This document shows positions 1 to 64,000 of a stretch of 64,000 bases of DNA, in pieces. Position 1 is the stretch's first letter. Each line of letters opens with the position of its first letter. The notes beneath the pieces are model-generated. The model ran no database searches. It was not told the DNA's origin and was given only the letters and a program-made list of their open reading frames with translations. Made by a program: the position numbers and the translations under genes. Origin of the DNA: Bacteroidota bacterium (lineage in GTDB: Bacteria; Bacteroidota; Bacteroidia; Bacteroidales; F082). The DNA lies in the NCBI GenBank assembly GCA_018816765.1, contig JAHIUX010000031.1, positions 19,790 through 83,789 on the forward strand, read 5' to 3'.

Positions 1-672
1 TTTTGGACGGACTGAGGCTGGCACACATGAAAAACAAGATAACACGAAAGCATGGTGATTCAAATTAAAAAGTAGCCAATAGAGATTAGTGAGAAGTAAG
101 CGTCAGAAATTAAGTCTATTGGCAGATTTGTTTTCAGAATAAATCACGAAATCAATGCATAAGTAACATTCAAAACGCGTAAATGGATCCTTTATGGATG
201 GTAATTGGCATTCCGGAATTGGACTGTCGCTAAAGGTAAGTTGTTAAGAAATGATTCAGTAAATGCGACCAATGTGAAAATCACTTTTAATCAACACTTT
301 TTTATAAGGTTGATATTATCCACGCTTAGCATTTTAGCAAGTGGCTTTCTTATTGCTTTATTTCCAGGAATAAACGTACTGGCTTTCATGTAAATTCTTG
401 CAGAAATGCTATTATTATTGGGAATAGTTTTATGGCTGGCGATGCAGCGGAAATTTGAAAAAGATAGTCAAAAATACAAATCGTTAATTACTGATATATT
501 TGAAATCCAACAGAATAACATTTGCCAGCTAAAATTTTCAATTACCTGAAATCTTCCGGGACCAGAATCTCTTTATTACTATCATATCAGTAATTAATTG
601 AACAATTGCATTGACATGTTGTTACAATTAGCTATAGGTAATTAAAGATATTAACTTAAAAAGTGAACAATT
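1..672. other. AT-rich stretch without a convincing gene
   Basis: I find no gene I can support here. Two short plus-strand reading frames exist: 205-393 (62 codons, only a TTG start directly after a TAA stop, one hydrophobic segment) and 406-549 (47 codons, ATG start, hydrophobic N-terminus then a charged tail). Both could be remnants of a membrane protein or chance frames. No RNA gene or repeat was recognised. Confidence 0.4.
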
Positions 673-1284
673 ATGAAGCCAAGAACACTATCGATAATTG
701 CAGGTGTCAGCTACCTGATTATTTTCTTTGCTGCAATATTTGCTAATTTCTTCGTACTCGAATCAATTCTAAAAGATCCCCTAACCACTATCCAGGAGAA
801 TCATGTGATTGTAAGATTTGGAATTTTGGCTTTTCTGATTACTGTTGTTTTTGATGTGGTTGTTGCATGGGCTTTATTTGAATTATATAAAAAAAATATT
901 TTATCAGGTCTGAGCACACTGTTCAGAATGATGCATGCTGCCATAATGGGAGTCGCTATATTTGCACTTCCGATTGCAATAGGCTCAAATACTGGTCAAG
1001 AAATTCTGAAACAAGTCGACAATTTTAACATCATATGGCTAATCGGCCTATTCTTTTTTGGAATTCACCTTATACTTTTAGGAATAATCATTGGAAAGCC
1101 AAAAATAATTGCAGTTTTTTTAGTAATTGCAGGAATTATGTATATGGTTGATACAAGTGCTCACTTCTTACTCCAAAACTATGATGAATATGGTTCAATC
1201 TTTTTGGCATTAGTAGCAATCCCAAGTATTGTTGGTGAAATGTCGTTAGCGATTTGGCTTCTCATAAAAGGAGGTAAGGCATAA
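673..1284 (+). CDS. DUF4386 family membrane protein
   Basis: A 203-residue integral membrane protein with about six hydrophobic segments. The opening MKPRTLSIIAGVSYLIIFF, the FELYKK motif near residue 72 and the LFRMMHAAIMG segment match my memory of the DUF4386 family, whose function is unknown. The length is normal for the family. It stands alone, with AT-rich flanks on both sides and no operon partner. The ATG at 673 is the first in frame and begins directly with the conserved N-terminus. Family assignment is fairly sure; the role is unknown. Confidence 0.8.
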   Translation: MKPRTLSIIAGVSYLIIFFAAIFANFFVLESILKDPLTTIQENHVIVRFGILAFLITVVFDVVVAWALFELYKKNILSGLSTLFRMMHAAIMGVAIFALPIAIGSNTGQEILKQVDNFNIIWLIGLFFFGIHLILLGIIIGKPKIIAVFLVIAGIMYMVDTSAHFLLQNYDEYGSIFLALVAIPSIVGEMSLAIWLLIKGGKA

Positions 1285-1624
1285 TATTAAATGATCATTT
1301 GCATTTATTGCATCAGATAGCACGTGGCTTAACCTGAAAAGCGCCAGGAAATAAGTTACATATGCCTTACAACCAAAATAACACATAGACCTGCAGTTGG
1401 CACGATTGAGATGAATACAGCCTGTGTTTTAAACTTTGCTTATCAAAAAAAGTTTGATGCAAAGCTTTAACGTCATAGGGCGGACCATCAAACTGTCAAA
1501 AAACCCTTTTATCTCAACAGAAATAAATACTACGGTTTTCAGTAATCATTGCATTAATAATCCATATATTTATTGCGTAAACAACGCAATCAATGACCAG
1601 TCAAGGACCTGAACCGATTCACGC
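1285..1624. other. Intergenic region, nothing recognised
   Basis: About 340 bases between the DUF4386 and DUF2200 genes. I see no open frame of note, no clear terminator hairpin with a T-run and no tRNA-like fold. The sequence is AT-rich and probably carries the promoter of the downstream gene, but no clear TAnnTTTG element was found. Confidence 0.4.
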
Positions 1625-1984
1625 ATGAACAACAACGACAGCCAGCGCCAACGCATCGCCAAAATATCCTTCGCCACCGTTTACCCGATGTATGTCAGCA
1701 AGGTGGAGAAAAAAGGCCGGACCAAAGCAGAACTGCACCAGTTGATCACGTGGCTGACCGGCTTCAGCGATGAAATGATTAACGTGCTGATCGATGAAAA
1801 CGTAAGCTTTGAAACATTCTTCGAACGCGCTACACTCAACGCCAATGCCAGCCTCATCACCGGAGTGATTTGCGGCTATCGTATCGAAGAAATTTCTGAC
1901 CCCTTGATCCGGCAGGTCAGGTACCTGGATAAACTGGTTGATGAGTTGGCAAAAGGCCGAAAGCTGGAGAAAATCATGCGCTGA
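1625..1984 (+). CDS. DUF2200 family protein
   Basis: A 119-residue soluble protein. The motifs RIAKISFATVYPMYVSKVEKK, GRTKAELHQLITWLTGF and CGYRIEEISDPL are the conserved blocks of DUF2200, a small family of unknown function in many bacteria. The protein is full length for the family and begins at the only suitable ATG. There are no membrane segments or signal peptide, so it should be cytosolic. Its base composition is clearly richer in GC than the preceding gene. It has no evident operon partner. Confidence 0.85.
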   Translation: MNNNDSQRQRIAKISFATVYPMYVSKVEKKGRTKAELHQLITWLTGFSDEMINVLIDENVSFETFFERATLNANASLITGVICGYRIEEISDPLIRQVRYLDKLVDELAKGRKLEKIMR

Positions 1985-2074
1985 TATCCACGTTTATATA
2001 GGAATATTTGGTAAATTTTTCCTTGATATTCCTTCTGAAAAGCACTAATTTTATTCCCTTAATGTCGTCAGTCC

Positions 2075-3277
2075 ATGAAAAGACTTATCCTTCTCCTGGT
2101 GCTTTCAATGTGTATTTCGGCCGTGTACTCACAATGGGTGCAACTAAGCACCGATTTTGAACCCAACTATTCAGTCATTGCCTATGATTCAATGGTCATA
2201 GTTGATGTGTACTCATCTGACAATTACGACCTTGCGATATCAGGTGATGCAGGAGTCACCTGGAATGGAAGCAATCCATTTGAGGGGAGCAGTGGCATCA
2301 TCCCGCTTTTTGCAGGCAAGGACTGGGTATATGCCTGCACCCGGAATGGTGTTTTTCGTTCCGGCAAAGCAAGCCTGAGCTGGAGCAGCTACAACGAGGG
2401 TTTGCCCTCAAACATCATACGCCTTGTCGGAAAGGACAGCACCTTGCTTGCTTATAACAGCCACAACCTGTTCATCAGGCACCTGGCCGATACTTCCTGG
2501 CTGGCCTTACCCGATAATATTCCGCAAGACTTTATCTCAGGCCTTGCCTATGATGGAAGCACCATTGCACTGGCCGGCTCGAACGGGGTATGCGATAGCG
2601 ACGATTTGGGCGCAAGCTGGAACGTTTGGCAAGGACTTCAATTCACCACAGGTATTGTCATGATCAAGGGCGATACCATTATCCATGCTTCGCCTGGCGG
2701 TGTCACAAGTAAACTCATTTCGAGCGGAACAATCGCAAATGTTTCTTCCGGACTGACCAAGTTATGGACGCCACCGCCAGGATGGGATTATTACGGCACT
2801 TTCGAAGCCTTTCATCCCATTGGTGATAACATATTTTTGTGCGGAGAAACAGGCGTATACAAACTAAATGACCAGGTTTGGCATTGGGGACAAACAGGAC
2901 TTGGTTACGCTTCTGCACTTACCGATAACGGGACCAGCCTTTTTGCAGCAACAGGAGGTAGTGGAATATGGGGCAGGCCGCTTGATCAGCTGATTCTTTC
3001 TGCCACTGAGCTTTACCATGAAAGCGGTTCAATCAGGGTTTATCCAAATCCGGCTTCAGGCAATGCACGGATTGATATCGTTCTTAGTGAAAAGCAGGCA
3101 ATGAGCCTTTCTATGCTAACTCTGAATGGACAGCTGGTAAGGATTGTGGGTGCAGGCACTTTGGACAAAGGGCCTCACTCATTTGAGGTGAATTGTGCTG
3201 AATTATCTGCAGGAGTTTATGCACTGATCCTTCGGTCGGTGAGCGAATTCACAGCCATGAAGCTTGTTGTTCAATAA
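2075..3277 (+). CDS. Secreted protein with T9SS type A sorting domain
   Basis: A 400-residue exported protein. Residues 1-19 form a Sec signal peptide (MKRLILLLVLSMCISAVYS). The middle has repeated segments with S-x-D-x-G-x-x-W character (DAGVTWNG, DDLGASWNVW), suggesting a beta-propeller of BNR/sialidase-like repeats. The last 80 residues, from RVYPNPASG to KLVVQ, are a type A C-terminal sorting domain, so the protein should cross the outer membrane by the type IX secretion system and be anchored or released at the surface. The ligand or activity is not evident. It converges on the DHFR-like gene with 26 bases between the stops. Confidence 0.85.
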   Translation: MKRLILLLVLSMCISAVYSQWVQLSTDFEPNYSVIAYDSMVIVDVYSSDNYDLAISGDAGVTWNGSNPFEGSSGIIPLFAGKDWVYACTRNGVFRSGKASLSWSSYNEGLPSNIIRLVGKDSTLLAYNSHNLFIRHLADTSWLALPDNIPQDFISGLAYDGSTIALAGSNGVCDSDDLGASWNVWQGLQFTTGIVMIKGDTIIHASPGGVTSKLISSGTIANVSSGLTKLWTPPPGWDYYGTFEAFHPIGDNIFLCGETGVYKLNDQVWHWGQTGLGYASALTDNGTSLFAATGGSGIWGRPLDQLILSATELYHESGSIRVYPNPASGNARIDIVLSEKQAMSLSMLTLNGQLVRIVGAGTLDKGPHSFEVNCAELSAGVYALILRSVSEFTAMKLVVQ

Positions 3278-3303
3278 GCTGGTCATTCCGGTGCCAGCCG
3301 GAT

Positions 3304-3837
3304 TTACTTCACCCCTTCGTATTGTAGTTGTACAAGGCCGGTTTCATAATTCCTGCAGTTGATCAGTTTGAGTTGCCTGGCCGGAAACCCAGCATCGAAA
3401 AGCCGTGTTCCTTTGCCAAGCAAAATGGGAATAATGGAAATAGTGATTGCATCAATCAGCTGTTCTTTCAACAACAGCTGCACAATTTCAGCGCCACCGT
3501 CAACGAAGATATTTTTTCCCTCGTGTGCGCGTATCCTTTCCACCAGCGCCGACACAGGTCCGGAATAAAACCGGACATTCCCATGGCCCGGCCTCTCCTT
3601 CCTCGTGATAACCCAGGTCTCCATGTCTTCATGAGGAAAAACACCCACCTGTTTCATCACCCAATCGTAAGTCTTCCGACCGATGATAACTGTGTCAACA
3701 GTCGATAAAAAGGCTTCGTAGCCATAATCTTCACCTTCCTTTGAAACAAGCGATAAAAAATCCAGGTTGTCGTCTGGCGCGGCTATATAGCCATCGAGGC
3801 TCATCGCGATATAAAGACATAGTTTTCGGTCCGCCAT
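3304..3837 (-). CDS. Dihydrofolate reductase family protein (RibD C-terminal-like)
   Basis: A 177-residue cytosolic protein of the DHFR/RibD C-terminal fold. Visible landmarks are YIAMSLDGYIA at the N-terminus, IIGRKTYDWVM near residue 53, the nucleotide-binding IFVDGGAEIVQ and the PILLGKGTRLF loop. These proteins bind NADPH and reduce pterin- or pyrimidine-like substrates, but most stand-alone members are uncharacterised. The gene is not near riboflavin or folate genes, so the substrate cannot be inferred. It lies downstream of several secreted-protein genes on the same strand but is 43 bases from the nearest. Confidence 0.85.
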   Translation of the reverse strand: MADRKLCLYIAMSLDGYIAAPDDNLDFLSLVSKEGEDYGYEAFLSTVDTVIIGRKTYDWVMKQVGVFPHEDMETWVITRKERPGHGNVRFYSGPVSALVERIRAHEGKNIFVDGGAEIVQLLLKEQLIDAITISIIPILLGKGTRLFDAGFPARQLKLINCRNYETGLVQLQYEGVK

Positions 3838-3880
3838 TTTTGTTAAGATTATTTACGAATAAGCTGAGTAAGGGCCATCA

Positions 3881-4621
3881 TCAGTGCAGGATTTCCCTGA
3901 TTTTTTCCCAATGCAGTCCTTCGCCAGTCTGCCCGGCTTCGAACCATCCCCTGAAAATCATCAATCCGACATCGGAGTTGATACAATAAAAATAGTCGTC
4001 AGAACCGTCACCATGCGCTTCACAAGCGGAAACGGCATCAGCGGGGATCCCCAATTTGGTAAAATTTGCCTTATCGATCAGGTGTGCATCACCCGGAACA
4101 TTGGCGATGAAGACCTGCCCTTTTTTTCCGAAGACACTGATGTCAGTCGATGGCCTGGCTGCAGCCGTGTTTTTTGCCTGACTACTGTTGTCAGCAGCTT
4201 TGGCCCGAAGCACGAAACCCGTTTGTTGTGATGTTCTCGGATACATAATCACCACCTTACCCTTGCCATTGATTTGCACCCTTTTTACTTCCTGCGACAC
4301 CAGCAACCCATAGGCAGCTGGATAACTTTTCTTGAGGCGTTCCACAGCAGTTTCGCATTCATTCTGTGTTGAATAAGGACCAATATACACACAATACAAG
4401 CGTGCCCCACCCAGGGATGCATAATCAGGAATCCACAGGTAGGCTGCCTTTTCACCAGCCTTCACCAGGGCTTCGGTTTTTGATATGGCTTCTTTTTCAG
4501 TGTGAGCCGATTCGACGTTCACAACATAAAAAGCATCCGTTTGCTGGTGCTGTGCCTCGGCCTCGGGTGCTCCCTGCAGCAAGGCGCTCACAAAAAAGAA
4601 GCAGATCAGGAATTTTTCCAT
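3881..4621 (-). CDS. Exported protein with SPOR-like repeat domain
   Basis: A 246-residue protein with a signal peptide (residues 1-23, ending near AEAQ). Residues 30-112 resemble a SPOR-type fold: FYVVNVESAHTEKEA, then LYCVYIGPYSTQNECETAVERLK, the usual Y-x-V-x-I-G-x-Y plus helix pattern of SPOR domains, which bind denuded peptidoglycan glycans. The C-terminal 90 residues hold cysteines (CEAHGDGSDDYFYC) and a short tail that I do not recognise. The gene precedes nothing co-directional within a few bases except the DHFR-like gene, and it follows the SnoaL-like lipoprotein gene by 13 bases, so the two are probably co-transcribed. Confidence 0.6.
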   Translation of the reverse strand: MEKFLICFFFVSALLQGAPEAEAQHQQTDAFYVVNVESAHTEKEAISKTEALVKAGEKAAYLWIPDYASLGGARLYCVYIGPYSTQNECETAVERLKKSYPAAYGLLVSQEVKRVQINGKGKVVIMYPRTSQQTGFVLRAKAADNSSQAKNTAAARPSTDISVFGKKGQVFIANVPGDAHLIDKANFTKLGIPADAVSACEAHGDGSDDYFYCINSDVGLMIFRGWFEAGQTGEGLHWEKIREILH

Positions 4622-4634
4622 GGCGATGAATGCT

Positions 4635-5171
4635 TTATTTTACGGTTAACTTTATTTCCTCAATCAGCTTCGTTTCGATGCCTGATTTCAGGCTTACCAC
4701 TGTATCTGTCAGGCTATTGGGAATCGTCATCGAAAGCACATACTGGGTGATTTTCCAGCCGTTTTCGTCCTTTTCAAGCACCCCTGATCCACGACACAGC
4801 TTCATCTGGGTTTCGAGCAATTCATCAAACCAGGCCATTTCTCCTGATTTGCTGAAGCTGATGTGCCGCTCGATGGATGTAAAATCCCAGGCTTTTCCCC
4901 TGTCAAAATAGGGTTTCGACCACTGCATGAAATCCTTCTTGTTCCAACGTTCGGTGCCGTCAGTGCCAATAAAGATTGCATCAGCTGCGAAGAAGCCAAA
5001 ATATGCCTCAAAGTTACCAGCAGCAGCGGCCTGGTTAAACTGATCGAGTAAGGTTGCAATTTGTTCTTCCTCTTGTTGTTGTGCTCTATCCCTGGTCTGG
5101 CAGCCTGGCAGGGCCATACTGATCAGAAGAAACGTGCTGAAAAACAGCTGTTTTAACCGCATAACTTGCAT
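4635..5171 (-). CDS. Lipoprotein with SnoaL/NTF2-like domain
   Basis: A 178-residue predicted lipoprotein. The lipobox LISMALPGC places the lipidated cysteine at residue 24. Residues 36-158 show the NTF2/SnoaL-like cone fold: an initial helix IATLLDQFNQAAAAGNFEAY, then FFAADAIFIGTDG, WFDELLETQM and the closing DENGWKITQYVLSMTIP strand. This fold serves as a small-molecule pocket or as a ketosteroid isomerase-like enzyme, and the specific role is not visible. An alternative ATG three codons in (5162) would serve equally. Probably co-transcribed with the downstream SPOR-like gene (13-base gap). Confidence 0.75.
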   Translation of the reverse strand: MQVMRLKQLFFSTFLLISMALPGCQTRDRAQQQEEEQIATLLDQFNQAAAAGNFEAYFGFFAADAIFIGTDGTERWNKKDFMQWSKPYFDRGKAWDFTSIERHISFSKSGEMAWFDELLETQMKLCRGSGVLEKDENGWKITQYVLSMTIPNSLTDTVVSLKSGIETKLIEEIKLTVK

Positions 5172-5322
5172 AAGTGTGTTAATTTGTGTATTACAATCGC
5201 ATCCTGCACCAATGAATGTGCAAGCTTACTAAAAATGCAGCAATGGAGCCCTCTGGCAGAAACGAAAAAATGTTTGCCAGCGTAAATTCAGTCAGAAAGA
5301 AATAACTTATCAGGCTGTGGAA

Positions 5323-6021
5323 TCAATCCTTGACACAGCGGACCGAGTAGCCGTAGTTTTTGTTGTAAAGCTGGTTGGTAACGTCCACATCGTCATTGCC
5401 GATATAACGGATCCAGGCCTGTTGCACATCATATTCGGTCGAAGACCACCAGCAGGCATATTCGCCAAGATAAATATACTGCCCTGTTGCCCTGCGTTCA
5501 CCTGCCGGAAGCGCCTTGAAACCAACTTCGTCAGTAGCCCCTGTGTTGGGACTGAGCCAGTGGGCCGTACCAGTTTCCTTCAGTTTTCCACCTGCAACGC
5601 TTTCGCCACCCAGAAAGCCCGTAAGGGTAGCCCAGTCGGCATCGGTTGGGACGTGCCAGCCACTCGGACATATGTTGCGGCTATCGTGAACGGCGTACCA
5701 GTTATACAGGTGTCCATAAGTTGCACCGTTGGCTGCGCTGTTGTCATAATCGCAGTAAGCTGCGGTTGACAGGGCGCTCCATGCCGTGGCATCTGTTTCA
5801 TTTACAATGGCGGAGCCGTCGCGGAACTTTGTGGTTTTCAAGTCTTCGGCCAACCAGACCTGTGTGCCAATGGTGATTGTGTGATACACATTGCCATCAG
5901 CATCGGTCACGGTGCCCGGTGTAGGATTTGAATCACTGCTTTTCTTGCAGCCGCTGTTCAGCAGCAGAATCATCCCGGTCAATGGGATGAGGAACATCAA
6001 AAAACCCGTTTTCGTTTTCAT
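5323..6021 (-). CDS. FISUMP-domain lipoprotein
   Basis: A 232-residue predicted lipoprotein with lipobox LLLNSGC (Cys25). From residue 40 onward it is a single Fibrobacter succinogenes major paralogous (FISUMP) domain: DADGNVYHTITIGTQVWLA, YGHLYNWYAV, CPSGWHVPTDADW, FKALPAGER, WWSSTE and GYSVRCVKD are the standard blocks. The domain is widespread in surface proteins of Bacteroidota and Fibrobacteres, and no biochemical activity is established. It is probably surface- or periplasm-anchored. Full-length copy, alone on its transcript as far as I can see. Confidence 0.85.
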   Translation of the reverse strand: MKTKTGFLMFLIPLTGMILLLNSGCKKSSDSNPTPGTVTDADGNVYHTITIGTQVWLAEDLKTTKFRDGSAIVNETDATAWSALSTAAYCDYDNSAANGATYGHLYNWYAVHDSRNICPSGWHVPTDADWATLTGFLGGESVAGGKLKETGTAHWLSPNTGATDEVGFKALPAGERRATGQYIYLGEYACWWSSTEYDVQQAWIRYIGNDDVDVTNQLYNKNYGYSVRCVKD

Positions 6022-6392
6022 GAATAATTGCTTTTTAGGAATAAATATGGGAAGGTTAACAGTGAATATTCACGTTCATTTGCTTTCATCCGGACCCGAA
6101 ACAAGCAACAAACCAAGCATTCCAGAAGATCTTACCCGGAACGAAAACAACTCAATGTCAGATTTTTGAAGTAAATTTATGGCAACTGAACAAGCAAAAG
6201 CAAGGAATCTGTGAAATATTTTTTCTCCATTATTTAAAACCTTGCTTTCAGGTAAAAAAACAATGCTAAAACTGGAATCGGATTAGGCTGGACGCGCATA
6301 CACGAAACCCATTCCTGCCGAAAAGCAATGAGCCATGCCTGGAAATGAAAAGGACAACCCAAACAGCGCCGAATTATGACAAAAGTCCTGGC
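6022..6392. other. Intergenic region, nothing recognised
   Basis: About 370 bases between two minus-strand genes. A 92-codon plus-strand frame overlapping this stretch is antisense to the FISUMP gene start and has no homology I recognise. No strong hairpin or repeat was seen. It should contain the promoter of the FISUMP lipoprotein gene and the 3' end of the ppc transcript. Confidence 0.4.
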
Positions 6393-8939
6393 TTAGACTG
6401 AGTTTCGGCTTGCATTGATGTTTCCATACAATGACCTGATGACAATTTTCTCGTAGGTGTCTTTTCTGGCATCTTCATCCCCTATTTTCTGCAATGCATA
6501 TTGCTGAATCACAAGCAGTGGCAGCACTATTTTCTCACGAATCTTAATTGATTCCCGCGAAACAGGTTCTTCCTCCATCAGGGCTTTGTAGCCTGAGATC
6601 AGCAGCAACATTTCCTGCGAAAGCATAAACTCATCATATAGGATCTTCCAGAAGCCACCAAACTGAGCATCGTCGCGCATATAGGCCGTCAGGGCAAAAT
6701 TCGATTTTGAAAGCGACATCATGCTATTAAGTATCAATGTCTTAAAATAAGGAACCTGGTTGAACAGTTTTTTCAGCCCGGCCAGTTTTCCCTGATTCAC
6801 CAGGGTATTGAGGGCTGTGCCGGTTCCAAAATATCCTGGTACGTTTTGTTTCAGCTGGCTCCATGAACCCACAAAAGAAATGGCCCGCAAGTCACTTAAT
6901 TCAAGCTTTTGCTTGTTGCTTCGCTTGCCGGGTCGGCTGCCAATATTGGTTTTTCCATAGTACCGCAGCGTACTTTTTTGCTCGAGGTAGGGAATAAATT
7001 TAGGGTGGGCTTTGAGCGCCTTGTATTTTTCGTAGCTCAGCTGCGCAAGTTCATCGAGGAGTGCACGGTCTTCAGCAGAAATCAGGTTTTCTTTTTCATG
7101 AATCTCGCGCGAAAGGCCAGCTGTGAGCAATTGCTCGCAGTTGTGGCGGAATTGCTCATTTGTGCCATAGCGGCTTGTAATTGTCTGTCCCTGAATGGTC
7201 AACTGGATTTCGTGATTGGCAATGGCATTGGTGTGTGCGGCATAAAAACGGTGAGCCTTGCCTCCTCCGCGTGCCGGAGGGCCACCTCGGCCATCGAAAA
7301 AGACAGCCTTAATGCCGTTCTTATCGCATATGGCTGACAGACGCTCCTTTGTATTAAAGATTGACCAGTTTGCCATCAGGTAGCCACCGTCCTTGGTGCC
7401 ATCGGAAAAGCCAAGCATGATGGTTTGTTTGTTGCCTCGCCTTATGAGGTGTTTCCTATATTCCTCAACGGCAAATAACGCTGTCATACAAGCTGAAGAC
7501 CCGCTCATGCCTTCCATGGTTTCAAATAAAGGAATGATATCGAAGCTGATGTCCTCTTCGCGATAACCACACCACCTGAACAGGGCGAACACAAACAACA
7601 CCGAAAAAGCGTCTTCAGCATTACTGATGATATACCTGTTGCAACCTTCTTCACCATTTTTTTGCTGTATCTCCTTCAGCTGCCTGACATTGCGTATGGT
7701 GTCTTTCACCAGGTCATCCGTCAACAGCTCATCATCGATGGCCGGACTGGTCGAGAGCAGCAGCTTCATCAGTTCAGGCTTTTCAAGCTCATTAAGCGAT
7801 TGCGTGATATGGCCCGACTGCATCAAAACGGCTTCCACCGTGCGATAGTGGATGCTGTGATCCTGCCTGATGTCAAGGCTCGCAAAATGGGTTTTGAAAA
7901 TATTCACCTTGTCAATCAACAGGTCAAGGTCCTTTAGGTACAGCCCGTGATAATGATCGACAACTGCTTCTCTAACCGCTAGCAAGGCTTGCAGAATTTC
8001 ACCTGCTGTCATCAGCACTTCCGGATCGAACATGGTGTTGTACAAGGCGTTGCCTAAGGCATTGAGCGTGTTTTCTGTTTCCTTGAAAGAAAGTTTCAGC
8101 TTCAGGATTTTTACATCATCATAATAGCATTTCATGAGTGTCATTCGCAGTTCGTCGGCCACCAAACGGGTGGTTTCAGCTGTCACAAACGGGTTGCCGT
8201 CACGGTCGCCACCGGGCCAGAATCCCAGCTTGATGATGTCGGTATTGTTGAAGTGAATCCGCCTTACACTTTTCTTAATGGTTGTATACAACTCACCAAT
8301 GGCCTGGTAATACACATAACGCAAAAAATAGATGATGTTTTTTGCTTCATCGAGCGGGGTTGGTTTTTTTGAGTTGATCAGTGAGGTTAATCCAAGCTGC
8401 TGCAGCGTCATATCGATCTGATCGATGTTGTTGCCACCGATATGCGCCCTCAGGGTCTGCATGATGTGCAGCACCGATTGGGGGTAGAATTGTGTTGGAT
8501 GGGCCGTAAACACAATCCTTGCACTGAAAGTTGACAGTTTCTCCCCGATTCTTTCGTGCTCGCTGCGCCTGTCAAGCAATTGAAACAGTTCCTTTACTGA
8601 CAGGCTATTGCTTTGTCGGTGTAAATCTGCGAAGGCGGCATCTTCAACACTGTCAAACAAAACAACCTGACGTTCAACATATTGAATTACCCTGAACATA
8701 AAATCAATCTTTTCCTGCTCGTTGTTAATATGGGCATACGTTTGAAAAAATGTTTCCAGGATATCGCGCGGGTTCTGGCCGGCATCAAGACCCTGTTTGC
8801 TCAGGTGAGCCAAGATCGGGATCAGCAGCCCAATATTGCTTTCCTTGCTGTAAGGAAGTTTCAGAAAAAGGCTGTTGTAGATGTCAAACTTGTTGTTGAC
8901 CAGTTTATTGAAAACACCGATACGTGTTGATTGCGTCAT
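6393..8939 (-). CDS. ppc: Phosphoenolpyruvate carboxylase
   Basis: An 848-residue enzyme that carboxylates phosphoenolpyruvate with bicarbonate to oxaloacetate, replenishing the TCA cycle and feeding fermentative succinate formation. Landmarks in order: FTAHPTQ with the catalytic histidine, GGDRDGNPFVT, the GFSDGTKDGGY block with the active-site lysine, FFDGRGGPPARGGG, and GSRPGKRS. Two places differ from the Escherichia coli type enzyme: the usual FHGRGG is FDGRGG here, and the C-terminus ends NASRNSV instead of the usual NTG. I believe these are features of a Bacteroidota branch but could not verify it. The gene is monocistronic, with about 160 bases upstream to the next gene. Confidence 0.93.
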   Translation of the reverse strand: MTQSTRIGVFNKLVNNKFDIYNSLFLKLPYSKESNIGLLIPILAHLSKQGLDAGQNPRDILETFFQTYAHINNEQEKIDFMFRVIQYVERQVVLFDSVEDAAFADLHRQSNSLSVKELFQLLDRRSEHERIGEKLSTFSARIVFTAHPTQFYPQSVLHIMQTLRAHIGGNNIDQIDMTLQQLGLTSLINSKKPTPLDEAKNIIYFLRYVYYQAIGELYTTIKKSVRRIHFNNTDIIKLGFWPGGDRDGNPFVTAETTRLVADELRMTLMKCYYDDVKILKLKLSFKETENTLNALGNALYNTMFDPEVLMTAGEILQALLAVREAVVDHYHGLYLKDLDLLIDKVNIFKTHFASLDIRQDHSIHYRTVEAVLMQSGHITQSLNELEKPELMKLLLSTSPAIDDELLTDDLVKDTIRNVRQLKEIQQKNGEEGCNRYIISNAEDAFSVLFVFALFRWCGYREEDISFDIIPLFETMEGMSGSSACMTALFAVEEYRKHLIRRGNKQTIMLGFSDGTKDGGYLMANWSIFNTKERLSAICDKNGIKAVFFDGRGGPPARGGGKAHRFYAAHTNAIANHEIQLTIQGQTITSRYGTNEQFRHNCEQLLTAGLSREIHEKENLISAEDRALLDELAQLSYEKYKALKAHPKFIPYLEQKSTLRYYGKTNIGSRPGKRSNKQKLELSDLRAISFVGSWSQLKQNVPGYFGTGTALNTLVNQGKLAGLKKLFNQVPYFKTLILNSMMSLSKSNFALTAYMRDDAQFGGFWKILYDEFMLSQEMLLLISGYKALMEEEPVSRESIKIREKIVLPLLVIQQYALQKIGDEDARKDTYEKIVIRSLYGNINASRNSV

Positions 8940-9063
8940 GGGTAATGGGTGTTAGCAGACCATATTCACATCAATGGAGAAATGATTGGTTAATACATAA
9001 ACATCAAAACGAACTCAATTGTTGACAGCGCCTGCATTTTCAGCGCAACTTACCAGACAGCAT

Positions 9064-9095
9064 AAAAAAAGGCGCTTTCTGTTGCAGAAAGCGCC
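9064..9095 (-). terminator. Rho-independent terminator of the T9SS cargo gene
   Basis: A perfect 11-base-pair stem (9071-9081 with 9085-9095) closed by a TTG loop, followed on the minus strand by seven Ts (9070-9064). It lies just past the stop of the 9104-11191 gene and fits a strong intrinsic terminator. Confidence 0.92.
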
Positions 9096-9103
9096 TGTAG
9101 GGC

Positions 9104-11191
9104 TTATTTCTTCATGAACCTTTGAACGACCCTTTCGCCCTGGGCTTCGCAGCTCAGCAGATACACTCCTTTGGCCAGGTCATGGGTATTGATCTCAACG
9201 TTCTGTTGTCCGAACAATTGCCTTTCTGAAGCCATCAACACCCTGCCGCTCAGGTCAGAAACCACAAACCGCAGCGTGGTGGGCTTGTTGAGGTTAAAGG
9301 CAACATTGAGCTGATCGCTTGCCGGATTTGGGAAAATTGCCGGTCCTGAAGCAAATAGGCCTGTTTCGGGCATACCCAGGAATACAATTTCACCATCCAT
9401 GATGAGCATATCCACACCGCTTACACTGGGGTTAGCTTCACTGAGAACAATGGTTTGAGGAATGGTGGCTTTACCCGGTATCTCAGCAAAGAGTTCATAG
9501 GTTCCGTATGGAAGTCCATTGAATGCGTAGGTTCCGTTGGCAGCTGATGTCGTCATGGTCACCGTTCCCTGATCGGCAGCGCGCAAGATGATGGGCACAT
9601 CAGCAGACCTGTCTCCGCTGTTGATGCTACCGCTGATGCTTCCGGGTCCCAGCGGGGCATTGCTCACCGGCACCAGGTGAATGTGTTTGTTGTCGGTTCC
9701 CTGTGTGAGGTTGATCACTGTGGCTTCCTCCCAATGGAGCACATCGCCGTAGTATGTTGGCAGATAATCGCCATAGTATTGTGAGTTCGGACTGGGTTCA
9801 GCCTTAACGATATACTGTGCAGCAGACATTCCCGAAAACTCGTACCATCCTTCCTGGCCAACCATTTCCGCAAAAATATCCACCACATTGCCTTCGTGCA
9901 TTTTGTAGTTGTAGGCAAATCCGGTTTCGATGGGGTTTTCGCCTGCATACACCCTTCCGGCAAGCAGATAAAATCCGCTTAACGCCACATTCAGTTCCGA
10001 AAATCCAGCTACCGCCGTTGTATCTTCAATAACGCGGGTTTGATAACCGGGCCTGGAAAATGTAACATTGTAGCTTCCCAGCTCGAGTGGCAACTCATAA
10101 AATCCACTTGCATTGGTAAACACCTGATGATCGCCCACCTGTACCCTTGCTTCGGCTATCGGGTTTCCTGTGCCGGCATCGGTTACATGGCCCATGAATC
10201 CACCGAGGTTCGGGTTCACCACATGCATCACATTGTGCAAATAGAGCGAAGGCAGTTCACCAAGGTTTGTTACACACTGCAATTCCTGCTCATAAGCTCC
10301 TGTGGTATAGCCTGTGGCATCATAAGTCACCCATATGGTTTCCTGCTGGCCAGGCTGAAGCACACCACTGGCAGGACTGACAGCGGTAATGAAATTTCTG
10401 TTCAAATCATAGCGAAGTGCCATCTGTGAATGCAGGTATTCGGCATTGTAGTTCACCTGAAGTCCCATTTCGGCATCGGATGACTGGATCCCCACTGTGC
10501 CATTGGTTGTTTCAAATGTTTCACTGATTTGCTTGTAGCGTACAACGATGGTCCCGTTCGACATCATAACGACCTGTGCACTGATGGTAGATTCCGAACC
10601 CGGGAAATGGGGGATTCGCCAAAACTCGACGATGGTGCGGTCTTCATAATTTTTGTAATACACCCTAGAAATGGCTGGGTCCATGGTCAGGTCGTCCCAA
10701 AACCAGGCTATGAAGTCATTGTTGTCGTTGTTGGTGGGAATGGGTCCGTTAAAAAATGGCATCACCGCTTCATTAAAGCTGATGCATCCATTCGAGTTGA
10801 TCCAGAAATGATTCTTTGACTGACCATAGAAGGGAAAATTGAAGGCCATTTCGAAAGGGCCAACCACATTGTCGTCGCTTAAGCCCTCCACAGGTACGCC
10901 TGTTTCGGCAATCTCGTTCCATTCGTAGTTCGGACCACCTTCTTCATCGCTGTCAATCCAGGTATATCCGTAGTCATCGGGCCCACCCTGACCTTTGGTC
11001 ACATAGCCCGGAAAGGAAAATTCAACAGGTTGCTCTGTTGCATTGCGCAGCACACTGTGAACCGTTGCTGTTTGTCCGATATTTACCGTGGCCGAGACAG
11101 CCTGCGGATCGAAGTAAAATGGCACCTGAGCATTCAGACTGGCTGAAGCAAGCAGGACGACCAGCAACAATGGAAGATAAAGATTTTTCAT
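9104..11191 (-). CDS. Large secreted protein with carboxypeptidase-regulatory-like and T9SS sorting domains
   Basis: A 695-residue exported protein. I start it at the ATG at 11191, because the signal peptide MKNLYLPLLLVVLLASASLNA begins there; a longer in-frame start at 11236 would bury it. Residues roughly 30-130 and 200-330 look like beta-rich surface domains (FWINSNGCISFNEAV resembles a nidogen-like or DUF11-type block). Around residue 335 lies a carboxypeptidase-regulatory-like domain (GHVTDAGTGNPIAEARVQVG), with another beta-sandwich near 515-605. The C-terminal 80 residues, IFPNPASDQLNV to VVQRFMKK, are a T9SS type A sorting signal. Ligand or enzymatic activity is not evident; an adhesive or structural surface role is likely. 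Confidence 0.85.
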   Translation of the reverse strand: MKNLYLPLLLVVLLASASLNAQVPFYFDPQAVSATVNIGQTATVHSVLRNATEQPVEFSFPGYVTKGQGGPDDYGYTWIDSDEEGGPNYEWNEIAETGVPVEGLSDDNVVGPFEMAFNFPFYGQSKNHFWINSNGCISFNEAVMPFFNGPIPTNNDNNDFIAWFWDDLTMDPAISRVYYKNYEDRTIVEFWRIPHFPGSESTISAQVVMMSNGTIVVRYKQISETFETTNGTVGIQSSDAEMGLQVNYNAEYLHSQMALRYDLNRNFITAVSPASGVLQPGQQETIWVTYDATGYTTGAYEQELQCVTNLGELPSLYLHNVMHVVNPNLGGFMGHVTDAGTGNPIAEARVQVGDHQVFTNASGFYELPLELGSYNVTFSRPGYQTRVIEDTTAVAGFSELNVALSGFYLLAGRVYAGENPIETGFAYNYKMHEGNVVDIFAEMVGQEGWYEFSGMSAAQYIVKAEPSPNSQYYGDYLPTYYGDVLHWEEATVINLTQGTDNKHIHLVPVSNAPLGPGSISGSINSGDRSADVPIILRAADQGTVTMTTSAANGTYAFNGLPYGTYELFAEIPGKATIPQTIVLSEANPSVSGVDMLIMDGEIVFLGMPETGLFASGPAIFPNPASDQLNVAFNLNKPTTLRFVVSDLSGRVLMASERQLFGQQNVEINTHDLAKGVYLLSCEAQGERVVQRFMKK

Positions 11192-11338
11192 GGTTTTAAG
11201 GCTGATGTTGATATGGATAAACATATTATTTCTCACAAATGTAAGTAATTTTATTCCTTGTTGTAAAGCAAGCCTTTATGCAATAAATGTGTAAGCCTTT
11301 TTCAGAATCACTATGTAGCTGAAAAATGCATATATGCC

Positions 11339-12868
11339 TTAATGCGTGCTGATGATAAAGGTGCTGCCCTTACCCGGGCTTGACTCAACCCTGATAGAAA
11401 AATGATGGGCTTCAACAATTTTAGAGACGATGCCCAGGCCGAGTCCGGTGCCTTTTTCTCCCAGTGTTCCGGTGGTGCTTGTGCGTGTGAAACCTTGAAA
11501 CAACGCATCGACAACGCTTTTCGACATACCAATCCCATTATCTTTCACATAAATTTCTATCCCACCATCAACAATCCTGCTTCCAAGGGTAATTTCACCA
11601 CCTTCGGGCGTGAATTTCACGGCATTTCCTACCAGGTTATTCAGCGCCTGACCAAACAGGGTTTCGTCGACCATCACCGGAAAAACCTCCATGCCATCCT
11701 GTTCGAAGGCCCTAACAAAGTGAATGCGCTTATTCAACATCTTCAAATGTTGCATACGTCCCACATAATCAGCCATCTGGTTCAGGTCAAGACGCTTCAG
11801 GTTGAGCTTGAAATTGCCCAGCTCCAGGTTCGACCAGTTGAACAGCTTGTCGTTATAGTCGAGCAGGCGATGCATTTCTTCATGGATCAGCGTCAGAAGT
11901 TCGTAATTGTATTGCGATAACTTTTCCTTGACTTCAGCGTCGTCCATCAATATTTCCGATAAACCAATCACCGCGCCGATGGGTGAGCGCAAGTCGTGTG
12001 AAACAATGCTTACAAACTGATCCTTAAACTGCAGCAGGCGTTTGAGTTGTTTTTCGGCCCTGGCAAGTTGATCGAGCGTCAGGCGCTGTTCGCGTGCCTT
12101 CTGAATCATCTCGTTGCCTATTTTTCCTTCTTTATTCACAGGTCTGAATATCAAATAATTGACCTGTTTGTGCCGGATGGCTGTCGCCTGCAGGTACATC
12201 CGGCGTCCGGTGAGTGTTTCTTCCTCCCAGATGCCCGACTCCACCTTGCTTTCGACGGACGTTTCCCAACATTCGGCTGCTTCGTACTGAAACACTTCGA
12301 TAAATGGGAATAATTCGGTAAGGTTAATTCGCTCAGGATCATTGAAAAGGCCTGTCTTTAATTCTTTATACCAAACTGGTATATTTCCAATCAACTGATA
12401 ATGATCGCCTTGCTTTACAAAACTCACATAGTCGAGCAGGTGGAGTGCCGAAAACGCACCTTGTCCGACCGAATCATGTTTGGCCCTCTTAATCCTAAGG
12501 CGTTCATCGTTGACTTCCTGCAACAGCTGCTGCAGTTTTTCGGCTGAGCGTGTCTGATCAACAAAAAACATCCATGTGTGCATCAACTCATCTTCCACTA
12601 TATGAATCTCCGCATAATGTCCGGTATTTGTCTGCACATGAGGCAAAACCATCGGGTTAATCAGCGGGGGCACCATGCCCATCAGATAAGGAGTCACTTC
12701 CTCGATGTGCATTGATCGGTCCGGCCTTTTCTCGAGGTATTTTTCAACCGGTCCAAACCAGTTCAACAGCATGCCAGCTTCATCCAGTTGTAACATAACC
12801 AGGCCAATATATGGCGGAATCTTGCTGATGATATAATCGGTTATGGCATCAGAAAAGCTTGTCTTCAT
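11339..12868 (-). CDS. Sensor histidine kinase, last gene of the GTPase operon
   Basis: A 509-residue soluble histidine kinase without membrane segments. Residues 1-110 and about 140-245 look like two PAS-type sensory domains, joined and followed by coiled-coil helices (110-130, 250-280). The phosphorylated histidine is His291 in the H-box SHDLRSPIGAVIGLSEIL. The ATPase domain has the N-box VGNAVKFTPEGG, the G1 box VKDNGIGM and the G2 box GTGLGLGI. There is no receiver domain and no response regulator next to it. Its start lies 14 bases after the GTPase stop, so it is very probably in the same operon, and its input could be the GTPase state instead of an extracellular ligand. Confidence 0.9.
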   Translation of the reverse strand: MKTSFSDAITDYIISKIPPYIGLVMLQLDEAGMLLNWFGPVEKYLEKRPDRSMHIEEVTPYLMGMVPPLINPMVLPHVQTNTGHYAEIHIVEDELMHTWMFFVDQTRSAEKLQQLLQEVNDERLRIKRAKHDSVGQGAFSALHLLDYVSFVKQGDHYQLIGNIPVWYKELKTGLFNDPERINLTELFPFIEVFQYEAAECWETSVESKVESGIWEEETLTGRRMYLQATAIRHKQVNYLIFRPVNKEGKIGNEMIQKAREQRLTLDQLARAEKQLKRLLQFKDQFVSIVSHDLRSPIGAVIGLSEILMDDAEVKEKLSQYNYELLTLIHEEMHRLLDYNDKLFNWSNLELGNFKLNLKRLDLNQMADYVGRMQHLKMLNKRIHFVRAFEQDGMEVFPVMVDETLFGQALNNLVGNAVKFTPEGGEITLGSRIVDGGIEIYVKDNGIGMSKSVVDALFQGFTRTSTTGTLGEKGTGLGLGIVSKIVEAHHFSIRVESSPGKGSTFIISTH

Positions 12869-12882
12869 CAGAAATTCGAGTA

Positions 12883-13380
12883 TTATTGGTTAAGCATCAT
12901 GCGGGTAAGTTGTTCAAAGGCATCTTCAACGGCAAAATTGTCGCGGGCGCTGGTTAAAATTACCTGCCAGCCTCTTTTGCGGATCGATTCAATATCGTCG
13001 TTGTTGATTTCCCAATCCTGCCTAAGGTCCGATTTATTGATCAGCACGATAAAGGGCACATCCTTGGTCACTGTTGATGCCATTTCCTGCAGCTGTAGTG
13101 CTGTTTGCAAGGTTTCGTAACGGGTTCCGTCAACCACAATGAAATAGCCCGAGGATCCGATCAGATAGGTGGGCTTCACCTTCATAAAATCATCTTCGCC
13201 ATGAATATCCCACAGCAACAATGTAACGTCTTTGCCATCGATGACGAGGTTCTTCTGGTCGATTTTAACCCCGATGGTTGTTTGGTATTTCTCGCTGTAG
13301 ATGCTGTTGACAAACCGCTGAACCAGGCTAGTTTTACCAACAGCAAAGGCGCCTACCATGGTTATTTTTTTCTTGATCAT
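12883..13380 (-). CDS. Rab/Ras-like small GTPase
   Basis: A 165-residue single-domain GTPase. The P-loop is GAFAVGKTS (residues 10-18). Switch I carries the TT pair at 34-35. The G3 motif is WDIHGED (57-63), G4 is NKSD (115-118) and G5 is TSAR (143-146). This is the Ras-superfamily layout of the prokaryotic Rup/MglA-like small GTPases, with the W-D-x-x-G typical of Rab proteins. The position equivalent to the catalytic Gln61 of Ras is Glu62, which suggests slow or partner-dependent hydrolysis. There is no C-terminal cysteine for lipid attachment. It sits 6 bases downstream of the membrane protein carrying a roadblock/longin-like domain, the usual kind of regulator for such GTPases. Confidence 0.92.
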   Translation of the reverse strand: MIKKKITMVGAFAVGKTSLVQRFVNSIYSEKYQTTIGVKIDQKNLVIDGKDVTLLLWDIHGEDDFMKVKPTYLIGSSGYFIVVDGTRYETLQTALQLQEMASTVTKDVPFIVLINKSDLRQDWEINNDDIESIRKRGWQVILTSARDNFAVEDAFEQLTRMMLNQ

Positions 13381-13386
13381 GCTTGT

Positions 13387-15105
13387 TTATTCTTCAAAAA
13401 CATTAAAACTGACCGATCGCACAGGCTGAGGCACAGGAAGGTCTTCATTAAATACGACTTCAGCCTTAAGCAGGCTCTCCGAAACACCGGCCTGACCAAG
13501 CAGTTTGATAAATGCCCTGGCTCGCTCGAGGGCCACTTTTTCATTGGCTTGTTTATTCACCGCCTTCGATGAATACGACCTGACATGGATGAGCATATTC
13601 CGGTGGTTGACAATGTTGAAGTTACCGATCTGAACTGCAGCCATGGTGAGTGAATCGAACTTCTTTTTCTGCACTGCATCCATTTCCACATCGTTGATAT
13701 CGAATGAAAACCTGTGTTTTTCGATGGCCTGGATGATCATGTTCAGATCAGGCAAATTGTTCATTATGGTAAGCGCAGCTACATCGAGCTTGTTCACTCC
13801 AACCACCCGCACATAATCAAGCTTCAGCCGGTTAATCCAGACGGCGTCCGCCTCGCCGGAAACAATCAGCACACCCTCCTTGAATGATATTAAAACCCCT
13901 TGCGGAGGTTCGAGCAGGCGAATGGCTCGCTTAACAACCATTTCCTGTTCGAGCGAGATGAACGGGGTGAAAATGAGCCGGGCATTGCTGCTATCGAAGC
14001 CAAAGCTATGCAACATTGAATCCGTGTTTAATGCTTCCGCATCACGCAGGCCGTTCAACACAAACACTCCTCCTGACATATTATTTCCTGTGATGTGAAT
14101 TCCTTGTTTTTCGTCGACATGTGTCACGAACTTGTTCCAGCGATGTCGGGTTTCAAGGTTTCGGTATATGAAAAATCCGGCAACACCTAAAACCAGCACA
14201 AGGAGTGCTATTGCAAACACCGGATTGGATTTCTGCTGCTCTTTTTTCTGTTTCTGAAGGCAGCGCTGCAAAAATTTTCCTGACAACGCAAAAGCCGAAA
14301 CATCACCATTGAATTTCTCAAAATCATACACATGGTTAAAGTGCACTGCTTCAATGGCTTCTTTCATCACTGTACGCAATTCATGTGGCGGGTTACCTTC
14401 GACAATGGCTGCAATTACCGCATGCGGACCCTGTTCGATCCAGATATTCAGTTCGCCCACATGAATGGTATCGAGTGCATCGTTGGTACCCGACTGGAAA
14501 GAATCCTTCACGAAGTCGCCAATGGCCGACAGCATCGATGCCACCATATCGCCTGCGCATGCGCCTGTTTCGCTGTCGGTTTCATGGTGCAGCAACAGGC
14601 CGGTGTTCCGGTGAATAAGAAATACTTGTTTCACCTGATAAACATAGGCTTGTGAAAGCAGCATTTCGGCGTAGGACTTCCCGGTAACCCTGGCGCTCAG
14701 GCGCATTTTCAGGTGCCTTGGCGAAAGACCGCTTTCGAGGGTTTGGTTCAGGGAGTCGATCAACTTCTTAAGGTCTTCGGCAACCGCTTTCCTGATTGCC
14801 GGCCCCATGACAGGAAACAGAATATCGGCCAGCTTTTGCGGGTTTTTCTGGATGCTTGTCTGGATGACTTCCTCGAAAAATGGCAGGAGTTCTTCTTTCG
14901 AAATTTCACCGTTCTCGATGAGTTTCCTGATGGAGAAGGGCAAAAACTCACTGATTTCGATGGCAAACTCATGCGGATCGCTCATCAGGCGATGCAGCCG
15001 TTCGAGCTCTTCCTTGTCAAGTCCGGTTAATATTTTCCGAAGCTCGTTGAGTTTTCCCCCATCGTGCATTTGTTCAAACCCCTGGCTGCGTTGGTCTCCC
15101 TCCAT
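13387..15105 (-). CDS. Membrane protein with roadblock/longin-like cytosolic domain and OmpA-like tail
   Basis: A 572-residue protein with no signal peptide and one membrane segment at about residues 295-314. The cytosolic half has an acidic helical region (20-130), then residues 158-262 with the pattern of a roadblock/longin fold: VFLIHRNTGLLLHH, a long helix DMVASMLSAIGDFVKDSF, ELNIWIEQGPHAVIAAIVEG and a closing helix ELRTVMKEAIEAVH. The outer part has BON-like alpha-beta repeats and ends in a degenerate OmpA-type segment (NEKVALERARAFIKLL), which may contact peptidoglycan. Gap to the GTPase is 6 bases, and to the upstream coiled-coil gene 7 bases. I infer it links the envelope to the GTPase. 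An alternative start at 15069 is possible. Confidence 0.75.
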   Translation of the reverse strand: MEGDQRSQGFEQMHDGGKLNELRKILTGLDKEELERLHRLMSDPHEFAIEISEFLPFSIRKLIENGEISKEELLPFFEEVIQTSIQKNPQKLADILFPVMGPAIRKAVAEDLKKLIDSLNQTLESGLSPRHLKMRLSARVTGKSYAEMLLSQAYVYQVKQVFLIHRNTGLLLHHETDSETGACAGDMVASMLSAIGDFVKDSFQSGTNDALDTIHVGELNIWIEQGPHAVIAAIVEGNPPHELRTVMKEAIEAVHFNHVYDFEKFNGDVSAFALSGKFLQRCLQKQKKEQQKSNPVFAIALLVLVLGVAGFFIYRNLETRHRWNKFVTHVDEKQGIHITGNNMSGGVFVLNGLRDAEALNTDSMLHSFGFDSSNARLIFTPFISLEQEMVVKRAIRLLEPPQGVLISFKEGVLIVSGEADAVWINRLKLDYVRVVGVNKLDVAALTIMNNLPDLNMIIQAIEKHRFSFDINDVEMDAVQKKKFDSLTMAAVQIGNFNIVNHRNMLIHVRSYSSKAVNKQANEKVALERARAFIKLLGQAGVSESLLKAEVVFNEDLPVPQPVRSVSFNVFEE

Positions 15106-15112
15106 AACTCAG

Positions 15113-15643
15113 TTATTGTGCGTCGGCTTGTGAAGTTGGTTCAGTGTGGTCAGCTTCGTCGGACACCTGCAGGGCCAGTTGCGAAAACAACACGGCCAGC
15201 GATGAGCGGTCTATCTTGGAAACCTGCACTTCGGCAAGGCGCTGAATAAACGTATCTTTAACTTCGTTGATGGCTTTCTGAAGGGCTTCAGTGGTGTCAT
15301 GATAGTGGTCGTGCAACAGCTTTCGCAGGGCATCAAACTCATTCCGGGTCTGGTCGCGGTGTTCCTGCAATCGGGCTTTTAAAAACTGCAAATCTTCCGA
15401 AAGTTGTTCCAGCTTACGTTGCTGCTCGCGCAATTCGTTTCCGGTGTTTTCGCTGATATTGCCCAGTCCGGTATGGGTATACTGCGACAATTTTTCATGC
15501 TGTTCATGCCATTTGCGGTCGGCAGCATGCAATTCATGCCTGAACTGGTCCTCGATACGCACAAATCGCTTCTCCATTTCAGTGATGTTGTTACCGATCA
15601 GAATATCCCTGATCTTCGAAATGTTTTCTGTTTCTTTCGACAT
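15113..15643 (-). CDS. Coiled-coil protein, first gene of the GTPase operon
   Basis: A 176-residue soluble protein that is mostly coiled coil between residues 15 and 140 (heptads such as REQQRKLEQLSEDLQFLKARL). Two ends look conserved: an N-terminal KIRDILIGNNITEMEKRF block and a C-terminal IDRSSLAVLFSQLALQVS block. I recall similar proteins beside OmpA-like and GTPase genes in distant bacteria, but they have no assigned function. It starts the four-gene operon, with its ATG at 15643 and an AT-rich divergent promoter region upstream. A scaffold or dimerising adaptor role is an inference. Confidence 0.75.
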   Translation of the reverse strand: MSKETENISKIRDILIGNNITEMEKRFVRIEDQFRHELHAADRKWHEQHEKLSQYTHTGLGNISENTGNELREQQRKLEQLSEDLQFLKARLQEHRDQTRNEFDALRKLLHDHYHDTTEALQKAINEVKDTFIQRLAEVQVSKIDRSSLAVLFSQLALQVSDEADHTEPTSQADAQ

Positions 15644-15752
15644 GGCAGATTGCGGCTAAGGGTTTTGCTTTTTATAAAAAAAGATCATGTAAATATAACA
15701 ATGATCGCCTCAGTTTGTTAGCTAAAGAGGTATAAAAGTACATAAAAAATGG

Positions 15753-15760
15753 TATTTTTG
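15753..15760 (+). promoter_or_regulatory. Promoter -7 element (TATTTTTG) of the FNR-like gene
   Basis: TATTTTTG matches the Bacteroidota sigma-70 -7 consensus TAnnTTTG and is followed by CAGCCC exactly as at the rpsT promoter. It is 64 bases ahead of the ATG at 15825. No convincing -33 TTG was found at the usual spacing. Confidence 0.55.
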
Positions 15761-15824
15761 CAGCCCGAAAGATTTTTTTGTTATAATTTACTATTATTCA
15801 AATATTTATTGACTAAAGAACCTC

Positions 15825-16478
15825 ATGTCAACCGATAATATACACCCCCTGATCGGCATCCGGCACCTGACCGAATCGGCCTATGTTTTGCGCATGGAAA
15901 GGCGCGGGCTCAGCTTCAGGGCGGGCCAGCACATCCTGCTTGGGAAAGCAGGAAGCATCCATAACAGGGAATATTCAGTGTACAGCGGCGAAAAGGATGA
16001 TTTCTTCGAAGTACTGATCCGTGAGGTAGATGAGGGGTTGGTGAGCAAACAGCTGAAGAAATCGATTCCGGGTGATCAGCTGCAGCTCGAAGGTCCGTTG
16101 GGATTTTTCACCATTGAACCTGAACTGATTGCCTCCGCGAAATTTCTGTTTGTGGCCACAGGGACGGGCATCGCCCCGTTTCATAGTATGGCCGGCAGTT
16201 ATCCGCAACTGAATTACACCTTGCTCCATGGCGTCCGCTGCGCGAGTGAAGCCTATGAACGTTCATTTTATGCCCCTAAACGCCACAGGCTGTGTGCTTC
16301 GGCTGAAAAGACCGGTGATTTTCATGGCCGCGTGACAGATTATTTACGCAGGCATCCGGCAACGGCCGATATGCACATTTACCTGTGTGGAAACTTCGAC
16401 ATGATCAAGGAAGTGTTCGACATTCTTGAACAACAGGGTGTTCCATCAGAACAGGTGCATGCAGAAGTGTATTTTTAA
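15825..16478 (+). CDS. Ferredoxin-NADP+ reductase-like FAD oxidoreductase
   Basis: A 217-residue flavoprotein of the ferredoxin-NADP+ reductase family. The FAD-binding motif is REYSVYS near residue 48, the pyrophosphate loop lies around GLVSKQLKK, and the NAD(P) site is ATGTGIAPF near residue 111, with the family-typical LCGNFDMIKEVFDIL near the end. There is no iron-sulphur domain, so the partner is probably a separate ferredoxin or flavodoxin. The gene is compact for the family (usually 220-260 residues). It is divergent from the GTPase operon and precedes miaB by 92 bases on the same strand. Confidence 0.88.
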   Translation: MSTDNIHPLIGIRHLTESAYVLRMERRGLSFRAGQHILLGKAGSIHNREYSVYSGEKDDFFEVLIREVDEGLVSKQLKKSIPGDQLQLEGPLGFFTIEPELIASAKFLFVATGTGIAPFHSMAGSYPQLNYTLLHGVRCASEAYERSFYAPKRHRLCASAEKTGDFHGRVTDYLRRHPATADMHIYLCGNFDMIKEVFDILEQQGVPSEQVHAEVYF

Positions 16479-16570
16479 TTGATCTAGCGGAACATAACAA
16501 GGATTAAAAAGTGGGCTTGCGGCATGCGAAAACCATTGCAACACGCAGAATCCACAAACGACTTAAACTA

Positions 16571-18016
16571 ATGAAATATCATATCATATCGTTGGGTTGT
16601 CAGATGAACCAATCGGATACCGAAAGGGTTAAAACCGTGCTTCACAGCATGGGTTACAGCCCCACTGACGACGAGCACGAGGCAAGCATACTGGGTGTTA
16701 TTGCCTGCTCAGTTCGCCAGAAAGCCATCGACAAGGTTTACAGCCGCATCGCTAAATGGAACAGGCTGAAAAACCGCAAAAACCTGATCACCTTTGTTTC
16801 GGGTTGCATTTTACCATCTGATGGCGAAAAATTCCTGAAGCTCTTCGATCTCGTTTTTCCCATGAGTGAACTGCCCGACCTGCCGCAGATGGTGAGCCAG
16901 TATGGCATTGTCACACCTTCTTCATTGCAGTTTTTCAGCGGAGAAATTGTAAAGCCCCAGCCTGTGACAAAGGACTCCGGAGCACAAGCAGGTATACTGC
17001 AGCCTGTCAGCATCAAGGGCATGCCTGCATCGCTTAAGCTCAATCCCGGAGTCGACATTGACCGTTTCTGGCATGTTGATCCAACCTACAGTTCCGATTT
17101 CGAAGCCTTCATACCGATACAAAACGGATGCGACAAGTTTTGCAGTTTCTGTGCGGTTCCATACACACGCGGACGTGAAGTGTCGCGGCCTTCAGCCGAA
17201 ATCATCGGCGAATTGAAGCAACTTGTCGAAAACGGATGCAAATCGATTACCCTGCTGGGCCAGAATGTGAACTCCTATGGCCTCGATAAAAAAGGACAGG
17301 AAGTCAGTTTCACTGAGTTGCTTCGCCTAGTTGGACAATACGGCGATGCATCGGGGCATGAGTTCTGGGTATATTTCACCTCACCGCATCCACGTGATAT
17401 GACCGATGATGTGATTGAGGTGATCGCCCAATACCGCTGCCTTGCGAAACAGATTCACCTGCCGGTGCAGTCGGGCGACGACCATGTGTTGTTGCGGATG
17501 AACCGAAAGCATTCTATGGAAAAATACAGGCATATCATGCACACCATCAGAACCTTATTGCCTGACGCCACCGTGTTTACCGACATCATTGTCGGCTTCA
17601 CCGGAGAAACTGATGAGCAATTCGAAAATACGCGAAAGGCCATGGAAGTGTTTAAATACAATATGGCATACATCGCACAATACAGCGTGCGGCCGGGAGC
17701 AGCCAGTTCGCGGTGGGAAGATGATGTGCCGGCAGATGTGAAAAAAGCACGTTATCATATCCTGTCGCAGGAACTGTTGAAGCACAGCCTGCCTTTCAAC
17801 AGGCAGCTTGTTGGCAAAACTGTCAGGGTGCTGGTGCGTGGCAACGACCGCAAGCAAGGCTATCTGTCGGCCCATACCGAAGGCCGCATCGTAGTTCGCT
17901 TTGCCGCTGATGACAACAGCCTGATCGGGCAGTTTATTGACCTCAGAATAACATCGGCCACTCCCCTTTCCGTGGAAGGCGAAATGGTGGCTGTTGATGT
18001 GGAAAAGTTGATTTGA
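16571..18016 (+). CDS. miaB: MiaB-family tRNA methylthiotransferase
   Basis: A 481-residue radical SAM enzyme that adds a methylthio group to N6-isopentenyladenosine at tRNA position 37. I start at ATG 16571 because MKYHIISLGCQMN is the conserved N-terminus; the GTG at 16511 would add 20 unconserved residues. The auxiliary cluster cysteines lie in GCQMN, ACSVR and SGCILP; the radical SAM triad is CDKFCSFC, and the MiaB-type LLGQNVNSYG follows. A C-terminal TRAM domain is present. The linker between the N-terminal and radical SAM domains is longer than usual by some 40 residues. It is followed two bases after its stop by mtaB. Confidence 0.88.
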   Translation: MKYHIISLGCQMNQSDTERVKTVLHSMGYSPTDDEHEASILGVIACSVRQKAIDKVYSRIAKWNRLKNRKNLITFVSGCILPSDGEKFLKLFDLVFPMSELPDLPQMVSQYGIVTPSSLQFFSGEIVKPQPVTKDSGAQAGILQPVSIKGMPASLKLNPGVDIDRFWHVDPTYSSDFEAFIPIQNGCDKFCSFCAVPYTRGREVSRPSAEIIGELKQLVENGCKSITLLGQNVNSYGLDKKGQEVSFTELLRLVGQYGDASGHEFWVYFTSPHPRDMTDDVIEVIAQYRCLAKQIHLPVQSGDDHVLLRMNRKHSMEKYRHIMHTIRTLLPDATVFTDIIVGFTGETDEQFENTRKAMEVFKYNMAYIAQYSVRPGAASSRWEDDVPADVKKARYHILSQELLKHSLPFNRQLVGKTVRVLVRGNDRKQGYLSAHTEGRIVVRFAADDNSLIGQFIDLRITSATPLSVEGEMVAVDVEKLI

Positions 18017-18018
18017 CG

Positions 18019-19308
18019 ATGAAAAAAATTGCATTCAAAACACTGGGCTGTCGCCTAAACCAGTATGAAACTGATGCGTTGGCATCGCGTTTTCACACAG
18101 GCAGCTACGAGCTTGTCGACTTCAACGAAGCCGCTGACATCTATATCGTGAACACCTGCACCGTGACCAACCAAAGCGACCAGAAATCGCGGCAGACCAT
18201 CAGCCAGGCCCGAAAAGCCAACCAGGATGCCGTGGTGGTGGTGACTGGTTGTATGGCCAACAACCACAAGCAGTCGCTGCTCGAAAACAGCAACATCAAT
18301 TATGTGGTCGACAATGAGCGCAAATCATCACTTTTCAGTATCATCGAGTCCCATTTCAGGGGCGAAGTGGCTGATCCGGAAGGATTCGACAAAGACCTCT
18401 TCAGCTACGATGCAGCTTACAAGACGTTTCACACCCGCAGCATGATCAAGATTCAGGATGGCTGCGACAACTTTTGTACCTTCTGCATCATTCCGAAGGT
18501 ACGCGGGCGGGCAACCAGCCGGCCGGCAAAGGCCATATACGACAACATCAGGGAAGTAATTGATTATGGTTTTAAGGAAGTGGTGCTCACCGGCGTAAAC
18601 ATTGGGCGTTATGGCGACGGCGCCATGAACTTTGAGCGTTTGGTTGAAAACATCCTTGATATTCCGGGCGATTTCAGGCTGCGTATTTCGTCCATCGAGC
18701 CCGATGGGTTCTCGGAACGCTTTTTCGAGCTGTTCGATCATCCCAAATTAAGTCCACACCTGCACCTTTGCCTGCAAAGTGGTTCTGAAGATACTCTGTT
18801 AAAAATGAGGCGTATGTACACTGCCCGCCAGTTCAGGGAGATGGCCGAACAGTTGCGTAAACGCTATCCCGATTTCAATCTCACCACCGACATCATCGTT
18901 GGTTTCCCAGGCGAAAGCGAAGCAGACTTCGCACAAACGGTTCATATGGCCCGCGACCTTGCTTTCAGCCATATACACACCTTCAAATACTCAGTCAGGA
19001 GTGGAACGCGCGCCGAACGTATGCCTGAACAGCTCAACGAGAAAATAAAAAACCAACGCAGCGAAGTGATCCGCAAAATTTCGGACGAAAACAAGCGTGC
19101 ATACCTTGAACAAATGGCCGGAAAACAAGAGCGCCTGCTCATCGAACGCATTGGTTCCGATGGCATCGCACGTGGCTATGGCGAACATTATTTTCCTATC
19201 AGGTTGAAGAACAAAACATTGGCAAGAAATCAATTTGTCGATGTGGTGGTGGGCACAGTGCATGAAGGCAAGGAACTATCCGTCATTGGAAATATGAAAA
19301 CGCAATAA
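18019..19308 (+). CDS. mtaB: MtaB tRNA t6A37 methylthiotransferase
   Basis: A 429-residue radical SAM enzyme that converts N6-threonylcarbamoyladenosine at tRNA position 37 to its 2-methylthio form. The start ATG at 18019 lies two bases after the miaB stop; an upstream TTG is unnecessary. Cysteines of the first cluster are in LGCRLN, NTCTVT and TGCMAN; the SAM cluster motif is CDNFCTFC, followed by the diagnostic TGVNIGRYG. The C-terminal TRAM-like region is somewhat short. Tandem with miaB, so two different A37 thiolations are encoded as one transcript. Confidence 0.92.
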   Translation: MKKIAFKTLGCRLNQYETDALASRFHTGSYELVDFNEAADIYIVNTCTVTNQSDQKSRQTISQARKANQDAVVVVTGCMANNHKQSLLENSNINYVVDNERKSSLFSIIESHFRGEVADPEGFDKDLFSYDAAYKTFHTRSMIKIQDGCDNFCTFCIIPKVRGRATSRPAKAIYDNIREVIDYGFKEVVLTGVNIGRYGDGAMNFERLVENILDIPGDFRLRISSIEPDGFSERFFELFDHPKLSPHLHLCLQSGSEDTLLKMRRMYTARQFREMAEQLRKRYPDFNLTTDIIVGFPGESEADFAQTVHMARDLAFSHIHTFKYSVRSGTRAERMPEQLNEKIKNQRSEVIRKISDENKRAYLEQMAGKQERLLIERIGSDGIARGYGEHYFPIRLKNKTLARNQFVDVVVGTVHEGKELSVIGNMKTQ

Positions 19309-19327
19309 AAGTTTTTTCAAAGATTGA

Positions 19328-19358
19328 TTTTGTTGTAAATGAAATTTTTGTATTTTTG
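19328..19358 (+). promoter_or_regulatory. rpsT promoter
   Basis: TTTTG at 19328-19332 and TATTTTTG at 19351-19358, separated by 18 bases, match the Bacteroidota -33 and -7 elements. The ATG of rpsT follows 39 bases later. The -7 box and the next six bases repeat those upstream of 15825. Confidence 0.75.
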
Positions 19359-19397
19359 CAGCCCAAAATTGATTGAGAACCCCTATAAGTAAACAAT

Positions 19398-19652
19398 ATG
19401 GCAAATCACAAATCGTCCATCAAAAGAATCCGTCAGAACAATACCAAAAGGTTGCATAATCGCTATTATGCCAAGACCATGCGTACTAACCTGAAACGGT
19501 TCAGGAGTTTAACAGAGAAATCAGAAGCAACAGCCATGCTTCCTAAACTTCAGGCAATGATTGACAAATTGGCCAAGCGTAAGATCATTCACAAGAACAA
19601 AGCCAGTAACCTGATCTCAAAGATCAACAAGTTCACTGCAAAACTCGCATAA
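19398..19652 (+). CDS. rpsT: 30S ribosomal protein S20
   Basis: An 84-residue, strongly basic protein. The N-terminus [21 protein letters not shown] is characteristic of S20, a primary binding protein of the 16S rRNA 5' domain in the small subunit. Length is normal. It is monocistronic: its own promoter lies upstream (19328-19358) and a terminator follows 25 bases after the stop. Confidence 0.97.
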
Positions 19653-19677
19653 ACGTTTTCTTTAGTATATCTACTTT

Positions 19678-19708
19678 GCCTCTTCTGTACCAACAGAAGG
19701 GGCTTTTT
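19678..19708 (+). terminator. Rho-independent terminator of rpsT
   Basis: An 11-pair stem (19678-19688 with 19693-19703, one G-T pair) with a four-base loop, followed by five Ts. It separates rpsT from radC. Confidence 0.9.
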
Positions 19709-19843
19709 AGTTTATCACATTTCCTCAGCAGAAAGTCGCATTGGTCAAGCAACCCGGCAGGGGCTCCGGTTTAAAACCAAACCTTATCAGATTATCACGC
19801 CATGAATCAGGCATTTTCATTAATTTCGCATCAAACAAGCGTT

Positions 19844-20542
19844 ATGGAGAATTATCAGAAACGAACCCCAATCACCCAATGGGCCGAAGACGATAAGCCC
19901 AGAGAGAAGCTTCTGCTCAAAGGGAAGGCAAGCCTGAGCGATGCTGAATTGCTGGCCATCCTGATCAGGTCGGGCAGCGCGCGCGAATCGGCCGTAGACC
20001 TGTCGAAAAGCATCCTGCATGAAAGCAGCGACAACCTGATCGAGCTTTCGCGGAAGAGTGTGCACGAGCTGATGAAATTCAGTGGTGTAGGCGAAGCCAA
20101 GGCCCTGAGTATTGTGGCGGCCCTTGAGCTGGGGAAAAGGCGCCGCAATGCCGAAGCCCTCGAAAAACCGGTGATCACCACAAGCAAAGATGCCTTTGAA
20201 CGCTTTTATGCCGGCGCTTCGGACCTGAATTATGAGCAGTTTTGGGTGATGATGCTCGATCAAGCCAACAAGGTGCTCCGTGTGATTTCGGTCAGCGAGG
20301 GCGGCCTGACAGGAACTGTTGCCGACCCAAAAAAGATTTTCAAACAGGCCATCGAATACGGTGCCTGCAACATCATCCTGTGTCATAACCATCCATCGGG
20401 CCAGCTCAAACCCAGCGATGCCGACATCCGGCTCACAAAAAAAATGGTCCAATCGGGTGAGCTGATCGAAATCAAGGTGCTCGATCACCTCATCATCGGA
20501 GGCGATAGTTATTACAGCTTTGCCGACAATGGCCTGATATAA
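19844..20542 (+). CDS. radC: RadC-like JAB-domain protein
   Basis: A 232-residue protein of the RadC family: an N-terminal helix-hairpin-helix region (KFSGVGEAKALSIVAALELG) and a C-terminal JAB1/MPN metalloprotein domain with the motif HNHPSGQLKPSDAD and an upstream glutamate in SVSEGG. The family was once tied to DNA repair, but its true role is not established. I chose ATG 19844 because MENYQKRTPITQWAEDDKPREKL matches the family start; ATG 19802 would add 14 unconserved residues. No DNA-repair neighbour is present. Confidence 0.9.
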   Translation: MENYQKRTPITQWAEDDKPREKLLLKGKASLSDAELLAILIRSGSARESAVDLSKSILHESSDNLIELSRKSVHELMKFSGVGEAKALSIVAALELGKRRRNAEALEKPVITTSKDAFERFYAGASDLNYEQFWVMMLDQANKVLRVISVSEGGLTGTVADPKKIFKQAIEYGACNIILCHNHPSGQLKPSDADIRLTKKMVQSGELIEIKVLDHLIIGGDSYYSFADNGLI

Positions 20543-20587
20543 AATTAATTTTACGAACCAACACCACACAAACACATTCCAGATTCT

Positions 20588-21751
20588 ATGGCCATAAATA
20601 TTGTCACCATCATCGGAGCCCGTCCGCAAATCATTAAGGCAGCAGCCATCAGCCGCGCAATAAGCAGGGTGTTTTCCGGCCAGATCAATGAAATCATCGT
20701 GCATACCGGGCAACATTACGACGACAATATGTCGGCTGTGTTCTTCGAAGAATTGTCCATTCCAAGGCCACAATACAACCTCAACGTCGGATCGGCTTCG
20801 CATGGCCTGCAGACGGCCCGCATGATCGAAGGCATTGAGGACATACTGCTTAAAGAAAAACCCGATTTTCTTGTGTTGTACGGCGACACAAATTCGACCC
20901 TTGCGGGAGCCATCGCTGCTTCGAAAATCCATGTGCCGGTTGTACATATTGAAGCCGGGCTGCGGTCGTTCAACAAGTCAATGCCCGAAGAAATCAACCG
21001 GGTGATGTGCGACCATTGCTCAAGCCTGCTCTTTTCGCCCACCCTCACCGGATATCAAAACCTGATCCGCGAAGGGTTTAATCCTGCAAACAAGGCGCCT
21101 TTTTCGGCCGATAACCCAAAAATTGTGCATTGCGGCGATGTGATGTACGACAACAGCCTGCATTTTTCGGTCCTCGCAGAAAAGCGCTCAAACATCTTAA
21201 ACACTCATGGACTGGAGGAAAATGAGTTCATCCTGAGCACCATTCACCGCGACAATAACACAGATCAGCCAGACAGGCTCAACGCCATTTTCAGTGCGTT
21301 GATGCGCATCAGCAGCATGAGCCGAAAGAAAATTGTACTGCCCTTGCACCCACGAACAGCCAAGCTGCTGGAGTCGAACCTTAGCCAGGCACTTTATGAA
21401 AAGCTTAAGCAGCACAAAGAATTCATCCTGATACCACCGGTTTCGTTTCTCGATATGATCAGGCTCGAGCAACAGGCCTCGATGGTGATCACCGATTCGG
21501 GCGGTGTGCAGAAAGAGGCCTATTTCTTCCGCAAACCCTGCATTATCCTCAGGCCTGAAACCGAATGGAAAGAGATTGTTGAAACGGGTGCCGCCATCAT
21601 TGGCGATGCCAGCGAAACACTGATCATCAACGCTTATGAGCAACTTATGCAAAAGAGAACACTCTCTTATCCACCGATATTTGGTGATGGAAAGGCAGCC
21701 GAATTTATCTGTAGCGAAATGCTCGCAAACGCAACTGCAAAAACCAGGTAA
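20588..21751 (+). CDS. wecB: UDP-N-acetylglucosamine 2-epimerase (non-hydrolysing)
   Basis: A 387-residue enzyme that interconverts UDP-GlcNAc and UDP-ManNAc for surface polysaccharide synthesis. Landmarks are IIGARPQIIKAAAIS at the N-terminus, VLYGDTNST, HIEAGLRSFNKSMPEE, the histidine in STIHRDNNTD and the uridine-binding DSGGVQKEAYFFRKP. Full length for the family. It follows radC by 45 bases on the same strand and converges on kup with 8 bases between stops. No other sugar-nucleotide gene is nearby, so the final polymer cannot be named. Confidence 0.95.
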   Translation: MAINIVTIIGARPQIIKAAAISRAISRVFSGQINEIIVHTGQHYDDNMSAVFFEELSIPRPQYNLNVGSASHGLQTARMIEGIEDILLKEKPDFLVLYGDTNSTLAGAIAASKIHVPVVHIEAGLRSFNKSMPEEINRVMCDHCSSLLFSPTLTGYQNLIREGFNPANKAPFSADNPKIVHCGDVMYDNSLHFSVLAEKRSNILNTHGLEENEFILSTIHRDNNTDQPDRLNAIFSALMRISSMSRKKIVLPLHPRTAKLLESNLSQALYEKLKQHKEFILIPPVSFLDMIRLEQQASMVITDSGGVQKEAYFFRKPCIILRPETEWKEIVETGAAIIGDASETLIINAYEQLMQKRTLSYPPIFGDGKAAEFICSEMLANATAKTR

Positions 21752-21759
21752 TTAGCTGC

Positions 21760-23700
21760 TTAATCGACTCGTTGTATGCGTGCTTTTACGTCAGGTGTAA
21801 TAATGATTGGCACCTTTTCATCAATCACGTTGCTCGACTCCAGGCCAAGTGCTTTCACATCGGTGATACCCAGGCGACGGATGAAGTTGTGTAGCTTCAT
21901 AATAAAGCTTTCCATGGGCGGCAGTTTGTAGTCGATCGTCAACACCCTGTCGAGGTTCACAAACAGAAAGTCGGCCGGAATGGCATGTTTCTTCAGCGAT
22001 TCGTACTGACTCACCATGCTGATCTCGCTGTTTTTTTCAAGGTCTTCGAGCACCTGACGGAAATAGCGGTTGACCTTTCGTTCAATTTTAAATCCAAGCC
22101 TGAAGTCAATTTTAATCAGTACACCGGGAACGATATGGTGCACCTTGTATTCGAATGTGTTGGGTGTTTCAAGGTTTTCGACATGCAACAACCAATAGGT
22201 GTTTGCGCGTTTGGGATGCTTGTTGAAAATCGAATACAGTATCTTCGATTCAATCTGATCGATTTTGTTTGCTTTGGTCATATACACCAGGTTTGTAGCG
22301 ATCTTGGCCACTGAGCTGTCTTCGCTGAGGTCTTTGAAAATCCCAAGGTTCTTGCGGTAATTTACAAACGTGATATACTGGTTCTTGATTTTACGTCCAA
22401 AATACCAACCGTACATTACCGTAAAAAACAATAGCCCGAGCACAATGGTAAGCCAGCCGCCATTGGCAAACTTATGCAGGTTGGCATACAAAAAGGTACC
22501 CTCGATGGTCAGGAAGACTGACATCATGACGATGACAAGCAACAGGTTGAGTTTCCTTTTCCACAGGTGATACGACAACAGAGAGGTGGTCATGATCATG
22601 GTGATGGTGATCGAAAGGCCATAGGCTGCTTCCATGCTGGAAGATTCACCAAAATAGATCACTACAAAAGAACAGGCAAGCCACAGGAACCAGTTGACAA
22701 AGGGAATATACACCTGACCCATCACATTGGTGGGATATGCAATCCTGATTTTAGGCCAGATATTAAGCGATACCGCCTCACTGATAAGGGTATAGGAACC
22801 GCTGATGAGTGCCTGGCTTGCAATGATGGCTGCAATGGTGGCAATGATGATTCCGGGAAACAAAAACCAGTGTGGCATGATGGCATAAAAAGGATTGCTA
22901 TCTCCCAGGGTGTCAATGTGAGCCAACATATAGGAACCCTGTCCGAAATAGTTGATCAGCAAGGCAGCTTTCACGAAAATCCATGAAATGCGGATGTTTT
23001 TTATGCCACAATGCCCCAGATCGGAATAGAGTGCTTCGGCCCCGGTTGTTGCCAGAAAGACAGCGCCCAGCAGGATAATTGCACCAGGATATATCGAAAG
23101 AAAACGGAAGGCATATATGGGGTTTATAGCTGCCAGCACATGGGGGTCAATCATCAGGTATCGCATTCCCAGCGCGGCAAGCATGCTAAACCAGATAAGC
23201 ATCAGCGGGCCGAATGCCTTTCCCATAAAACCCGTGCCGAACTGCTGAAAAAAGAACAGCACCAGCAAAATAGATAACACAAGCGGTACCACGGGAATAT
23301 CGGGGTTGATCAGTTTCAAGCCTTCGATAGAGGATGTTACTGTGATGGCAGGGGTTATAATGCCATCGGCCAGCAAGGTGCTGCCACCAACCATTGTGGC
23401 TATGGCAACCCAGTTGTTCTTGCGCTTGATCAACGCAAACAAGGCGAAAATCCCCCCTTCACCATGGTTATCAGCACGGAGGGTGATAATCACATATTTG
23501 ATGGTAGTCTGCATGGTGAGTGTCCAAAAAATGCAGGACAAGGCACCGTAAATGAGTGTTTCATTAATAGCAGAAGCATTGGAAATAATGGCACTCATCA
23601 CATATAGGGGGCTCGTGCCAATATCACCGAAAACAATGCCCATTGTAACAATTAGTCCGGTGAATGTGACTTTACTTATCCCCCTCGTATGCTTATTCAT
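21760..23700 (-). CDS. kup: Low-affinity potassium transporter Kup
   Basis: A 646-residue inner-membrane K+/H+ symporter of the KUP/HAK/KT family. It has the signature GIVFGDIGTSPLYV at the N-terminus, about 12 membrane helices up to residue 430 (for example the acidic TTGAEALYSDLGHC block) and a cytosolic C-terminal domain. Length is standard. A consensus -7 box lies about 50 bases upstream of the start. It is monocistronic and diverges from the rpsF-rpsR-rplI operon. Confidence 0.95.
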   Translation of the reverse strand: MNKHTRGISKVTFTGLIVTMGIVFGDIGTSPLYVMSAIISNASAINETLIYGALSCIFWTLTMQTTIKYVIITLRADNHGEGGIFALFALIKRKNNWVAIATMVGGSTLLADGIITPAITVTSSIEGLKLINPDIPVVPLVLSILLVLFFFQQFGTGFMGKAFGPLMLIWFSMLAALGMRYLMIDPHVLAAINPIYAFRFLSIYPGAIILLGAVFLATTGAEALYSDLGHCGIKNIRISWIFVKAALLINYFGQGSYMLAHIDTLGDSNPFYAIMPHWFLFPGIIIATIAAIIASQALISGSYTLISEAVSLNIWPKIRIAYPTNVMGQVYIPFVNWFLWLACSFVVIYFGESSSMEAAYGLSITITMIMTTSLLSYHLWKRKLNLLLVIVMMSVFLTIEGTFLYANLHKFANGGWLTIVLGLLFFTVMYGWYFGRKIKNQYITFVNYRKNLGIFKDLSEDSSVAKIATNLVYMTKANKIDQIESKILYSIFNKHPKRANTYWLLHVENLETPNTFEYKVHHIVPGVLIKIDFRLGFKIERKVNRYFRQVLEDLEKNSEISMVSQYESLKKHAIPADFLFVNLDRVLTIDYKLPPMESFIMKLHNFIRRLGITDVKALGLESSNVIDEKVPIIITPDVKARIQRVD

Positions 23701-23748
23701 GGCGTTAACCGCATTAAGTCAAGTACTTCTGTTTTGAAAAACAAGGCG

Positions 23749-23756
23749 CAAAAGTA
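23749..23756 (-). promoter_or_regulatory. kup promoter -7 element (TACTTTTG)
   Basis: On the minus strand the sequence reads TACTTTTG, the Bacteroidota -7 consensus, 48 bases upstream of the kup start at 23700. No clear TTG was found at the -33 position. Confidence 0.6.
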
Positions 23757-23840
23757 AATCAATTTATTACCATCTAAATGAAACTGAAAAACTATTTTTG
23801 TTGATCGAACTGCTTATTGTATTATTTTTTAGCACATTAG

Positions 23841-23871
23841 TTGTATAACCAAAAAAGTATTCCTACTTTTG
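23841..23871 (+). promoter_or_regulatory. Promoter of the rpsF-rpsR-rplI operon
   Basis: TTG at 23841-23843 and TACTTTTG at 23864-23871 with 20 bases between them match both Bacteroidota promoter elements. The rpsF ATG follows 41 bases later. Confidence 0.8.
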
Positions 23872-23912
23872 CACTCCATTTTTATTAATCATTAATAATT
23901 AACAAATTCATT

Positions 23913-24269
23913 ATGAACCAGTACGAAACCGTTTTCATACTAACTCCCGTTTTGTCTGAAGAACAGATGAAGGAAGCGGTAAAAAAGTATCAGGATTACC
24001 TGAAAGACAATGGTGCTGAAATTGTGCACGAAGAACATTGGGGCATGCGTAAGCTGGCCTATCCTATCCAGAAGAAATCGACCGGGTTTTATCACCTGAT
24101 TGAGTTCAAGGCTGAAGGAACACTTATTGCTGACCTCGAAGTTCAGTTTAAACGCGATGAACGCCTCCTCCGATTCCTGACCGTAAGGCTCGACAAGCAT
24201 TCAATTGCTTACAACGAGAAGAAACGCAAAAAAGCACAGGACGCCGGTAAAGAAAAGGTTGAAGCTTAA
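23913..24269 (+). CDS. rpsF: 30S ribosomal protein S6
   Basis: A 118-residue protein matching S6: the opening [39 protein letters not shown] and the [17 protein letters not shown] block are typical. S6 binds S18 on the small-subunit platform, and the two genes are adjacent here as in most bacteria. The lysine-rich tail is ordinary. First gene of the S6-S18-L9 operon. Confidence 0.97.
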
Positions 24270-24302
24270 TCAACAATCAGTTAACCATTAAAAGTTTACA
24301 CA

Positions 24303-24572
24303 ATGGCACAAGGAAATTCAGAAATCAAATATTTGACCCCGATTGCAGTCGACACCAAGAAGAAAAAGTACTGCAGGTTCAAAAAAAATCGCATCAAGTA
24401 TATCGACTATAAAGATGCCGATTTCCTCTTAAAGTTCGTGAATGAGCAAGGCAAATTGCTGCCTCGCCGCATTACCGGTACTTCAACCAAATATCAGAAA
24501 AAAGTGGCTCAAGCCGTCAAAAGGGCCCGTCATTTGTCACTCATGCCTTACGTGGCTGATTTACTTAAATAA
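24303..24572 (+). CDS. rpsR: 30S ribosomal protein S18
   Basis: An 89-residue basic protein with the S18 signature [16 protein letters not shown] and ending [13 protein letters not shown]. It has only one of the zinc-binding-type cysteines, so it belongs to the zinc-independent form or a partial one. Partner of S6 on the platform of the 30S subunit. It lies 33 bases after rpsF and 17 before rplI. Confidence 0.97.
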
Positions 24573-24589
24573 CAGAGGAGGAAAACGAC

Positions 24590-25039
24590 ATGAAAGTAAT
24601 TCTTAAACAAGACATCAATAACCTCGGATTCATCAATGACGTGGTTACCGTAAAAGACGGTTATGCCCGTAACTACCTGATTCCAAGAGGCGCGGCCATC
24701 ATTGCCAACGACACCAACATGAAAATTCTCGCTGAATTGAAAAAACAGCAGGCTTTCAAGGAAGAAAAAGTGAAAAACGAAGCCCTTACCATTGCCAAAG
24801 CCCTCGAGGGACTCAGCTTGCGCATCGCTGCCAAAGCCGGTACTTCTGGTAAGATTTTCGGTTCAGTTAACTCAGTGCAGATTGTTAACGCCATCAAGGA
24901 TGCCAAAAACATCGAAATTGACAGAAAACGCATTCACATGAATGAAGATTCGATCAAGGAAGTTGGGCAGTACAAGGCAAAAATCAAATTGCACAAGGAA
25001 GTTCAGTTCGAAATCGAATTTGAAGTATTCGCTGAATAG
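24590..25039 (+). CDS. rplI: 50S ribosomal protein L9
   Basis: A 149-residue protein with the L9 start MKVILKQDINNLGFINDVVTVKDGYARNYLIP, a long connecting helix and a C-terminal rRNA-binding domain. A good ribosome-binding site (AGAGGAGGAAA) precedes the ATG at 24590, unusual in this phylum. L9 binds domain V of 23S rRNA near the L1 stalk base. It ends the operon; a terminator follows at 25063-25095. Confidence 0.97.
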   Translation: MKVILKQDINNLGFINDVVTVKDGYARNYLIPRGAAIIANDTNMKILAELKKQQAFKEEKVKNEALTIAKALEGLSLRIAAKAGTSGKIFGSVNSVQIVNAIKDAKNIEIDRKRIHMNEDSIKEVGQYKAKIKLHKEVQFEIEFEVFAE

Positions 25040-25062
25040 CGCTTGAAAATATGCTATCTTTA

Positions 25063-25095
25063 AAACCTGGTTCAACCAATGAATCAGGTTTTTTT
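25063..25095 (+). terminator. Terminator after rplI, abutting the methyltransferase start
   Basis: Arms at 25063-25074 and 25080-25091 pair over 12 bases with one G-T pair, around a five-base loop, and run straight into Ts (25089-25095). The preferred ATG of the next gene follows immediately at 25096, so the hairpin lies in the 5' leader of that gene. Confidence 0.85.
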
Positions 25096-25872
25096 ATGCT
25101 CTCGAAAAACAGGATAAAATTCATTACAAGCCTCAGGCTTGGCAAGTTCAGGGAACAACACAGGCAGTTTGTTGTTGAAGGAACAAAAATGGTAGCTGAG
25201 TTGCTGCACAGTAGTTTCCATTGCGAACAGCTATATGCCACGCAAGGCTGGCTCGACGAAAATGAACTGCTGCTCAAATCAGCAAAACCACCCATTGAGC
25301 CTGTCTCCGACAGGGAAATGAACCAGATCAGCAACCTGTCAACACCACCCGGGGTCCTCGCTGTTGCCGGCTTGCCGGAATGGACCATCGATGATGCCTC
25401 ACCTGCTGACTCGCTTGTTCTGGCCCTCGATGGAATCAGCGACCCCGGTAACCTGGGCACCATGATCCGAACAGCAGATTGGTTTGGCATCAGCAGCGTT
25501 GTTTGCAGCCACGACACTGTTGATGCATACCACCCGAAGGTTGTTCAGGCAACCATGGGCTCTGTTTTCAGGATTAAGGTCATCGAAACTGACCTGGCGG
25601 AGTACCTGGGCCGAATCAGTCAACAGCAATTGCCTGTTTATGGCGCACTGATGCATGGAAAAAGTATTTATGAACCCGGATTGAACGCATCCAGGGGAGT
25701 GCTGGTGATTGGAAGTGAATCACATGGCATCAGGTCCAGCATCCTGCCCTTGATTTCGCAGGCGCTTACCATTCCACGGGTGAACCCTGATGAAACTGCG
25801 GCCCCCGAATCATTGAATGCATCCATTGCCACGGCCATCATACTCTCGGCGTTGACCCTGGGAAAGGCATAA
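25096..25872 (+). CDS. SpoU-type (TrmH family) rRNA 2'-O-methyltransferase
   Basis: A 258-residue SAM-dependent RNA ribose methylase. An N-terminal substrate-binding domain (residues 1-90; RQFVVEGTKMVAELL) precedes the knotted SPOUT domain with LALDGISDPGNLGTMIRTADWFG, VVQATMGSVFRI, LVIGSESHGI and the closing ESLNASIATAIILSAL. I choose ATG 25096, since MLSKNRIKFITSLRLGKFR matches the family; ATG 25051 would place the terminator inside the gene. The target nucleotide (23S rRNA, as in RlmB, is common) cannot be read from sequence. Confidence 0.9.
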   Translation: MLSKNRIKFITSLRLGKFREQHRQFVVEGTKMVAELLHSSFHCEQLYATQGWLDENELLLKSAKPPIEPVSDREMNQISNLSTPPGVLAVAGLPEWTIDDASPADSLVLALDGISDPGNLGTMIRTADWFGISSVVCSHDTVDAYHPKVVQATMGSVFRIKVIETDLAEYLGRISQQQLPVYGALMHGKSIYEPGLNASRGVLVIGSESHGIRSSILPLISQALTIPRVNPDETAAPESLNASIATAIILSALTLGKA

Positions 25873-25909
25873 TTTCTTTGACCTGGACTTAGTCACAGCT
25901 GCAATTTCG

Positions 25910-25917
25910 TATCTTTG
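25910..25917 (+). promoter_or_regulatory. Promoter -7 element (TATCTTTG) of the NqrM-like gene
   Basis: TATCTTTG fits TAnnTTTG and lies 40 bases before the ATG at 25958. No -33 TTG stands at the usual 19-20 base spacing. Confidence 0.55.
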
Positions 25918-25957
25918 CAAGCTGAAAATGAACAAATAATCTAAAATATCCATTCAG

Positions 25958-26152
25958 ATGTATCTCAAGCTTATCATACTGGCTATCATACTTGTTGGTT
26001 TGGCTGTTGCCGGCATCGCCATCAAAATGTTCGTCTTTAAAGGTGGTGAATTTAAAAAACAGTGTAGCAGTGTTGATCCCAATACCGGACGAAGGATGGG
26101 ATGCTCATGTGGAAGCAATGAAAGCAGCTGTGAAAATAAACTTGCTGATTAG
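25958..26152 (+). CDS. Small cysteine-rich membrane protein, candidate NqrM-like maturation factor
   Basis: A 64-residue protein: one N-terminal membrane helix (residues 4-27, LKLIILAIILVGLAVAGIAI), a short basic linker and a tail with four cysteines (C-x12-C-x-C-x6-C, in QCSSVDP, GCSCGS and SSCENK). NqrM (DUF539) proteins have this build, an N-terminal helix and four cysteines, and help deliver iron to the NqrD-NqrE centre. Here the gene stands next to apbE and the nqr operon, which supports that guess, but it is on the opposite strand and the cysteine spacing is not the textbook one. It converges with apbE, 11 bases between stops. Confidence 0.55.
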   Translation: MYLKLIILAIILVGLAVAGIAIKMFVFKGGEFKKQCSSVDPNTGRRMGCSCGSNESSCENKLAD

Positions 26153-26163
26153 CAAACCTGTGC

Positions 26164-27174
26164 TTAATCCCGGAGCAGGTCTTCAAAGCCCGGGGTCATA
26201 TGCAGGTCGAATCCTCCATCGTCCTTTGCTGAAATGAACAAGGCCTCAATATCGGGTAGCGTTTTAATGAGTTCGAGCGATTGTTCCATACCCAGCACCA
26301 TGAATGCTGTACTATAGCCGTCAGCAATAGCAGCATTGTCGGCAAGCACGGTAACACTCAGGAGGTTATGACTCACCGGATAACCGGTTTTCGGATCGAT
26401 GGCATGTGAGTATCGCTTCCCGTCGATGACATAATATTTCCGGTAACTTCCAGAAGTGGCCAATCCCTTGTTTTTCAAGGCAACCACCAACTGGACTTCG
26501 CGCTCATCCATTTTTTCAGCGGCTGGTTTCTCAACCCCAACGCGCCAATTGCTGCCATCGGGTTTCACATTGCTGGCAAACACCTCACCGCCCACATCAA
26601 CCACATAGCTTTTAATCCCGTTTGCATTGAGAAAACGGCAGATCAGGTCGACCGAATGTCCCTGTGCAATGGCATTAAAATCAAACTTAATGCGTGGATC
26701 ATCCCGTACAATTTTTCCATTCTCAAGCCGTACCTTTCTGTAATCGACAAATTGCCTGAGGCTATCAATCAGGTGTGGGGTAATATTTTCACGTTCCCTG
26801 AGGCCAAAACCCCAGGCCGTGACCAGGGGCGATATGGTGAAATCAAACGCGCCTCCCGTTGAGGCAGCTATTTCTTTCGATAGCAAAAAATTATATTTGA
26901 AAATCTCATCCGGCACAGCAGTTGAATCATCATTGTTGATGCGCGATATAATTGAATTATCCACCCACAGCGACACAGACAGGTCAAAAGCAAGCAGCAT
27001 GGAGTCTATCTGCGGTTGAAGGTTACGGTTGTTGGCATCATAGTAGGTGATGGCGTAATAGGTTCCCTGTGCCTCACCGTTAAAACTCACTTTGGCCAAT
27101 TCAGGTTTGTGCTGGCAGGCCATTGCAAAAAGGAGAGGTATCAATACTAAGTACTTAAAGATATCAAGTTTCAT
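26164..27174 (-). CDS. apbE: FAD:protein FMN transferase ApbE
   Basis: A 336-residue periplasmic lipoprotein that attaches FMN covalently to threonines of NqrB and NqrC (and RnfG/RnfD-type proteins). The start at 27174 puts the lipobox LLFAMAC correctly at the N-terminus; a longer frame begins 33 bases upstream. Landmarks: GTYYAITYY, the FAD-binding GGAFDFTISPLVTAWGFG, FNAIAQGHSVD, VDVGGEV and the active-site Asp region RYSHAIDPKTGYPVSH. It lies downstream of nqrF on the same strand, beyond a terminator, so it probably has its own promoter or is served by read-through. Confidence 0.94.
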   Translation of the reverse strand: MKLDIFKYLVLIPLLFAMACQHKPELAKVSFNGEAQGTYYAITYYDANNRNLQPQIDSMLLAFDLSVSLWVDNSIISRINNDDSTAVPDEIFKYNFLLSKEIAASTGGAFDFTISPLVTAWGFGLRERENITPHLIDSLRQFVDYRKVRLENGKIVRDDPRIKFDFNAIAQGHSVDLICRFLNANGIKSYVVDVGGEVFASNVKPDGSNWRVGVEKPAAEKMDEREVQLVVALKNKGLATSGSYRKYYVIDGKRYSHAIDPKTGYPVSHNLLSVTVLADNAAIADGYSTAFMVLGMEQSLELIKTLPDIEALFISAKDDGGFDLHMTPGFEDLLRD

Positions 27175-27305
27175 GGGCTTTTTGCTTTTATTGCTGATGA
27201 TGTACACTCCAAAAAGGATTGTTGGTTCCTTGCCACCATATCAGTTAATCAGTACTATGGCAGGCATCCTGATTGCTTCTTAAAGGAATGATTTGGCACA
27301 AAAAT

Positions 27306-27334
27306 AAAAAAACCCTGACAAATATTGCCAGGGT
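27306..27334 (-). terminator. Rho-independent terminator of the nqr operon
   Basis: Nine-pair stem (27312-27320 with 27326-27334, one G-U pair in the RNA) with a five-base loop, followed on the minus strand by Ts (27311-27306). It is 14 bases after the nqrF stop. Confidence 0.88.
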
Positions 27335-27347
27335 GTTTTGTGCCTTG

Positions 27348-28610
27348 TTAGCCCCCAAAGTCATCGAAGGCGATCATTTCGTTGGGCACCCCTAACTCAT
27401 CGAGCATTTTAAATATGGCGGCATTCATCATTGGCGGTCCACAGAGGTAATATTCAATTTCCTCAGGTTCCGGATGTTGTTTCAGATAATTATCGAGAAT
27501 AACCTGGTGAATAAATCCGGTATAGCCTTTCCAGTTGTCAACCGGCATTGGTTCTGACAAGGCAATTTCGAAGCGGAAATTCGGGAAATTCTTTTGGATT
27601 TCTTCGAATTCTTCCATATAAAACAGCTCGCGCTTCGAACGGCCGCCGTACCAGAAAGTGGTTTTGCGGTCGGTTTTCTCGGTATGGAACAGATGGAAGA
27701 GGTGCGAGCGCATAGGAGCCATGCCGGCGCCACCGCCAATAAACATCATTTCGCGTTTGGTTGGTTTGATATGGAATTCACCATAAGGACCCGAAACCAT
27801 GACTTTGTCGCCGGGTTTGCGTGAGAAAATATAGGAAGAACAAACACCGGGGTTCACCTTCATAAACCCATTGGTCTTCCGGTCCCATGGTGGGGTGGCA
27901 ATACGGATGTTCAGCATCACGATATTGCCTTCGGCCGGGTGGTTGGCCATTGAGTAAGCCCTGAACTGTTCTTCGGGGTTCTTCATTTTCAAATCCCACA
28001 TCTTGAACTTATCCCAATCTTCGCGGTATTCTTCATCGATTTCGATATCCTTCGAGAAATCCACTTCAACCTTGGGCACATCTATCTGAATATAGCCCCC
28101 GGAAAGGAAGCCGAGGCGTTCGCCTTCAGGAAGTTTCACCACAAATTCCTTGATGAAAGTAGCCACATTCTTGTTTGAAACCACTTCGCATTCCCATTTC
28201 TTGATCCCAAATATCTCAGGAGCAACATGAATTTTAAGGTCTTCGCGCACCTTCACCTGGCAACCAAGGCGCCAGTGATTTTGTTGCTCTTTGCGCGAAA
28301 AATAGCCCTTTTCGGTCGGCAATATGCTGCCACCGCCTTCGAGTACCTGGCATTTACACATGGCACAGGTTCCGCCGCCTCCGCAAGCCGAAGGAAGAAA
28401 TATTTTGCTGTTTGCAAGGGTCGACAATAAGGTTGAGCCCGGAGCCACCTCCAGTTCTTTATCGCCATTGATGGTGATTTTCACCTGCCCCTGGGGCGAC
28501 AGCTTGGTCCGGGCATAGAGCAAGACTCCCACAAGGAGAAGTGTCACCAGAAGGAAGACAATGATGCTGATCAGGATAACGCTGCCGGTTGAAGCTACTA
28601 ACAAAGTCAT
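27348..28610 (-). CDS. nqrF: Na+-translocating NADH:quinone reductase subunit F
   Basis: A 420-residue subunit that takes electrons from NADH. It has an N-terminal membrane helix, a [2Fe-2S] ferredoxin domain with [17 protein letters not shown] and the fourth cysteine in WRLGCQVKV, an FAD domain with RAYSMANHP, and an NADH domain with [12 protein letters not shown] and [12 protein letters not shown]. It ends AFDDFGG as typical. Last gene of the nqrABCDEF operon. Confidence 0.97.
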
Positions 28611-28641
28611 TGTGTCGATGGTTTATGTTTTTTACTTGTGT

Positions 28642-29259
28642 TTACAGTTTAATTCCCAGGAAGCTCATAAAGGCAATGCCCATCAGTCCGGTGAGAATAA
28701 AGGTGATTCCCAGTCCGCGCAAAGGGGCCGGAATGTTTGAGTAACGCATCTTTTCGCGAATAGCTGCAATGCCGACGATGGCCAGAAACCAGCCGATACC
28801 AGAGCCGATGCCAAAGACAGTGGCCTGAGCCACCGTTTGATATTCACGCTCCTGCATAAACAATGATCCACCCAGGATGGCACAGTTCACCGCGATTAGC
28901 GGAAGGAAAATACCCAGGGAAGAATAGAGCGCAGGGCTGAATTTTTCGACTACCATTTCGACAAGTTGCACCATTGATGCGATGATGGCGATAAACATGA
29001 TAAAACTCAAAAAGCTCAGATCCATGTCGGCAAGGCTTTCGTCGAGCCAGGCCAGCGCACCTGCTTTAAGCACGTATTCGTTGAGTAGATAATCGACTGG
29101 CACGGTAATTCCCAACACGAAAACCACAGCGATACCAAGTCCGACAGAGGTATTTACAGTTTTCGAAACGGCAAGGAAAGAGCACATGCCGAGAAAATAC
29201 GCAAACACCATATTGTCGATGAAGATGGACCTGATGAATATGTTAAAAAGTTCTTGCAT
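28642..29259 (-). CDS. nqrE: Na+-translocating NADH:quinone reductase subunit E
   Basis: A 205-residue membrane subunit with six helices, inverted-topology partner of NqrD. The conserved blocks are FIRSIFIDNMVFAYFLGMCSFLAVSK with the cysteine that ligates the intramembrane iron, and LPLIAVNCAILGGSLFM. Length standard. It follows nqrD by 27 bases. Confidence 0.97.
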   Translation of the reverse strand: MQELFNIFIRSIFIDNMVFAYFLGMCSFLAVSKTVNTSVGLGIAVVFVLGITVPVDYLLNEYVLKAGALAWLDESLADMDLSFLSFIMFIAIIASMVQLVEMVVEKFSPALYSSLGIFLPLIAVNCAILGGSLFMQEREYQTVAQATVFGIGSGIGWFLAIVGIAAIREKMRYSNIPAPLRGLGITFILTGLMGIAFMSFLGIKL

Positions 29260-29286
29260 TATCGTTAAGTTTTGATGTTGTCAATT

Positions 29287-29943
29287 CTAATTTTCTTCGA
29301 GCAGTTCCTTGTTGCGTGACCGCTGCACCCAGATGATGATTCCCACGAGGATGAGCGCCATAGGAGGCAGAATCATAAATCCATTGTTCTTATATCCCAT
29401 TTCGTAGAAACTCTGTGGAATCACGGGGAATCCCCATAGTGATCCTGACCCGAAAAGCTCGCGGAAGAAGCCAATAATCATCAGAATCATGCCGTAGCCT
29501 AGTCCGTTGCCAATACCATCAAGCAGGCTGGGCCAGGGTTTGTTGCTCATAGCAAATGCTTCAAGACGTCCCATCACAATACAGTTGGTGATGATCAGCC
29601 CGACAAATACCGACAATTGCTTGCTCACATCATACACATAAGCTTTGAGTAATTGGTCGACCACAATCACAAGGAGTGCGATGATGACCAGTTGAACGAT
29701 GATCCTGATGCGTGGCGGAATACCATTGCGAAGAAGGGATATGATGTAGTTTGATAAGGCAGTAACCACCACAACCGAAATGGCCATTACAAAGGCCGGC
29801 TTCAGTTTGGCTGTAACTGCAAGGGCCGAACAAACACCCAATACCTGTACCGTAATCGGGTTGTTCAGGTTCAGGGGAGAGGTAAGCAGCTTACGGTTTT
29901 TCGATGAGAACAAGGGTTCCCTTTCATGTTTAGCAGTGCTCAT
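29287..29943 (-). CDS. nqrD: Na+-translocating NADH:quinone reductase subunit D
   Basis: A 218-residue six-helix membrane subunit. The conserved [19 protein letters not shown] and [16 protein letters not shown] blocks each carry a cysteine that contributes to the iron centre shared with NqrE. It lies 5 bases after nqrC. Confidence 0.97.
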
Positions 29944-29948
29944 AGTAA

Positions 29949-30686
29949 TTATCCTTGTTTTTTGAAATAGGGTACATAACTTTCTAATACATTCTTCAGC
30001 ATTTCGCTGGTGCCATTGCTGGTAATTGTTCCGCCAGAAACAGCATCAACAGCGTGAATCTGATTGGCAACCGGAATATTGGCGATGCCGCCTTTGACCA
30101 CCCTTACAGAGGTGAAATTGCCGTTTTCGTCAAAAATCAGCTTTCCCGGGAATTGATTCTGGAAATTAATGGTTTCGATTTCAGCACCGAGACCCGGAGT
30201 TTCCGATTTGTGGCCAAAGGTCACGCCAATCACGGTTTTGAAATCGCTTTTCAGCGCGATATTGCCCCAGATTGGTCCCCAAAGGCCAACGCCACGCAAA
30301 GGAACGATGTAAATCTTTTCGCCATCATTTTCGATCACATACAAGGCCAGCTCGTAATCTTTACCGATCGATTTTTTATAGAGTTCATCTTTCAGGTTGA
30401 TTTTGAAAGCTCTACTCTGTTGTTTGTTGTCGTCTTTGTAATCATCCACCACGCTTCCGTTTTTATCGATCACGATCATGTCCGTGACGCTTTTATTGAA
30501 CACCTGGATGGCATCTTTGACAGGAACATCGCGCAGTCCGGCCGCAGCCAGGATACTCTGCATCTTATCAACATCCTCGTTGCGTTGCTGGGCCGGTTTC
30601 AGCAACATGGCTGCTGCCGACAATATTGCCGCAACAAGGATAACCATGATTGAGGCATATCTGAAAATGTAACCGTTACTATACAT
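29949..30686 (-). CDS. nqrC: Na+-translocating NADH:quinone reductase subunit C
   Basis: A 245-residue subunit with one N-terminal membrane helix and a periplasmic flavin domain. FMN is expected on the threonine of [16 protein letters not shown]; the usual S-G-A-T is SGGT here. The [14 protein letters not shown] block is typical. Its FMN is attached by ApbE. Confidence 0.96.
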
Positions 30687-30712
30687 GTTGTTTAAATTTC
30701 TGATGTTAGTGA

Positions 30713-31861
30713 TTAAGCCTTTGCAAGCACTTTGGCCCTTTTGAGGCGTTTTGAAATGTTCGATTGCACCACATAATGGTCGATGAGCGGTGCAAATACA
30801 TTGAGCAGCAAGATCGACAGCATCATTCCTTCGGGGTAAGCCGGGTTAAACACCCTGATCAGCACAGCAATCATCCCGATGAGAAAACCATAGATGTACT
30901 TTCCGCGTTTTGTCTGTGAAGCTGAAACAGGATCTGTGGCCATAAACACCGTGCCAAAGGCAAAACCGCCCATAATGAGGTGCTGGTAGGCGGGAATATT
31001 CATATAGGCATTGGCTCCCCAGAGGTTAAACAGCAATCCCATTGCCAATCCGCCACCGACAACTGACACCATGATACGCCAGCTTCCTATGCCTGTTGCG
31101 ATGAGCAACACAGCACCAAGCAGGATGGCAAGCGTTGAGGTTTCACCGACGCTGCCTGGGATGGTACCCAAAAACATTGACATATCGGAGGGCAGTTTGT
31201 CCACTTCGCCAACAAGCAAATGTCCGAGCGGGGTGGCGCCTGAATACGCATCCGCTTTTTCAGCAATCCAAACCTTGTCGCCCGACATCTCCGAAGGATA
31301 GGCAAAAAACAGGAATGCCCTTGCAGTGAGGGCAGGATTCAGGATGTTCATGCCGGTTCCGCCAAAAACTTCTTTTCCTATAATGACAGCAAAGGCTGTG
31401 GCAATGGCAACCATCCACAAAGGCACATTCGGGGGCATCACCAGCGGAATAAGCATCCCCGACACCAGGAAGCCTTCGTTAACTTCGTGGTGGCGGTATT
31501 GTGCAAAAGCAAATTCAATGGCCAGACCCACCACATAAGAAACAATGATCACAGGCAGTACCTTGAGTAGTCCGTATCCAAACATGGGCCAGAAATCGTA
31601 GGCCATCCCCTGTGAAAGATAATGCTGGTAGCCCACATTCCATATACCAAACACCAGCGCCGGCATTAATGCGATGACCACAACAATCATGGTGCGTTTC
31701 ATGTCGATGGCGTCGCGGATGTGCGCTCCTTTTGTGGTCACCCGGTTCGAAACAAACAGAAAAGTCTCGAAAGCATCGAAAGTGGAGTGGAGCTTTTCGA
31801 ATCTGCCCCCTTTTTCAAAATGAGGTTTTTGCTTGTCTAAAAAATTCCTTAGAAATTTCAT
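30713..31861 (-). CDS. nqrB: Na+-translocating NADH:quinone reductase subunit B
   Basis: A 382-residue membrane subunit with about ten helices, FMN covalently bound at the threonine of YSGATPLG, and riboflavin and quinone-site residues near the N-terminal region. The subunit helps form the Na+ path with NqrD-NqrE. Conserved blocks: GFLVSGMLIPLVMPPN, GKEVFGGTGMNILNPAL and ATDPVSAS. Standard length. Confidence 0.97.
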   Translation of the reverse strand: MKFLRNFLDKQKPHFEKGGRFEKLHSTFDAFETFLFVSNRVTTKGAHIRDAIDMKRTMIVVVIALMPALVFGIWNVGYQHYLSQGMAYDFWPMFGYGLLKVLPVIIVSYVVGLAIEFAFAQYRHHEVNEGFLVSGMLIPLVMPPNVPLWMVAIATAFAVIIGKEVFGGTGMNILNPALTARAFLFFAYPSEMSGDKVWIAEKADAYSGATPLGHLLVGEVDKLPSDMSMFLGTIPGSVGETSTLAILLGAVLLIATGIGSWRIMVSVVGGGLAMGLLFNLWGANAYMNIPAYQHLIMGGFAFGTVFMATDPVSASQTKRGKYIYGFLIGMIAVLIRVFNPAYPEGMMLSILLLNVFAPLIDHYVVQSNISKRLKRAKVLAKA

Positions 31862-31886
31862 TGTAAATCGTATGATTGGTATGTGA

Positions 31887-33236
31887 TTAACTCATTTCCT
31901 TCCGCATCAGGTCGAGGCCATTCCGGACGATTTCCTGAATATTGGTTTTTGATGTATCAATGACTTCACACAAGGCGAAATCTTCCTCATCAACTTCATA
32001 GATACCCAGGTTTTCCATCAGGTCAATGTCTTCTACCATGATCGCCTTCAGCAATTGCATCGGATAAATGTCGAACGGAAACACCTTTTCAAACTGTCCG
32101 GTCATCACCAAAGCTCTGTCACCACCATGCATATTGGTGTCGAGTCTGTATTTTTTGTTGCGGAATAAAAATGATGGAAATGTACGCGAAAGACTGAATT
32201 TATTGAAACCGGGGAGTCCCCAGCCAAGGAATTCGTAATAATCACCTTCGGGTATCACGGTAAGCTGCGTGTGGTAGAAACCAGCATAACCGGAGGGCTC
32301 AACCTTTTGTCCGGTAAGCACATTGCCGCTGATAAACCGTTTGTTGCCTTCTTTCACATTGCCTTTGAACAGACAATCAACAGAGGCCCCGATTTGTGTT
32401 TTAACATACAACGGATTAGTCACTTCTGATCCGGTGAGTGCCAACACGCGTGTGGCATCGAAAATACCTTTATTAAACAAACGGCCTATGGTCAGGACAT
32501 CCTGTGGGTAGCAATACCATACGACTTCACCCTTGTTGATTGGGTCTATCCTATTGATCTGCACACCGACATTTCCGGCAGGATGCGGCCCTGAAAACTG
32601 GTTAAACTGAACGCCTTTTGAGTTGGTAAACACCTTTGAATGAGAGGTGTCAGCTTCCAGATTAAGGTGAATCTTACCTTTTGTAAGCCGCGCCAATGCG
32701 TTCAGGCCAACCTGGAAATCTTCACCGCAGCCATGCACGATCAGGTCGTTATCAGGTGCCAGGGGCGAGGAGTCGAAGGCAGAGATGAATATTGATTTAG
32801 GCTCAGCCAGCGGATCGGCAATAACGCCATAAGGCCTTTGCCGGATAAACGGCCAGATACCACTGTTTATCAACTTTTCAATTACTTCTTCCCTGCTTAG
32901 TGTTTTTGGGTCGGCCGCCTTGAAATCAATGGCCGATTGTTGCTCATCAGCTTCTATGCGGATATCGAGCAATAAGCGTTTGGGTCCCCTTCTGATTTCG
33001 CTGATGGTGCCGCTGACAGGTGAAGTGAACATAATGTTATCGCGGTTTTTATCCACGAACAAGGGCGTTCCGGCCTTCACCAAATCGCCCTCTTTCACCA
33101 TGAGTTTCGGAAAAACACCAATGAAATCTGTAGGTTTAATTGCAAATTGTTTGCAATTCAAATCTTTAATCACTTTTTCGGCCTCGCCTACCAGATTGAT
33201 ATTGAGTCCCTTTTTAATTTTCGTGATGGTTGACAT
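31887..33236 (-). CDS. nqrA: Na+-translocating NADH:quinone reductase subunit A
   Basis: A 449-residue cytosolic subunit on the complex, needed for quinone-site function. I prefer ATG 33236 (MSTITKIKKGLNINLVG) to the in-frame ATG at 33248: a GAAGG ribosome-binding-like sequence sits five bases before it and the family begins there. The protein is rich in beta structure with blocks FIGVFPKLMVKEGD, GCGEDFQVGLNALARL and MHGGDRALVMTGQFEKVFPFDIYP. First gene of the nqr operon, which is divergent from the T9SS plug gene. Confidence 0.96.
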   Translation of the reverse strand: MSTITKIKKGLNINLVGEAEKVIKDLNCKQFAIKPTDFIGVFPKLMVKEGDLVKAGTPLFVDKNRDNIMFTSPVSGTISEIRRGPKRLLLDIRIEADEQQSAIDFKAADPKTLSREEVIEKLINSGIWPFIRQRPYGVIADPLAEPKSIFISAFDSSPLAPDNDLIVHGCGEDFQVGLNALARLTKGKIHLNLEADTSHSKVFTNSKGVQFNQFSGPHPAGNVGVQINRIDPINKGEVVWYCYPQDVLTIGRLFNKGIFDATRVLALTGSEVTNPLYVKTQIGASVDCLFKGNVKEGNKRFISGNVLTGQKVEPSGYAGFYHTQLTVIPEGDYYEFLGWGLPGFNKFSLSRTFPSFLFRNKKYRLDTNMHGGDRALVMTGQFEKVFPFDIYPMQLLKAIMVEDIDLMENLGIYEVDEEDFALCEVIDTSKTNIQEIVRNGLDLMRKEMS

Positions 33237-33273
33237 ATCTACCTTCATTCATATTTAAATAAGTTGCAAAGAA

Positions 33274-33287
33274 ACAAATTAATTTGT
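33274..33287 (-). promoter_or_regulatory. 14-base perfect palindrome upstream of nqrA
   Basis: ACAAATTAATTTGT reads the same on both strands, 38 bases upstream of the nqrA start, in the divergent space before the T9SS plug gene. It could be a dimeric-regulator operator; its overlap with the promoter is unproven. Confidence 0.35.
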
Positions 33288-33424
33288 GTTCAGGAAAGAA
33301 CAAATCTGTTGAAATTAGGGTAATAAAAGTACAATAATTATGAGTGAAATTCAAAGATGCAAATCTTACACAATAAATTTCCCTTGTTACGGGCCAACAT
33401 GAGCTAATTCTGATGCAATCATGG

Positions 33425-33432
33425 TATCTTTG
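33425..33432 (+). promoter_or_regulatory. Promoter -7 element (TATCTTTG) of the T9SS plug gene
   Basis: TATCTTTG fits the Bacteroidota -7 consensus, 46 bases before the ATG at 33479. No clear -33 element. Confidence 0.5.
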
Positions 33433-33478
33433 AAAAACAAATGCAAAAGAATTCCCTTTCTTTAATACATCCCTGACT

Positions 33479-34759
33479 ATGAAAAAACACAGCCGATCCG
33501 TGGTCTTGATTGTTTTGCTGCTGCTGGCTAAAATTCCGTTTGCACAGCTTCCATATGCGTATGTTGACAAATCCTATTCTGATGATGTACAAACAGTGTT
33601 GCTGAATCCGATCAATGAGCCACTTGCCGGGCCTGTGATTAAGCTGGGCGACCAAAAAAAACTGTCACTGGCTTTCGATTTGCTTGGCAACTACAGCAAT
33701 GCACTCAAATACACCATCGTACATTGTAACTACAATTGGGAGCCATCAGATCTTATGCCTACTGAATTCATCAATGGTTTCACAGAAGACGACATCAGGG
33801 ACACCCGTTTTTCGCTCAACACCCTGACAGCATATGTGCATTATACATTGGATTTCCCGACGGAATATCTCCAGCCAAAATTATCCGGAAATTACCTGCT
33901 TGTAGTGTATGATCAGGAATTATCTGCTGAACACCTGTTGTTTACCAAACGATTCTATGTGGTTGATCCTCAGGTTAACCTGAGCATTACTTTTCCACAA
34001 AACCCGCGAAACCTGGCCTACAGCGGCAAGAAACAGCAATTGGATGTGTCGGTTAATCACCGGGGAGTTTTCACAGTGAACCCACAAGAATCGGTAAAAC
34101 TGGTGATCAAGCAGGATGGCCGCTGGGACAATGCGGTAAAAGGCATCGCTCCGAATTTCGTTTACAGCGATAAAATTTCTTTTGAGTATACCGAAGAAAT
34201 GGTGTTTGATGGTGGCAATTGCTACAGGCAATTCGATATGAAGAGCTTCAAGTATCAATCGGAGCGCATTCAGCAGATATTTCAGGAGCCGGAGTATTTT
34301 CTGGTAAGGCTGTGGCCCGATGAGAAAAGGGCGAACAAGCCGTTTATCAACGAAAAGGACTTGCGCGGCAGGAAACTGATCAAAGGTCGCGACGACCAGG
34401 ATACAGATGTGGAAGCTGATTACGCCTGGGTTGAATTTACACTTCCCTATGCTGCTCCGCTTACCCATGAGGACATCTATATTATAGGTGCATTGAACAA
34501 CTGGAACCTTGACGAGAAAAGCAAAATGACCTATAACTATGGACTGAAAGCTTACACTTGCTCCATGTTTCTGAAGCAAGGTTACTATAATTATACCTAT
34601 GGCATGCTTGAACGCGGCCAAACAAAAGCCGATGTTACCACCATTGAAGGCGATTTTTGGGAAACACAGCATGATTATGCGGTATTGATTTACTACCGCA
34701 GGCCAGGTACTGTGTATGACCAATTGTTGGCATATCAGGTAGTTCTGTCCCACAAATAA
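33479..34759 (+). CDS. T9SS plug-like protein (DUF5103)
   Basis: A 426-residue exported protein with signal peptide (residues 1-22, ending IPFAQ). The DUF5103 region covers the rest: LLNPINEPLAGPVIKLGD, IVHCNYNWEPSDLMPTEFINGF and IGALNNWNLDEKS near residue 338. DUF5103 proteins are the plug component seen in the SprA translocon of type IX secretion, where it closes the large pore. That is from established work on Flavobacterium; the assignment here is by pattern. Its presence fits the T9SS cargo genes elsewhere in this window. Confidence 0.85.
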   Translation: MKKHSRSVVLIVLLLLAKIPFAQLPYAYVDKSYSDDVQTVLLNPINEPLAGPVIKLGDQKKLSLAFDLLGNYSNALKYTIVHCNYNWEPSDLMPTEFINGFTEDDIRDTRFSLNTLTAYVHYTLDFPTEYLQPKLSGNYLLVVYDQELSAEHLLFTKRFYVVDPQVNLSITFPQNPRNLAYSGKKQQLDVSVNHRGVFTVNPQESVKLVIKQDGRWDNAVKGIAPNFVYSDKISFEYTEEMVFDGGNCYRQFDMKSFKYQSERIQQIFQEPEYFLVRLWPDEKRANKPFINEKDLRGRKLIKGRDDQDTDVEADYAWVEFTLPYAAPLTHEDIYIIGALNNWNLDEKSKMTYNYGLKAYTCSMFLKQGYYNYTYGMLERGQTKADVTTIEGDFWETQHDYAVLIYYRRPGTVYDQLLAYQVVLSHK

Positions 34760-34879
34760 TATTATTTCTCATTTTTGGAAATATTTTACTGCAATAACGC
34801 AGGCAATTATTTAATAAACAGCGATTTGATATATTGGCATAAATATTGAAAAAAAACCTTCTAACGATACACAATCACC

Positions 34880-36901
34880 ATGAAATGTTTACATAACCTG
34901 GGCATCGCCATCTTTTTGGCATTGATGGCGTCCTCCTGTAACAAAGACCCGAAAGATCCCATCGGGCAACTCACGATGGAAAAATTGCAGGTTCCTGCAA
35001 GCTTTAACTGGTCAACAACCCTCAATGCCAGGTTCTCAATCACGGCGCTCGACAATATGAACAACCCCATAATAGGAGCAAAATTCACAATTCTGACCGA
35101 TGATCCGGGAAATGGCGGGAAACCCATTGTAAGTGGCATGACCGATGCACAGGGAAAATATGTGGTTGATTATGCTGTACCAGCATATTACACAAAACTG
35201 TATGTGGCCACCGATTATGTAGGTCTGCCGAATTTATTGCCTGTTGACCTCACCGAAGGCAGTTTTGATCTGGTTATCGGCGGGCAACAGCCGGTGATGA
35301 ATATGAAATCAGTATTGGACCCACGGTCGGTGAACACCGTGTATAAGTACCTGGGCGCATACAACAGCAATGGTGTTCCTGCATACCTGATGCCAGTGAA
35401 CGATCCCATTACCGCTGATTTTCTTGCCGACGTTAACAACACCCTGCCCGAAAGAGTGAGGCTGGATGTTTCGCACCCGAATTATTTTTCCGATGTGTAT
35501 GACCACAATGTGAAGCTTGTTGAAACCTGCGACGTATGGGTTACTTTTGTGACTGAAGGAGCAGGTTATCGCAATGTGCTGGGATTTTACACCTACCCTA
35601 CCGGCAATCCGCCGGCCACCCCCAGCGCCATCGATTCCATCACCATCGTATTTCCGAATGCGTCAATGTCAGGCAGCGGTGGCGGACTCAATCCGGGAAA
35701 CAAGGTCTACATTGGTCGCTATAATGCGAATGTAACCATCGGATGGGTGCTTATTGCCGATGGCTGGAATGGTAGCCAGGTTACAGAAGGCAGGTGGAAA
35801 GTGTATTCCGACAAACACCTGAACCCTGCGCCAACACCTGCTTTGAAACAGCAAACCGTTTTACTGTACGATCCTGGTCGTGAAAAGCTGTTGCTGGGTA
35901 TGGAAGATATTCGCCGCACAGAAAGCGGCTGCGACCACGATTTCAATGATGCCATTTTTTATGTGACCGCTAATCCAATACAAGCCATTAACCTCACCGG
36001 CCTTCCGATTGTTGATTACACCGGGCAGGATGGCGACAATGACGGTGTTCCGGACAATTTTGACGATTATCCGACAGATCCCACAAGGGCCTTTAACAAC
36101 TATTTCTTCAATCAGGGCAGCTTTGGCACCCTGGCATTCGAAGATTTGTGGCCTTTCAGGGGAGACTACGATTTCAATGATGCCGTCATTGATTACAATT
36201 TCAATCAGGTGACCAATGGCCTCAATCAGGTGGTTGAATTGCAATCGACCTTTATTTTAAGGGCGCATGGCGCATACTACCACAACGGCTTTGGCTTTGA
36301 GCTTCCTGTTGCACCCAGCCAGGTTACCTCCATTACCGGCACAGATGTCACCAATGAGTTTATTATCAGGAACAGCAACGGCACCGAATCCAATCAAAAC
36401 AAAGCGGTGATCATTGCCTGGGATGATGCTTACCGGATTTTACCCACCAGCGGAAACGGCATCGGTGTGAACACCACTCCAGGCATACCGTTTGTAGTCC
36501 CCGACACGATGAATGTTACGGTAAGGTTTACCCAGCCAATTGCTTTGAATTTGCTTGGTGTACCGCCCTACAACCCCTTTATTTTTGTCGATAAACAACG
36601 TGGTGTTGAAGTGCATCTGCCCAATAAAGCCCCCACCACACTTGCCGATGCCCAATTGCTTGGCACCGACCACGACAACAGCATTCCGGCCGAAGGTCGC
36701 TATTACAAAACACAAAACAACCTGCCCTGGGCAATCAACATCATTGAGCGTTTTGCCTATCCGAACGAGAAAGTTGAAGTGTTGCAGGCTCATTTGAAAT
36801 TTGCCGAATGGGCTCAAAGCGGCGGATCCCTGTCGAGCGACTGGTTCCGAGAGCTTTCAGGCTATCGCAATTCCACAAAGATTTATACACCACAAAATTA
36901 A
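34880..36901 (+). CDS. LruC-domain lipoprotein with DUF4114-like region
   Basis: A 673-residue lipoprotein (lipobox LMASSC, Cys20). An N-terminal Ig-like domain (residues 30-115) is followed by a DUF4114-like segment (LGMEDIRRTESGCDHDFNDAIFY near residue 345), a calcium-binding-like acidic linker (DGDNDGVPDNFDDYPTDP near 380) and an LruC (DUF4842) domain starting EDLWPFRGDYDFNDAVIDY near 425. LruC proteins are surface lipoproteins first described in Leptospira and common in Bacteroidota; their function is unclear. A very strong terminator follows. Confidence 0.85.
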   Translation: MKCLHNLGIAIFLALMASSCNKDPKDPIGQLTMEKLQVPASFNWSTTLNARFSITALDNMNNPIIGAKFTILTDDPGNGGKPIVSGMTDAQGKYVVDYAVPAYYTKLYVATDYVGLPNLLPVDLTEGSFDLVIGGQQPVMNMKSVLDPRSVNTVYKYLGAYNSNGVPAYLMPVNDPITADFLADVNNTLPERVRLDVSHPNYFSDVYDHNVKLVETCDVWVTFVTEGAGYRNVLGFYTYPTGNPPATPSAIDSITIVFPNASMSGSGGGLNPGNKVYIGRYNANVTIGWVLIADGWNGSQVTEGRWKVYSDKHLNPAPTPALKQQTVLLYDPGREKLLLGMEDIRRTESGCDHDFNDAIFYVTANPIQAINLTGLPIVDYTGQDGDNDGVPDNFDDYPTDPTRAFNNYFFNQGSFGTLAFEDLWPFRGDYDFNDAVIDYNFNQVTNGLNQVVELQSTFILRAHGAYYHNGFGFELPVAPSQVTSITGTDVTNEFIIRNSNGTESNQNKAVIIAWDDAYRILPTSGNGIGVNTTPGIPFVVPDTMNVTVRFTQPIALNLLGVPPYNPFIFVDKQRGVEVHLPNKAPTTLADAQLLGTDHDNSIPAEGRYYKTQNNLPWAINIIERFAYPNEKVEVLQAHLKFAEWAQSGGSLSSDWFRELSGYRNSTKIYTPQN

Positions 36902-36928
36902 TTTTCAGACTTTAGTGTGTTTCGTTCG

Positions 36929-36960
36929 CCGCCGCTGGAATCCAGCGGCGGTTTTTTTTT
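36929..36960 (+). terminator. Rho-independent terminator of the LruC gene
   Basis: A perfect ten-pair GC-rich stem (36929-36938 with 36942-36951), three-base loop, then nine Ts. Confidence 0.95.
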
Positions 36961-37041
36961 GTTATTCATGACCGTCATCACTCACCCTGCTGATCTTTGG
37001 TATTCTGTCAATCAAAGCATCATCGAAGCCACAATTTCCGC

Positions 37042-37049
37042 TAACTTTG
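37042..37049 (+). promoter_or_regulatory. priA promoter -7 element (TAACTTTG)
   Basis: TAACTTTG lies only seven bases ahead of the priA ATG at 37057. Transcription from such a box would begin at or just before the start codon, so the mRNA may be leaderless. Confidence 0.65.
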
Positions 37050-37056
37050 CCCCGTT

Positions 37057-39561
37057 ATGCCAATCCAAACTGAACGCATTACCCTGTTTGCCGACGTCAT
37101 TGTGCCCGTGCCTGTGCCCGGCTTGTTCACTTACCGTGTTCCTTATGAACTCAACAGCGAGATACAAACAGGGAAAAGGGTGGTTGTTCAGTTCGGTAAA
37201 AAAAAGGTCTATGCCGGTATCGTTCGAAGGGTTCATCAGGATGTACCAAATCTGTACGCACCAAAGTACATCCTCGGGATTCTCGACGCCCTGCCCATAG
37301 TGTATGCCTTGCAACTTGATTTCTGGGATTGGATGACTTCATATTATATGTGCCACACAGGCGAAGTGGTTCAGGCAGCCCTGCCCACAGCGCTGCGCCT
37401 GGCCAGTGAAACAAAAATTGTACTCGCCGATGGCTTTGTGCCTGATGCTGAACAGTTAAACGAAAGCGAATTCCTGGTAACCGAAGCCCTGATTGTTCAA
37501 CAAAACCTGACGATCAGTGAAGTAAGTAAAATTGTCGGCTTCCAGAAGGTCATGCCCCTGATAAAAGGACTGATCGACAGGCATATCGTCCTGCTCGAAG
37601 AAGAACTGGCTGAAAAATTCAAAGCCCGTACCGAACAATTTGTGCGCCTTTCTGAGGCGTACCACAGCGAAGATGCCTTAAAACCGCTGATGGATGATTT
37701 GTCGAAACGGGCCTTCAAACAACTTGAAATCGTGATGTCGTTTCTGGCACTGACAAGGTTTCCGGTGGTTGAGGAAGCGGAAGTGCAGAGGAAACTTTTG
37801 CTTAATAAGGCAGGAGCCAGCCATGTTCAACTCAAAAGCCTGGTCGATAAAGGTGTGTTTGTTTTGATGGATAAAGTCGTCAGCCGTTTACCCGATTTTG
37901 AGGCCGACAGCAAGCCCGAAAACATTGTGTTCAGTGATGTTCAGCAAGCGGCATACGACAGCATCAATTTAAAGTTCCTCGATAAAGATGTTGTTCTGCT
38001 GCATGGAGTGACTTCAAGTGGAAAAACAGAAATCTACATCAAACAGATCCATGAAGCCATCGAAGCAGGAAAACAGGTGCTGTATCTGTTGCCTGAAATC
38101 GCACTGACTACCCAGATCATTCAGCGCCTGAAAAAATACTTTGGTAACAAGGTTGGTGTGTATCACTCACGTTATAACCCGTTCGAGAAAGTTGAAATCT
38201 GGAACAAGGTGCTTCAGTTTGCCCATACCCGTTCATCAGACCATCAGGTCATTCTGGGTCCAAGGTCGGCTATTTTTCTGCCTTTTTCGAACCTTGGGCT
38301 GATCATCGTTGACGAGGAACATGACCAATCGTTCAAGCAATTTGAGCCTGCACCCCGCTACCATGCCCGCGATGCGGCCATCATGCTTGCGAAAATGTCA
38401 GGCGCCAAAATAATTCTCGGATCAGCCACGCCTGCAGTGGAATCCTATTTCAATGCTGAAAGTGACAAATACGGACTGGTGAAACTCACTGAACGCTTTG
38501 GCGGCATGGAACTGCCCGAAGTGAACATTGTCAACCTGAAGGAAGAAGTGAGGCGAAAAACCATCCGGTCGCACTTCAGCGAGCCGCTCCTCAATGCCAT
38601 AACCGATGCGCTGAAAAACAACGAACAGGCCATACTTTTTCAGAACCGCAGGGGATTTTCACTCAGGCTCGAATGCGACCAGTGCAACTATGTCCCACAA
38701 TGTAAGAACTGTGATGTAAGCCTGATATACCATAAGAAACAGCAGCTACTACGCTGCCATTATTGCGGATACAGCACCATAGTGCCTTCTGAGTGCCCCG
38801 ATTGCAGAAGCACCGCTATCAAAATGCACGGCTTTGGCACCGAAAAGGTGGAAGAGGAGTTGGGTCTGTTGTTGCCAAAAGCGCGTATTGCCCGGCTCGA
38901 CCTTGACACCACCCGCAGCAAATTTGCCTTCCAAACAATACTAGAGGAGTTTGAAGCAGGCAAAATTGACATTCTTGCCGGCACACAAATGGTTACCAAA
39001 GGCCTTGATTTCGGCCACGTGCGGGTTGTCGGTGTGCTGAATGCCGACAATATGTTGTCGTATCCTGATTTCAGGGCTTTCGAGCGCAGTTTTCAGCTGA
39101 TGGCTCAGGTGAGTGGTCGTGCCGGACGTAAAAATCAGCGTGGACAGGTCTTTATCCAGACATTTCAGCCCGGTCACCCTCTTCTGCAAGATGTTGTGGC
39201 TCACAGATACGAAAACATGTATACCAATCAGCTGGGCATCAGGCATCATTATCACTATCCGCCTTATTACAGGCTGATACTGATCAGGCTGAAACACCGC
39301 GACGAACAACTGTTAAACCTGGCCGCTGCAGAATTGGCCCTAACCTTAAAAAAGGAATTCCCTCGCGAGGTGCTGGGCCCGGAATACCCCATGGTTTCAC
39401 GCATTAAAAACCTGTATATTAAACAGATTATCATTAAAATTCATCGGAATGCATCTGCTGCTGCAGCCAAGTCAAAGCTTAATCTGATTACCGCTGCTTT
39501 CTTTAGCAAGCCCGCCTTTAAATCAGTGCTCATGCAAATTGATGTTGATCCTTATACTTAA
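37057..39561 (+). CDS. priA: Primosomal protein N' (replication restart helicase)
   Basis: An 834-residue DNA helicase that reloads the replisome at stalled forks. N-terminal DNA-binding domain (VIVPVPVPGLFTYRVPYEL), helicase motif I GVTSSGKTEIY near residue 316, motif II VDEEHDQSFKQ, zinc-binding cysteine pairs from CDQC through CKNC, CHYC and CPDC, motif V GTQMVTKGLDFGHV and motif VI QVSGRAGR. Longer than E. coli PriA (732) as usual for the phylum. Start fixed by the conserved N-terminus. Confidence 0.96.
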   Translation: MPIQTERITLFADVIVPVPVPGLFTYRVPYELNSEIQTGKRVVVQFGKKKVYAGIVRRVHQDVPNLYAPKYILGILDALPIVYALQLDFWDWMTSYYMCHTGEVVQAALPTALRLASETKIVLADGFVPDAEQLNESEFLVTEALIVQQNLTISEVSKIVGFQKVMPLIKGLIDRHIVLLEEELAEKFKARTEQFVRLSEAYHSEDALKPLMDDLSKRAFKQLEIVMSFLALTRFPVVEEAEVQRKLLLNKAGASHVQLKSLVDKGVFVLMDKVVSRLPDFEADSKPENIVFSDVQQAAYDSINLKFLDKDVVLLHGVTSSGKTEIYIKQIHEAIEAGKQVLYLLPEIALTTQIIQRLKKYFGNKVGVYHSRYNPFEKVEIWNKVLQFAHTRSSDHQVILGPRSAIFLPFSNLGLIIVDEEHDQSFKQFEPAPRYHARDAAIMLAKMSGAKIILGSATPAVESYFNAESDKYGLVKLTERFGGMELPEVNIVNLKEEVRRKTIRSHFSEPLLNAITDALKNNEQAILFQNRRGFSLRLECDQCNYVPQCKNCDVSLIYHKKQQLLRCHYCGYSTIVPSECPDCRSTAIKMHGFGTEKVEEELGLLLPKARIARLDLDTTRSKFAFQTILEEFEAGKIDILAGTQMVTKGLDFGHVRVVGVLNADNMLSYPDFRAFERSFQLMAQVSGRAGRKNQRGQVFIQTFQPGHPLLQDVVAHRYENMYTNQLGIRHHYHYPPYYRLILIRLKHRDEQLLNLAAAELALTLKKEFPREVLGPEYPMVSRIKNLYIKQIIIKIHRNASAAAAKSKLNLITAAFFSKPAFKSVLMQIDVDPYT

Positions 39562-39639
39562 ATTCATCTACTGCAACTTTATTGGGAATAAGCCTTACGC
39601 TATCGTTGTTTAATCAGAAATTAACTCTTAACACCGCAA

Positions 39640-42105
39640 ATGCACTCTTCACTTTTCAAGCCACTCTTCAGGACTTTCCTGCAGTTTACAATTCTGTTTT
39701 TCGTTTTCATCTCACAATCCGCCTTCGCAGAAACATCTCCTTCACCCGTCGATACTGGCATCAAGGGTAAAGTGATCGACAAAAGCAGCAGCCGTGTACT
39801 GGAATACGCCACCGTAATGATTTTTCAAAGCAGCGATTCGAGTTTTGTAACCGGTGGGATTACAGGAGCAAATGGCAGCTTCGAGATCAAGTTAAAACCT
39901 GGCCAATATGATGTGGCCGTGCAGTTTTTGGCCTATGGCACAATCAGGGTTTCCAATATAGCTGTTGAAAGGGGGCAACAACTGTTGGACCTGGGCGAGT
40001 TGACGATTGCACCTGATGCCACCAACCTCAATGAAATAGAGGTGATTGCAGAAAAAAGCCAGGTCGAGATGAGCCTTGACAAACGGGTGTTCAACGTAGG
40101 TAAAGACATCAGCTCCAAAGCCGGCAATGCCATGGAAGTGCTGCAAAATATCCCATCTGTCACCGTTGATATCGAAGGCAACATCAGCCTTAGAGGCGAT
40201 GAAGGGGTACGGGTACTCATCGATGGACGCATGTCGGGACTTGCCGGAATCAATAGCCGCGACGCCTTGCGCAGCCTGCAGGCCGACATGATCGAACGGG
40301 TCGAAATCGTCACCAACCCTTCTGTGCGCTACGACGCCTCAGGCACTTCCGGTATCATCAATATCGTGCTGCGTAAAGACAGGCGGCAAGGGTTCAACGG
40401 GTCTGTTGACGCATCAACGGGTTATCCGTTGCAAGCCGGAATAGGCCTGAGTGCGAACTATCGTAAAAACAAGTGGAATGTATTTGCCAATTATGCCCTG
40501 AATTACAATGAGCGCATCGGCTCAGGCGATCTGCTGAAAGAACTCAACACCAGCGCGTTCTACACCACCAAGCAAGCGCGTGATCGTCACCGCAATGGTT
40601 ATTCAAACACCATCCGTCTGGGTGCCGATTACAACATTAATCCACTCAACATACTCACCTTTAGTTTGATGTACAGGTATTCGGACCAGACAAATACTTC
40701 CACAATTACCTACCATGATTTTACCGACAACGTGCTGGCCGGAAATAGCGAACGTGTTGACAATGAACAGGAAACTGATCCAAACCTGGAATATGCCCTG
40801 AATTATAAAAAGCAATTTAAACGCAAGGACCAGTTGTTAACGGCGAGCCTGCAGTATTTCGACAACAGCGAAGTGGAACAATCGAAGATTACCGAAACCT
40901 TCTATCTTAGCCCGGCCCCTATCTTGCCTGAACCGTTGTACCAGAAAAGTAAAAACAATGAAGCGGAGAACAATGTGCAGCTTCAGGCTGATTATTTTCA
41001 TCCGTTTACCGGAAAAGCAAAGCTGGAAACCGGTTTGAAACTCGAATCACGGACTATCGGGAATGATTATGCCGTGAGTGAACGCGACAGCCTGGGCGAT
41101 TATGTGCCCATTGCCGAGTTTACAAACCGATTCGAGTACACCGAAAACATCCTGGCCGCATACCTGCTTTTTGGCAATGATGCCGGAAGGTACTCATACC
41201 AGGTGGGCCTAAGGACTGAATATTCCGATATCAACACATTGCTGAAAGAAACAAGTGAGTCGAACAACCAAAATTACTTCGACTTTTTTCCCAGTGCACA
41301 TTTTACATGGAAACTCACTGAAAAAGACAACCTGCAACTCAGTTACAGCCGCCGCATTCGCCGTCCCGACTTTGGTCAACTGAACCCTTTCAGGTCATAT
41401 ACTGACAACCGATATATCTGGACTGGCAATCCCGGACTAAAGCCAGTATATACTGACTCATACGAATTGGGCTATCTGAGGTATTGGGATAAGTCGAGTT
41501 TTAATACCACAGCATATTATCGATATAGTACCGATGTGTTCCAACGAATCGAAACACTCGACAGCACAGGTATTACCTATGTAAGACCGGAGAATTTTGC
41601 TTCGAGTGACGCCTATGGCCTCGAACTCATAGGCGCTGTTTTCCCCTTTAAATGGTGGTCGCTTAATGCCAACCTGAATTTCTTCAGGACCATCACCGAT
41701 GGCGAAGCCAAGGACATCGTGTATCACACCGATTACTATAGCTGGACCGGTCGCATCAACAACAGGATAACGATAAAAAAAGGCTTTGACCTGCAACTGG
41801 CAGGCAATTATCAGGCCAGCATGGATACACCTCAGGGAAAGCGGCTGCCCTCATGGTTTATTGACCTGGGTCTGAGTAAAGAGGTGCTGAAAGGCAAGGG
41901 CACACTCACCCTGAACGTGAAGGACCTGTTTGGCACACGCACCCATTCGTTCGAGACCTTTGGAGAAAACTATTACACCCGTTCTGAGTTCAGGTGGAAC
42001 GCGACCGTGGTCACCCTAAACCTCAACTACCGGATCAACCAGGCAAAAAAACGCCAGAACGAAAGGCGTGAACAGATGGAAGACAGTGGAGGAATGGAAT
42101 TCTGA
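39640..42105 (+). CDS. Outer-membrane beta-barrel protein, TonB-dependent receptor-like
   Basis: An 821-residue outer-membrane protein. Signal peptide (residues 1-30, ending SAFA), then a carboxypeptidase-D regulatory-like domain (GIKGKVIDKSSSRVLEYATVM), a plug domain (NAMEVLQNIPSVTVDIEGNI to YDASGTSGIINIVLRK) and a large C-terminal barrel with alternating aromatic strands. The layout is that of the outer-membrane beta-barrel family (OMP_b-brl_3) related to TonB receptors. No adjacent SusD-like gene, so it is not a classic SusC/SusD pair; the ligand is unknown. Starts 78 bases after priA. Confidence 0.9.
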   Translation: MHSSLFKPLFRTFLQFTILFFVFISQSAFAETSPSPVDTGIKGKVIDKSSSRVLEYATVMIFQSSDSSFVTGGITGANGSFEIKLKPGQYDVAVQFLAYGTIRVSNIAVERGQQLLDLGELTIAPDATNLNEIEVIAEKSQVEMSLDKRVFNVGKDISSKAGNAMEVLQNIPSVTVDIEGNISLRGDEGVRVLIDGRMSGLAGINSRDALRSLQADMIERVEIVTNPSVRYDASGTSGIINIVLRKDRRQGFNGSVDASTGYPLQAGIGLSANYRKNKWNVFANYALNYNERIGSGDLLKELNTSAFYTTKQARDRHRNGYSNTIRLGADYNINPLNILTFSLMYRYSDQTNTSTITYHDFTDNVLAGNSERVDNEQETDPNLEYALNYKKQFKRKDQLLTASLQYFDNSEVEQSKITETFYLSPAPILPEPLYQKSKNNEAENNVQLQADYFHPFTGKAKLETGLKLESRTIGNDYAVSERDSLGDYVPIAEFTNRFEYTENILAAYLLFGNDAGRYSYQVGLRTEYSDINTLLKETSESNNQNYFDFFPSAHFTWKLTEKDNLQLSYSRRIRRPDFGQLNPFRSYTDNRYIWTGNPGLKPVYTDSYELGYLRYWDKSSFNTTAYYRYSTDVFQRIETLDSTGITYVRPENFASSDAYGLELIGAVFPFKWWSLNANLNFFRTITDGEAKDIVYHTDYYSWTGRINNRITIKKGFDLQLAGNYQASMDTPQGKRLPSWFIDLGLSKEVLKGKGTLTLNVKDLFGTRTHSFETFGENYYTRSEFRWNATVVTLNLNYRINQAKKRQNERREQMEDSGGMEF

Positions 42106-42127
42106 TCCGCTAAGCTGGTCCGTTGGA

Positions 42128-42814
42128 TTACTTGATGGTGTCGTTTTCTGTAAAAATGGCATCCGCTATCTGCCGGTTGATGATAAAGTTGCTGTAGCGC
42201 AATGTCACATTACCCGATGAACGTTTACCAGCCTTCTTTTTGTCGACCTTCAGGCTCCCGATGAATTTCATGGGAATATCAATCTGACCAATTTCAAAAT
42301 GCACCCTCGTGCTGACGGGAAGATCAAAACTGAGGTTGCCATATTCAAAATACAAGCTGTAGTTTCCCTGTCCCTTGGTAGTTACATCGAGCCTGTTAAC
42401 CCTTGAACGCATTTTATCGATCCAGGCCGTGACCAGGGCAAAATCAGCGTCTTCACCCAAAGGCACAATTTTCACAATGTGGTTCAGTGAATCAGCGCCT
42501 GCATATATGGCAGCATGCTCCGAAGACAGCATCTCATTAAAGGTGAAATTCAATCCCTTTTTTGGCACCAGCACGAAGCCCGTCGCCCTGAATTTGAACT
42601 TGTCGGGGGCCTTGTAAAAAACCCTTCCCTTTTTAACCGGTATGCGGATAAAGTCAACGTCAACCTGAATGTCTACATCAGCTTCAAAACTCTGCACAGC
42701 CTTGCTGTTTTCGAGCAGCTTTCCGATGAGTGAAGAGGCATCAACCTGGCCAAAAGCCGTATGGGAACCGACGGACATGAGTCCAATGAACAACAGGATA
42801 CTAAGGGTCTTCAT
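42128..42814 (-). CDS. LolA-like periplasmic lipoprotein-carrier family protein
   Basis: A 228-residue exported protein with signal peptide (residues 1-22, ending TAFG). The segment KAVQSFEADVDIQVDVDF, GRVFYKAPDKFKF and the later beta strands resemble the half-barrel LolA/outer-membrane lipoprotein sorting fold. Its ATG shares one base with the TAA of the upstream ABC permease gene (TAATG), so it is translationally coupled to the exporter and may receive its cargo. LolA proper is usually encoded elsewhere; I would not name it lolA. Confidence 0.65.
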   Translation of the reverse strand: MKTLSILLFIGLMSVGSHTAFGQVDASSLIGKLLENSKAVQSFEADVDIQVDVDFIRIPVKKGRVFYKAPDKFKFRATGFVLVPKKGLNFTFNEMLSSEHAAIYAGADSLNHIVKIVPLGEDADFALVTAWIDKMRSRVNRLDVTTKGQGNYSLYFEYGNLSFDLPVSTRVHFEIGQIDIPMKFIGSLKVDKKKAGKRSSGNVTLRYSNFIINRQIADAIFTENDTIK

Positions 42815-43650
42815 TACGAGGTGATGTCTTTTTTTACAAACATAATCAGTGAAGCCAGGTAGAAAACACTGATGTGAACGACTAACACGAACAGCGAAAC
42901 AGCTACCTGATCAAGATCAACCGGATCGGCAAAAAACAATTGCCAGCCGTTGAGGTAAGAGGTGAACAAGAAGGGCTTGACGGATTCAAAAATCCCGATG
43001 CTGAAGTTGGAAATGATGGTGAACAAAATCAACAGGGCCATGCTCGAAATCACCGGACCAAGGGAGTTTGAAGCCTTGACCGAAAACAGAAACGCCAGTG
43101 CAGCTACAACCCACATGCTGATGATTCCATAGCCAAAGGCGGCCAGAAACCGCCACAGCACATCCTGTTCGCTGAAAATGTTAATGGTGTCCATCAGCAC
43201 GATCAGGTCGCCCGACTCAAAAAACAGGCGTCCGAAACCCAGGCTCATGCCCATCAGTAACAGCACCAGCAAAGCCGCATACACCTGCATGGTGATAAAC
43301 TTGGCGGCAAGCAGTTTAGCGCGGCTCACAGGTCGGGTAAGGAGCAGCCTGAAGGTTCCCCTGCCGGCTTCGCCCGACACCATATCGCCGGCAACAATGG
43401 CCACAAGTATCGGTATGTGTATCCACAAGCTGTTCAGGATAATGTAGGTAACCGTATAAATATTGATCAGCTTGCCCTCAAGAAGAAACACCTCTGAGAG
43501 GCTTTTAATTAAAAAATCGAGCAACTTCTGCCCTTCGGCAAACATGCCGATTTCGATCACAAGCACAATCAGAAAGATGGCTACAAATCCGATATAGGAA
43601 AGGCCCCTGCTGTATAATTTCAGCATTTCGATGCGGATCAGCTTTATCAT
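42814..43650 (-). CDS. ABC-2 type transporter permease
   Basis: A 278-residue membrane protein with six helices, including GEAGRGTFRLLLTRPVSRAKLLAAKF between helices 2 and 3, a typical ABC-2 permease block. It forms an exporter with the ATPase encoded 2 bases upstream and shares the TAATG junction with the LolA-like gene. Substrate unknown. Confidence 0.9.
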   Translation of the reverse strand: MIKLIRIEMLKLYSRGLSYIGFVAIFLIVLVIEIGMFAEGQKLLDFLIKSLSEVFLLEGKLINIYTVTYIILNSLWIHIPILVAIVAGDMVSGEAGRGTFRLLLTRPVSRAKLLAAKFITMQVYAALLVLLLMGMSLGFGRLFFESGDLIVLMDTINIFSEQDVLWRFLAAFGYGIISMWVVAALAFLFSVKASNSLGPVISSMALLILFTIISNFSIGIFESVKPFLFTSYLNGWQLFFADPVDLDQVAVSLFVLVVHISVFYLASLIMFVKKDITS

Positions 43651-43652
43651 CT

Positions 43653-44561
43653 TCAGGTGATCTGTAAAAAATAGTCTTCCAGGCTGTTCAGCGATTGCAG
43701 CTGCCTGACTCCAATGCCGTGATTCACCAGCGTGCTGTTGATGGCAGGAATTGTCATGGCTTCCACATCTGCATGAATTTCGTTCAACCTGTTCGTCTCA
43801 AAAACAACTTCGGGGAAAGCGCTGTTCAGCAGCTGAAGTGCCCTGGCTGCCTCATCGACAACAAGGATAAGTTTCTGACGACCCGACGAGAGCAGCACTT
43901 TCACCTCGCCCTCGACCACCACCTTGCCTTTGTTGATGACCACCATCCGGTTCGCGATCAATTCCATTTCGCGCAGGATATGGCTTGAGATGATGAGGGT
44001 TTTACCAAAGCATCCGTTCAGCAACAAAATAAGTTCCCTGATGTCCTTTATCCCTTGCGGATCAAGTCCGTTGACTGGTTCATCGAGGATAATCAGCTCA
44101 GGCTCATGGATTAGCGTCTGTGCGATGCCAAGCCTTTGTTTCATCCCATGGCTGAAGGTGCCCACCTTGCTATGGGCCCTTGAGGCAAGACCAACGATGT
44201 CAAGCTTTTCCATGATGAGATGGCTGTCGGCTCTCACACCGGAATAACTTGCCAGCAACGCCAGGTTTTTAAAGGCTGACAGATAATGATAAAAATCGGG
44301 TCGTTCGATGAGTGCCCCTACTTTTCCAAGAATGAATTTTCTATCAGTGGCAAGTGATTTGCCAAATAAACGGATGTCGCCTTTATCGGGTTTGATCAAA
44401 CCGAGCAGCATCCTGATGGTGGTGCTTTTTCCTGAACCATTGGGCCCCAGAAAGCCATAGATATCTCCTTTTTCAACCCTCAGGTTGATGCCATCGACAG
44501 CTTGTTGTCGGCCAAAATGCTTTATAAGGCCTGAAGCCAGCACAATGGGATCTTCGGTCAT
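43653..44561 (-). CDS. ABC transporter ATP-binding protein
   Basis: A 302-residue ATPase of the ABC-2/NatA-like type. Walker A is GPNGSGKSTT, the signature motif is FSHGMKQRLG (LSGGQ-like), Walker B is LIILDEPVNGLDP and the switch histidine is in ISSH. A C-terminal extension of some 80 residues follows the ATPase core, common in this family. First gene of the three-gene exporter operon. Confidence 0.93.
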   Translation of the reverse strand: MTEDPIVLASGLIKHFGRQQAVDGINLRVEKGDIYGFLGPNGSGKSTTIRMLLGLIKPDKGDIRLFGKSLATDRKFILGKVGALIERPDFYHYLSAFKNLALLASYSGVRADSHLIMEKLDIVGLASRAHSKVGTFSHGMKQRLGIAQTLIHEPELIILDEPVNGLDPQGIKDIRELILLLNGCFGKTLIISSHILREMELIANRMVVINKGKVVVEGEVKVLLSSGRQKLILVVDEAARALQLLNSAFPEVVFETNRLNEIHADVEAMTIPAINSTLVNHGIGVRQLQSLNSLEDYFLQIT

Positions 44562-44945
44562 GGAATTATCTGAGCCTGCTAATCAGACCAAAAGTATGTC
44601 TTTTAAAGTTACGGTCAATCATTACAGGCAGAAAATGCCGGCCTGCTGCGAAAGGAAGGAGGTGAAAATTGCGTATTTCAGGAAGGTGAAAATGATACCT
44701 GACCTGCACTACGGCGCGCTTCGATTCGCCTTTGATGGGACTAAAAATTCGTTGCCAGAAATGACTTAGTGTCTTCATATTGGGCTGTATTTTGTTTTGC
44801 AATGATTTTCTGTTTGCAATGATTTATCAACGTCAGCCAATGCGCAAATGTTCAATGCGTGCAGCGGCTTTTGCAAAAAAAATGCTGACAATAAGAAGGA
44901 TTTCCGGCATCAGCTGATGCTGCTGTCTAAAAACGGGATTCAGTC
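44562..44945. other. Intergenic region, palindrome only
   Basis: About 380 bases between two minus-strand genes. Short frames on both strands (for example 44566-44802, minus) have no recognised similarity and overlap one another antisense. The only structure I see is a perfect 14-base palindrome, GCATCAGCTGATGC, at 44907-44920, just past the end of the FtsB/DivIC-like gene; it lacks a T-run, so I do not call it a terminator. Confidence 0.4.
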
Positions 44946-45251
44946 TCAGGGCTTGTTCTGTTTTTCCTTGACAACGAGGTAAATATCCTCGTTATCACGC
45001 TTCATCAGGTATTTTTCCCGGGCAAATTTCTCGAGCAGTGCCGTGTCGGTCGACATGGCTTCGCTGAATTTTTTATTTTGTTCAATTTCACGGTTGAAGA
45101 ATGACTTCTGTTGCTCGAGGCGGGTAAGCGACTCATGCAAACGCTGTTGGTTGTGAAATTTATTCTGGTCAAAAAACACCATCCAAACCACAAAAACCAG
45201 TATGGTATAGAAATACTTATTGTGAAACAACCGTAGCAAAAAGGCTTTCAT
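44946..45251 (-). CDS. FtsB/DivIC-like septum formation initiator
   Basis: A 101-residue bitopic membrane protein: a short cytosolic segment, one helix (residues 13-30, FYTILVFVVWMVFF) and a coiled coil (RLHESLTRLEQQKSFFNREIEQNKKF) followed by KFAREKYLMKRDNEDIYLV. This is the FtsB/DivIC divisome build, which joins FtsL and FtsQ in the periplasm. I start at 45251; an upstream frame (to 45290) only adds residues from the promoter region. A -7 box TATCTTTG lies 13 bases upstream of the start. Confidence 0.88.
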   Translation of the reverse strand: MKAFLLRLFHNKYFYTILVFVVWMVFFDQNKFHNQQRLHESLTRLEQQKSFFNREIEQNKKFSEAMSTDTALLEKFAREKYLMKRDNEDIYLVVKEKQNKP

Positions 45252-45264
45252 AAGGTGATTTGTG

Positions 45265-45272
45265 CAAAGATA
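45265..45272 (-). promoter_or_regulatory. Promoter -7 element (TATCTTTG) of the FtsB/DivIC-like gene
   Basis: On the minus strand TATCTTTG lies 13 bases before the ATG at 45251, giving a very short leader and supporting the chosen start. Confidence 0.6.
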
Positions 45273-45351
45273 CATGCAATTGGCAAGCATGCCTTTCGGG
45301 CAAAAGAAATATTTATCCGCTGCCCGCTGTTCATATTTTTACAAAACTAAG

Positions 45352-46290
45352 CTAATGAATATCAACACCACGCTGCATGAATATCAGGTGGCGCAGGGTT
45401 TTAAAAATCTCGCCCATATATTCTTTTATCGCCCTGACGCTGCCTGGCAACACATACAGCAGGCTTTCGTCCATCACACCGGCAACGCCCCTGCTCAATA
45501 GTGCATTGGGTTTTTCGGCACCAAATTTCAGCCTGATGCTTTCCATGATGCCGGGAATTTCCTTGTCGATCAGTGTCATGGCGACTTCGGGCGTGATGTC
45601 GCGCGGACCGATGCCTGTCCCTCCGGTGGTGAATACCATGTCATATTTCTCTTCCTTGGCTTTGCGCAGAATGAAACGGAGGCTGTCGGGATCGTCGGCA
45701 ATGATTTTGCGCTCAATCTTATGGTGCCAGCGGTTATCTGCAAAGAACGTTTCGAGCTGGCTTACGATCTCAGGTCCGCTTAGGTCTTCGTATTCGCCAC
45801 GGCTTGCCCTGTCGCTCAGGGTAAGCACTAGCACCCTGAACACTTTGGGCTGGTAGATTACTTTCGCTCCCGGCTTAATTTTTCCTTCCTTGATTACTCG
45901 TGCAAAAATTCCTTCGACAGGCATGACACAATTGCCGACTTCCTTGAAAATGGCACAGTTCGATCCATGGCATTGTTTGCCAATCTGCGTGATTTCAAGT
46001 TCAACCTTGCCGATAATCAGCTTGTCGAAGGGAGCCGTTTCGTATAACACTATGCCCTGGGTGGTAATGTTTTCGGCAAATTCTCCAGGTTTCACGCTCC
46101 GTTTGGCATCACCTTCGAACTTGGCAATACTCTCCATTCCAAGCAAGCTAACCTGCCTGTGCCAGCTTCCGGCATGTGCATCACCCACTACGCCTTTGCT
46201 GTTGCATTCAATTTCGCTAACTGCTGTCTTGATGGTGCCTTTATTCTCAGAAACATTAACTGAAAGCACTGTAATTGTTGAATTTGCCAT
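45352..46290 (-). CDS. MOSC-MogA fusion, molybdenum cofactor biosynthesis
   Basis: A 312-residue two-domain protein. Residues 1-150 are a MOSC domain (GVVGDAHAGSWHRQVSLL, then the cysteine-bearing IGKQCHGSNCAIFKEVGNCV). Residues 152-312 are a MogA/MoaB molybdopterin adenylyltransferase domain (LTLSDRASRGEYEDLSGP, TTGGTGIGPRDITPEV, RGVAGVMDESLLYVLPGS). MogA adenylates molybdopterin before metal insertion by MoeA. The MOSC part probably handles a sulphur or Moco-related step. It stands apart from moaC-moaA-moeA, about 4 kb away, but in the same pathway. Confidence 0.9.
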   Translation of the reverse strand: MANSTITVLSVNVSENKGTIKTAVSEIECNSKGVVGDAHAGSWHRQVSLLGMESIAKFEGDAKRSVKPGEFAENITTQGIVLYETAPFDKLIIGKVELEITQIGKQCHGSNCAIFKEVGNCVMPVEGIFARVIKEGKIKPGAKVIYQPKVFRVLVLTLSDRASRGEYEDLSGPEIVSQLETFFADNRWHHKIERKIIADDPDSLRFILRKAKEEKYDMVFTTGGTGIGPRDITPEVAMTLIDKEIPGIMESIRLKFGAEKPNALLSRGVAGVMDESLLYVLPGSVRAIKEYMGEIFKTLRHLIFMQRGVDIH

Positions 46291-46379
46291 ACCCCTTAAT
46301 TATTGCATTGTTGATTAGGCGAAAATAGTAAATTTACGTCCCATTTATGCAAAATAATTGATCAAAGTCCTTTAAAAAA

Positions 46380-46763
46380 GTGGAAAACGAAGCTGGTCAA
46401 ACAGAAAAGCTGGTCAGGGAAATCAGTCAGCCGCTGTCGCAGGCAGCAGGCTGGATAAAATTCATGGGTATTGCGCTGATCATTTACGGGTCCCTGCTGG
46501 GTCTCACCATCATTGGTTTACTGATAGCCTGGTTACCGTTCTGGCTTGGGCTGGTTTTGCTCAAAGCAGGTAACAACGCAAAGCGGGCTTTCCATGAGGG
46601 CGATAAGGGCTCACTCATCCAGTCGCTGCTCAACCTCAACACCTATTTCACCATCAATGCCATGCTGATTATCCTTGGTCTGGCAATGGTGATTCTCGCT
46701 TTTATCATCCTGCTTGTGACTGGTTTTGCGTTCAACCAGTTATACCCCGACACCTTTGTTTAA
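46380..46763 (+). CDS. DUF5362 family membrane protein
   Basis: A 127-residue protein with a polar N-terminus, two helices in the middle (FMGIALIIYGSLLGLTIIGLLI and neighbours) and one or two C-terminal helices. The layout and the LLKAGNNAKRAF block fit DUF5362, function unknown. It starts at GTG 46380, the first start in frame, after a short AT-rich leader. Divergent from the MOSC-MogA gene. Confidence 0.65.
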   Translation: MENEAGQTEKLVREISQPLSQAAGWIKFMGIALIIYGSLLGLTIIGLLIAWLPFWLGLVLLKAGNNAKRAFHEGDKGSLIQSLLNLNTYFTINAMLIILGLAMVILAFIILLVTGFAFNQLYPDTFV

Positions 46764-46827
46764 CCGAATTTCTGTCATTTATCTGCGAAACTATTTTTCA
46801 TTACCTAATCGAATAAGTCCTTAATCA

Positions 46828-48020
46828 ATGAGTCAACTCCTACGCTTCGTCATTGGCTTAGTGGCCATCACGTTGTTCTCTGTCAGCCTGAGGGCGCAAC
46901 AGGTCGTGGCTGTAATGAATTTTAATAACAATGGCTCTCCCGACAATGTCTATCTTCAGAATGGCCTTGCCGATATGCTCACCACAACACTGGCAACAAG
47001 CCAGCAGATCAGGCTGGTTGAGCGCATACAGCTCGAAAAGGTCACCCAGGAACTGCAGTTGGGCTTGTCGGGTTTGGTCGATGAACAAACAGCTGTAGAG
47101 GTTAGCCGTTTGACAGGGGCAAAATATGTTGTGCTGGGCGCGTTTATGAACCTGGGCAAAGCCATCAGGATTGATGCCAAGGTGGTTGAGACGGAAACAG
47201 CCATGATTGTGCAGGGCGCCACAGCCAATGCTAAAGCCAGCTCGGTGGAAACCGCCGATGAAGCTGTCGATGAACTCGCAAAGGTGCTGTTGACAACCTT
47301 ACCGGTGAAAATGTGAAGGCGGCAGTTAAAGCCGATCCCAATAAACCAGGTCGCTTTGAACTCACCTTCACTGGCAATGATTTTATTGCTGTGACCATCG
47401 ACGGTAAAAACCTGCAGCCTGCCGATGGCCAGCTAATAGCAGCCATTAGCCTCAGCCATGTCAAACATATGCTGTAAATCGGTTAGGTGAGGGGAATGTT
47501 CAAGTCAGAAAAAGAATTTGAAAGCTATATCGACATCCCCGGAGGATACGTTGTTAAGGCCCGTTATGCCGACAAGTAACTGAATATCTTTGAAACCGTA
47601 CCCTTTGCCGGTGAAATGGTTAACAGCCTGATTCAGACGCATGACCTGAATGATAGCCAGGGCCAGAAACCCGTCATCATCAATGGCCAGCAGGAACAAC
47701 TTTCATCAGCTACCCAGGCTACTCATCAGACTGACCTTCAACGGCCCGCAAGCAATGATCCGGCAAGCATCAACTTTCTCAGCAAAAAAGGTTTTTGCGA
47801 TATTTACCTCAATGGCGAGCAGAAACTAAGCCTGGGCATTTCACCTATCGACGGTATGGCCCAGACCAGCATTGAGGTAGCGAAGCCAGGCACCTATCTG
47901 CTGAAGATCACCGGATGGGAAACCTGGTTTGAGGGACTGATAGAGAACAGGGAAGGCGAAGAAATCAAGCTGAAGGCTGAACCCGACAAGGTGGAGCAGA
48001 TTGGTGGCACAAGACGATAA
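46828..48020 (+). pseudogene. Decayed CsgG/FlgO-like secreted protein gene
   Basis: An intact-looking N-terminal part (46828-47316, 162 codons) has a signal peptide ending LRAQ and a CsgG/HfaB/FlgO-like domain (VVAVMNFNNNGSPDNVYLQNGLADML, RLVERIQLEKVTQELQLG, AKYVVLGAFM). It ends in a frame change: the plausible continuation (GENVKAAVKADPN, then RFELTFTGNDFIAVTIDG) is in another frame from about 47300 to 47475, with stops at 47475 and 47484. Another coding-looking piece in that frame starts at 47496 (KEFESYIDIPGGYVVKARYADK) and meets TAA at 47577, then the frame runs open to 48020 (SINFLSKKGFCDIYLNGEQ). I read this as one ancestral gene of about 390 codons broken by at least two frameshifts and a stop. 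Sequencing error is the alternative. Confidence 0.6.
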
Positions 48021-48025
48021 CCCTC

Positions 48026-50026
48026 TTATTTGGTGCAGTATTTTCTGATGACTGAATAGGCTTCAGAAATTCCAAGCTCGCCAGCCTTGCTCAGGTCGGC
48101 GCAGGCCAGTTTGTCTTCGCCCAGAAAAATCAGGGTAAGTGCACGGTTGTAATACGCCTCCCCTAGGGCAGGCTCCAGCCTGATGGCTTCGGAGTAGTCA
48201 TCAATGGCCCGGTTGTAGTTTTTCATCAGCAGCTTTGTTGTGGCCAGGTTATACCACGCAAAGGCATTGCCCGGCTGATCGTGGCACAAACGGATGAAGT
48301 CGGCCAGGGCAAGTCTGTAATCCGCCTCATCTTTTTTATCAGTTTGCGAAATGGATGGTGATTTCCGTGGAGCAATCATTACATCTACAACATAATTCTC
48401 GCTGGCAAAATGCAGGTCCTCAAGGGACACCCTGATGACACCTGTATTCAGCAGGGTCATCTCTGCGTCACCGCTGCATTTCGAAGCAATGGCAAAGGAT
48501 TCGAGTGCCGTTGCATAGTTTTGCAACGCCTGATTGGCAATGGCCTGTCGGAAGAAGTCGCTGCAGCCGTTTTCTTTCCCGCCACTGACAATGCTGTCGT
48601 AAAACTGGTTGGTTTTGGCATCAATAGGATGGTTTTCAAGCCGGGTGACATTGGCAATAACATAGCTGAAACCAGCGGCATTGGCATTAAGTGAAGCCAG
48701 AGTGGGACTGCTGTAGTATCCCGTTGGGAGGCGTTGTGGTTTTCCCTTCACCGACATCAGCCCGACATAAAACAGGCCAAATGGTTCAATTTTCATTTCC
48801 CTGTACTGCACCTTTGCCTGCCGGGCTTCCCCACTGACGAAATCAGATTCGAGGGCGATGATTTTATTGAAAAAGCTTGAGTCAGCATATCGGCTGAAAA
48901 CAGAATCGGGATTGGCCGAAGGTCCATTCACCGCTGTGATGATGGCCATGGCTTTGTCGTAATCATTTCGGGCTCCTTTCTCGTTTTTCCTTTCGCGCCT
49001 GACCACCGACCGGTTAATCCAGGCACCGGCAAAATCAGGAAAAATCCGGATGGCTTCCGTAAAATCCTGCTCGGCAGCTGCGAGGTTTTTCATTTCGTAA
49101 TAGGTGTTGCCGCGGTTGAAATAGCCATACACATTGCCCGGATTAATCTTGATCACCTCCGTGTAGAGTGCAGCGGCAGCGTCGGGCTGGCCTATCAAGC
49201 CATAGAGCAGGGCGCGGTTGTAATAGGTAAGCGCATTGCGCTGGTCGAGCATATTTACCTTTTCGTAATCCCTGAGGGCTGCCAGTGTATCACCCTGTTT
49301 CAGGAAAACCATTGCCCGTTGAAAATACAGCAAGGGGTTGGAGGCGTCGAGCATCTCGGCCTGGTTAAAATCGGCCATCGCCCCCGAAATGTCGTTGAGC
49401 TCAGCGCGGAGCATGCCCCTTCTGATCCAGTTGTCAGTGTCAAAATAATCGTGAAAAACGGCTTTGTTCAAATCTTCGAGTGCAAGTTCTTTCCGGTCGA
49501 GCAACCATTTGGCAATGCCCCGGTTCAGGTAGGCATACGAAAGCGATGAATTGATTAACAGGGCCATATCAAAGTCTTCGATGGCCCCTTTAAAATCATT
49601 CAGGTGCATTTTGGTGGCAGCATTGGCCACGTGCAAATCAGCATTATAAGGGTCGATGGACAAGGCTTTTGCCAGGTCCGACCTGGCGTTGTGGTAGTTC
49701 TGGAGGCGGTCATTGGCCACCCCGCGGTAATAATATGCCCTCACATAGAGCGGGTGAATGCTGAGGGTGGTGGTAAAATCTTCGATGGCGCCCTGGTCAT
49801 CGCCCAGGTTAAACTTTGCAACACCGCGCAGGAAATAAGCGTCGAAAAGGTCGGGTTTGGCATTGATGGCAATATTGAATTGCTTGATGGCATCAACGAA
49901 TTTCTCCTCAGACAGGTAAATCCGCCCGTTGAGCAAAAACGGCCGGTAGTTGACCTGTGCCTGCAAGCCGGCAGCCATCAGCATCAGGATCAAAGACGAA
50001 ATGAGCTGTTTGAACCTTACAGACAT
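48026..50026 (-). CDS. TPR repeat protein
   Basis: A 666-residue exported protein. I start at 50026, where MSVRFKQLISSLILMLMAAGLQAQ gives a signal peptide; an upstream in-frame ATG at 50104 overlaps moaC. Residues 28-400 hold about ten tetratricopeptide repeats of the N-x-x-Y-x-x-R-G type (AYYYRGVANDRLQNYHNARSDLAKAL and the like), then a less regular region and two more repeats near the C-terminus (AFAWYNLATTKLLMKNYNRAIDDYSEAI). A periplasmic scaffold for protein interaction. It lies 5 bases after moaC but has no obvious link to cofactor synthesis. Confidence 0.9.
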   Translation of the reverse strand: MSVRFKQLISSLILMLMAAGLQAQVNYRPFLLNGRIYLSEEKFVDAIKQFNIAINAKPDLFDAYFLRGVAKFNLGDDQGAIEDFTTTLSIHPLYVRAYYYRGVANDRLQNYHNARSDLAKALSIDPYNADLHVANAATKMHLNDFKGAIEDFDMALLINSSLSYAYLNRGIAKWLLDRKELALEDLNKAVFHDYFDTDNWIRRGMLRAELNDISGAMADFNQAEMLDASNPLLYFQRAMVFLKQGDTLAALRDYEKVNMLDQRNALTYYNRALLYGLIGQPDAAAALYTEVIKINPGNVYGYFNRGNTYYEMKNLAAAEQDFTEAIRIFPDFAGAWINRSVVRRERKNEKGARNDYDKAMAIITAVNGPSANPDSVFSRYADSSFFNKIIALESDFVSGEARQAKVQYREMKIEPFGLFYVGLMSVKGKPQRLPTGYYSSPTLASLNANAAGFSYVIANVTRLENHPIDAKTNQFYDSIVSGGKENGCSDFFRQAIANQALQNYATALESFAIASKCSGDAEMTLLNTGVIRVSLEDLHFASENYVVDVMIAPRKSPSISQTDKKDEADYRLALADFIRLCHDQPGNAFAWYNLATTKLLMKNYNRAIDDYSEAIRLEPALGEAYYNRALTLIFLGEDKLACADLSKAGELGISEAYSVIRKYCTK

Positions 50027-50031
50027 GGTCG

Positions 50032-50484
50032 TTATACTGCAGATTTGGTTTTCGAAACCAAACGGATTTCCTGCATTTCCATTGCCTTGTCGACGGCTTT
50101 GCACATATCATACACCGTAAGTAAGGCCACATTCACCGCGGTGAGGGCTTCCATCTCAACACCGGTATTGCCTGTGCAGCTAATCGATGAAACCACCCTC
50201 ACACCTGTTTCTTCGAGGCTGGCCCTCACCTTTATCGCGCTGAGCAACAGCGGATGACACAGGGGAATCAGGGCACTCGTTTGTTTTGCTGCCTGGATAC
50301 CGGCTATTTCGGCCACCGTAAGCACGTCGCCTTTCTTCATCTGGTTGTCGCGCACAAGCCGGATCGTGGCAGGCTGAAGCCTGATGAATCCTGTGGCTTC
50401 AGCCACCCTATACATGGGAGGTTTTTCGCTGACATCAACCATGCTTGCTTTTCCCTGTTGATCGGTATGGGTTAGTTTTGACAT
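50032..50484 (-). CDS. moaC: Cyclic pyranopterin monophosphate synthase
   Basis: A 150-residue enzyme that, with MoaA, makes cyclic pyranopterin from GTP in molybdenum cofactor synthesis. Start at ATG 50484 (MSKLTHTDQQGKASMVDVSEK), because longer frames run back through the promoter. Landmarks: MVDVSEKP, GIQAAKQTSALIPLCHPL, TGNTGVEMEALTAV and DMCKAVDKAM with the catalytic lysine. A consensus -7 box 18 bases upstream suggests its own promoter. Confidence 0.95.
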   Translation of the reverse strand: MSKLTHTDQQGKASMVDVSEKPPMYRVAEATGFIRLQPATIRLVRDNQMKKGDVLTVAEIAGIQAAKQTSALIPLCHPLLLSAIKVRASLEETGVRVVSSISCTGNTGVEMEALTAVNVALLTVYDMCKAVDKAMEMQEIRLVSKTKSAV

Positions 50485-50502
50485 GATGCTATTGTTGGTT
50501 AG

Positions 50503-50510
50503 CAAAAGTA
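50503..50510 (-). promoter_or_regulatory. moaC promoter -7 element (TACTTTTG)
   Basis: On the minus strand TACTTTTG stands 18 bases before the moaC ATG at 50484, in the 125-base gap after moaA. Gives moaC its own promoter and supports the shorter start. Confidence 0.6.
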
Positions 50511-50609
50511 AGCAGTTGCATGCCATGACCGCAGCAGCCAATGTTAAAAGTTCAAAAAAACACCGATGAAAATCAACAATTTCCCTGCCCGAATGCAGAA
50601 AAGACAGCT

Positions 50610-51410
50610 TTATCCGCCGATATTGCTGAATTGGTTGCTTTGGTTGATCGATCCGCAGGCAGGTTTGTTGCCAATAGCTGCCTGATATGCCCCGGCAAGG
50701 CCCATGGTGCGCACATTGTAGCTCAGGTCGGTGAACAGGCAGGGCTTGAGGTCACCGTTGGCGGTGATGCGCAGCCTGTTACAGCTTGCGCAATGACCTC
50801 CTTCGCCATTTTCAACTACAGAAAAATGACCGGTCTCGAGGTTCATTTCGGTGATAAACCTGGCTTCGAGACCCTGCTCTTCGCAGAATTGCCTGATCGC
50901 CATGGCATCGGGTTCATCGGATGATTCCTTTACAACACAATTGATCTTGATCGGGCGGAGGCCTGCCTTGCGCGCTGCTTCAATCCCCCGATAGACGTCT
51001 GCGATATTGCCTCTGCGGGTGATTTCGCGAAAACGATCCGGATCGATGGTATCGAGGCTGATATTGACACGCATTAGTCCGGCATCGGCCAATGGCCGGG
51101 CAAATTGGTCGAGAAGGATGGCATTGGTTGTCATGCCCAGGTCGTTGATTCCTTTGATGGCAGCGATTCGCCTGACAAGATCGACGATGCCTTTGCGTAC
51201 AAGGGGCTCACCTCCGGTGATGCGCACCTTCTCGATGCCATGATCAACGCCATATTGCACCACCTCGACAATTTCTTCAAAAGAAAGAATTTGCTCGTGA
51301 GGCAAGGTGACCACGCCACATTCGGGCATGCAGTAGGTGCAGCGCAGGTTACACCTGTCGGTGACCGAAATGCGCAGGTAGTTGATCCGCCGGTTAAATG
51401 AGTCGTACAT
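50610..51410 (-). CDS. moaA: GTP 3',8-cyclase MoaA, short variant
   Basis: A 266-residue radical SAM enzyme converting GTP to the 3',8-cyclo product that MoaC rearranges. Start at 51410 (MYDSFNRRINYLRISVTDRC). The N-terminal cluster is CNLRCTYC; the C-terminal cluster is HCASC followed after 13 residues by the third cysteine (CNRLRITANGDLKPC), and the C-terminal Gly-Gly (SNIGG) is present. The protein is about 60 residues shorter than classic MoaA (about 325), the loss lying between the SAM barrel and the C-terminal cluster. All recognisable catalytic residues remain, so probably functional. Overlaps the moeA end by 17 bases. Confidence 0.9.
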   Translation of the reverse strand: MYDSFNRRINYLRISVTDRCNLRCTYCMPECGVVTLPHEQILSFEEIVEVVQYGVDHGIEKVRITGGEPLVRKGIVDLVRRIAAIKGINDLGMTTNAILLDQFARPLADAGLMRVNISLDTIDPDRFREITRRGNIADVYRGIEAARKAGLRPIKINCVVKESSDEPDAMAIRQFCEEQGLEARFITEMNLETGHFSVVENGEGGHCASCNRLRITANGDLKPCLFTDLSYNVRTMGLAGAYQAAIGNKPACGSINQSNQFSNIGG

Positions 51411-52572
51411 CGACAAGATCTCCAATGTTGATAACCGCTTTGCCTAAGGGGACCTGCATCAGCGCGTTGGCATCAGTCAATGCGTTGATGTGTGCCGAGC
51501 CATGGTAATGTATCGGCTTTACTTTTCCATCAACTGTGATGATTGATGGCACAAAGCCCAGCCTTGAAACGGATTTCCTTTCATAGGATTCGGCCATAGG
51601 CAGTCGCAACACAGGCGCCTCCCAGCGGAGTCCCATCAGCCGGTACATGAATGGCTTTGCCAGCAGCTCAAAAATATTGAAAGATGAAACCGGATTTCCG
51701 GGCAAGGCAAATACAAATTTATTGCCCGAGCGGGAGAAAACCGTTGGCTTGCCGGGCTGAACAGCAATTGAACGAAACTGAATTTTCAGTCCAAGTTCGT
51801 CGAGGATGGCAGGGATATAATCAAAGTCGCCCATCGAAATTCCTCCCGACAGGATCAGTACATCGTTGTTACGCAGTCCGTCGGTGATCATGCGGCGGCA
51901 GTCGGGCTCATTGTCGGCAATGATACCGCCATAATTCACCACCAATCCCATGGCATCTGCCTGTGCCAACAGCTGGGTGGCATTGCTGTTCCTGATTTGT
52001 CCTTTGCCCGGAACAAGGTGTGGTTCAACGAGTTCGTCGCCTGTCGACATTACACACACCTTCACCTGTTTGTAAACATGCGGATGATGTGCACCAACGC
52101 TGGCCAAGACCGCCATGTGCTGGGGTTTGATCAGGCAGCCCTGTTTTAGCACTATATCGCCTCTCCTGATGTCTTCGCCCATGCGGGCAATATTGTCTTT
52201 TGTGCGCTTATCGGCAAACCTTACCCGCTCGCCGGCAAGCATTTCGCTTTGCTCAACCATCACAATACAGTCAGCTCCTTCGGGCATCATGGCGCCGGTC
52301 ATGATCTTTGCGCACTGGCCTTTGCCGATGCGATGAACTGGAACTTTGCCTGCTGCAATTACCTCAAGCAATTGGAGGCTTTCGTCGCCAAGGTCTTCGC
52401 GCCGGCAGGCAAACCCATCAACAGCAGCTTTATTGAAGGGCGGCATACACATATCGCTCTGAATGTCAGTAGCCAGCACCCTACCCCTGCTTTCGGCAAG
52501 CGGCACCTGCTCAACCTCCGGTAAGGGAAGCTTGTCGGTAACGAGTGCATAGGCCTGTTCAAATGAAATCAT
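51394..52572 (-). CDS. moeA: Molybdopterin molybdenumtransferase MoeA
   Basis: A 392-residue enzyme that inserts molybdate into adenylated molybdopterin made by MogA. Start at 52572 (MISFEQAYALVTDKLPLP). Landmarks: PPFNKAAVDGFACR, AGKVPVHRIGKGQCAKIMTGAMMPEGAD, CVMSTGDELVEPH, LSGGISMGDFDYIP and VFALPGNPVSSFNIFEL. Full length. A -7 box lies upstream; moaA overlaps its 3' end, so moeA and moaA are co-transcribed. Confidence 0.96.
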   Translation of the reverse strand: MISFEQAYALVTDKLPLPEVEQVPLAESRGRVLATDIQSDMCMPPFNKAAVDGFACRREDLGDESLQLLEVIAAGKVPVHRIGKGQCAKIMTGAMMPEGADCIVMVEQSEMLAGERVRFADKRTKDNIARMGEDIRRGDIVLKQGCLIKPQHMAVLASVGAHHPHVYKQVKVCVMSTGDELVEPHLVPGKGQIRNSNATQLLAQADAMGLVVNYGGIIADNEPDCRRMITDGLRNNDVLILSGGISMGDFDYIPAILDELGLKIQFRSIAVQPGKPTVFSRSGNKFVFALPGNPVSSFNIFELLAKPFMYRLMGLRWEAPVLRLPMAESYERKSVSRLGFVPSIITVDGKVKPIHYHGSAHINALTDANALMQVPLGKAVINIGDLVDVRLI

Positions 52573-52587
52573 GCTAAAAAGTTTTCG

Positions 52588-52595
52588 CAAAAGTA
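52588..52595 (-). promoter_or_regulatory. moeA promoter -7 element (TACTTTTG)
   Basis: Minus-strand TACTTTTG, 15 bases before the moeA ATG at 52572; fits the Bacteroidota -7 consensus and the short-leader pattern of other genes here. Confidence 0.6.
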
Positions 52596-52814
52596 CGACT
52601 ATCCTGCCTATGTTTCGGGACACAAAATGCGAAATGGAGTATCGGGCTGAATGTCTGAATTGTACAAAGTAAACTATGTTTTCCTTGTGGAATTATATAT
52701 GATTATGTTGGCAACTCAAGACTAAACCTGAACTTTGTCAGTTACCATATGAAATAACCTCTCTGATTCGAACATTCAGCTGAATTCCTTTGTGTTTCAT
52801 TAACATAGTACAAG

Positions 52815-54344
52815 ATGCAATCACTGAAACAGTACTCCGGCCTTTTTACGGTCATCACATTATCATTTATTTTGCTGTTCAGCAAGTCGTTTGGTCAAAA
52901 CGAATTCAAGCTGTCAGACTATCAGAATCCGGATTACACTTACCATGCCCTGGACCTCGGGTTTGGCCTGCAATCCGACAACATCATTAACCAAACAGTT
53001 GACCGTCAATCGGTCAAACAAACCTCCCATCAGGGCGCTGCCAGCTTCAACGCATCGCCAACATATCATGTGGCAAAGAACAACGTGCATTATCAGGGCT
53101 CAACAATGCTGTCTATGAACCTGTCTGGCGCCTGGAGCAGGTTCACATCTGAAAATGACCAGGGCATAAACAGCCGGACGAAAAACCGATCGGGTAGTTA
53201 TGGTGTCAACCTGGGCTATTACAGCACCAACAGGTATTACAACAGTAAAAATCAGTTTATCGAACTGATTCCCATGGTGCATGCAGGCTTTAACTATTTT
53301 GGCCAGAAGTTCGATAATAAGCCTGTCACTTATCCCGAAAGAGACTGGAATCGCAGCCGTTCGGGCCAGTTCGATCTGGCTATGGCGCTGATGCTTGGCA
53401 AAGGCAGGATAGAAGCGGTGCAGGATGCACGGCTTGCTGTTTACATCCTCGAAGACCTGCAAAAATCAGGTGACCTGAGCAAACAGGCTGACAGTGACGA
53501 CATCCTTGCCCTGGCCTACAAGATCACCTCGGTTAAAAACAAGCGGTATTTTGATGCCCGCTTACGAAAGATTGCCGAAATCAACGCCATTGATTCGCTG
53601 ATTGCATCACGCGGACTGAAAAACACTTCCGGCGCCAGCTATTATACCTTGCTTAATGACAACTGGGATCATGCCAATGGACCACTGCGTTCGGCCGGAC
53701 AGCGCTTCTCCTTCGGTTTAGTCCCGCAATTTTCGGGCAGCAATCATACCGACACCTACCATTACTACGATACGGTGAGTGGCATTCCGCTGAATCAACA
53801 TTACAGCAATGAGAACAAGTACCAGACCGGCGCCTGGGGACTTGACCTGAAGGCCACTTACCAATGCGAAAAGCCTGTCAGCCTGTCATGGCAGCACTCA
53901 GGCATGGCAAGCCTGGCGTATGGCTTGTATCACAGCCGCAACCAGATTCATATCTATGAAAAAAATGTGCTGATTACCGAGCAGGAAAACATCGACAACA
54001 CCCCCAATGCCTACGGGATCATATCGCATAGGGTGGGCTATTACCCGAACAGCCGCACCAGCCTGAGCCTGAATGCCAGCCTGGCCTATAGCCGGTATTG
54101 GGGGGATTCGCAATACAATCAGAATGCGAAAATAAAAAATGGCCGGCAGTATGTTGATGGGGTGTTGCAATTCAATTGCAGGTATTATGTTTCTCCTCAA
54201 GTGAGGTTCAGCATCGATTACCTGGCCGATTACCGTTACATAAGGCAGGTTGAGTATGGCAGTCAGGGAAGCAACGACATCATCAACAGCTCAAACAATT
54301 TCCTGAGCCAGCTTATTGCCAGCCTGACTTACAGCATTTTCTGA
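52815..54344 (+). CDS. Outer-membrane beta-barrel-like protein, family not recognised
   Basis: A 509-residue exported protein with signal peptide (residues 1-27, ending SFGQ). The rest is rich in alternating polar and aromatic strands of the outer-membrane barrel type (GSTMLSMNLSGAWSRFT, SGSYGVNLGYYSTNRYY, VRFSIDYLADYRYI) and it ends in a terminal aromatic, LTYSIF, the usual barrel-end signal. A helical insert (residues 185-270, including LAVYILEDLQKSGDLSKQADSDDILALAYKI) interrupts it. I do not recognise the family. It stands alone, facing away from moeA and toward the AT-rich island. Confidence 0.6.
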   Translation: MQSLKQYSGLFTVITLSFILLFSKSFGQNEFKLSDYQNPDYTYHALDLGFGLQSDNIINQTVDRQSVKQTSHQGAASFNASPTYHVAKNNVHYQGSTMLSMNLSGAWSRFTSENDQGINSRTKNRSGSYGVNLGYYSTNRYYNSKNQFIELIPMVHAGFNYFGQKFDNKPVTYPERDWNRSRSGQFDLAMALMLGKGRIEAVQDARLAVYILEDLQKSGDLSKQADSDDILALAYKITSVKNKRYFDARLRKIAEINAIDSLIASRGLKNTSGASYYTLLNDNWDHANGPLRSAGQRFSFGLVPQFSGSNHTDTYHYYDTVSGIPLNQHYSNENKYQTGAWGLDLKATYQCEKPVSLSWQHSGMASLAYGLYHSRNQIHIYEKNVLITEQENIDNTPNAYGIISHRVGYYPNSRTSLSLNASLAYSRYWGDSQYNQNAKIKNGRQYVDGVLQFNCRYYVSPQVRFSIDYLADYRYIRQVEYGSQGSNDIINSSNNFLSQLIASLTYSIF

Positions 54345-54658
54345 TTTTAGGTGGTGAGGGTACGATTTAGCAGAGTTACCGTATAAGAAAGTTAAACCAT
54401 TTTCAAAATTTCGAAAGCACCTTAAAATACTATCCAAATGGTTAGGACCAGTACCTTAGCCATTATTTGACATCTGTCCATTTTAAATAGTTTATGGACA
54501 TGTTTGTTTTTTATCAATAATGCTTGGAGGTAGTGCAGTAGGTGGTGGGCAGTTTGGAACAGATCATTTTCAATTTAATAAGTTATTGATCATATATTTA
54601 TACAAGAAAATTTTCTATAGTCTTATTAGTTTAATATTTACATGGTTAATAGAGAATT
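54345..54658. other. AT-rich intergenic region at the edge of the TAC island
   Basis: About 310 bases with marked AT richness beginning near 54360. A 65-codon plus-strand frame (54520-54717) is hydrophobic by composition and overlaps the SecB-like gene antisense; I do not accept it. No terminator, att-like repeat or integrase was found. Confidence 0.4.
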
Positions 54659-55126
54659 CTATTTTTTGTTTAATTCTATTTGATTATGTTTATCTGTTAA
54701 AAGCTTATTTACATTGATTGAGGGAAGAGTGTATTTCCCAATAGGTCCATTTGCTGTTGTTGTAGCAATAATATTTCTAAGGCTATTTATACAGATATTT
54801 AATCCGGAAATATGAAGCAAATCTGATTTATCTTTTTCAGTTAATTCTTCTGATGTGTCAAAGGAGAAGACACATACTCCTTCAATAAATAATAAATATC
54901 CGGGGAGTGGCTTTTCGAGATCATTAATTCCTATTTTAGTAAACAATTGATAATTATTGTTGTCAATATTTTGAAACGCAAAATCAATTTCTAAATTGTA
55001 TTGGTTAACTATTTCAGACATAGGTGTTTCATCATCACTTTGGTTATTCGGTGGTTGAATAACATGATATTGATGATTTAGTAAAAAAAAATTATTTAAA
55101 ATTAAGGGTGATCTATAAGCTTTCAT
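54659..55126 (-). CDS. SecB-like chaperone of a toxin-antitoxin-chaperone module
   Basis: A 155-residue protein with the SecB fold pattern: strand YNLEIDFAFQNI (43-54), PGYLLFIEGVCVFSFD (75-90), and the diagnostic end NSLRNIIATTTANGPIGKYTLPSINV (114-139), which matches the PYxR-x-I-x-x-L...LPPINF block of SecB. It follows the antitoxin gene with 2 bases between stop and start, the order known for TAC systems, in which a SecB-like protein binds the antitoxin tail and keeps it folded. Very AT-rich, unlike flanking genes; a general export SecB is rare in this phylum. Confidence 0.82.
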   Translation of the reverse strand: MKAYRSPLILNNFFLLNHQYHVIQPPNNQSDDETPMSEIVNQYNLEIDFAFQNIDNNNYQLFTKIGINDLEKPLPGYLLFIEGVCVFSFDTSEELTEKDKSDLLHISGLNICINSLRNIIATTTANGPIGKYTLPSINVNKLLTDKHNQIELNKK

Positions 55127-55128
55127 CT

Positions 55129-55596
55129 TTATGCAGCTGTTTCTTTATTTTTAGTCCTTTCAAACGTGTCACAACACGCATTCGTAGAGGAATAGTTTGG
55201 TTGTTTGTTTTTCCATACCCAAAAGCCTTCAGGTTCATTATAGAAACCCTTAATATTTATGTTTGGAGAATTCTGAATGTAATCTGTGGAAAGAACTTTT
55301 GCCTTTATTTCGAAATTAATATTTAAAGCTTTTTGGATTTTAGCCAATAGAGGAAAGTTAAGAAGTTTATCTCCAGAATAAAGCTGTGAAATAAAACTGG
55401 TAGATTTACCTAAAGATTTAGCGAGATCTTTTTTCCTAATTTTTGGTCCATTGAAGTAACACTTTTCGATTTCATCTAGAAACTTATACGTCAACATTTG
55501 AGCATCATGTTCTAGTTCTTCCTCTTCATTTGAAAATGAGAAAATATCGTCAAATTCATTTGAAATATTATACCTTTCCTTGAATTTCATACTCAT
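55129..55596 (-). CDS. HTH antitoxin with C-terminal chaperone-addiction-like tail
   Basis: A 155-residue HigA/XRE-type protein. The helix-turn-helix lies at residues 53-95 (KKDLAKSLGKSTSFISQLYSG). The N-terminal 50 residues are acidic. The last 55 residues form a tail with an exposed aromatic patch, GFYNEPEGFWVWKN (117-130), a good candidate for the chaperone-addiction segment that makes TAC antitoxins unstable without their SecB-like partner. Its start overlaps the toxin gene by 29 bases, so translation is coupled. It should repress its own operon. Confidence 0.8.
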   Translation of the reverse strand: MSMKFKERYNISNEFDDIFSFSNEEEELEHDAQMLTYKFLDEIEKCYFNGPKIRKKDLAKSLGKSTSFISQLYSGDKLLNFPLLAKIQKALNINFEIKAKVLSTDYIQNSPNINIKGFYNEPEGFWVWKNKQPNYSSTNACCDTFERTKNKETAA

Positions 55597-55954
55597 ATCC
55601 CCCTACTCTATTTATTATGACTTTTTCTTTCGATGATAAACTACTAGATTTCTTCCTTTCATGCAATATGGCTGTAACTATAATGAATGTACCTTCATTT
55701 GAATAAATTTCCTTGCAATAAATTCTGTCATTTTCTTGACCTTTAAAGAACTTCATTGTTGTAACACCTTTGCATTTATCATTAATCTCTTCTTTGTCGT
55801 ATAGTTCTGTATTTTTATGACCACCTAGAATTATATCTGTAATAAATCTGAACTTTTTTTTGTGCCTATTATCTTGCCTTAAATATGTTAAGATTTCCTC
55901 TTTATTCTCACTATCGATATAAATAGCTCTTTTCCCATCCGAAGAAGAGATCAT
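55568..55954 (-). CDS. Putative toxin, RelE/HigB-like
   Basis: A 128-residue protein (from the ATG at 55954; a GTG at 55975 would overlap the promoter box). Its second half shows a RelE-superfamily pattern: VTTMKFFKGQENDRIYCKEIY strand pair, then FIIVTAILHERKKSSSLSSKEKVIINRV, resembling the final K-K-t-x-x-t-P-x-x-x-x-x-A segment of HigB/RelE mRNA interferases. The N-terminal helix region (SENKEEILTYLRQDNRHKKKF) is less diagnostic. The call rests mostly on position as the first gene of a toxin-antitoxin-SecB-like operon; another toxin fold is possible. Confidence 0.6.
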   Translation of the reverse strand: MISSSDGKRAIYIDSENKEEILTYLRQDNRHKKKFRFITDIILGGHKNTELYDKEEINDKCKGVTTMKFFKGQENDRIYCKEIYSNEGTFIIVTAILHERKKSSSLSSKEKVIINRVGGYEYEIQGKV

Positions 55955-55974
55955 ATGTTCACATTTTCTGGCCA

Positions 55975-55982
55975 CAAATGTA
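55975..55982 (-). promoter_or_regulatory. Promoter -7 element (TACATTTG) of the TAC operon
   Basis: Minus-strand TACATTTG, 20 bases ahead of the toxin ATG at 55954 and overlapping the alternative GTG at 55975, which therefore is unlikely to be the start. AT-rich sequence with TATA repeats lies upstream, where the antitoxin may bind. Confidence 0.6.
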
Positions 55983-56199
55983 TATTATAAAACGATATAA
56001 AATGATAAAAGTTTCATGAAAATTAACCTATAGCTTAATTTATTGTTAAAATGTTGTTTTGTCAGTTCTTCAATGTGACAATCTAACATTTGCGAAGATA
56101 CTTTTTTAATAGTATTATTCATGACAGTGAGAAATTGTTTTTTAAGCCGCCAAAAAGTAAAACTCACACATTTCCTTCTGCCGACTACACCATCAACCT

Positions 56200-56634
56200 T
56201 TATCCTTCCGCTGTTTCCCGCGGCTTCCCGCACTGCTGGCAGTTGGGGCGGTGCACCGAAAGCAGCGCACCACAATGGACGCACTGCCATTTCAGTTGTT
56301 GAAACGCCATAAATTGATCGATTCCAATGTGTTGAATGCGTTGCAGGTTACCGATCAGGTTTTCGTTGTATTTCAGCCGGTAGCGTTTGTCGAGCTGACG
56401 CAAGCGCCTGCAGGGAAAATCATTGCATTCAAAACATAAGCCTTTGCTGGATGCTGCCAGCTGCGGGCAGTTCCTGATCACACAGCTGCTGCAGTGGTTC
56501 GCCTTTGGTCCCACGGTGGCTTTACAGCCATTACAACGGTTTCTGGTCCTCAGCCAGGCCATGCAACTGCGGCAGTTGATGCCGCATGCGGCAATGAGCA
56601 TGGCTTCGGCTGTCGTTTGGGGCTCCATAAACAA
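56200..56634 (-). CDS. DUF3795 zinc-ribbon-like cysteine-rich protein
   Basis: A 144-residue protein with many cysteine pairs: ACGINCRSC, RCNGC, HCSSC, CPQL, CFECNDFPC, then a C-terminal zinc-ribbon (CVHCGALL, CQQCG). The N-terminal 85 residues match DUF3795, a family of unknown function. Gap of 3 bases to the dinB-like gene, so co-transcribed. GC content is back to the local norm, marking the edge of the AT-rich island. Confidence 0.85.
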   Translation of the reverse strand: MFMEPQTTAEAMLIAACGINCRSCMAWLRTRNRCNGCKATVGPKANHCSSCVIRNCPQLAASSKGLCFECNDFPCRRLRQLDKRYRLKYNENLIGNLQRIQHIGIDQFMAFQQLKWQCVHCGALLSVHRPNCQQCGKPRETAEG

Positions 56635-56637
56635 GCA

Positions 56638-57123
56638 TCATTTGCGGTTAATCAGGTCTTCAATTTCGGCCAGGTGTAATTGCAGGTGTGGCAGAAAATC
56701 ATGGATCATTGCACCCAGGCTGATGCGCTTGTCAGGACCTGCAATCCATTGGTTTTCTAGTTTTCCTGCATCCACCCGGCTAATCACATGTCCGATATGC
56801 AGCACCGAAAACTTCCATAGCGAAACCAGGCTTTGCCAGTCTTCCTGCTGGTAATGTTGCAAGGCAATCCACCGGTCGTTATTTCCATTGGTAGCATAGT
56901 TCGGAAACACCAACGGACTTTGTTGGTACTGCAGGTGCACAATGCGGTGGGTGTTGTTGGTGGCCGAATCGACCATATGGCCCACAATTTCCTTTATGCT
57001 GCGGTGCTGGCTGTTTCTGCGGTCAGCCATTACTGCTTCGGGCAATGACCTGAGCACGGCTTCCCATTCCCCGACAAGGGCAATCAAGGCTTCATTCATG
57101 GACAACAAATCGATCACCTGCAT
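56638..57123 (-). CDS. DinB family protein
   Basis: A 161-residue protein of the DinB/YfiT four-helix fold, a metal-binding superfamily that includes thiol-dependent transferases. Start at 57123 (MQVIDLLSMNEALIALVGEWE). Candidate metal ligands are the histidines in IVGHMVDSATNNTHRIVHL and HDFLPHLQLHLAEIEDL. Enzymatic role cannot be stated. It is the middle gene of a DUF2007-DinB-DUF3795 cluster with gaps of 14 and 3 bases. Confidence 0.88.
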   Translation of the reverse strand: MQVIDLLSMNEALIALVGEWEAVLRSLPEAVMADRRNSQHRSIKEIVGHMVDSATNNTHRIVHLQYQQSPLVFPNYATNGNNDRWIALQHYQQEDWQSLVSLWKFSVLHIGHVISRVDAGKLENQWIAGPDKRISLGAMIHDFLPHLQLHLAEIEDLINRK

Positions 57124-57137
57124 GGGTTGTGTGATGT

Positions 57138-57392
57138 TTAGTTCTGCCGGTGGATATTTTTTTCGTATTCGGCAACGATGAGGCTTGCGCGTTCGAAATA
57201 GGTATCCGGAACCATCACCTTCACGGCTCCTGCCCCGCCTCCGGCAGTATACCATGGAACAAGGGTTCCCGTGATTTCATCTTTTAAATAAACCCCAATG
57301 GCAGCATCTTCGAGCAGGCTTTTCACCAGCTCAGCTTCCCAGATGCTTCCCGAAAATACCTCTTTGGGCAAGGCGTTGGTATGTGTGTTCAT
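57138..57392 (-). CDS. DUF2007 family protein
   Basis: An 84-residue protein with the DUF2007 (putative signal-transducing) pattern: VFSGSIWEAELVKSLLEDAAIGVYL, the VPWYTAGGGAGAVKVMV middle and VPDTYFERASLIVAEYE end. Start at 57392 (MNTHTNALPKEVFSGS). Function unknown. First gene of the DUF2007-DinB-DUF3795 cluster. Confidence 0.85.
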   Translation of the reverse strand: MNTHTNALPKEVFSGSIWEAELVKSLLEDAAIGVYLKDEITGTLVPWYTAGGGAGAVKVMVPDTYFERASLIVAEYEKNIHRQN

Positions 57393-57506
57393 TATGTGAA
57401 TTTTTGGCTTCGCCACCGGGCGATGCAGATCATTTTTTTTGACTCCCTAAAGTTACTACCTATTCCAAAGCTGTACAATATTTTTCGGCATTTTTTTACA
57501 TCCTTT

Positions 57507-58094
57507 TCAGGAACAAAATATGGTAACGATCACTGCTTCAGCAAATTTTAGTGTCATCAAACGAAGCAAGCCCCCGCCTGTAGTTTTCAGCTGCAGCAGG
57601 TCACCGGGAAATAAGACAGGTCCGTCCGGCAAATCAACTGCCTGCAGTTCGCCGCTGACAAGGTAAACGAACAGGCTATCGGCACCGGCAGCAACGCTCA
57701 GCTCAACCACTCCCGGCTCAGGTATCTCAAGGGAGTTTAGCGAGGAAAGGCAAGTGCCTGTGGTCATCACGTTAAAATCGGTGCATTGCCCAACGGAAGT
57801 TGTTGTCCAATCACCTTCGAACACATCCACATCGAAACGTTTGAGTGTTTTTTCGTGATGACCCTGATGGCGAATGCGGATGGCGCCATTCAGGACTATG
57901 AGTTTGCGCGACACACCGGGTAAGCGGGTAAACTCAGCCTGTTCGGCTTTCACGACTGCACTGCTGAGCCTGAACTGAAAATCCCTTTTGAGGTAATCGG
58001 CTGTTGCCGGATGAATAAACAGCTGCGTGGTGGTCCCTCCCGACCAGCTCGTTGTTTGCTGTTCTGCAGCGCGTTTTACAGTAACCTCAACCAT
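57507..58094 (-). CDS. hutD: HutD family protein
   Basis: A 195-residue cupin-like protein of the HutD family. The N-terminal TTSWSGGTTTQLFIHP, FRLSSAVVKAEQAEFTRLPG and RKLIVLNGAIRIRHQGHH blocks match it. HutD is usually encoded with histidine-degradation genes and may limit their expression, but no hut gene is present here. It follows ppk1 by 33 bases and is probably on its transcript. Confidence 0.87.
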   Translation of the reverse strand: MVEVTVKRAAEQQTTSWSGGTTTQLFIHPATADYLKRDFQFRLSSAVVKAEQAEFTRLPGVSRKLIVLNGAIRIRHQGHHEKTLKRFDVDVFEGDWTTTSVGQCTDFNVMTTGTCLSSLNSLEIPEPGVVELSVAAGADSLFVYLVSGELQAVDLPDGPVLFPGDLLQLKTTGGGLLRLMTLKFAEAVIVTIFCS

Positions 58095-58127
58095 GATCTG
58101 TTTTCGTGTTAAACCTGCGACACAGGC

Positions 58128-60194
58128 TCAGTTTGCTGACCTGGCCTTGAGGTATTGGTAAATCGCCACCTGGGCACGCATCTTGTTTTCTCCGGAATCA
58201 CGCCTGTATTTATTCACTTCGGCTTGGTTGATCAGCCTGGCCTTGCAGTTGTCGGCAAGCTGAATCTTTAGCATATCAGCCAGTTCCTGCTGAATGCCAG
58301 GATCGGTCACCTCGTTGGCCACTTCGAAGCGGTGATCGAGGTTGCGGATCATCCAGTCGGCGGAAGTCATATAATAAAGTGGTTCGCCGCCGTTGGCAAA
58401 CACGAGCAGGCGGCTGTGTTCGAGGTAGCGGTCTACGATGCTGATCACGCTGATGTTTTCGCTTTGGTTTGGAATCCCCGGTATGAGCACGCAGATACCC
58501 CTGCAGATGATGTTGATTTTAACACCGGCATCGCTGGCCTGGTAGAGCTTTTTGATCATCTTCTCATCGACGATGTTGTTGATTTTTATGACGATCCAGG
58601 CTTCTTTGCCTGCCTTCACGTTCCTGATTTCGGCATTGATCAGCCGCGTAAAATGGTCGCGCATCGTGTAAGGCGAAACGACGAGCTTTTTGAATATAGG
58701 CGGACTGTAAGGCATTTCGAACAACTGGAACATCTGGTTCACCTCCTTGCCAACGGTTTCATCGGCGGTGAGCAGGCTATCGTCGGCATACACCTTTGCT
58801 GTCGACTCGTTAAAATTGCCTGTGCTGATGTTTGAATAATACACGTATTTGTCGTCTTCCTTGCGCCTGATCAGTAACAGCTTGCTGTGTACTTTGAAGC
58901 CAGGAATGCTCTTGATGATTTTCACCCCTTCTTCCTGCAACTTCTCTGACCAGTAGATATTGGCTTTTTCATCGAAACGCGCCTGCAGCTCCAGAAAAAC
59001 GGTCACTGACTTACCGTTACGGGCCGCATTGATGAGGGCATTGATCACCGATGAGTCGCGGGCTGCACGGTAGAGGGTCATTTTGATCGACTTCACTTTC
59101 GGATCAATAGATGCTTCGCGCAGCAGGTCGAGGATATGGTGAAAGGTTTGATAAGGGAAATGAAGCATCACATCCTTTTCACGGATCACACTGAAAATGC
59201 TTTTGTGCGGGGGCAGGTCCCTGTGGCGCAGTGGCGGCTGAGGTTCATAATAGAGCTTTGCGTCGCCAATGGCCGGAAATGCCATGAAATCGCGAAAGTT
59301 GTGGTAACGTCCACCTCCTCGAATGGCGTCGTCCTTGTTGATTTTGAATTTCTTAAGCAGCTTGTTCAACACATGCTCGGGCATCGACTTGTCGTAAACA
59401 AACCTTACCGGAGCGCCACGTTTGCGCTGTTTTACGCTTTCGGCCATGATTTCGAGGAAACTCTTTGAGATGTCACTGTCGATGTCGAGTTCTGCATCGC
59501 GGGTGAACTTCATGGCGTAGGCATCAAAGCTGTCGTAGCCAAAGGGCAGGAAAATCTCACCAAGGTTATAACGGATCACATCGTCGAGCAGCAGCACATG
59601 GTAGCAGTTGTCCTTTCGTGGAAGGATCAGAAAGCGCGAAATCAGGCTGGCAGGGACCTTCACGAGTGCATAATTCTCCGCCAGCGGATTTGCCGAATTG
59701 CGAAGGATAACCACAAGATAGATTGAATTGTCCTTCAGGCTGTAAGGATCGCGCAATTCGCTCAACATGATGGGAAACAGTATCGGATGCACCTTTTGCC
59801 GGAAGTATTCTTCCACAAATTCGCCTTGTTCGGGGCTCATCTCATTGAGTCCGATGATGTAGATCTGTTCATTGCGCAGCTCGTTGACCAGCTGCTGATA
59901 GGTGTCGGTAAACACCTTTTCCTGGATTTCGATGTTCTTCCTGATGTCTTTGAGCACAACCGAAGGGTCAAAGCCGGCAAACTCGTCCTTTTCAATCTGC
60001 AGGGCCTTCAGGCGGCGAAGCGTGGCTACCCTGACCCTGAAAAACTCGTCGCGGTTATTCGAATAGATGCCCAGAAAACGCAGCCGTTCAATCATGGGGT
60101 TTGATTGGTCGATGGCTTCCTGCAACACCCGTGCGTTGAAATTAAGCCAGCTGAGTTCCCTTTGGATGGAATATGTTTTCGGTTTCTTTGCCAT
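58128..60194 (-). CDS. ppk1: Polyphosphate kinase 1
   Basis: A 688-residue membrane-associated enzyme that makes inorganic polyphosphate from ATP reversibly. N-terminal domain (QRELSWLNFNARVLQEA), DLRDPYSLKDN region, the catalytic block FKVHSKLLLIRRK whose histidine is phosphorylated, NISTGNFNESTAKVYAD and the IPGIPNQSENISVISIVDRYLEHSR segment. Full length. Preceded by sixA with an 18-base gap, so the two form an operon. Confidence 0.97.
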   Translation of the reverse strand: MAKKPKTYSIQRELSWLNFNARVLQEAIDQSNPMIERLRFLGIYSNNRDEFFRVRVATLRRLKALQIEKDEFAGFDPSVVLKDIRKNIEIQEKVFTDTYQQLVNELRNEQIYIIGLNEMSPEQGEFVEEYFRQKVHPILFPIMLSELRDPYSLKDNSIYLVVILRNSANPLAENYALVKVPASLISRFLILPRKDNCYHVLLLDDVIRYNLGEIFLPFGYDSFDAYAMKFTRDAELDIDSDISKSFLEIMAESVKQRKRGAPVRFVYDKSMPEHVLNKLLKKFKINKDDAIRGGGRYHNFRDFMAFPAIGDAKLYYEPQPPLRHRDLPPHKSIFSVIREKDVMLHFPYQTFHHILDLLREASIDPKVKSIKMTLYRAARDSSVINALINAARNGKSVTVFLELQARFDEKANIYWSEKLQEEGVKIIKSIPGFKVHSKLLLIRRKEDDKYVYYSNISTGNFNESTAKVYADDSLLTADETVGKEVNQMFQLFEMPYSPPIFKKLVVSPYTMRDHFTRLINAEIRNVKAGKEAWIVIKINNIVDEKMIKKLYQASDAGVKINIICRGICVLIPGIPNQSENISVISIVDRYLEHSRLLVFANGGEPLYYMTSADWMIRNLDHRFEVANEVTDPGIQQELADMLKIQLADNCKARLINQAEVNKYRRDSGENKMRAQVAIYQYLKARSAN

Positions 60195-60212
60195 AATGTT
60201 GCCTGGTTGTGC

Positions 60213-60716
60213 TTACTTCTCTTCTCTGAGCAACTTTGGAAATACAACAAATTCGATGTTGCACCCAGCCTGGCGGATGTTTTCCCAACGGATGGTGTCG
60301 AACGACAGGCAGACCACACCCGATGTCGGCAACCAGTCGATGGGTGGCTGCAGAAAACAATTTACAAAATTGGTCAGCGCCGGATTATGCCCAACAATCA
60401 TCAGTGTTTGAAAGGCATCTGAAATGTCCATGAACTGATCAAACAGTTGCTCAGCATCGGCATGATACAGTGCCGGATCGACCTTGATGTCGTCTTTATG
60501 GTAGCGAAGGGCCTTGCTGATGTATCGGGCAGTTTCGCGTGCACGCAAAGCCGAACTGCTGATGACAAAATCAGGTTTGATGTCCTTTGCAATCAAAAAA
60601 TCGATCACTTTTTTTGTGCGTATCTTGCCTTTGTCAGTCAAAGGCCGTTCGTGATCAGGCAGTTCGGGAAATTCCCAGGATGACTTGGCATGTCGTACGA
60701 CGAGTAAGGTTTTCAT
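60213..60716 (-). CDS. sixA: SixA-like phosphohistidine phosphatase
   Basis: A 167-residue histidine-acid phosphatase. The catalytic RHAKSSW motif is at the N-terminus (VVRHAKSSWEFPE), with SSSALRARETARYI and the second histidine in IVGHNPALTNF. SixA-type enzymes remove phosphate from histidine phosphotransfer proteins or act on unknown substrates. First gene of the sixA-ppk1 operon (18-base gap to ppk1), which ties it to phosphate metabolism. Confidence 0.9.
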   Translation of the reverse strand: MKTLLVVRHAKSSWEFPELPDHERPLTDKGKIRTKKVIDFLIAKDIKPDFVISSSALRARETARYISKALRYHKDDIKVDPALYHADAEQLFDQFMDISDAFQTLMIVGHNPALTNFVNCFLQPPIDWLPTSGVVCLSFDTIRWENIRQAGCNIEFVVFPKLLREEK

Positions 60717-61118
60717 AACCGAGGTTTAGGTGCATTCATTGGTTCAGTAAAATTACGGAAGCTAGCGTTGTTTACGCCTTCTGAAAGATGAATAAATTGT
60801 AAAATAACAGGATATCGGGCGAATTTGCAAATCGACACTCCTGAGTTCCTAATCATCATTCTGATTGTTAAGCTTTTATTCAACCTTTTAATCTTTTTAA
60901 AAACCATGTCCGGCCGACTTTTCTATGCTTTGGCCGTCGAAAACCAAAGACCCATCCTGCTGATCACCATCGGATGTCATCAGTGGCTGGTGTCAGTGAA
61001 GTAGAATTTTGTTTTAAAATCGGTCGAAACGCCTTAGTTTTGCTACAGGATTTGAAGCAGCGATGCGGCACCTTTCTTGTTGCACATTGCTTGTTGTTCG
61101 AACTGTAAACCGAAACAG
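60717..61118. other. Divergent intergenic region, 32-codon frame only
   Basis: About 400 bases between the divergent sixA and coaD genes. A GC-rich 32-codon plus-strand frame (60906-61004, MSGRLFYALAVENQRPILL...) is too short and without similarity to be called a gene. A candidate coaD promoter lies at 61035-61042. No RNA gene or repeat recognised. Confidence 0.4.
61035..61042 (+). promoter_or_regulatory. coaD promoter -7 element (TAGTTTTG)
   Basis: TAGTTTTG lies 76 bases ahead of the coaD ATG. A TTTTG at 61007-61011 is the best -33 candidate but is spaced 23 bases away, more than usual. Confidence 0.45.
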
Positions 61119-61583
61119 ATGAAAAAAATTGCCGTTTTCCCGGGATCTTTCGATCCGATCACTCTGGGGCACGAATCGCTGGTGTTGCGCGCCTTGCCCT
61201 TGTTCGACGAAATCATCATCGCCGTAGGCATCAACGCGCTGAAAAGCTATTATTTTCCTGTTGAGAAGCGAATTGACTGGATCAAAAAGGTGTTTGCTGA
61301 TTATCCCCAGATTTCGGTAACCAGTTACGAAGGACTCACTGTTGATTTCTGCCGGGCGGTGGGTTCGGTTTACATCCTCAGGGGACTGCGCACCTCGGCC
61401 GACTTTGAGTTTGAACGCAGCATCGGTCAGGTTAACAAGAAGCTGTTTCCTGAGGTTGAAACCGTGTTTTTGCTTACCACGCCGGAGCTTACGGCCATCA
61501 CCTCATCGGTGATCAGGGACGTGGTCAGAAACGGGGGCGATGCTTCGCAGTTCGTTCCGCCGGTGGTTGACCTTACAATATGA
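61119..61583 (+). CDS. coaD: Phosphopantetheine adenylyltransferase
   Basis: A 154-residue nucleotidyltransferase that transfers AMP to 4'-phosphopantetheine in coenzyme A synthesis. Start at 61119 (MKKIAVFPGSFDPITLGHE), where the conserved nucleotide-binding G-S-F-D-P-x-x-x-G-H begins. Further blocks: YFPVEKRIDWIK, SYEGLTVDF, YILRGLRTSADFEFE and SSVIRDVVRNGGD. Its 3' end overlaps or nearly abuts the TlpA-like gene region (start 61627), so they may be one transcript. Confidence 0.95.
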   Translation: MKKIAVFPGSFDPITLGHESLVLRALPLFDEIIIAVGINALKSYYFPVEKRIDWIKKVFADYPQISVTSYEGLTVDFCRAVGSVYILRGLRTSADFEFERSIGQVNKKLFPEVETVFLLTTPELTAITSSVIRDVVRNGGDASQFVPPVVDLTI

Positions 61584-61626
61584 TGGGCCGCTATTCGTTT
61601 ACCTGCTGTTGCCTTTCGAAAAACCA

Positions 61627-63027
61627 ATGAAACAAGCCCTCATCTTTAGCTTATTTGTGTGCCTGAACATGCTGTCGGCAGCGGCTTTTGCCCAGACAGA
61701 TGTAACAATAACCGGCAAAACAGGCAAGCCAGGCCTGCTTGTAAGACTGATTGTGTACGACGATATGCTGTCCGAGTGGCAAAAAACACCCGTTACAACC
61801 ACCACTGATGCACTGGGCAACTTTTTTATTCAAACACCCTTGCAGCAACCCGAATATGCCTTGCTAGCAGTTGGCCCCGACAAAGGCGAAATTTTTCTGC
61901 TGCCAGGGAAAACCTATGCCGTTGAAATTGATGACCTCCCGGCCAGTGCGTTTGCCTCATACTATGACGAAGAGCCGCTTCGTTTCCGCATCATTTCAAC
62001 AACGGATGGCGGTGCTGGCGAACAGCTGACTACCATTAACCTCATCGTGAATACCTTTCTGCTGCAACATTTCAACGACTTATACCGCAGGGGAAAAACT
62101 GGGATGATTGATTCGCTGCGCAACACCATCGCTGAACGCATCCCGCACTTTGCCCATCCTTATCTGACCGATTATTGCCAGTACAAAATCGCATCCGTTG
62201 AGTTGGCAACTCCCAACAAAACCAACCAGCGCGTCATCGAAACCTATTTCCTGAACAAACCCATTCAATACGGAAACATTGAGTACACAAGCCTGTTTGT
62301 GCAGGTATTCAGCAACTACCTGCTCAACCTCAGGGGCTACGACCAGAACAAACTCGACGAGGCCTTTAAAAAAGGCTATGCTGCCGTGAAACAACTGCTC
62401 AACACCGATGCCAACCTGGCTGCTGACCCTAAACTGGCCGAGCTTGTGCTGCTGCTCAACCTGAAAGACATTTATTTCATGCGCAACTTCGATAAGGCTG
62501 CCATATCCTCACTGCTCAATGAAATTTCCTTAACAAGCAAATACCCGAAACACAGGCAGGTAGCTGCCAATATCATTAAGGCTGACCTGTTGCTTGCTTA
62601 CAACACACCGGCACCTGCAATCAGCCTGAACGACGCAAGCGGAAAAAAGGTTGAAACCAGGCAATTCGCCGACCGTTTTGTACTGATTTCTTTTGTCAAA
62701 AGTGACTGTCCGCCCTGCCTGAGCGAGCTCGAAGACCTGCAGAAAATTTCAGAGCAACACGCCAACGAGCTGCAACTAATCACCATTGCCAGCCACGACA
62801 GTTTCGTGGCCACCGTAAAGCATTTCAGTGAAAACAGGTTCACCTGGCCGGTGCTCGACCTTAGTGACGACTTTCTCTTGCTTGAAGCATACAACATCAA
62901 GGCATTCCCCGAGCACATCATCCTGATTCCGGGAAGCCGCATCGGGATGGCACCGGCACCTGCCATTGACCAGGGCCTCGACAGGCACCTTGAGCGGTTG
63001 ATGAAACAACAGGCGAACAAGCCCTGA
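61627..63027 (+). CDS. Secreted TlpA/thioredoxin-like disulphide protein
   Basis: A 466-residue exported protein with signal peptide (residues 1-22, ending AFAQ) at the ATG 61627. An N-terminal beta-rich DUF4369-like domain and a helical middle precede a C-terminal thioredoxin-fold domain (after residue 330) with the redox motif CPPC (SDCPPCLSELEDL) and the cis-proline region AFPEHIILI. Such proteins are common in Bacteroidota as periplasmic reductants. It follows coaD by 43 bases. Confidence 0.85.
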   Translation: MKQALIFSLFVCLNMLSAAAFAQTDVTITGKTGKPGLLVRLIVYDDMLSEWQKTPVTTTTDALGNFFIQTPLQQPEYALLAVGPDKGEIFLLPGKTYAVEIDDLPASAFASYYDEEPLRFRIISTTDGGAGEQLTTINLIVNTFLLQHFNDLYRRGKTGMIDSLRNTIAERIPHFAHPYLTDYCQYKIASVELATPNKTNQRVIETYFLNKPIQYGNIEYTSLFVQVFSNYLLNLRGYDQNKLDEAFKKGYAAVKQLLNTDANLAADPKLAELVLLLNLKDIYFMRNFDKAAISSLLNEISLTSKYPKHRQVAANIIKADLLLAYNTPAPAISLNDASGKKVETRQFADRFVLISFVKSDCPPCLSELEDLQKISEQHANELQLITIASHDSFVATVKHFSENRFTWPVLDLSDDFLLLEAYNIKAFPEHIILIPGSRIGMAPAPAIDQGLDRHLERLMKQQANKP

Positions 63028-63085
63028 ACCCCTGAAATGGCTTATGTTGACTGCGAAGGTTGCCACTATTATCACGTAAATTATG

Positions 63086-63093
63086 TAACTTTG
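63086..63093 (+). promoter_or_regulatory. secA promoter -7 element (TAACTTTG)
   Basis: TAACTTTG, 105 bases upstream of the secA start, fits the consensus; a TTG at 63060-63062 is the nearest -33 candidate, at 23 bases. Confidence 0.5.
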
Positions 63094-63198
63094 CCGTGAA
63101 TTTTCCTCACCGAAAAGCCTGCCGCAATGGCAGGGAATATGAAAATCAGTGAAGGGAACGATGTTTGATCAATCAATGACCGTAAGAAATATACCAAT

Positions 63199-64000
63199 AT
63201 GTTCAGTCTCATAAAGAAATTCCTGGGCGATAAAGCTTCCCGCGACCTCAAGGCGATCAATCCGCTGCTGCAGAAAACCCTGGCTGCTTACCCAAAAATC
63301 AGTCAGCTCGACAACGATGCCCTGCGTGCAAAAACTCAGGAGTTCAAGCAACGCATTAAGGATCATGTGGCTGCCGAACAACAGGAATCGGACGAACTGA
63401 AGGCACAGCTCGAAGCCAACCCCGACCTCAGCGCCGAAGAAAAAGAAAAAATATATGAGCGCATCGACAAGCTCGAAAAGATCCAATACGACAAAACCGA
63501 AGAAATTCTGCTTGAGTTGTTGCCCGAAGCATTTTCGGTGATGAAAGAAACCGCCAGGAGATTCAGGGACAACGAAGAAGTAGAAGTTACTGCCAATGCG
63601 ATGGATGGCAATATTGCCGCCACACGCGAAAACGTTACCATCCGCAACGGTAAGGCTTATTACCGAAACACCTGGACAGCCGGAGGCAATATGATCACCT
63701 GGGACATGGTGCACTATGATGTACAGCTTATCGGAGGCATAGTGCTGCATCAGGGAAAAATTGCTGAAATGGCCACCGGTGAAGGGAAAACACTTGTTGC
63801 AACCTTGCCCGTTTACCTCAATGCACTCGCCGGAAAGGGCGTCCACCTGGTTACGGTGAACGATTACCTGGCCAAGCGCGACTCCGAATGGATGGGTATG
63901 CTGTATGAGTTTCTGGGACTCACGATCGACTGCATCGACAAGCATGAACCCAACAGCCACGCCCGACGCAAAGCCTATCAGGCCGACATCACCTATGGCA
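63199..64000 (+). CDS. secA: Preprotein translocase SecA, 5' part
   Basis: The first 267 codons of SecA, running off the window's end. SecA is the ATPase that drives Sec export. [24 protein letters not shown] begins it, [25 protein letters not shown] precedes Walker [14 protein letters not shown], and [17 protein letters not shown] follows. An acidic, helical insert (residues about 53-105, including [24 protein letters not shown]) lies ahead of the ATPase core, as in other Bacteroidota SecA proteins. Antisense frames here are shadows. Confidence 0.95.

Follow-up and report, generated by a model that had tools for sequence, protein, structure and literature searches.

A Group 1 Rup-type G-protein operon in Bacteroidota encodes a Rab-like GTPase beside a membrane protein with a predicted longin domain

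Rup GTPases are described as the prokaryotic group nearest to the Rab, Ran, Ras, and Rho proteins, and the gene neighborhood of their Group 1 was described in 2014 by Wuichet and Sogaard-Andersen, in passages that propose a membrane signaling system analogous to the conservon, suggest that a Gln is supplied in trans, and note that the output proteins share an invariant Gln (PMC4316618). The same passages give the Rup regulators as unknown, with no member characterized by 2014. MglB is described, in part of another paper, as both a GAP and an exchange factor (PMC11016934), and passages of a further source state that roadblock/longin platforms act mainly as GEFs and also as scaffolds, the families being viewed as archaeal in origin (PMC10933270). 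In the literature searched, which was short on subscription papers and bioRxiv preprints, Rup systems and bacterial longins were represented by the passages of PMC4316618 plus a mention in PMC4915359, and no functional study of either was found.

The set described here lies in the window, i.e., the whole 64,000-nucleotide stretch of DNA that was analyzed, and consists of four minus-strand open reading frames (ORFs) separated by intergenic gaps of 7, 6, and 14 bases. They encode, in order, a 176-aa helix-rich protein, a 572-aa membrane protein, a 165-aa GTPase, and a 509-aa histidine kinase, with the following features:

15113..15643, minus strand: coiled-coil-type protein, 176 aa (gene 1); charged, rich in Glu, Leu, and Gln, without a transmembrane stretch
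13387..15105, minus strand: membrane protein, 572 aa, with a helical N-terminus, predicted longin domain, one transmembrane helix, BON-like region, and OmpA-like domain
14683..15105, minus strand: N-terminal helical region, residues 1-141 (AlphaFold2 model, block pLDDT 57-81 beyond residue 10)
14242..14643, minus strand: predicted longin domain, cytosolic, residues 155-288 (AlphaFold2 model and profile-profile comparison)
14164..14226, minus strand: transmembrane helix, residues about 294-314 (hydropathy peaks at 2.77 over 296-314)
13756..14109, minus strand: BON-like periplasmic region, residues 333-450 (Foldseek ranks 1-2)
13393..13755, minus strand: OmpA/Pal-like periplasmic domain, residues 451-571 (predicted OmpA/Pal fold)
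codon 13567-13569, minus strand: Ser513, at the position of the DAP-binding Asp
codon 13522-13524, minus strand: Arg528, at the position of the DAP-binding Arg, kept 15 residues beyond Ser513
12883..13380, minus strand: Rab-like small GTPase, 165 aa (Pfam Ras E 6e-30; G1-G5 motifs)
11339..12868, minus strand: soluble histidine kinase, 509 aa (HisKA and HATPase_c; without a transmembrane stretch)
12482..12868, minus strand: kinase module A, PAS-like, residues 1-129, ending in conserved Gln117/Asn120
12038..12457, minus strand: kinase module B, PAS-like, residues 138-277, ending in conserved Gln256/Arg259
11822..12025, minus strand: HisKA dimerization/phosphoacceptor domain, residues 282-349 (PF00512, E 4e-9)
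11351..11668, minus strand: HATPase_c catalytic domain, residues 401-506 (PF02518, E 9e-24)

The sequence-only reading had called four packed genes, among them a one-helix membrane protein, a Rab-like GTPase of the Ras superfamily, and a soluble histidine kinase. The ORF coordinates agree exactly with this layout, a hydropathy scan of the four proteins revealed an above-threshold stretch in the 572-aa protein alone, and the Pfam matches, together with Rab23 as the top PDB sequence for the GTPase, bear out the protein assignments. The "coiled coil" label of the 176-aa protein was taken from that reading and from passages of PMC4316618 rather than from a predictor. A Thymidylate_kin match of this protein (27.9 bits versus a cut-off of 27) was discarded as compositional, the protein being helix rich. 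The nearest titled relatives are Bacteroidales bins (~50% identity), and a neighboring gene carries Por_Secre_tail, which makes Bacteroidota very likely as the host phylum.

Judged by its sequence features, the set belongs to the Group 1 Rup G-protein operons. The GTPase possesses G1-G5 with the G3 Asp and without the G3 Gln, its neighbors include a coiled-coil protein and a domain-TM-OmpA protein, and no MglB homolog was detected, as Pfam Robl_LC7 matched none of the four proteins and nothing genome-wide at E <= 0.001 (96.8% complete genome). The same kinds of genes appear in the published passages: a coiled coil, a domain-TM-OmpA protein, a Rup GTPase lacking the G3 Gln, and an output protein, either a kinase or a GGDEF/EAL fusion, whose N-terminal region is conserved. 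Of the earlier statement that the set has no published function, one part stands, since our partial literature search found none, but the set itself has been published as Group 1 Rup; the window holds a further member of an already published, uncharacterized gene set. In the window GTPase the motifs are GAFAVGKTS (G1), Thr35 (G2), WDIHGE (G3, with the catalytic Gln absent), NKSD (G4), and SA (G5), and Asp58, Gly61, Asn115-Lys116-x-Asp118, and Ala145 were invariant in an alignment of 29 rows. Across 84 loci the Gln position of G3 was occupied by Glu (58), Asp (14), Gln (2), or other residues (10). The closest PDB sequences of the protein are Rabs, with Rab23 first (E 5e-22), and it has no C-terminal Cys.

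In the membrane protein, hydrophobic 19-residue windows start at residues 291-300, the AlphaFold2 model places a helix (296-332) at the same site, and a Lys-rich stretch ahead of the transmembrane helix fits an N-in/C-out orientation. Residues 155-288 are predicted to adopt a longin/roadblock-type fold, and the longin order of elements (two strands, helix, three strands, two helices) is present in the model. This call is based on one AlphaFold2 model (block pLDDT 59-92 across the domain) and a moderate hhalign profile-profile score, with Ragulator/LAMTOR rows among the fold-comparison matches. Pfam and NCBIfam searches yielded no family naming the domain, its profile found nothing among PDB sequences at E <= 10, and the whole membrane protein gave two meaningless PDB matches (E 0.65-0.76). 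The domain seems to resemble longin more than an MglB-type roadblock. A roadblock/longin-like domain had earlier been proposed for residues 158-262, with structure prediction suggested as a check; the fold stands as a prediction, with longin the closer resemblance and no Robl_LC7 match found in the genome. Longins also function in SNAREs, adaptors, and GAPs, and the common fold alone is no proof of exchange activity.

The GTPase, the predicted longin protein, and the coiled-coil gene form a conserved neighborhood across many bacterial phyla. Searching GTDB species genomes with the membrane protein gave 237 related places, the best 80 of which were kept (mostly metagenome bins); by record title these comprise 43 loci from Bacteroidota (including one labeled Chlorobiota), 15 from Acidobacteriota plus one labeled Actinomycetota on an "Acidobacteria" scaffold, eight from Cyanobacteria, four from Desulfobacterota, two each from Gammaproteobacteria, Planctomycetota, and Gemmatimonadota, and one each from "Deltaproteobacteria", Nitrospirota, and SAR324. 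The GTPase was adjacent downstream of the membrane protein in 74/80 loci and present anywhere in the locus in 78/80, and the profile match of the 176-aa gene adjoined the membrane-protein gene upstream in 77/80, although partly compositional matching is possible for the latter. Because the neighbors adjoin at these frequencies, the four-gene association is not attributable to chance, in keeping with the earlier expectation that the neighbors stay together, and the 176-aa coiled-coil protein accompanies the GTPase set as a conserved partner. Six loci fell outside the count of adjacent, same-strand GTPases: the contig ends in L082, the GTPase ORF of L118 is present with an overlap beyond the counting limit, the GTPase is on the opposite strand in L086, L097, and L098, and none was seen in the L116 locus. 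Among the matches listed (48 of 86 loci), no ORF was labeled as both GTPase and membrane protein. Module A or B was found downstream in 69/80 loci, or 63 of the 70 with more than 2.5 kb of downstream sequence; neither was found in 11, seven of which had more than 2.5 kb there.

Because the first scan was seeded with the membrane protein, a reverse test was run by GTPase. Profiles of the GTPase (E <= 1e-25) and of the longin domain (E <= 1e-6) were each searched over 395 genomes of the phylum, the listed genomes being the same and the 361 unlisted ones not comparable by name, and they matched the identical 14 genomes, from 11 genera, with none carrying one alone. The chance figure for this co-occurrence, 10^-25, overstates the case because the genomes are related. 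The two genes were adjacent and co-directional in eight of the 14 genomes, nearby but divergent in three (G701, the sole genome with two GTPases, which also has two longin proteins; G558; and G669), and on separate contigs in three of one genus (G495, G511, and G588). Genomes picked by the longin protein carried the GTPase in 11/11 cases. A class-level count with the whole membrane-protein profile (173/295 genomes) was dropped because most matches listed were OmpA ends alone; among the matches listed, the cytosolic half was reached in eight genomes (G000, G366, G454, G280, G198, G376, G312, and G346). The count for genomes of the same order was 5/198. One could suppose that the four genes merely share an ancestral operon, with the GTPase and kinase serving unrelated pathways. 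We consider this very improbable given that the GTPase and longin proteins occur in the same 14/395 genomes, even on different contigs in three, and that modules A and B follow the GTPase while fronting unrelated catalytic domains in several phyla.

Our main reading, to which we assign a probability of about 55%, is that the longin protein controls the nucleotide state of the GTPase and that the GTPase sets the kinase via its PAS-like modules, the whole forming an envelope signaling chain. The periplasmic BON/OmpA-like part would read some envelope state and relay the change, via the single transmembrane helix, to the longin domain in the cytosol. By analogy to TRAPP, Mon1-Ccz1, Fuzzy-Inturned, and MglB, this domain may form a dimeric GTPase platform, most likely an exchange factor, a role preferred because GEF activity is given as the main function of such platforms (PMC10933270). 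The GTPase, with its nucleotide-binding motifs and without the catalytic Gln, would be a slow switch needing help with hydrolysis. In its GTP-bound form it may dock on module A, with module B as a signal-transmitting PAS beside the kinase, as gene content suggests. The kinase would finally phosphorylate a response regulator from an unlinked gene; none is present among the four genes. Three alternatives considered below (GAP, scaffold, and wall sensor) partly overlap with this chain.

The profile of module A matched 57 proteins of the fetched loci and that of module B 68, and the matches never overlap. In the model, the elements of both follow a PAS-like order, the fold being judged by this order alone since the structural-aligner rows were taken up by the kinase core; no Pfam family lay above cut-off over either module in the window kinase. 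Both modules reside within one ORF, as in the window, in 40/80 loci and are in neighboring genes elsewhere. A Pfam scan of a chosen subset of 24 output-type proteins revealed module A fused to a class III cyclase (L080, L106, L117, and weakly L154) or a PAS domain (L085), and module B fused to a kinase core (L080, L078, L117, L154), a hybrid kinase that carries receiver and Hpt domains (L081, L099, L110, L118), a hybrid kinase without Hpt in an ORF cut by the contig end (L101), GGDEF-EAL (L105), an HD domain (L083, L092, L093), or a sigma-54 activator (L104). The ends of the modules supply two candidate positions for the invariant output Gln of Group 1, with Gln found in 55/57 cases for A and 65/66 for B, where an Arg is equally frequent (65/66). 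These residues bear on the possibility that the longin protein or the front-module Gln of the kinase is a GAP, such that the resting GTPase is GTP-bound and envelope input ends the signal. The presence of a G3 Gln in just 2/84 loci, the proposal of a Gln in trans in the passages on Group 1 (PMC4316618), and the dual activity described for MglB (PMC11016934) are all consistent with this scheme, but the modeled Gln of the window kinase lies within the helix behind each module, where no finger was recognized, and we regard the scheme as unlikely. Moreover, a simple "Gln in trans" trade-off is disfavored because one Bacteroidota locus (L012) has a GTPase with the catalytic Gln in cis plus a module-A protein with the conserved Gln.

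In some other Bacteroidota (L012, L013, L014, L148/L157, L149/L158) the GTPase gene adjoins one for a longin protein of about 250-304 aa without a transmembrane helix or OmpA end, in which the helical N-terminus is also matched (profile positions about 10-250). Proteins matching the L012 longin protein numbered 67, query counted. Downstream of the GTPase is a stand-alone 138-139 aa protein (L012, L013) or a kinase (L014, L157, L158). The L012 138-aa protein gave no module A match by plain HMM at E < 0.05 and was kept as module A because profile-profile comparison matched: the five N-termini scored 96.5% (E 7e-10) against module A versus 11.6% against module B, and a two-sequence set scored 89.6% (E 2e-6) versus 3.3%. 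For the soluble longin genes of L015 and L016, the 1.5 kb fetched around them contained no GTPase, although their genomes carry one. Because the stripped-down versions retain the longin protein, GTPase, and module A, these three seem to be the shared core, with the envelope part an add-on, and module A is the suggested docking site because it remains once other output parts are stripped away. The wording "often followed by" in the Group 1 passages already admits versions without the TM/OmpA portion (PMC4316618). An effector or scaffold role is a somewhat unlikely alternative, in which the longin would tether the GTP-bound GTPase (and kinase) to the membrane or a cell position in an MglA/MglB-like manner while the GTPase cycles otherwise. 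Scaffolding by such platforms (PMC10933270), the Ragulator/LAMTOR rows, and the lack of a C-terminal Cys in the GTPase, which makes the membrane protein its obvious anchor, speak for tethering; however, soluble longins co-occur with the GTPase (G766, G591, G280, G198, G376, G346, and G312), so membrane tethering is not the sole job.

In the envelope chain that we favor, the input would come from the periplasmic half. Foldseek ranks 1-2 for the BON-like region were BonA (6v4v) and Rv0899 (2l26), with large rmsd values and alignments spanning more than one domain; in a planctomycete homolog (L086, 911 aa) with an enlarged BON/OmpA end, BON was below the Pfam threshold. The Pfam OmpA match of the 572-aa protein is weak (E 0.0078, 17.0 bits, below the 27.2 cut-off). 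According to part of a study of Acinetobacter baumannii OmpA, D271 and R286 are critical for DAP association (PMC6572160). In our chosen alignment of OmpA ends, where L005/L095 and L008/L112 are each one protein counted twice, the Arg was found in 91/92 rows. The Asp was present in 30/34 non-Bacteroidota rows versus 6/58 rows taken as Bacteroidota, 48 of which have Ser or Asn; 45 of these 58 are database proteins, placed in the phylum by their similarity to the window protein. The sequence-only reading had the OmpA-like part bind the cell wall and sense its state or distance. The predicted OmpA/Pal fold, the retention of Arg528 with its 15-residue spacing, and the frequent Asp outside Bacteroidota accord with such a sensor, but wall contact is weakened because Ser513 occupies the DAP-Asp site and some Bacteroidota have no OmpA part. 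On these residues, canonical peptidoglycan contact is probably not made in this clade, and a wall sensor is doubtful here.

A broader claim, for which we would put the odds a little short of even, is that these operons constitute a true bacterial longin-Rab module, in which a transmembrane longin would be the exchange factor of the bacterial GTPases nearest to Rab/Ras in about nine phyla, and two PAS-type adaptors would connect them to kinases, cyclases, c-di-GMP enzymes, and sigma-54 activators. If so, the pairing of a longin platform with a Rab-type switch would not be an archaeal-eukaryotic specialty, and its role would be envelope signaling rather than vesicle traffic. The loci themselves show one G-protein front end joined to many classes of bacterial output enzymes. 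The findings also speak to the proposed archaeal origin of roadblock/longin families (PMC10933270). A candidate regulator (the longin), a candidate reader (module A), and small soluble versions make these ideas testable with purified proteins.

Compared with the described systems, the set resembles the actinobacterial conservon/AGPS (CvnA-D), an operon of histidine kinase, GTPase, roadblock-superfamily protein, and small partner; in the passages on that system the roadblock protein (CvnB) is of the MglB type and sensing falls to the kinase, whereas here the predicted longin lies in a membrane protein and the kinase is soluble (PMC13343842). Conservon membership was rejected, as the four proteins gave no MglB-type CvnB or DUF-type CvnC Pfam match. 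Rv0899/ArfA and other TM-BON-OmpA proteins share the BON-like region followed by an OmpA-like domain (Foldseek rank 2), and we know of no cytosolic longin domain or GTPase operon among them. MglA/MglB likewise combines a bacterial small GTPase with a roadblock/longin-superfamily partner (predicted here), but our partner looks longin-like and is membrane anchored, and the window GTPase keeps the G3 Asp (Asp58), from which MglA departs; membership was rejected on Asp58 and the lack of Robl_LC7 in the four proteins or genome. TRAPP, Mon1-Ccz1, and Fuzzy-Inturned/Rab23 pair the longin fold (predicted here) with a GTPase closest to Rabs. In contrast to these exchange factors, our protein is bacterial, has no sequence-level PDB match, and is predicted to carry a single longin per chain, joined to a transmembrane helix and OmpA-like end, with exchange activity only proposed. 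Relative to Group 1 Rup, for which the published passages name neither the cytosolic domain nor the GAP and make no mention of a longin fold, two separable modules, or cyclase, HD, and sigma-54 outputs (PMC4316618), there are, as far as we searched, four additions: assignment of the domain as a predicted longin, co-occurrence of GTPase and longin protein in the same genomes, a minimal version that is soluble, and a kinase front made of two adaptor modules. These additions make the system a testable bacterial counterpart to longin-Rab regulation.

On the minus strand, the ORF directly downstream of the window kinase encodes a 710-aa protein that is likely secreted. Beyond the other end of the operon, the plus strand carries two methylthiotransferase-like ORFs in succession (501 and 431 aa), which we take from their sequences to be MiaB/MtaB-like. 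The features flanking the operon are as follows.

9104-11236, minus strand: the 710-aa protein, whose domains are nidogen-like and carboxypeptidase-regulatory-like and which ends in a C-terminal sorting tail for type IX secretion
15825-16478: oxidoreductase with FAD- and NAD-binding domains, beside the methylthiotransferase-like pair
16511-19308, plus strand: the two methylthiotransferase-like ORFs

The GTPase of the soluble system at the Bacteroidota locus L012 (2252-2758) retained the catalytic Gln of the G3 motif (WDIAGQ), even though the conserved Gln was present in its module-A partner as well. At the planctomycete locus L086, the membrane protein (5917-8652) was enlarged to 911 aa, with an OmpA domain above threshold and a sub-threshold BON match; the GTPase (9868-10365) lay on the opposite strand, with a beta-lactamase-superfamily gene in between. 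Two loci from Desulfobacterota/'Deltaproteobacteria', L097 and L098, possessed the coiled-coil and longin genes together with a divergently transcribed GTPase ORF located farther off (204 and 212 aa, respectively), and neither module A nor module B was found downstream of the longin gene.

In genomes G495, G511, and G588, clusters L154, L155, and L142, respectively, comprised the GTPase, a module-A protein, and a module-B protein, and the longin membrane protein was encoded on another contig; for G588, this was observed only through L142 and one genome search. The sensor (the longin protein) and the switch (the GTPase) can thus be encoded at separate places even where a genome retains both.
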